The notes beneath the pieces are model-generated. The model was not told the DNA's origin and made no database searches. It was given only the letters and a program-made list of their open reading frames with translations. A stretch of 20,343 nt of DNA from a virus, in the IMG/VR virus record IMGVR_UViG_3300047560_000116, positions 1 through 20,343 of that record. One strand, given 5' to 3'. Of the stretch, positions 1 through 20,343 are shown piece after piece. How positions within the stretch are numbered: the first letter of the stretch is position 1; each line of letters starts with the position of its first letter. A program made the position numbers and the translations under genes.

Positions 1-470
1 GGTTCACCTTGCATAAACGCAGCGGTAGTTTGTGCTGGTATTTGTGCAGCTCCAGGTTGAACGGCAGCGCCATATCCAGGCTGAGATGTCAAATCAAAAG
101 TAGGGGTAGGAGTACCACCAAAACCATAAGCCTGTTGATTGGCAGTAGCCTGATCTGCACTTACGGTTGGAGTAACAGGTGTGTAATCTGCTCCAGATGT
201 AGGAGCTTGAAAAGATGCGTCAGGAGTAGAAGGAGTAAATGTACCGCCTGTTTGACCTCCAAAATAACCGCCAACATCAAAACCATCATCAAACTCAGGC
301 AAGCCAGTATCAGGATTAGTTGTGCCAGAACCGCCTCTGCGCTTTAAAAGTGCAGCTTCTCTAGGGGTAATGTGAGCAAGCATAGAGTCATTGCCACGAC
401 CTTTTGAACGCAGTAGCTCTGCCAATGCTGGCAAATCCATTTTTAAAGATTTTGATAAAGCCTTACTCAT
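1..470 (-). CDS. N-terminal part of a phage protein, possibly an internal virion protein (cut by window edge)
   Basis: The reading frame is open from an ATG at 470 to the left edge, giving 156 complete residues and no stop. The start overlaps the stop of the preceding gene as ATGA. The N-terminus is a short basic helical stretch. Around residues 24-62 comes a conserved-looking block containing LAHITPREAALLKRRGGSGT and then a TGLPEF segment. After that the chain is low-complexity Gly/Thr/Pro/Gln-rich. I remember this block as recurring at the start of large structural proteins in environmental phages, but I cannot name a family from sequence alone. Its place at the end of the tail genes, after an Ala/Gly-rich protein, fits an internal virion or DNA-ejection protein whose enzymatic part would lie outside the window. 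That role is inference. Confidence 0.75.
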   Translation of the reverse strand, partial: MSKALSKSLKMDLPALAELLRSKGRGNDSMLAHITPREAALLKRRGGSGTTNPDTGLPEFDDGFDVGGYFGGQTGGTFTPSTPDASFQAPTSGADYTPVTPTVSADQATANQQAYGFGGTPTPTFDLTSQPGYGAAVQPGAAQIPAQTTAAFMQGE

Positions 471-1231
471 GCGCTACTCCCTTGATCCGTTGTCCGTAAT
501 GATGCCTGATTCCACACATTTCGTGAAGTGCTAGGCTCTGATCCGACTTGAACTGGAGGGCTAATATCTGAGCTTCCAGAAGTTAAAGCTGAACCTAACA
601 CGCTACCACCGCCACCAGATGCCAAATAAGTAGGCAATCCTTGACTTACTGATCCTGTAGTACCACCGCCAGCAGGTGCAGTTGGGCTTGTGCCACCAAA
701 TAAATTAGACACATCTTGACGAATAAAAGGACCAGCAGCAGCTAATACAGGCTTAGAAATATCAGAAGGCACTCCAGCAGATCCAGCAGCTTCACTTAGA
801 CCAGCGGTAACTGCGCCAGTAGCACCACCAATTTCACCTTGTTTTAAAGTGCTTTGTAAATTTTGACCTGATAACTGAGCTTGAGTTACACCTTTTGTAG
901 CACCACTAGCAGCACCAGCAGCAATAGGAGATTCTGTAGCACCTAATACTTCGCTACCGACCTCAGAACCAACAGCACCAGTTACACCACCAACACCAGC
1001 AGCTTTAAGAATTTGACCTGGATCACCAGACTTTTGAGCCTCGCTAATAGCTCCACTAGCAGCTCCAACAGAAGCAGCTCCTACCGCAGTAAGGGTAGAT
1101 ACGCTATATCCAGCAGCAACGGCTTCAATCGTGTCTGCATATCCTAAAATTGCAGCTCCCATCTCAGGACCAGCTACAACCGATGCAGCAACGGCTACGA
1201 CTTCCAAAACTACTGGTGCAGCGCTACCCAT
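467..1231 (-). CDS. Ala/Gly-rich protein, possible internal virion or DNA-ejection component
   Basis: This is a 254-residue protein with an extreme Ala/Gly/Ser/Val composition. Residues 5-30 are strongly hydrophobic and could form a membrane helix. Further Ala/Gly-rich helical stretches follow to about residue 170. Beyond that the chain turns into a Gly/Ser/Pro/Thr-rich, probably disordered tail. The ATG start shares one base with the stop of the upstream gene (TAATG), and its TGA overlaps the next ATG, so it is tightly coupled on both sides. Short Ala/Gly-rich, membrane-compatible proteins near the end of podovirus structural operons are often ejected with the genome. No catalytic motif is visible. 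A holin-like role seems unlikely because of the length and long disordered tail. Function is not proven. Confidence 0.75.
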   Translation of the reverse strand: MGSAAPVVLEVVAVAASVVAGPEMGAAILGYADTIEAVAAGYSVSTLTAVGAASVGAASGAISEAQKSGDPGQILKAAGVGGVTGAVGSEVGSEVLGATESPIAAGAASGATKGVTQAQLSGQNLQSTLKQGEIGGATGAVTAGLSEAAGSAGVPSDISKPVLAAAGPFIRQDVSNLFGGTSPTAPAGGGTTGSVSQGLPTYLASGGGGSVLGSALTSGSSDISPPVQVGSEPSTSRNVWNQASLRTTDQGSSA

Positions 1232-1605
1232 TATATTTTCCCTTCATTCATCAATTCCTCAGCCATCTTCCCAACGGCTATGCCAGTTTGGATTAAGTTG
1301 TAATCCACTTGATTTCCGTTTGGCACTTGTTCTGGAGTTAACAATCCTGATTTCATTACGGCTTGCAATGCTACAGGGTACATTTTGGGATCTCTAGCAG
1401 CGGATTTAGCGTATTTTCCTGCTTGAATCAGCAATTTAGGATCAATATTGAATTGCTTGATGAGAGTTGCCAGTCTTTTCTTAGACTCTGTAACCTCATC
1501 TGGATAGGCTTTGCTTCCCTTTCTTTGAATGAGATCCATCACTTGTGTGTCCATCTTTTGTTGCGGTGCAACAATTTGATTTTGTTGGGGAGTAGGATTG
1601 TTCAT
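1231..1605 (-). CDS. Small helical phage protein of unknown function
   Basis: This 124-residue protein has a Gln/Pro-rich N-terminus (residues 1-20) followed by a largely alpha-helical, charged body. Residues 27-75 are Lys-rich, and the C-terminus is an amphipathic helix. There is no signal peptide, membrane segment or recognisable catalytic motif. The ATG at 1605 follows the previous stop directly as TGATATG, and the stop overlaps the start of the Ala/Gly-rich gene by one base, so this is one link of a coupled chain. I do not recognise the family. The position among late virion genes suggests a minor structural or internal protein, but nothing in the sequence proves it. Confidence 0.75.
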   Translation of the reverse strand: MNNPTPQQNQIVAPQQKMDTQVMDLIQRKGSKAYPDEVTESKKRLATLIKQFNIDPKLLIQAGKYAKSAARDPKMYPVALQAVMKSGLLTPEQVPNGNQVDYNLIQTGIAVGKMAEELMNEGKI

Positions 1606-1606
1606 A

Positions 1607-1951
1607 TCAATAAGGGATGTTTAGTCCAGTTGCAATTTGTTGATGAATGTATAAATGAGTGGACAACCAATCGTAAAAAGAAGTTTCGTTGTTAAAGTCA
1701 ACATCGAGCATATTGAACGGATTTTGCAATCCAAGCAAGCTGGCAAAGGCTTGATGTTCGGTCTGGTGAGCTAATAACCAGTCATCTAGGTTGTTCGTAT
1801 CAGCGTCAATAATAGGAAAAACAGGCACAGAAATGCCTTGTGACATGAATTTTTCTTGAAAAAGGTAATGTTGGTTGCCATTCTCGAACAAAAAGTCATT
1901 TAGGGACTCAACATCCCCAAATTTAACGATTGAAAGAGTGGACATATTCAT
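1607..1951 (-). CDS. Small phage protein with two tandem D-W-L/H motifs, function unknown
   Basis: This is a 114-residue soluble, acidic protein. It holds an internal near-repeat: LDDWLLAHQTEHQAFASLLGL near residues 55-75, and a related stretch with YDWLSTHLYIHQQIATGL near residues 92-110. Both have Asp-Trp-Leu followed by two spaced histidines and a Leu-rich helix, so the protein probably contains two related helical hairpins. I chose ATG 1951 because it directly follows the stop of the upstream holin-like gene (TGATATG). An upstream TTG at 1972 lies inside that gene and is less likely. There is no clear Shine-Dalgarno sequence, which suggests translation by coupling. I have the impression that similar proteins recur in aquatic phage genomes, always unnamed. 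The paired histidines might bind a metal; this is speculation. Confidence 0.75.
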   Translation of the reverse strand: MNMSTLSIVKFGDVESLNDFLFENGNQHYLFQEKFMSQGISVPVFPIIDADTNNLDDWLLAHQTEHQAFASLLGLQNPFNMLDVDFNNETSFYDWLSTHLYIHQQIATGLNIPY

Positions 1952-1952
1952 A

Positions 1953-2126
1953 TCAGTTGAGCTTGAACGCAATCGCCACTAAAGAAGCAACAATAAATCC
2001 AGCAGAGCAAATCAAAATTTGTTCCAAACGCTTTAATCTGGCGCAAATAGACTCATAGCGCAATTCGCATACAGCCTCATGCGTATTCAAGCGAGCCTCG
2101 GTATTGTCAATGAGCAGTTCATCCAT
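1953..2126 (-). CDS. Holin-like small protein with one C-terminal membrane segment
   Basis: This 57-residue gene starts with ATG at 2126, two bases after the tail protein stop (TAACATG), and ends at TGA 1953-1955. Residues 1-35 are charged and helical (MDELLIDNTEARLNTHEAVC then a Glu/Arg-rich stretch). Residues 37-53 form one hydrophobic span (ILICSAGFIVASLVAIA), ending in a short FKLN tail. This layout, a soluble charged helix followed by a single membrane helix at the very C-terminus, is that of XhlA-type holin or lysis-accessory proteins. The place after the tail genes also suits a lysis gene. No endolysin is visible in the window, so the pairing cannot be confirmed. It could instead be a spanin-like or membrane-anchored virion protein. 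Confidence 0.7.
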   Translation of the reverse strand: MDELLIDNTEARLNTHEAVCELRYESICARLKRLEQILICSAGFIVASLVAIAFKLN

Positions 2127-2127
2127 G

Positions 2128-3087
2128 TTATGCGTTGTAATAAGGAATTTTTACAAGAGTGCCGTTTAGATCAAGGTTGATGTAACCAGCAGGAATAAGC
2201 ATCATGGTTGCCGATGTAAACGATGCGTTAGCAGCCGTATTAGCCGTATGGTTAGTAGTGGTCACATTGATTGAACCACCAGTAATTGACACATTAGAGC
2301 TAATTAAACTAGCGATAGTTGTAATGTTATTTTGATTTATAGTTATTGCATCGGATGTTGCATTAGAGCCACTAGCAATAATGTGAACAGAGCTATTTGA
2401 GTATGTGCCAAAAACTGCATCACCACCGTTTGCATAAAAATACGCATTTTTAGCTACACCAAAAGCGTTGTTAGGACCGTTGTTATACGCATTATTGTTT
2501 ATGCCAAAATTTGCATAGGAGGTGTAATCGTTGGTTGCTACGGTATAAGTAGTGTAGGCAGCAGAACCATTATTAGTGTTCTGAGCAACAAGATAAACAT
2601 AGCTATTAGCTGTTCCAACAAAGCTACCCATGATGCCCGTATCGGACACACCGCCACCTAAGTTTCCACCAACGCTTATTGATCCTACTGGTGAAGTTGC
2701 ATTATTAAATGTAAGGTTGGCAGATGTTAAATTTGCTACACCACCAGTAATGGCTACAGCATTGGCATTTTGAACTGCCATCGTACCCAAGCCTGTAATA
2801 GCGCTATTGGGGATTGATCCGCTAAGAATCGTGACATTAGCAAGGGTAAGGTTGCCAATGTTGTTAACTGTTGATCCTAAAGTAACAACAGTATTGCCAA
2901 TAGTGGCAGAATTGTTGGATAACTGGCTATTTGCAATGTTTCCTAGCGTACCGCCTAATGTAATGTTTCCCGCAGTCGTGACTGTGCCAGTTAGCGTTAT
3001 GCCATTGACAGTACCGTTACCAGTTACCGATGTAACTGTACCGCTACCACCACCACCTGTTCCAGTTGATACGACTTTTAAGACCAT
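2128..3087 (-). CDS. Tail fibre-like protein
   Basis: This 319-residue protein is rich in Gly, Thr, Asn, Ser and Val with almost no charge, as expected of a beta-rich trimeric fibre. A Gly-rich N-terminus (residues 8-16) leads into short beta repeats (GTV, ITL, GNLTL) up to about residue 135. A longer Asn/Tyr/Ala-rich body follows. The C-terminus GYINLDLNGTLVKIPYYNA looks like a conserved fibre end. Residues 62-87 closely resemble residues 30-56 of the small tail protein at 6393-6866. The start has a good ribosome binding site (GGAGT, about 6 bases away), and the gap to the upstream gene is two bases. Its neighbours are other tail proteins. A receptor-binding or fibre role is inferred from composition and position, not from a named domain. 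Confidence 0.7.
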   Translation of the reverse strand: MVLKVVSTGTGGGGSGTVTSVTGNGTVNGITLTGTVTTAGNITLGGTLGNIANSQLSNNSATIGNTVVTLGSTVNNIGNLTLANVTILSGSIPNSAITGLGTMAVQNANAVAITGGVANLTSANLTFNNATSPVGSISVGGNLGGGVSDTGIMGSFVGTANSYVYLVAQNTNNGSAAYTTYTVATNDYTSYANFGINNNAYNNGPNNAFGVAKNAYFYANGGDAVFGTYSNSSVHIIASGSNATSDAITINQNNITTIASLISSNVSITGGSINVTTTNHTANTAANASFTSATMMLIPAGYINLDLNGTLVKIPYYNA

Positions 3088-3089
3088 TT

Positions 3090-3419
3090 TTAGACTCCAT
3101 CGCCAGGGGTAATATAGACTTGAGCAGTACCCGTTAAAGTAATCCCAGTAAAGTAAGCATTAGGCACAAAAGTCAGAATTTCATCTGTTCCAGGCAATAA
3201 TGGAAAAGCAGCCCCGTTGGTAGTGATATTTGCTGCTGCCGTAGTAGCGTTAGCTGCATCTACACCGTAACCTAAGAAAACAAGACTTGTACCGCTATTG
3301 ATAATGCGATATTGATTACCACCGATAGTCGTATTGGTAACTTGAACAGGAGTAGGAGCAGCTACACCAGCCGTAAAAGTGACAGTATTACCAGTTTTAG
3401 TAAACGCATTGATTCCCAT
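3090..3419 (-). CDS. Small beta-rich tail-associated protein
   Basis: This 109-residue protein is rich in Thr, Ala, Asn, Gly and Val with very few charges. The pattern alternates predicted beta strands (NTVTFTAGVA, NQYRIINSG, TSLVFLGYGV, DEILTFVPNA, LTGTAQVYITPG), suggesting one beta-sandwich domain. The ATG is preceded by AGGAG, which overlaps the end of the previous gene. It lies between the tail-fibre-assembly-like gene and a fibre-like gene. A minor tail or fibre-accessory role is likely by context. I recognise no named family, and no enzyme motif is present. Confidence 0.75.
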   Translation of the reverse strand: MGINAFTKTGNTVTFTAGVAAPTPVQVTNTTIGGNQYRIINSGTSLVFLGYGVDAANATTAAANITTNGAAFPLLPGTDEILTFVPNAYFTGITLTGTAQVYITPGDGV

Positions 3420-3421
3420 GA

Positions 3422-3952
3422 TTACTCCTGTGTTTGTGGAATTGGAGTGTCAGGGCTATTAGCCCAAGCAATCGGGAATACCGCAGCAACTTGATCTACT
3501 GTAGTTGAGCTTGTAACCGCATTAGCAGCCGTAGAAGCCTGTGTGCGAATAGTCTGCCTCCATGTATTCCATGACTGAGGTACTGGATATACACCGCCTG
3601 ATTCTACTGAGCGAACTACCATCCAATCAGTAGGTTGCAATAGGGTATAGGCTTGCTGATTGATGTTGTTTACAGAGGTAGATTGGATTGTTACCAAGTC
3701 TTTTGGAGTGCTTGTAAAGTTAATATCTACTTGATTAGTTTGTGCGTTATATGAAGGCGCTTCTTCTGTCACCCAGTAGTATTGGTCATTAGGGCGAGTT
3801 CCATAAACTACATCCACCATGCCGATAGCAGCTTTTTCTTCTGGGGATGACAAATTTACCCAATTAGGAGGGTAATCAATGCCATTCCATGTGAACTGTG
3901 AACCCGCTGGAATCAACAGTTGAATTATTCCGTTTTGTACGATTGCAAACAT
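3422..3952 (-). CDS. Tail fibre-associated or fibre-assembly-like protein
   Basis: This 176-residue protein follows the large tail fibre directly. Its N-terminal half (residues 1-60) has a compact domain with FTWNGIDYPPNWVNLSSPEE and a VDVVYG segment. This pattern of a small domain about inputs such as Trp-Asn-Gly and Pro-rich turns is seen in phage tail-fibre assembly or XkdW-like proteins. The C-terminal half is helical with DWMVVRSVESG, a Trp-x-x-Trp-Arg stretch near residue 130 and a Thr/Ala-rich helix, similar in style to fibre-assembly chaperones. A good ribosome binding site (GAGGT) overlaps the upstream stop. A chaperone or small structural tail role is inferred from position and general pattern. 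Confidence 0.65.
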   Translation of the reverse strand: MFAIVQNGIIQLLIPAGSQFTWNGIDYPPNWVNLSSPEEKAAIGMVDVVYGTRPNDQYYWVTEEAPSYNAQTNQVDINFTSTPKDLVTIQSTSVNNINQQAYTLLQPTDWMVVRSVESGGVYPVPQSWNTWRQTIRTQASTAANAVTSSTTVDQVAAVFPIAWANSPDTPIPQTQE

Positions 3953-3954
3953 AA

Positions 3955-6393
3955 TTACCTCGCTAAAGCGTTTTTAAATGGGTTTTCGGCAAATGCGGCA
4001 TAAATGTAATTACAAGATGAATTTTCGTTCATTTGTGGCGATGTTCCTCTTAACTTAAATCCATTGCTTAATAAATCTATTCCACCGCTACTTGGTGTAT
4101 CTTCCGCTAAACTTAAGTTTGCGTATAAAGCAACTGTTGATGCGTTATATGGACTTCTTGAAGTATCCCTAATTGTCCAATTATCCGTATCTCCAGAAAT
4201 TATTTTAATCATTACAAATTTTGGTCTAAATCCTGTATATACAAATGGTCCATCAGTAGAACCATTGCCTGTATAGCTACCAAAAGCAGAGAAACCTGGA
4301 ATAGCAGCCCAGCAGTAAGACACATAAGTTTGTCCGTTTGCATTTACAGGGGTTAAATTTCCAGCGCTTCCGACATAGTAAACGCTAGAAGTTGGTGCAG
4401 TCGGATACCTAGAATTTCCGTTGCTTGCAGAACCAGTTGAATCAAGCTCAAGAAAATACCCAGTTCCTAAACTTAATAAAGCGCTATGGAATACTGCCCA
4501 AGATTCAGTTGTGCTTCTTACTTTTGTAATAATCATATTAGGAGTAACTCCTAATCCATGACCTACAGTAGAGTTGGCAGTTCCATTACCCGTATAAGTA
4601 ACAACACTAAATCCAGCAGTAGCATTAACGCTTACTGTTGATGTAATAGAACCGTTTGTATTGGATGATGTAGTGCCTTGACCAGCTTGCCATTGCCAGC
4701 CCACATAAGTTCCACCGCTTGTATTTGATGAGCCTGTTCCAGAAAAGTCACCACCCAAAGTAAAACCATTTGAATTAAATGAAGCTAAACCAGTTCCACC
4801 AGTAGCTGTTTGTTCAGCAGCGTTTCTATCCGAATTTAATGCTAAAGTTACACCACGAACAGAATCCCACAATAAATGTGAACCAGATGTATCCCTTCTC
4901 TTAACCCAAAGAAAATCAGGCTGAAATCCGCTTGTTCCGCTATCAGAATTATTGATAACTAATGTTGCATTTGTTCCAGAATACAAACTAGCATCCATAA
5001 CACTTCTACCGTTTGCAATAGTGCTAGTAGGTAAGTTATAAGTATTGAGTGCTACAAATCCTGTTGGTGGAGTGTAGGTAAATCCTTGCTGACCAAAGTT
5101 CATATACCAGCCGTAGTTATCGCCTGTATTTCCATACATAGATACTTGTGGCACTATTGGTGCAGTTGGTAATGTTGTGAATACATTTCCTGTACCGCTT
5201 GCTGGTACACCGCTATTCATCCATGTGCCGTTTTTACCAACCCATAGTTTTCCAGCATCCACATCAAACGCAATCATAATGACATCTCCACTAGATGCTG
5301 AAGATACTGTGCCAGTTGAGTTATTGCCTTGTAAATTTCCGTTTGCTTGATAGCTACGAGTGGTTGAACCACCATAAGAATCGCTTAATGTTGATGTGGT
5401 GGTGGTCATCACTCCAACCATGTTGTTTCCAACGCTACCAGTAGAACCAGTTAAAGTGGCTTCAAAATACCATTTGCCGCTAGATACACCTAATGTTCCA
5501 CGACAAGTAGACCAAGGTGAACCGCCATGACCTACACCAGTTCTAGTTAAATTGCCTTGTGTTGGTGGATTGTCGTATGTATCAATAGGGCTTAATACTT
5601 CATAATTGGCTACTGTTGCACTTGTCAATGTTGGCACATCAGTCATTGAATCGTATGTGCTACCAGCAGTTAAGCTAAAGTTATTAGTAGTCCAGTTATT
5701 GCTATTACCGCTTAAATCGTAGCCTAATGTGGTTGTGCTTGTAGTGTTGGTAAATGGCAAATAAAAGCCATTAGTTCCGTATGTACCTGTGTATTTAGCT
5801 GGTTGCCAAACACCAGTAGTAGCGTTTGTAGAACCAAATGAAGATGGGGTTAATTGCTGACCATCAATGAAGTTGATTTCTACATTATATCCATCAAAAT
5901 AACCACCTCCTGAATTCCCTATTCCTTGTGGATAGGAAGCATTATTTAATTTTATAAAATTGTAATTTTGAGAAGGATAATTGGCTGTGCTAAATGCTGT
6001 AATTTGATTGCCATTTACATAGAATTTAATTCTATTGCTTGCAGTTGCTTGAGTTGTATCAATTGCTATAACAATATGATACCAAGCAGAAGGGTCACGA
6101 AATACTTGACTTGTGACTAAATAAGCATCGCTAGAACCATTTAAAAATAATACTAAATTATCACTTGAATTAAATGCTATGGTATCAGTATTAACATTAT
6201 TTGTTCCACCACTTAACAATGTTGCATAAGAATATCCCAATACACCTCTTTTAATCCATGTGCTATAAGTTATTTTTTGCAAATTTCCATTGCTTGCAGG
6301 AGTTCTATTTAAATAAGCAGAAGCACTACTTCTAAACCTTAAAGATTTAGTTAAGTTATATCCAGAAGAAGGAGCAGCAGACTTCTTAAACAT
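3955..6393 (-). CDS. Large tail fibre with LamG-like and SPRY-like domains and three C-terminal repeat modules
   Basis: This 812-residue protein is the likely receptor-binding or adhesion fibre. Residues about 12-215 look like a LamG/concanavalin-type jelly roll (YSTWIKRG, WYHIVIAID, IKFYVNGNQI, INFIDGQQLTPSSFG). Residues about 295-450 look like a SPRY domain (GKWYFEATL, VGVMTT, IMIAFDVDAGKLWVGKNGTW, YMNFGQQGF). The rest holds three divergent copies of an 80-residue module, at about 490-570, 616-700 and 722-806. Each begins Phe/Thr-x-Pro-x-Phe/Met followed by an I/V-x-K segment, and runs through a conserved Trp to an aromatic-Ala end. The ATG shares one base with the stop of the upstream gene (TAATG). 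LamG and SPRY folds bind glycans or proteins in other systems, so a cell-surface receptor role is reasonable. The target is unknown. Confidence 0.85.
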   Translation of the reverse strand: MFKKSAAPSSGYNLTKSLRFRSSASAYLNRTPASNGNLQKITYSTWIKRGVLGYSYATLLSGGTNNVNTDTIAFNSSDNLVLFLNGSSDAYLVTSQVFRDPSAWYHIVIAIDTTQATASNRIKFYVNGNQITAFSTANYPSQNYNFIKLNNASYPQGIGNSGGGYFDGYNVEINFIDGQQLTPSSFGSTNATTGVWQPAKYTGTYGTNGFYLPFTNTTSTTTLGYDLSGNSNNWTTNNFSLTAGSTYDSMTDVPTLTSATVANYEVLSPIDTYDNPPTQGNLTRTGVGHGGSPWSTCRGTLGVSSGKWYFEATLTGSTGSVGNNMVGVMTTTTSTLSDSYGGSTTRSYQANGNLQGNNSTGTVSSASSGDVIMIAFDVDAGKLWVGKNGTWMNSGVPASGTGNVFTTLPTAPIVPQVSMYGNTGDNYGWYMNFGQQGFTYTPPTGFVALNTYNLPTSTIANGRSVMDASLYSGTNATLVINNSDSGTSGFQPDFLWVKRRDTSGSHLLWDSVRGVTLALNSDRNAAEQTATGGTGLASFNSNGFTLGGDFSGTGSSNTSGGTYVGWQWQAGQGTTSSNTNGSITSTVSVNATAGFSVVTYTGNGTANSTVGHGLGVTPNMIITKVRSTTESWAVFHSALLSLGTGYFLELDSTGSASNGNSRYPTAPTSSVYYVGSAGNLTPVNANGQTYVSYCWAAIPGFSAFGSYTGNGSTDGPFVYTGFRPKFVMIKIISGDTDNWTIRDTSRSPYNASTVALYANLSLAEDTPSSGGIDLLSNGFKLRGTSPQMNENSSCNYIYAAFAENPFKNALAR

Positions 6394-6866
6394 TAGTAGT
6401 TTTGTCCAAAAATTGCACCGTAAGTCACATTACCGTCTTGCATAAAGTTGAATATATCAACCTTGCCAGTAACCGCAGTAGCCGTTGGAGTAGTGTTTCC
6501 AGCCCATTTAAGACTTGTACCACCAGCCCAAGATACGGTGCTATTGCTTGTGTAATAAGTTTGGATTGTGAAACTCTTGCCAGCTACAGAAGATGGCAAA
6601 GTGATTGTTATAGCTGAGTTCACATTCACATTCTGGAAAGTTCCGTTGACTAAGTTAATGGTCACATTACCAGTTTGGTTGGAATAAGTTTCGGTATAGT
6701 TAGTAACCGTTGTGTTTGTTAGCGTTAAATTACCAACAGAAGTAGTGGTATTCCCTAATCCTACGGCAGTATTGCCAAGGGTAGCGGTGGTATTAAAGTT
6801 GGCATCAAGCTGCGTTAACGGGATGCTTGTTGTGGCATTGCCAAATGTGTACGGAACTCCAGACAT
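6393..6866 (-). CDS. Small Thr/Asn/Gly-rich tail protein
   Basis: This 157-residue, almost uncharged protein is dominated by Thr, Asn, Gly, Val and Ser. Residues 30-56 hold short beta repeats (LGNTAVGLGNTTTSVGNLTL) that recur in the fibre-like protein at 2128-3087. The C-terminal half has strands AITITLPSSVAGKSFTIQTY and VSWAGGTSLKW, ending in a NFMQDGNVTYGAIFGQNY tail. That pattern of a small beta domain after a fibre-like stalk is common in phage tail tips. The start has a GTGAGGT ribosome binding site from the end of the nozzle gene, and the stop overlaps the large fibre start. It may form a stalk or adaptor between nozzle and fibre. Function is inferred from position. Confidence 0.75.
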   Translation of the reverse strand: MSGVPYTFGNATTSIPLTQLDANFNTTATLGNTAVGLGNTTTSVGNLTLTNTTVTNYTETYSNQTGNVTINLVNGTFQNVNVNSAITITLPSSVAGKSFTIQTYYTSNSTVSWAGGTSLKWAGNTTPTATAVTGKVDIFNFMQDGNVTYGAIFGQNY

Positions 6867-6867
6867 T

Positions 6868-8856
6868 TTAGAACCTCACTCTCAATTCTTGTTCAAACTC
6901 GTATGTGTTAACAATAAACGCAGCAGAATTGGATGTTTGGGTTAAACCAATATATTTACCCCATTGAGCTGCATCCGATTTATAAAGTTGATACCCCGTG
7001 CCACCTATCCAAGATATTACAGTAGAACTGTTGTTAATCCAAGGGATTGTGACATTGGAATTGTTGTACCAAGTAATGTAATTTCCAAGGGTATAAGCTG
7101 GACTAGAACCTTGTTCAGAATCCACGGTGACATTAAGTTCACCACCAGTAGTTAGCGTTGCTTCAATACCAAATTTCAGAGCTTGTTTTGTTCTAATTGG
7201 ATCTGTCATCGGCAATAAAGCAGTTTGAATACGGCTAGTAATTGCGGATGATGAATCCTGATAAAGCTCATAAAGAGTGGTATCTGTAGCGCCAAATAAA
7301 GTATCTTCACCTAATACGGGCACGGAAACTAAATATTTAAGGCTATCTCCCTGGCTGGTAATAAACCATTTTTTGTCAAAAAACACGGCTTGCACATACC
7401 GATAGCTCTTAGTAAAAGTCGCATCGTAATACCTAAAATTAAAGGCAGCGCACAAAATATTGTTAATAATGACCTGACCAGCATAGACGGGTGCGGTAAA
7501 GTCAATATTGGTGATTAAACCATCTAACGGGCTAGATAACTTGGTAGTGGTTGATCCAACCAAAGCATAAACACCGTAATTGTTCATAAACAACACAGAA
7601 CGGAAGTACGGAATGATCGCATAAGGCAACTGCGTGCCCACGGATGCGCTCACATTGGTATTGGTAAATAGAGTTTGTCCTGAGCTAGTGACTTGAACAT
7701 TGGAGAACACATTGATGGAAGAATCTCCAAAAATGTATAAAAAGTCGTTAGCAGCAAGCAACTGTTGAATGTTTCCATGCAAAGTTGAGTCGGTTAGATT
7801 GACTGAACCCGAAGAAGTGCCCGTAAAGTCGCTATATTGCCCCGCAGCGCTGTAAGTAATGTTGCGCCCTGAGGCTACCCATACCCTTCCAGAAAATGTC
7901 GCTATGCCCGTATTTTGATTGGTGTTGACTACAGGCTTTAAAACCGCATTGCCAGAAATAGAAAGGGTGATGTTGGCTGCATTGGTATATCCCGTACCAG
8001 GGTTAATCATTACTACCTGAGTAACGGTATTTCCTGAGATCACCGCAACGGCATTGGCATTTGTACCGCCACCCCCGCTAATTGTGACAGGAGTGCTATA
8101 GCCTACATAGCCATTACCGCCATCAATAACGGCAATTTGCACCGTGCCCGTAGCAAAAGACTGTAATCCTGCAATCGCTTGTGCTCCTGATCCACCGCCA
8201 CCTGATAGGGTTACAGTTAGGTTTGCAGCGTTGGTATAGCCAGCTCCACCGTTGACTAGCACGACTGAGCCTACATTTGAACCACCAGAAGTTAACGCAG
8301 CAGTCGCATTTGCTTGCACACCTCCAGCTTGATCGTATCCGCTAATGACTACGGTAGGAGCAGTTGTGTATCCGCTTCCAGGGTTGGTAACAGCAATGAC
8401 TCCTACTGAGCCAATAGATACGGTATTGTTGCCATCCCAAGAAAAAACACCCTTAGAAGGGTCTAAAATGAGGTATTGGCTGTTATACCATTGCGTAGAG
8501 TTCATTGCGGATGAACCGCTAAATGTGCCAGCAGGGGCTATGTTGCCCGTACTTTTATCTTGAATCTTGTAATACTTAGCAGATCCGTCAGCCAAGAAAA
8601 ATGTCAAATAATCGCTTGTACCAAGATTGACTGCGGAAAAATAAACAATATTTGAGCTTTGAACGACAGCATTACCGCCAGAATCTTTAACAGTAACCAC
8701 ATTTGGAGTAATCCTTAGGTTGCCGTAACCAACTGGTTGTGCGTTCTCAAGCCAGCTAAATTCCTCTTGGTCAATAGCAGTACGGTTCGCCTGGGTGTTA
8801 ATCCCTTTGAACTGTTTGATGACTTGATATGACTTCTTTTGTTCAGCAGCAGCCAT
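6868..8856 (-). CDS. Tail nozzle-like (DNA stabilisation or tail hub) protein with inserted beta repeats
   Basis: This 662-residue protein begins QVIKQFKGINTQANRTAID and then a segment with NAQPV and LRITP. That N-terminal strand pattern is typical of podovirus tail-nozzle or tubular proteins (P22 gp10-like and T7 gp12-like beta-propellers). The C-terminal half has Trp/Tyr-rich beta strands, including YSAAGQYSDFTG and FLYIFGDSSINVFSN, consistent with a propeller. Between about residues 153 and 302 lie four copies of a 40-45 residue unit with core N/D-x-G-x-G-Y followed by T/V-x-ISG. I chose ATG 8856 over the upstream TTG 8862, because ATG with a nearby AGG is the better initiation site. It follows the adaptor gene, which is the standard podovirus order. 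Expected role: tail tip nozzle that closes and guides DNA. Confidence 0.8.
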   Translation of the reverse strand: MAAAEQKKSYQVIKQFKGINTQANRTAIDQEEFSWLENAQPVGYGNLRITPNVVTVKDSGGNAVVQSSNIVYFSAVNLGTSDYLTFFLADGSAKYYKIQDKSTGNIAPAGTFSGSSAMNSTQWYNSQYLILDPSKGVFSWDGNNTVSIGSVGVIAVTNPGSGYTTAPTVVISGYDQAGGVQANATAALTSGGSNVGSVVLVNGGAGYTNAANLTVTLSGGGGSGAQAIAGLQSFATGTVQIAVIDGGNGYVGYSTPVTISGGGGTNANAVAVISGNTVTQVVMINPGTGYTNAANITLSISGNAVLKPVVNTNQNTGIATFSGRVWVASGRNITYSAAGQYSDFTGTSSGSVNLTDSTLHGNIQQLLAANDFLYIFGDSSINVFSNVQVTSSGQTLFTNTNVSASVGTQLPYAIIPYFRSVLFMNNYGVYALVGSTTTKLSSPLDGLITNIDFTAPVYAGQVIINNILCAAFNFRYYDATFTKSYRYVQAVFFDKKWFITSQGDSLKYLVSVPVLGEDTLFGATDTTLYELYQDSSSAITSRIQTALLPMTDPIRTKQALKFGIEATLTTGGELNVTVDSEQGSSPAYTLGNYITWYNNSNVTIPWINNSSTVISWIGGTGYQLYKSDAAQWGKYIGLTQTSNSAAFIVNTYEFEQELRVRF

Positions 8857-8858
8857 AA

Positions 8859-9776
8859 TCAACCTGGTGAGCTATAGACACTTGGGATTCTGCGGGTATA
8901 GATGGTAGCCAGTACCGCAGAAATGTGCTTGTTGTATTCCTGTTTATATATCTCAGCTTCACCGTAGCTTTGTTCGTAATACTTAGCAAGGTAAGCTGCA
9001 TAGAATTGAACACAGCCCGAATATGGCTCGACAATCACATCGGTTGTATTTGGGCTAGATAAAGTTAAGTCATTAGGCAATACCACACAATCAATCTCAA
9101 TTTGGTAGATTTGATCGGGTACTGGACCAATATAAATTTGTCCTTGACCGTATGTGCTAAAGGCTAACGGTCTGCCGATATAGTTTTGCCAAAACCGAAG
9201 TCTTGCATTGAAATCTGTCCATGCCAACCAATCAAGTGGTACACGGGTGTTGCCCCAATAAAGATTGATGTTAATAATATCAAGAACAGTATTTCCAGAG
9301 CTAGGACTAAGAGGGCTACTACCCATAAGCTGAGTAAGCGCAGCATAGCTAATATTCTCGCAATTACCGACATAAGTTAACCCCGCAGTTCCACTTAAAA
9401 ACTCCGTGCTTGGAGGATAGTTCGTATAGTTGTTGGTGTTATTAGCTGGGTAAGGAGGAGCTGTGCTGCCCGTAGTACCGCTAGTTGTGACCTGATAAAT
9501 AAAGATATTGCTAAATAAAAAAGACCCTGCCGTGACCGCTGTATTCGCAGTCCAAATGACAGGGTAAGAGGGAGTGACACCGCCAATAGTAGCTGTAGGG
9601 GCTACCTGGCAAGGAGTTTGGGTAACAATCACTTCACGCAACGCACCGCTATCACGGGTAGTCCTTCTACGGGCTTCGTTGATGTAATCGGTTAATTGTT
9701 GAGGTGTATAGAAATTATTGTTCGCATCATGCAATAGACGCTGAACTTGAGTTAGGTAACTATTAAGGGTTGCCAT
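8859..9776 (-). CDS. Head-to-tail adaptor (connector) protein
   Basis: This 305-residue protein starts with a helical adaptor signature: LNSYLTQVQRLLHDANNNFY, then YTPQQLTDYINEARRRTTRD. It is the paired helix and IN-x-ARRR motif seen in podovirus head-to-tail adaptors such as P22 gp4 and T7 gp11 types. Residues about 55-135 form an unusual Thr/Asn/Pro-rich beta insertion. The rest returns to an adaptor-like region with NLYWGNTRVPLDWLAWTDFN and a C-terminal helix around EQSYGEAEIYKQEYNKHISA. Adaptors form a dodecamer under the portal and join it to the tail nozzle. Gene order (capsid, small proteins, this gene, nozzle) supports the call. The stop lies just before the nozzle ATG. Confidence 0.8.
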   Translation of the reverse strand: MATLNSYLTQVQRLLHDANNNFYTPQQLTDYINEARRRTTRDSGALREVIVTQTPCQVAPTATIGGVTPSYPVIWTANTAVTAGSFLFSNIFIYQVTTSGTTGSTAPPYPANNTNNYTNYPPSTEFLSGTAGLTYVGNCENISYAALTQLMGSSPLSPSSGNTVLDIININLYWGNTRVPLDWLAWTDFNARLRFWQNYIGRPLAFSTYGQGQIYIGPVPDQIYQIEIDCVVLPNDLTLSSPNTTDVIVEPYSGCVQFYAAYLAKYYEQSYGEAEIYKQEYNKHISAVLATIYTRRIPSVYSSPG

Positions 9777-9788
9777 TAGCTAACCCCA

Positions 9789-10127
9789 TCATGCTACAGC
9801 TTGTAAGACTTTTCCCCCAGCCTTCTTTTGGGAAGGCGAGGGTACTCGTTCTACCAACGGGGATAACGATTGGTTCTTTTTAGGTGGTTCGGTGGACAAG
9901 TCCCACTTAGACAAACGGACTAACCCTTCGTCTAAATCGTTGGTAGTCTTAGCCCACCCCAACCTTGCTAAGTAGGGTTGCTTATCATCATCTCCGTAAC
10001 CAAAGATGTGTCTTGCCACTTCCTCAGGAATTTCTGTAGTAGAACCCTTTTTAAAGTGGTAAAACACACCACCGAAGCCGTCTTTAAGGTCTTGGTCTGA
10101 ATTATTGGTTACAAAGATATTTGACAT
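9789..10127 (-). CDS. Small structural-region protein with a basic C-terminus
   Basis: This 112-residue protein starts at an ATG directly after the previous stop (TAATATG). The N-terminal 60 residues form a compact alpha/beta domain with FVTNNSDQDLKDGFGGVFYH and a PEEVARHIFGYGDDD segment, then LGWAKTTNDL. The last 35 residues are Lys/Ser/Pro-rich and probably disordered. It lies between the small capsid-region proteins and the head-to-tail adaptor. A head-completion or minor capsid role is likely by position, but I do not recognise a named family. No membrane segment or catalytic motif is present. Confidence 0.75.
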   Translation of the reverse strand: MSNIFVTNNSDQDLKDGFGGVFYHFKKGSTTEIPEEVARHIFGYGDDDKQPYLARLGWAKTTNDLDEGLVRLSKWDLSTEPPKKNQSLSPLVERVPSPSQKKAGGKVLQAVA

Positions 10128-10128
10128 A

Positions 10129-10587
10129 TTAGAACTGAACTACATCGCCATAAACATTAAAACTTACAACATTCGAGTTGCCAGATGGTGTGGTTACATT
10201 CACAAACAATGTAGAGCTTGTAGCCCCAGACAATACAGTAGTAGTGTATGGAGAAGCGATTGCAAAGTCTTGAAATGCGCCAGAGGCACTTAAACTGCTT
10301 AATGCCACATTAGCTACCACCGCATTTGACGCATTACCGTCATTTGAGGTGGTAATTGTGACATAAGCAGAACTAACAGATCCGTTGAGAATAGTCGCAG
10401 AAATTCTACGAATAATCACCGCACCAGAGTTGCTAGTTGCACCACCATTGGTTAACCCACCAGAACAGATAGAAAGGTTAGCGATTGCATTGCCAGCAGT
10501 TGCCAAAGATACGGCTTTTGCTGATGCAACCTTAGCATTTCCAAAACTGTCTAGGTATAGCTGCGCTACTGAATCTGGGTTAGCCAT
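10129..10587 (-). CDS. Small Ser/Ala/Thr-rich structural protein
   Basis: This 152-residue, nearly uncharged protein is rich in Ser, Ala, Val, Asn and Thr. The N-terminal part (residues 1-40) contains SVAQLYLDSFGNAKVASAKA, with the only notable charges. The rest alternates beta strands (VIIRRISATILNGSVS, AYVTITTSNDG, FQDFAIASPYTT, TLFVNVTTPSG, VVSFNVYGDVVQF), suggesting one immunoglobulin-like or jelly-roll fold. The ribosome binding site is GGAGA. It is third after the major capsid gene, so it may be a capsid decoration or minor head protein. That role is inference. Confidence 0.75.
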   Translation of the reverse strand: MANPDSVAQLYLDSFGNAKVASAKAVSLATAGNAIANLSICSGGLTNGGATSNSGAVIIRRISATILNGSVSSAYVTITTSNDGNASNAVVANVALSSLSASGAFQDFAIASPYTTTVLSGATSSTLFVNVTTPSGNSNVVSFNVYGDVVQF

Positions 10588-10598
10588 TCTGGTTCTCC

Positions 10599-10952
10599 TT
10601 AACTATTGAAAGTGCCAGAAACAGGCTGACCACCGTTAACAGTAATCAACTGCAATACTGCTGCATTTGCACCGTTAGCAATGATGTTAGCTTGGACATT
10701 CACACCGTCAGAAATAATTACACCACCCACATTGTTTGGAGAAATGCTTGTCCAAGTTGCCACATTTGAGGTTGTGTTGTAGTTTGAAACGGCTTGAATT
10801 ACCACATTGGCGGTGTTAAACGCAATGTATGTTCCAGCAGGGATCACAGTACCAGTATTGGAAACGGTGATGTTTGATGTACCTTGCCAATACGCACCAG
10901 GGGTGTTTTCGTATGTGCCAGAGATCAGGATTTTATTTAAACCGAGTGCCAT
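10599..10952 (-). CDS. Small beta-rich protein after the major capsid gene, possible head decoration protein
   Basis: This 117-residue protein follows the capsid gene by 12 bases and has a strong AAGGAG ribosome binding site. It contains no long helix. Strands include NKILISGTYENTPG, TSNITVSNTGTVIPAGTYIA, NVVIQAVSNYNT and AAVLQLITVNGG, so a single beta-barrel or sandwich is likely. The small size, strong translation signal and location right after the capsid gene are typical of decoration or cement proteins that stabilise the head, such as lambda gpD-like proteins. Sequence alone does not show such homology. Confidence 0.7.
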   Translation of the reverse strand: MALGLNKILISGTYENTPGAYWQGTSNITVSNTGTVIPAGTYIAFNTANVVIQAVSNYNTTSNVATWTSISPNNVGGVIISDGVNVQANIIANGANAAVLQLITVNGGQPVSGTFNS

Positions 10953-10964
10953 GACTTTAGCTCC

Positions 10965-11975
10965 TTATAGTGAAATAGAGTTGTAGCCAGAAACACGGGT
11001 CATTGACTTAGGCTTGGTGCTCACTAATTCAGCGATCATCAAGACTGCGCCAACATAACCGATCTGCCAGTTTGGAAGTGTTGACTCAAAACCAGTAAAT
11101 ACGAAAGAACCTTGATCGTGGATGTAAAGGCTCAAGTAGTTGCTGTTAATGAAGTAAACAGTACCTTCTGGGCAATATGGGTCTGGATAGATTGGAACAC
11201 CAGCAACCATCAAAGCACGGAAAGCTGCTTGAGGACCGTTAGCGTCACCATCAAAACCGTGTCCTGGGGTGATTACATACTGCTCTTGACCAACGAAGTC
11301 TTGTGCCAAGAGAGTCCATGTACCGAAACCGCAAACACCGAAAGTAGGTACTTCTGCACCGTTTTTAACAGTACCAGAAATATACTGGAGGATGTTCTGA
11401 CGAGTTGGGTTAACAGAACCAGCATTGTAAACCTTAGACTTCCACCATGTATAGGTAGAACGGTTGATGTTACCGTAAGTAGTCAAGTTTGTGCCATCGT
11501 CAATCGCACCAGGCAAACCAATGAACTGCTGTGTATTGGTGTAGTTGGTGTAAAGAGCGGTAGCCATTGCATCCATCATCACATTGGTTGCATCGTTCAT
11601 ACGAGCTTCAATCAAAGGAATGATTGCGTAGTCTTGCTGAACTGCACCTTCCATACCGAGGAACGGTACAGGAGCGATCATGAGCTTGAGGTTGAACTCA
11701 GCGTTAAATGCACCTTGCTGAACTGATGGCTGGTTGAAAGAACCAGAATAGTCAGACCATTGTGCGTTAACGAACTGAGCGCCTTGAACTGGCACGGTTA
11801 CTTGGGACACACCGCCTGATGCTTGCTGACTGTTAGCAATCAAAGCAGCCATCAATGGTGTAGAGTTGTAAAGTTGTACGACCAGCTTGGGGATAAACGC
11901 TCTACGAGTTACATAAGTAAGTTCGTTGTATTGCGAAGTACCCGCTGCTGGAAGAATTCCTCCGCCTATTGGCAT
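10965..11975 (-). CDS. Major capsid protein
   Basis: This 336-residue protein has the size and context of a phage HK97-fold major capsid protein. The N-terminal arm (residues 1-60) holds YVTRRAFIPKLVVQLYNSTP, the style of start seen in capsid proteins without a large delta domain. It is followed by a beta-rich region with GGVSQVTVPVQGAQFVNAQW and a helix-rich middle with MNDATNVMMDAMATALYTNY, matching the spine helix. The C-terminal half contains a strand pair, VPIYPDPYCPEGTVYFINSN, which resembles the conserved P-domain end. The preceding gene looks like a scaffold and the downstream genes are small head proteins. The ribosome binding site is GGAGAT about 7 bases away. Capsid identity is strong by gene order and pattern. 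The fold assignment is inference. Confidence 0.88.
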   Translation of the reverse strand: MPIGGGILPAAGTSQYNELTYVTRRAFIPKLVVQLYNSTPLMAALIANSQQASGGVSQVTVPVQGAQFVNAQWSDYSGSFNQPSVQQGAFNAEFNLKLMIAPVPFLGMEGAVQQDYAIIPLIEARMNDATNVMMDAMATALYTNYTNTQQFIGLPGAIDDGTNLTTYGNINRSTYTWWKSKVYNAGSVNPTRQNILQYISGTVKNGAEVPTFGVCGFGTWTLLAQDFVGQEQYVITPGHGFDGDANGPQAAFRALMVAGVPIYPDPYCPEGTVYFINSNYLSLYIHDQGSFVFTGFESTLPNWQIGYVGAVLMIAELVSTKPKSMTRVSGYNSISL

Positions 11976-12018
11976 AGTTTATCTCCAAACAAAAATTAAA
12001 ATATCCCCTCTTTACTAC

Positions 12019-12555
12019 TTAAATACCGATTGGTCGAGTGTTCTTTCGAAGCTCTTGCAATGCTTTTGCTGCCTCATCTCTAGCACCGTTAACGGGGTTT
12101 TTCCAATATTTAGACAAGTCAAACTTGTTCATTGGATTGCCACGATAACCTACATCTGAGTGTCCTACAGGTGTTGCAGCCTGTTTCATCCAATCAAAAT
12201 ACTCTGCTGCTGTTTCGTGATTGGTCATACCTTTTTCCAGCATGAGTTTCTCGATTTCATCAATATCTTCTTCCTTAGCTAAACCCTTACGCACTACAGC
12301 TTGTCTGCGTCTTTCGAGTTCATCTTTGGCATCTTTTTCACGAAGTTGTGCTTCTAACTTCATTACTCTTTCTTCCGCAGATTCCACCTTCTTACGGGTG
12401 TAGTCCTCTATTTCTAGCTCTGGAATAGACATATCAGGTCTAACCTCTTTGGTCAGACGCAATAGTTCTTTACGGGTTTTTGGATTATCAGCTAATTGCT
12501 TGGCTAACAAAGCCAATTCATCCCGCTGCTCTAATGACAAATCTTCTAAGCTCAT
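12019..12555 (-). CDS. Scaffold-like protein (head assembly)
   Basis: This 178-residue protein is highly charged and helical, as phage scaffolds are. The N-terminal third starts SLEDLSLEQRDELALLAKQL and continues to about residue 45 with many Leu and Lys. Residues 50-90 form a predicted coiled coil (KKVESAEERVMKLEAQLREK). The C-terminus (residues 135-178) is rich in basic and Asn residues and may bind capsid protein. The gene sits directly upstream of the major capsid gene, the usual place for a scaffold. No protease motif is visible. An alternative is a minor core protein. The scaffold call rests on composition and position. Confidence 0.7.
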   Translation of the reverse strand: MSLEDLSLEQRDELALLAKQLADNPKTRKELLRLTKEVRPDMSIPELEIEDYTRKKVESAEERVMKLEAQLREKDAKDELERRRQAVVRKGLAKEEDIDEIEKLMLEKGMTNHETAAEYFDWMKQAATPVGHSDVGYRGNPMNKFDLSKYWKNPVNGARDEAAKALQELRKNTRPIGI

Positions 12556-12573
12556 GTTTATCCCCTATGTGCC

Positions 12574-12759
12574 TTAGATGACTTTCTTGGTGTCACCAGG
12601 GTGACTCAAGTTCATCATGTTCTTGTAACCAGCTTTGCCAGCGGTAGATAAACCACCGAACTGTGAATAGCGTGGAGTATTGATAACTTGACCGTTCTTT
12701 TGGTTGTTATCGGTTGGTCTGCGTGGTGATGCAGCGCCTCTTGGTTTAAATAAATCCAT
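12574..12759 (-). CDS. Small basic protein near the scaffold gene, function unknown
   Basis: This 61-residue protein is Gly/Asn/Lys/Arg-rich. The N-terminus DLFKPRGAASPRRPTD is basic and Pro-containing. The middle part is NTPRYSQFGGLSTAGKAGYK, and the C-terminus NLSHPGDTKKVI. It has an AAGGA ribosome binding site with acceptable spacing, immediately after the upstream stop. It is probably disordered and could be a small head-assembly or DNA-binding accessory. I do not recognise it. It is kept because of the good ribosome binding site, tight packing and position in the operon. Confidence 0.65.
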   Translation of the reverse strand: MDLFKPRGAASPRRPTDNNQKNGQVINTPRYSQFGGLSTAGKAGYKNMMNLSHPGDTKKVI

Positions 12760-12768
12760 GATTTTTCC

Positions 12769-13272
12769 TTACATTGGTTGAGGTTGTGGCATACCACCAG
12801 GGGCAGGTGCGCCAGCTCCAGGAGGAGGCATACCAGCTCCAGGCATCATGCCAGGAATAGCAGGTGCTTGAGCCATTGCCTTACCCTCAGGAGTAGCACC
12901 ACCAGCTTGAGGGAGGGTTTGCAACATCTGTAAAATTTCAGCAGGTTGCAATTCTTGAGCCTTCTGTTTTTTCGGACCAAGGATACGATTCAAAGTGCCA
13001 ATCGCATTGAGGATGGACTTTCCTTCTTCTGAGTCTGAACCAACAGCAGGTAAAGATTGTTCTAGTAAATCCTGAGCCATAGACAAGTTAATCATGGCTG
13101 CTTCACGGTTGCCCATCTTAGGCTCTGGTGTTGACATCGGTGCACCCATTGGAGGGTTCGATGTATCGCTCATTTGCGGAGCATTTTCTGGAACGGGAGT
13201 CGCTCCCGCTGGAGTAGCGCCATCACGCTGACTCTTAATCATTTGCATTAGCTGATCGGAAGGTACGCTCAT
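12769..13272 (-). CDS. Helical and Pro/Met/Gly-rich protein at the head of the capsid operon
   Basis: This is a 167-residue protein with three parts. Residues 1-55 are Pro/Thr/Ser/Met-rich and disordered. Residues 56-115 are helical (REAAMINLSMAQDLLEQSLP and GKSILNAIGTLNRIL). Residues 130-167 form a low-complexity Pro/Gly/Met tail. I chose ATG 13272 rather than a GTG at 13296, because AGGA lies 6 bases before the ATG and the promoter's predicted start point is near 13290, inside the longer version. It is the first gene after the promoter at 13297-13324. Small head proteins with disordered Pro-rich tails sometimes act in head assembly, but this one is not recognised. Confidence 0.7.
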   Translation of the reverse strand: MSVPSDQLMQMIKSQRDGATPAGATPVPENAPQMSDTSNPPMGAPMSTPEPKMGNREAAMINLSMAQDLLEQSLPAVGSDSEEGKSILNAIGTLNRILGPKKQKAQELQPAEILQMLQTLPQAGGATPEGKAMAQAPAIPGMMPGAGMPPPGAGAPAPGGMPQPQPM

Positions 13273-13296
13273 TTCATTTCCTAAGTAATTGCTCAC

Positions 13297-13324
13297 ATAC
13301 TAATCTTAATACACAAGTTGTCAA
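13297..13324 (-). promoter_or_regulatory. Sigma70-like promoter driving the capsid-tail half
   Basis: On the minus strand, TTGACA (13324-13319, a perfect -35 match) is followed by a 16-base spacer and TAGTAT (13302-13297, 4 of 6 matches to TATAAT). Predicted transcription starts near 13290, 18 bases before the ATG at 13272. It sits in a true intergenic gap, with no competing gene on either strand. It would let the host polymerase transcribe the capsid and tail genes separately from the terminase-portal part. It is the clearest promoter in the window. Confidence 0.65.
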
Positions 13325-13326
13325 GT

Positions 13327-13361
13327 GGGGGATATATTTCAATTCCCTCCCCCATGGGAGG
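13327..13361 (-). other. Overlapping inverted repeats that could form two exclusive hairpins
   Basis: One stem pairs 13346-13351 with 13356-13361 (6 bases, loop of 4). The other pairs 13327-13332 with 13348-13353 (GGGGGA with TCCCCC, loop of 15). The two stems share bases 13348-13351, so only one can form at a time. Neither is followed by a clear U-run on the minus strand, so neither is a standard terminator in that direction. On the plus strand the first stem is followed by TTTGTT. The region lies just upstream of the promoter. Confidence 0.45.
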
Positions 13362-13365
13362 TTTG

Positions 13366-13380
13366 TTCGGTCAGTCCGAA
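13366..13380 (-). other. Small perfect hairpin (5-base stem, 5-base loop)
   Basis: TTCGG-ACTGA-CCGAA on the minus strand is a perfect inverted repeat with a five-base loop. It lies in the intergenic gap after the micropeptide gene at 13397-13438. There is no U-run after it, so it is not a standard terminator. The shape resembles the small RNA hairpins that peptide regulators bind, but the loop sequence does not match a known one. Confidence 0.45.
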
Positions 13381-13382
13381 GC

Positions 13383-13398
13383 AATCCTAAAAAGGATT
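13383..13398 (-). other. Hairpin overlapping the stop of the basic micropeptide gene
   Basis: AATCCT, loop TTTT, then AGGATT on the minus strand form a perfect 6-base stem. It begins in the stop codon of the micropeptide gene at 13397-13438. A weak terminator, a stabiliser of the upstream mRNA end, or part of a regulatory cluster with the two neighbouring hairpins are all possible. The T-run lies in the loop and not after the stem, so a standard terminator call is not supported. Confidence 0.45.
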
Positions 13399-13438
13399 AC
13401 TTGCGTGCTTTACGACCTTTACGAGCTTTGCGTGCCAT
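13397..13438 (-). CDS. 13-residue basic micropeptide MARKARKGRKARK
   Basis: The gene reads MARKARKGRKARK: after Met it is four tandem tripeptides, ARK, ARK, GRK and ARK. Eight of its 13 residues are Arg or Lys. A strong Shine-Dalgarno AGGAGA lies 8 bases before the ATG. The repeats use different synonymous codons (CGC or CGT for Arg; AAA or AAG for Lys; GCA or GCT for Ala), so the DNA repeat is weaker than the peptide repeat, a sign of selection on the peptide. It follows a second 13-residue basic peptide gene. Such peptides could bind nucleic acid or act in packaging, but no role is known to me. It could be a chance open frame, though the ribosome binding site and peptide regularity argue against that. 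Confidence 0.6.
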   Translation of the reverse strand: MARKARKGRKARK

Positions 13439-13494
13439 TTTAGATTTCTCCTGTTAGCAGCGGTCACCTATTTCATGGGTAAGGCAGCCACAAC

Positions 13495-13510
13495 CCTTCT
13501 CCCGTGAAGG
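13495..13510 (-). other. Small hairpin between the two micropeptide genes
   Basis: CCTTC-ACGGGA-GAAGG on the minus strand forms a perfect 5-base stem with a 6-base loop, just after the stop of the first micropeptide gene. No U-run follows, so termination is unlikely. The rest of the 13439-13516 gap holds the ribosome binding site of the next micropeptide and nothing else I can support. Confidence 0.35.
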
Positions 13511-13516
13511 AAAACT

Positions 13517-13558
13517 TTATCTACAGCCTTTACGACCTTTTTTAGAATACTTTTTCAT
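13517..13558 (-). CDS. 13-residue basic micropeptide MKKYSKKGRKGCR
   Basis: The gene reads MKKYSKKGRKGCR; seven of its 13 residues are Lys or Arg, and it contains one Cys. A strong Shine-Dalgarno AGGAG (13565-13569) lies 6 bases before the ATG. It has the same length as the next micropeptide gene and shares a KGRK core with it, which suggests a duplicated or related pair. It follows the 53-residue basic protein by 13 bases. I know no function for it. Possibilities are binding of DNA or RNA, or a small structural role. The reading is supported by the ribosome binding site, the matched length and the shared motif. Confidence 0.55.
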   Translation of the reverse strand: MKKYSKKGRKGCR

Positions 13559-13571
13559 TTCTCTCTCCTAT

Positions 13572-13733
13572 TTAACCACGCATTGACCTACCGTAGCTCC
13601 TAGTTGCAGGACCACGGTTGTAGGTTGATTCTCTTTGGACTCGGTACTCAAGTTGCGCTGGCTGGCTTCCACGCTTTAGGCTTTCAGTAGTAACTTTAGG
13701 TTGATCTGCCTTAGGTGAAATAGCTTGTGCCAT
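13572..13733 (-). CDS. 53-residue basic protein directly after the portal gene
   Basis: The ATG at 13733 lies one base after the portal stop (TAATATG), so translation is coupled. The protein starts MAQAISPKADQPKVTTESLK and is rich in Arg, Ser, Gln, Tyr and Gly. The C-terminal third ends in NRGPATRSYGRSMRG, an Arg/Gly/Ser-rich tail. It is probably disordered and basic. It could bind nucleic acid or a capsid partner. I do not recognise a family. The gene is followed by two still smaller basic peptide genes, so three basic products stand in a row. Confidence 0.65.
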   Translation of the reverse strand: MAQAISPKADQPKVTTESLKRGSQPAQLEYRVQRESTYNRGPATRSYGRSMRG

Positions 13734-13734
13734 A

Positions 13735-15363
13735 TTACGCTGCCTTTTTCTCTGATGATTCAGACTTTGGTTTTGGTTGCTGGCTCATTTGTTGAGTAGC
13801 TCCCTTTTCCTCAATCTTCTTCAATTTATCTTTGAGTAATTGTTTCATCGGAGGTTCTAACAAGTCAAGTAGGGATTCTTTGTCTATTGCACCTGCCTTG
13901 AACAAGTTGAACGCTAATTGCTTGGTATCTTCGGTAAAGATCGGGCTATTGGAGTGTGCATCCACTTTAACCACATAATCTTTGGTAAATTGCTCTGGAA
14001 TGAACGGTTGACCTTCTGAATCAACAAATTTAGTTGGATCATAGACTTGCATAGCCTTGAGATACAAGGTTGCGACCTTTTCCAAGCTATCTTCGACAAT
14101 CAAAGCCCGTTTTTTGGCTCTTGAGCTACCAAGACGAGCTAATTGGCTTGCATGACCAGTAGAACGGACTCCAGCTTCGCCTTTTCCTGATAAAACATTG
14201 GTAATACCCGATGCTTCTTCAAACATAGCATCTACTTCGTGGATTACCTCAAATAAACGGTCTGGCATCTGTGGTGCAAGGCGCTCTGCCTTAGCATTTG
14301 GCATATCGGTGGATAAAACACCCCCTGCACGGTTAAGAGCAAAGTTCTTTTCATCCAAAATGCCTGAGAAGCCTGTTAATGCGGTAGGAGGACTGACTTG
14401 TTTGGACAATAGATCCAAAATATCGGTCATCCGTTGGTTACGGAGTTCTTGAAGAAGTATTAGCTTCTGTGTTTCACTAGCACCCCAGTAGTAGTTGTAT
14501 AAAGGATTTGGGCAGATCTGCACAAACGGCAACTCACCCTTCAAGAATACGGTTGCACCAGGTCTGTCGTAGATAATCACCCGTGGAGAGGCGATTGTGA
14601 CTACCTGATAGTCCTCAATGTCATCATTCCACACCCACAGTTCGTGCATCTCGATCAAATCTTCGGCAACGGTAGGGTTGTAGCGGTTAATACCGTACAA
14701 ATCCATGTTGATGTTGCCGTAGATCGTAGGATTGGTTTGGCTCATCACGATACGGTTGACCGCACTTGGAATATCAGATTCTTCCTTTTTACCACCTGAG
14801 CTTACACGCTCTACGATAGATTCACGCTTAGGATGGGAATACAGACGGGCATATAGCTCCGACTTGGTAATGTAGTAAGTGTGGACAAGGGCTTCTTGCC
14901 TGTCTGTATAAGGGGTATCTTCACGCAGAACACCAATATCCTTAGGCTCGACCATGTATGGGTTGATGCCGTTGCGGATAACGAGCTTAACGAAGGTGCT
15001 GTTATAAACCAATGACCATGTTAAGGCGCTTGAAAATACTTGGTCTGCATTGGAATTTAGCCACTCATCGTTTAGGGCTTGGGTTAATACTGGGGCTTTG
15101 CGATGCTCTAGGTGGTTAACTGACGCACCGAGCTGAATTGAAAATCTAGTTGTTTCGGCTGAATACAGAAAGCTAGTAAGCTGATCTAGGTGAGGATTGA
15201 TCTTGTTGAAATACGCTGGAGGCTGCTCTGGCGCAGCCCCAAATAAGAAATAAGACCTAAATGTTGTGTAATCCCCTTTCCTATCCTCCCGTGTCACTAG
15301 ACACTTTGCCATGATGTCTAGGTAGAAATCTTCACGATCTTCGGGATTGGATGGAATTCTCAT
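13735..15363 (-). CDS. Portal protein
   Basis: This 542-residue protein has the size and place of a phage portal, the dodecameric ring at the capsid vertex through which DNA is packaged and exits. The N-terminus has LDIMAKCLVTREDRKGDYTT and YFNKINPHLDQLTSFLYSAE, a typical portal start. The middle holds a beta-rich wing with IIYDRPGATVFLKGELPFVQ. A helical stem region follows with WGASETQKLILLQELRNQRM, and after it ILDLLSKQVSPPTALTGFSG. The C-terminal part has a long helix (SSRAKKRALIVEDSLEKVAT) and ends in a Lys/Ser/Gln-rich tail, the usual crown-side end. ATG overlaps the previous stop as ATGA. TerL lies upstream and the scaffold and capsid genes downstream, the standard order. Confidence 0.88.
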   Translation of the reverse strand: MRIPSNPEDREDFYLDIMAKCLVTREDRKGDYTTFRSYFLFGAAPEQPPAYFNKINPHLDQLTSFLYSAETTRFSIQLGASVNHLEHRKAPVLTQALNDEWLNSNADQVFSSALTWSLVYNSTFVKLVIRNGINPYMVEPKDIGVLREDTPYTDRQEALVHTYYITKSELYARLYSHPKRESIVERVSSGGKKEESDIPSAVNRIVMSQTNPTIYGNINMDLYGINRYNPTVAEDLIEMHELWVWNDDIEDYQVVTIASPRVIIYDRPGATVFLKGELPFVQICPNPLYNYYWGASETQKLILLQELRNQRMTDILDLLSKQVSPPTALTGFSGILDEKNFALNRAGGVLSTDMPNAKAERLAPQMPDRLFEVIHEVDAMFEEASGITNVLSGKGEAGVRSTGHASQLARLGSSRAKKRALIVEDSLEKVATLYLKAMQVYDPTKFVDSEGQPFIPEQFTKDYVVKVDAHSNSPIFTEDTKQLAFNLFKAGAIDKESLLDLLEPPMKQLLKDKLKKIEEKGATQQMSQQPKPKSESSEKKAA

Positions 15364-15923
15364 TTTTTAATTTTCAAATTATCTGGGTCAGCGAAATAAC
15401 TTGCAGTCTTAGGTCCTGATTCTATACCAGCTTGTCTTGGATTCAAAGATGTTACCTCAGCTTCTCTACCAAGTGCAGGACCAACTGGTTTTGAGAACTG
15501 ACCAGCAAGGATAGACTGCATATTCATTCCTTGCATACCGCCTCCCCAGACGGCTGCATCCCCTGGTCGGCTTTCCCTTTGCGCTGGAGGGGGAACGGGG
15601 GCAATTTTGTCTTTGTTGACACCTTTTTTGCGGGTTGCGTACTTTTCTGCTTCTGCGTAGTCTTTTTCTTTGAATTTGTTTTTACGCATGAGGTAGCCAC
15701 TTTGGTTTTCGCCTTCCCTTGTGGTTTTAATGTCCGACATATCGAACTCGATGGCGAGTTGCTTGGTTGACTTGTCTGTGAACCTGGTTTTTTCTGAAAG
15801 CATTGCAGGAGCTTGCAGAAATACGACCATAACTTCTTCATGGCAATCCTTCATTGGACATTGTGGTTTACGAGCTTCAAAATACCCGTGTTTTGGGCAC
15901 TTGTAATCATTTACTACCGCCAT
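15360..15923 (-). CDS. Zinc-ribbon-like protein between terminase and portal genes
   Basis: This 187-residue protein starts with YKCPKHGYFEARKPQCPMKD followed by CHEE. This gives Cys9, His12, Cys22 and Cys27 (with a neighbouring His28) as a likely zinc-binding set in a small ribbon. The rest is charged and Lys-rich up to residue 115. A Gly/Met/Pro-rich segment near residues 115-145 and a C-terminal helix follow. The ribosome binding site AGGGGA overlaps the end of the upstream gene. Its position directly before the portal suggests a link to packaging or portal assembly. No named family is recognised. A regulatory or DNA-binding role is also possible. Confidence 0.75.
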   Translation of the reverse strand: MAVVNDYKCPKHGYFEARKPQCPMKDCHEEVMVVFLQAPAMLSEKTRFTDKSTKQLAIEFDMSDIKTTREGENQSGYLMRKNKFKEKDYAEAEKYATRKKGVNKDKIAPVPPPAQRESRPGDAAVWGGGMQGMNMQSILAGQFSKPVGPALGREAEVTSLNPRQAGIESGPKTASYFADPDNLKIKK

Positions 15924-15925
15924 TT

Positions 15926-16324
15926 CTATCCCCTTTTCAGTTGTTCGTCAAGTGTTAAATCTGAATAATCGTATTTGTTAGCTATTCCTAACTTTAATTT
16001 AATCTGACCGTTTACGACTTGCAGTCCCGTTGTTCTTTCCAATACTGGTTTAGCTTCCTTGCGGTATTGAACAAACTTGGTGCGGTCACGGTTTTGCATA
16101 ATGGCAATTTCTCCATTAAGCCAAGCGTAGTAGGCTCGATTGACTCTACGCTGCATATATTCGGTAATAGGTTCTGCTTCATTCAAAAATACATCTCTTA
16201 ATCGGACTTGCGATATACCGCAGATTTCACAAAACAAATCTAGGGATATACCCCTATCCTTGTCTTGTATGAATTTGCGGATGACCCGCTTTAATTCAAC
16301 CTTGGGTAATACCTTAACTGCCAT
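15926..16324 (-). CDS. Small HTH-like protein downstream of TerL, possible terminase partner or regulator
   Basis: This 132-residue, basic protein has a helix-turn-helix-like segment at about residues 27-60 (ISLDLFCEICGISQVRLRDV). The Arg-rich helices MQRRVNRAYYAWLNGE follow, and then a shorter beta-rich end. Such DNA-binding small proteins next to a large terminase are often small terminase subunits that recognise the packaging site. In most phages TerS lies before TerL, while here this gene follows TerL and overlaps its end by 11 bases. The three small genes before TerL are not clearly HTH-like. An alternative is a transcription regulator. The DNA-binding call is moderate and the TerS call weak. 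Confidence 0.7.
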   Translation of the reverse strand: MAVKVLPKVELKRVIRKFIQDKDRGISLDLFCEICGISQVRLRDVFLNEAEPITEYMQRRVNRAYYAWLNGEIAIMQNRDRTKFVQYRKEAKPVLERTTGLQVVNGQIKLKLGIANKYDYSDLTLDEQLKRG

Positions 16325-18074
16325 ACACCCCGATCCTCTTTAAGTAATCACTCACATTCCTTCCCACCGTTAGCTGCTCAGGGGTAAAGTCATCTTGCAC
16401 CCTAGATACGGCACGGGTAATCTTCATGGCAATGAGCTTAGGCTGGACTTGTTCTGCGTAGGCAGCAGCAGCTAGGGCTGAGGCAATCACACGGTCATCC
16501 TTATTGCGACCAGAAGCCTCGATAGATCCACCGTCACGCACCATCGTTTTCATTTCTTCAATGGTGTCCATGTCGTTAATTTCCATCATGCCACGCTCAA
16601 AGTAGTCCTTCATGTAGTTGAGCATCCTCTCCTTGGTAGCGCTTGTAGTGAGCCATCCAATCGAGTTAGACATACCGCCAAGGGTATCGTTCCTGCGCCA
16701 GATGTAGTTTTGCATATTGGCATAGACATCCATGAGGTCTTTACCCATGGCGCTACCCATCGCAGCAGCCTGACGCTTGAGGTTACGCAGTTCGTTGATG
16801 ACCGCCTGACCAGGACCGTTGACTTCCAAGTTCAATGTGGAGTTTTTGTAAGCACCCGCTAAGTGAGCGATCACCCACGCAAACTGGTAGGTGTTTAGCT
16901 CTGAGGTAGCAAAGGCAGCAACCTGTTCTAAACCATCGGCATATACTCGATATACCTGGATACAGAAGCGATCAGCCCAATCGCTAGAGCCATAAGCAGG
17001 GTCAGCGCCAATAACATAATAGGCGGTATCAATAGGTTCTTCCCAGACTTTGAGAGTTGCCAACCTTTCAGTTGATTTAAGTACCTCAGTATCTTGAAAG
17101 TTAGCACCAAAGCTATACCTATAAGAATCAAAATGCTTGCGTTTAAGCTGTTTAACGGCATCCGTACACCTTGCGTTTGAAAAGAAAGAAGTGCCTGTCA
17201 TGACAAAGGCATAGTCCTCAGTAGGAGGAAACTCCTGATACATAAGCTGATCGTCTTTAATGCCCTCGGTCATCTTCCAGCGCCACCAGGCTAATTGGCG
17301 GGAATTGATCTCAAAGTTGTAGAGCTTTTTGATGTCACGCACCCACTCTTTTTCTTCTCCTGTCATCTTTCCATCCCAGTAGGTCTTATAGACGGAGGAC
17401 TCAGGATCAGCCATGTAAAGCTCGTTGCGCCACCAGCCACAGAAAATTGCCCGTTGCGTTCTAGCACGCTTGGCGGTCACATACATATCGTGAAACATAT
17501 TAAAGCCACGGGCAGTAGATTCAAATGTGTATAAGCGATCTGGATTGGTTTCAGCCAAGGAAGCCAAGAGGGATGCTAGTCCTTCTTCATCTCCCCAGCT
17601 TGAGGTTTCTGTTCCATGTAGGTATGTAATAGCCTTACCACGACCCAGACTTCCTTTAGCTCTAAGCCCAGCGACTTGATAAAAGATACGGCTGCGATTC
17701 TTGAGGGAAAGCTGATTTCGGTTGTGAGCAATGATCGGGATGCGGTACTCCTTGGGCAGACCATCCATATACATGGCAAGGGTTGATCGGAACATATCCC
17801 GATTTTCTTCCGTATCAGTTGTGAGTGTGCCTTGAAGCCCTGGATGGGTGAAGTGCCAGTAGAGATCAAGTGCGAGTGATATTGTAGTGATGCCAAGTTG
17901 TCTGCCTTTCAAAATAACAAAGAAGTGAACATCATCGGCAAGACCCTTTTTGATCTCATCCATGACATAGGTTTGCGTACCGAGCAGATTGCCCATACGC
18001 TTTAATCCCTGCTCTTTTGTTTCAATCTTGAGCTGGGAACAAAAGTGATAAAAACTCTTTAGGTCAAAATCCAC
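16314..18074 (-). CDS. terL: Terminase large subunit (ATPase and nuclease of DNA packaging)
   Basis: This 586-residue protein has an ATPase half and a nuclease half. VILKGRQLGITT at residues 53-64 is the Walker A-type loop in the R-Q-L-G-I-T form common in phage terminases. AITYLHGTETSSWGDEE at about 148-164 fits the Walker B region. The nuclease half has GADPAYG with Asp358, LEVNGPG with Glu417, and NKDDRVIASALAA near 524-536 with Asp526 and Asp527, the expected RNase H-like acidic residues. The start is GTG 18074, supported by the family-like N-terminus (SFYHFCSQLKIETKEQGLK) and a weak GGAAAG ribosome binding site. It overlaps the end of the glycosyltransferase gene. TerL drives DNA into the prohead through the portal. 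This is the surest call in the window. Confidence 0.93.
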   Translation of the reverse strand: MDFDLKSFYHFCSQLKIETKEQGLKRMGNLLGTQTYVMDEIKKGLADDVHFFVILKGRQLGITTISLALDLYWHFTHPGLQGTLTTDTEENRDMFRSTLAMYMDGLPKEYRIPIIAHNRNQLSLKNRSRIFYQVAGLRAKGSLGRGKAITYLHGTETSSWGDEEGLASLLASLAETNPDRLYTFESTARGFNMFHDMYVTAKRARTQRAIFCGWWRNELYMADPESSVYKTYWDGKMTGEEKEWVRDIKKLYNFEINSRQLAWWRWKMTEGIKDDQLMYQEFPPTEDYAFVMTGTSFFSNARCTDAVKQLKRKHFDSYRYSFGANFQDTEVLKSTERLATLKVWEEPIDTAYYVIGADPAYGSSDWADRFCIQVYRVYADGLEQVAAFATSELNTYQFAWVIAHLAGAYKNSTLNLEVNGPGQAVINELRNLKRQAAAMGSAMGKDLMDVYANMQNYIWRRNDTLGGMSNSIGWLTTSATKERMLNYMKDYFERGMMEINDMDTIEEMKTMVRDGGSIEASGRNKDDRVIASALAAAAYAEQVQPKLIAMKITRAVSRVQDDFTPEQLTVGRNVSDYLKRIGVYGS

Positions 18075-18769
18075 GGTAACTTTCCATTAAAGCGCTTGAG
18101 CATCTCGCCATTACCAAATTCAAAGAATTCCCGCTGAACTCCGCAAGTACCGCCAAGCCTAAAGTTAAAGGTGTGTTGGTTTGTAGAGGTAAAGTTTGGG
18201 AATAGTTGTTTAGCTGTTGTGTAGAACATACGATCTACTTGGGGGCTAGGGTTGTTTAAAACAATACTAATCTGTTTTAAAAGTTCTGTTCGCATACCCC
18301 ACATACACCAATCCACAAACCGATGACCAGGCACATTCCATACATCGGCAGCTTCTCCCAGCGCCTCACAGTTATCTTCGCAAATAAAATTACCGTTCTC
18401 ATCGTGTATCTTGCGAAAAGAGTAAGCCCAGTCATACCCTTGCTCGATTCTCTCCATAATGGTTTGGACATGATTCTCATCGTACCAGTCATCATCGTTG
18501 CAAAAGAAAGTGACATCCTCAGTAATCAGGTGAGGGGCTGCGGATAGCCAGCGTTGACCCGCCCAGCCGTTACCGCCAATCTTAGAGTCCCAATAACAGA
18601 CCTTGCAAGTAGGATAGTTTGTTTTAATTTTTTCAAAGGTCTTTATATCGCCATCACAAAGAATGTAATGAGTTGTCGGGTAGGTTTGCTCCATAACCTT
18701 TGCAACGCAATTAAAAAGTTCAATCTCCCGTTTTCCGTTGGTCACGGTCACTACGGCTGCTGTTTTCAT
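18059..18769 (-). CDS. GT-A type glycosyltransferase (GT2-like)
   Basis: This 236-residue protein starts AAVVTVTNGKREIELFNCVA and has THYILCDGDIKTFEKI near residues 33-48, the Rossmann-like start of a GT-A fold. Residues 86-95 hold VTFFCNDDDW, with Asp92-Asp94 as the D-x-D motif that binds the metal and nucleotide sugar. WGMRTELLKQI and MFYTTAKQLFP follow in the acceptor part. The ATG overlaps the stop of the upstream 88-residue gene as ATGA, and the stop lies inside the TerL start region. Phage glycosyltransferases may modify DNA, host surface sugars or virion proteins. The sequence does not show which. The sugar and acceptor are unknown. Location just before TerL is unusual for an accessory enzyme. 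Confidence 0.8.
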   Translation of the reverse strand: MKTAAVVTVTNGKREIELFNCVAKVMEQTYPTTHYILCDGDIKTFEKIKTNYPTCKVCYWDSKIGGNGWAGQRWLSAAPHLITEDVTFFCNDDDWYDENHVQTIMERIEQGYDWAYSFRKIHDENGNFICEDNCEALGEAADVWNVPGHRFVDWCMWGMRTELLKQISIVLNNPSPQVDRMFYTTAKQLFPNFTSTNQHTFNFRLGGTCGVQREFFEFGNGEMLKRFNGKLPWILT

Positions 18770-19032
18770 TGATGTTTGTTTAGTTTCTTGGTTTCAAATT
18801 CGCCTAGATCCCATTCGGCTACCTTTAGCCTAGCGGTTTCGTTCCGAGCCAGCATGGTGAGTTCTTTGACAAGCATAGGGGAATATGTCCGCTTCCAGTC
18901 GTAGAACAAATCGAACTTTTGCTTTTTGGTTCTGCAACGAATAGCCCGTTGCATCTCGTATTTAAAAAGCGCTCTTTGTTTTGCAATTTCCCTAGCGTAT
19001 CGTTTCTCATCCTTAGTGGATAGCGTCACCAT
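18766..19032 (-). CDS. Small basic helical protein of unknown function
   Basis: This 88-residue protein is Lys/Arg-rich and helical: KRYAREIAKQRALFKYEMQR near residues 10-29, then CRTKKQKFDLFYDWKRTYSP, then a Leu/Ala-rich helix KELTMLARNETARLK. The overall charge is basic, so binding of DNA or RNA is possible. It overlaps the preceding gene by 20 bases and the glycosyltransferase by 4. The ribosome binding site is close to the ATG (AGAGGA), so spacing is tight. It sits in the early part of the operon, between a coiled-coil protein and the glycosyltransferase. I do not recognise a family. Confidence 0.7.
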   Translation of the reverse strand: MVTLSTKDEKRYAREIAKQRALFKYEMQRAIRCRTKKQKFDLFYDWKRTYSPMLVKELTMLARNETARLKVAEWDLGEFETKKLNKHQ

Positions 19033-19312
19033 CTTCCTCTTGCTCGGTCAGGGCACGCAAACGCTCAATCTCAGCCTGTGCAGCCATGAGCAATTTAGAA
19101 GCCTCGCCTTGAACCCGCATGAGTTCGTGAAAGATCTGATCCTTGGTCATCGCCCATACCCGTGCCATGTATTGCTTCTTGGCATCGTCAGACGCTTTCT
19201 CAATAATCTCATCTACTGTTGGTGCAACACCGTTCATCATCATCTCCTCAATTCGCATTTCATTTAAAACGGCTTTCGCCATACGGTTGTAGTGCTCTAT
19301 TCGATTCGCCAT
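19013..19312 (-). CDS. Small helical protein of unknown function
   Basis: This 99-residue protein is mostly helical and charged. Its start is MANRIEHYNRMAKAVLNEMR, and the middle contains VDEIIEKASDDAKKQYMARV. From about residue 64 a coiled-coil-like helix with VQGEASKLLMAAQAEIERLR follows, and the protein ends in a short acidic tail. The ATG is preceded by GGAG about 7 bases away and overlaps the end of the upstream gene by 16 bases. It may be a packaging or assembly accessory because of its place close to TerL, but no motif supports that. It is not clearly a small terminase. Confidence 0.7.
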   Translation of the reverse strand: MANRIEHYNRMAKAVLNEMRIEEMMMNGVAPTVDEIIEKASDDAKKQYMARVWAMTKDQIFHELMRVQGEASKLLMAAQAEIERLRALTEQEEDGDAIH

Positions 19313-19512
19313 ACCCGAACTCCATTGCCCTCTTTACGGGCTATAAATTTCATCCCCAGCTTTTTCCCACGAACATAGTTGTTATTCGCAACCGTAGGTG
19401 GATGCGCTTCTTCCAAAAAGAAGCTATCTCCAATATCCATACTCTCGTAGGGATAGGCATTTCTCTTACGCACCTTAGGTAACGGTATATTGTTCTCTAC
19501 TGCTATACTCAT
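19297..19512 (-). CDS. Small conserved-looking phage protein at the operon start
   Basis: This 71-residue protein carries the pattern NAYPYESMDIGDSFFLEE near residues 18-35, then VRGKKLGMKFIARKEGNGVR and a terminal VWRIE. I have seen this Pro-Tyr/Phe-Glu-Ser-Met-x-x-Gly-Asp-Ser-Phe layout with a Gly-Met-Lys-Phe-x-x-Arg end in small phage proteins of unknown function. I chose ATG 19512, since GAGGAGAG lies a few bases before it. A longer frame up to 19575 would overlap the divergent gene and gives a hydrophobic, poor N-terminus. It is the first gene of the minus-strand operon. A small nucleic-acid-binding role is possible but not shown. Confidence 0.75.
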   Translation of the reverse strand: MSIAVENNIPLPKVRKRNAYPYESMDIGDSFFLEEAHPPTVANNNYVRGKKLGMKFIARKEGNGVRVWRIE

Positions 19513-19535
19513 AACATTACTCTCCTCATAACTGC

Positions 19536-19565
19536 ATAATACACTAATATGATACACACATACAA
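19536..19565 (-). promoter_or_regulatory. Weak candidate promoter for the minus-strand operon
   Basis: TTGTAT (19565-19560) and TATTAT (19541-19536) on the minus strand are spaced by 18 bases, with a TG just before the -10. The predicted start near 19529 is about 17 bases before the ATG at 19512. The boxes are poor and overlap the first codons of the divergent gene, so this is only a candidate. The divergent gene arrangement makes some promoter here likely. Confidence 0.3.
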
Positions 19566-20277
19566 TGAATATCACTTAGGCGATCAATTAGTTCATTTGA
19601 ACTACCTGCGTAAAGTCTGCGAGCAAGAACCGCACCTAGAGTTCACTCATCATTGCAACCCCATGCACCATGCCCAGCTCCAGCCCTTGTGCGAGGACAA
19701 GCCGATCCTATTAGCTGACCTTTCCATACCGCCTGGATCTGTTAACGCATGGATTGGCAGGGAGAACTATTTTTACAACCACCCGCTTCAATCGGACTGG
19801 GTAGCCTTTCACCTATCGTGGTTTGACCACCTATCAGACTTACTGGGAGTTTCTAACCCTATGGCTTGCAGGGAAGATTTCTTATTTGATTACCCCGCTT
19901 TATACACTCCCGACTGCAAGAGCCTGTTTGACTACCTCATCATCAACGCTCCTCCCAACAGCGGACAGTTACCCGACTACAACCCCGAATTCTTCAATAA
20001 TCGGGTAAGAAATCTCTTAAATGAGGGCTATTCTGTCTATACAACGCACCCAACAGGTATGTGTTCTAGCACTTTAGAGTGGGGTATGGACATCTCAGAC
20101 ATAGGGCGCTTATCTAATTCAGCCAGGTTTATAGAAGGTGTGGCTACTGGTCCGATGTGGACAACCTTTAATATATTCAATCAAAACAAGGTGTTAAGCA
20201 GAACTTTCTACTGTGCTCACCAGACGGTGAACCTTACAGACAATACCGTAACAAAACATCGTTTATCAGAAAACTAG
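19549..20277 (+). CDS. Glycosyltransferase-like protein (GT9 or heptosyltransferase-like), the only plus-strand gene
   Basis: This 242-residue protein begins IHTYNEYHLGDQLVHLNYLR, with the H-L-G-D then L-x-x-L-R pattern of GT9-type (ADP-heptose:LPS) transferases. Residues 180-205 contain DISDIGRLSNSARFIEGVAT followed by GPMW, matching the donor-side GT-B segment (D-x-G-x-x-x-x and G-x-x-T-G-P-x-W). It is shorter than a usual GT9 enzyme of about 350 residues, so it may be a reduced or divergent form. It has no clear ribosome binding site. It is divergent from the main operon by 36 bases and lies beside the terminase end. It may modify host surface sugars or a virion glycan. Activity and substrate are not proven. 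Confidence 0.7.
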   Translation: MIHTYNEYHLGDQLVHLNYLRKVCEQEPHLEFTHHCNPMHHAQLQPLCEDKPILLADLSIPPGSVNAWIGRENYFYNHPLQSDWVAFHLSWFDHLSDLLGVSNPMACREDFLFDYPALYTPDCKSLFDYLIINAPPNSGQLPDYNPEFFNNRVRNLLNEGYSVYTTHPTGMCSSTLEWGMDISDIGRLSNSARFIEGVATGPMWTTFNIFNQNKVLSRTFYCAHQTVNLTDNTVTKHRLSEN

Positions 20278-20343
20278 AAAAATTTTATGGGGGGACTCGG
20301 TTGGGGGGCACGCACCACTCAGACTCATGCCCAACTCAAATAG
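20278..20343. other. G-run-rich stretch at the right edge
   Basis: This 66-base end holds two G6 runs (20289-20294 and 20303-20308), a GG between them, and four ACTC words. GTTGGG (20300-20305) and CCCAAC (20330-20335) are inverted and could pair. A tiny 18-residue frame from 20287 to 20343 has no ribosome binding site and I do not call it. Possible roles are a packaging or terminus site, a G-rich regulatory signal or just the start of a neighbouring region. Nothing is decisive. Confidence 0.35.

Follow-up and report, generated by a model that had tools for sequence, protein, structure and literature searches.

Downstream of the portal gene of an uncultured phage lie two reading frames of 13 codons, and the question that they raise is whether frames so short and so basic are genes and, if so, what their products and the RNA between them might do. 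The DNA analysed, hereafter the window, is a stretch of 20,343 nt (IMG/VR record IMGVR_UViG_3300047560_000116). An earlier note on this DNA had proposed two 13-residue basic frames with AGGAG Shine-Dalgarno (SD) sequences, a shared KGRK and a 53-residue basic protein directly before them. All of these are present on the minus strand: both frames have their SD, both peptides contain KGRK, and the open reading frame (ORF) of the 53-residue protein runs from 13733 to 13572. The second peptide is, as described there, a tripeptide repeat, (ARK)(ARK)(GRK)(ARK), written in mixed codons (GCA/GCT, CGC/CGT, AAA/AAG). The placement between portal and capsid genes holds on the portal side, but on the capsid side the next gene after the second frame is scaffold-like and the capsid gene lies three genes beyond.

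The locus and its neighbours

13735..15363, minus strand: portal protein gene (PHROG 1216, E 3.7e-9; Pfam SU10_portal, E 3.8e-13), the upstream anchor for fetching relatives
13572..13733, minus strand: 53-aa basic protein, the upstream neighbour (KADQP[RK]V[ST]TESLKRG family; KADQPRVSTESLKRG core, basic C-terminus)
13569-13565, minus strand: SD AGGAG of A, 6 nt upstream of its ATG
13558..13517, minus strand: micropeptide gene A, MKKYSKKGRKGCR, ATG to TAA, 13 aa
13497..13514, minus strand: hairpin HP0 (TTTTCC..GGGAGA), directly 5′ of PK1
13496-13462, minus strand: H-type RNA pseudoknot PK1, leader of B, identified by covariation and linkage to B
13496-13493 (GGGT) with 13480-13477 (ACCC): PK1 stem S1
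13489-13482 (GGCTGCCT) with 13469-13462 (AGGTGACC): PK1 stem S2
PK1 loops: L1 TGT, L2 T, L3 ATGAAAT
13452-13448, minus strand: SD AGGAG of B, conserved, 9 nt upstream of its ATG
13438..13397, minus strand: micropeptide gene B, MARKARKGRKARK, ATG to TAA, 13 aa
13327..13361, minus strand: second pseudoknot-like element PK2 (CCTCCC..GGGGGAGGG..CCCCC), 3′ of B
13324..13297, minus strand: sigma-70-like promoter TTGACA-16-TAGTAT of the scaffold-like gene, 10/12 consensus matches
12769..13272, minus strand: scaffold-like protein gene, downstream of B (homologues begin with M[SGA]VP, the ORF as listed with GTG at 13296)
10965-11975: major capsid gene (PHROG 9953), three genes beyond the scaffold-like gene

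Searches with the 53-aa protein gave no match in PHROG and none of significance in Pfam; the gene occurs in most relatives and is absent from L206 and L208. An extra charged gene of 55-58 aa (MK[NST]PEQ[KR]ENEPAM..) lies between it and the portal gene in L039, L054 and L056-L060. The scaffold-like protein matches neither PHROG nor Pfam, and a scaffold role is suggested by its position ahead of the capsid gene. The sigma-70-like promoter separates B from this gene. Most relatives conserve TTGACA-16-TAnnnT at the same place, so that a promoter inside the head operon follows the micropeptides; in L206 and L208 consensus scans gave no promoter score, and TTGACA boxes were noted by eye. PK2, which resembles an H-type pseudoknot, stands immediately 5′ of the promoter, after B or, where B is missing, after A (L019, L089, L091 and others). 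Its 3′ stem covaries (539 with its own partner vs 467 ± 8 with permuted partners), a variant in L019 reads TTCC-TA-GGGTAGC-GGGAA..GCTACCC, and the element may terminate the upstream transcript or protect its 3′ end.

Recurrence of the two frames and selection on their peptides

Searches with the portal protein retrieved 80 viral loci, two annotated phage records and six MAG contigs, and more than 200 IMG/VR contigs were fetched for the lineage. In a tblastn search of 50,697 phage records the portal protein found two records only and no isolate, and the MAG bins of its relatives were mixed (Betaproteobacteria, Nitrosomonadales, Alphaproteobacteria, Legionella, Saccharibacteria); the lineage is large and made up of uncultured phages of freshwater type. 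Matches of 24 bases (E near 5) in T-even prohead core genes were treated as chance.

A and/or B occupy the same locus in 37 of the 39 dereplicated portal relatives with enough sequence, 20 carrying both, 13 A only and 4 B only. L207 (69% portal identity) has neither near the portal gene, and a match to the B pattern is absent from its MAG, in which the contig is incomplete; in L074 a distant basic micro-ORF, behind another structured leader, lies further downstream. The earlier note had named relatives lacking the frames as evidence against them: most relatives keep at least one, while L207 lacks both, 13 of the 39 lack B and 4 lack A. Its description of the genes as matched likewise survives in part, since both are real but each occurs without the other and the pair is not fixed. 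Neither gene is universal and therefore neither is universally needed; no essential role is claimed. Among distant relatives, MARKSRRGKRKAKR with an SD is found in L076 (10416-10461) and L074 (9077-9122), behind a different structured leader of several GC-rich hairpins and with a terminator-like hairpin 3′ of the ORF.

Homologues of A, 10-15 aa long, were found in the same position at 168 loci, nearly all with the SD core, and their consensus in the group is about M-Y-x-K-x-x-K-R-G-R-K-[TSAC]-[RC]-R. The C-terminus varies (TRR, SRR, CRR, GCR, ACR, SCR), with Cys recurring at two adjacent positions in several clades. A divergent A-like micro-ORF, MMACGSRNKRRYR, sits in the A position just 5′ of PK1 and B in L265 (~3810-3860; IMGVR_UViG_3300002092_000140). 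Homologues of B came from 152 loci in the first set, plus loci from a search by RNA pattern. A degenerate pattern for the B peptide matched at least 120 viral stretches; among the matches listed, every readable one is a micro-ORF with an SD and not a longer protein's tail, and the 53-aa or scaffold neighbour motif accompanies all but one.

Under strict criteria (ATG start, 9-18 aa, K+R of 50% or more, SD core), A and B are the only qualifying frames in the window. In 300 dinucleotide shuffles of the whole window such ORFs arose at a mean of 0.003 per window against the 2 observed, and no shuffle had two, which rules out chance frames. Hydrophobic lysis peptides and type-I toxins were set aside, as neither A nor B has a hydrophobic stretch.

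Comparison of related phages for an excess of synonymous over non-synonymous change, suggested in the earlier note, revealed that excess in both frames. Substitutions were counted from matched non-overlapping pairs in which no sequence was used twice. For A, 108 unique sequences in 52 independent pairs gave 142 synonymous and 102 non-synonymous changes where chance would make 23% synonymous (pN/pS 0.21, p about 5e-33); shifting the reading frame of this DNA to +1 and +2 raised pN/pS to 2.0 and 2.6, and a non-coding control of the same length, the 42 nt just downstream, gave 1.07. For B the tests were limited to loci retrieved through the portal or through RNA letters, because loci found by peptide pattern are biased, and pN/pS was 0.245 (p 5e-5) at portal-fetched loci, 0.09 (p 4e-5) at RNA-letter-fetched loci and 0.25 (p 2e-5) at loci fetched by either. 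Since pN/pS is low in frame while shifted frames and adjacent non-coding DNA are unconstrained, these patterns of substitution indicate that selection acts on the peptide and, as had been proposed, not on the DNA repeat; the frame controls rule out conservation of the frames as DNA repeat or as RNA only. Arginine in B is encoded by CGT or CGC in 238 of 240 codons (99%), a count that includes peptide-pattern loci found with a pattern allowing CGN and AGN, compared with 49% in the structural genes of the window, and this bias suggests high expression.

That the DNA is kept for RNA structure, with the frames incidental, draws on the abundance of conserved RNA structure in this region, yet the constraint is frame-specific, pN/pS is near 1 in adjacent DNA, shuffling predicts 0.003 such ORFs, and readable B-pattern matches are all micro-ORFs with no long-protein tails; such an artefact retains hardly any probability and is refuted for practical purposes. 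Because near-all-positive peptides recur across the group, one of them always behind its own RNA structure, A and B are very probably real protein-coding micro-genes and not chance frames.

The expectation that standard annotation would miss them proved right in the two annotated relatives, which list neither and instead have minus-strand hypothetical genes over part of the region. These public hypothetical proteins lie on the strand opposite the micropeptides (L083, 4740-5038, and L082, 5779-6039; MW202753, MW202825) and are probably spurious gene calls.

A pseudoknot leader that accompanies B

The earlier note's reading of the peptides is borne out, but it overlooked that B has a structured RNA leader of its own. 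A conserved non-coding element, made up of a hairpin, HP0, and then the pseudoknot PK1, separates A from B. By eye, the HP0 stem is kept while its letters change (TTTCC/GGAAA, AATACC/GGGTAT, TTTCAC/GTGAAA). Across 81 dereplicated copies of PK1, the strands of S1 and S2 pair better with their own than with permuted partners (0/2000 each). Because L3 varies in length and MAFFT misplaces PK1 rows, covariation was also scored in 40 sequences of equal spacing, in which 91% of cells are paired, two-sided changes number 26 vs 4.8 when shuffled, and the covariation score is 0.204 vs 0.083 ± 0.009 for shuffled and at most 0.148 for slid versions. This subset was chosen at the spacing where S2 pairs best, so the permutation test is the fairer control. 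Automated parsing of PK1 gave wrong pairings in a few rows (e.g., L114, L092, L185 and L036). The centre of S2 is always special, with U-G/G-U accompanied by C-G or a C-A mismatch, or with a UU/UC mismatch.

A search of 2.9 million viral contigs by the letters of PK1 alone found 58 stretches, and B follows in 57 of them, 17-22 nt downstream; the contig of the remaining copy ends too early to show B. The ATG of B stands about 17-25 nt after PK1. At dereplicated portal loci with A only, PK1 is absent (a regex match in L061 proved false when inspected); L005, L070 and L205 carry PK1 though the regex missed it. PK1 is present where A is absent, in L015, L055, L206 and L208, which rules out a recoding pseudoknot acting on A. 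In L206 (53% portal identity) and L208 (44%) the pseudoknot and B survive without both A and the 53-aa gene; in L206 they stand alone after the portal gene, with S1 AGGT/ACCT and S2 GGCTGATT/AATTGGCC, and in L208 S1 is AGCAG/CTGTT and the peptide is MARKARKARKSRRKSKR.

Of the independent pairs on the portal tree (188 loci), about 9 of 9 show S2 centre type and peptide type switching jointly (median p 0.004), so PK1 and B are kept together as a module. Coevolution of RNA and peptide could produce such joint switching, and simple linkage within about 60 nt could do so equally well. Searched against Rfam up to E 5, the window region yielded nothing beyond a chance match to a nematode sRNA (E 3.5, well short of gathering); seven relatives gave no gathering match, and L206 gave only chance matches on the antisense strand. 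On this comparative evidence PK1 is a conserved pseudoknot family that has no Rfam counterpart and is dedicated to B.

Possible roles of the peptides and their leader

In arginine-rich-motif peptides (lambda N, HIV/BIV Tat, Rev) a basic stretch of 10-20 residues binds structured RNA; those stretches are domains of larger proteins, whereas here the basic stretch is the whole predicted peptide. For A and B we infer translation, binding to RNA or DNA, feedback and a role in the head. Both would be short peptides, mostly K, R, G and A, made alongside head-assembly genes, and these late-expressed polycations would bind to nucleic acid while heads assemble or DNA is packaged. The end of PK1, about 17-25 nt before the start of B, would fall at the 5′ edge of the expected ribosome footprint, and the pseudoknot may set the amount of B produced. 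The simplest route would be feedback: once in excess, B would occupy PK1 and prevent initiation, in the way that T4 gp32 and ribosomal protein S15 act on the pseudoknots of their own leaders.

The model as a whole, coding micro-genes whose late polycationic products include a B tuned by PK1, is supported by in-frame selection, PK1 covariation, PK1-B linkage, CGY bias and position; that neither gene is universal and that L207 lacks both near the portal counts against it, and we place it just short of an even chance. Its mechanistic core, nucleic acid binding by late polycations with PK1 setting the level of B, most simply by feedback, is plausible but tentative. Neutralising a genome of roughly 35 kb with 13-mers needs very many copies, which counts against a bulk role. 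It is rather doubtful that a free-standing polybasic peptide of 12-13 aa represses its own translation through a dedicated H-type pseudoknot; PK1 does not overlap the SD and is not followed by a long unstructured A+U-rich tract like that in T4.

The closest parallels are T4 gene 32 for autoregulation, the Downstream-peptide motif for anatomy and J/VP8 for composition. In 2010, autoregulation through the T4 gene 32 leader pseudoknot was called perhaps the only viral example, S15 being a cellular case (PMC3014915). Those leaders also hold H-type pseudoknots and the T4 and rpsO-S15 genes encode nucleic-acid-binding proteins, but the product of B has 12-13 aa and is not a folded protein, and PK1 lies near the SD of B, with only about 17-25 nt of mixed composition between it and the start codon, in contrast to the long unstructured A+U-rich tract of T4.

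PK1 may instead be a riboswitch, or a passive element for translation or mRNA stability of B (a standby site or 5′ protector), that binds no peptide. Letters of S2 (GGCU, central U-G/G-U or UU/UC) and a near-invariant A in L3 are strongly conserved beyond pairing, as would fit ligand binding, and there is a precedent in the Downstream-peptide motif, a structured pseudoknot leader that precedes short conserved ORFs of 17-100 aa showing synonymous substitution (PMC2864571). Like PK1 and B, that motif (RF01704) and the glutamine-II riboswitch combine a pseudoknot leader with a short conserved ORF; RF01704 is, however, cyanobacterial and marine, its peptides are not described as polybasic repeats, and PK1 has different letters and no match to its covariance model. 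As no Rfam riboswitch matches PK1, the controlled gene is not metabolic and no alternative pairing for an expression platform was seen, a leader of this kind is a serious possibility but a minority one.

A separate possibility concerns the peptides, which may be small virion proteins, packaged and coating the DNA or lining the capsid, like microvirus J/VP8. The J protein of phiX174 and VP8 of gokushoviruses are basic proteins several tens of residues long, whose C-terminal anchor is buried in the capsid (PMC11281519), and A and B resemble them in being very small, Arg/Lys-rich and encoded among head genes, with a codon bias in B suggestive of high expression. J/VP8 come from ssDNA phages, though, whereas this is a dsDNA tailed phage; A and B, at 10-16 aa, are far shorter and end in RK, RR or CR with no buried aromatic anchor, and both are missing in L207, so that a virion role is on the unlikely side. 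Less probable by far is that the ORFs act only in cis, an inert peptide being translated to regulate the scaffold-like gene by coupling or as a leader peptide. Short ORFs with strong SDs just 5′ of a major assembly operon would suit it, but purifying selection falls on residues, the scaffold-like gene has its own promoter 3′ of B, the distance to the downstream gene varies, A or B can be absent and a different gene follows B in L206; a classical leader peptide or attenuator was rejected on the promoter, the gene in L206 and the absence of antiterminator pairing by eye.

A large catalogue of predicted, overlooked small phage genes exists (Fremin et al. 2022, Cell Rep 39:110984, as cited in PMC11364881). 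Here, sequence evolution alone reveals strong protein-level selection on genes of just 10-16 codons, shorter than gene callers usually accept; they are missing from the annotation of the two annotated relatives and belong to a phage group represented by hundreds of environmental contigs. A conserved pseudoknot family outside Rfam, one-to-one with micropeptide B, makes a compact RNA-peptide pair. If B does regulate itself, it would be an unusually small RNA-binding autoregulator, and its feedback with PK1 would be a further viral case of translational autoregulation by a pseudoknot, in a widespread group of phages.
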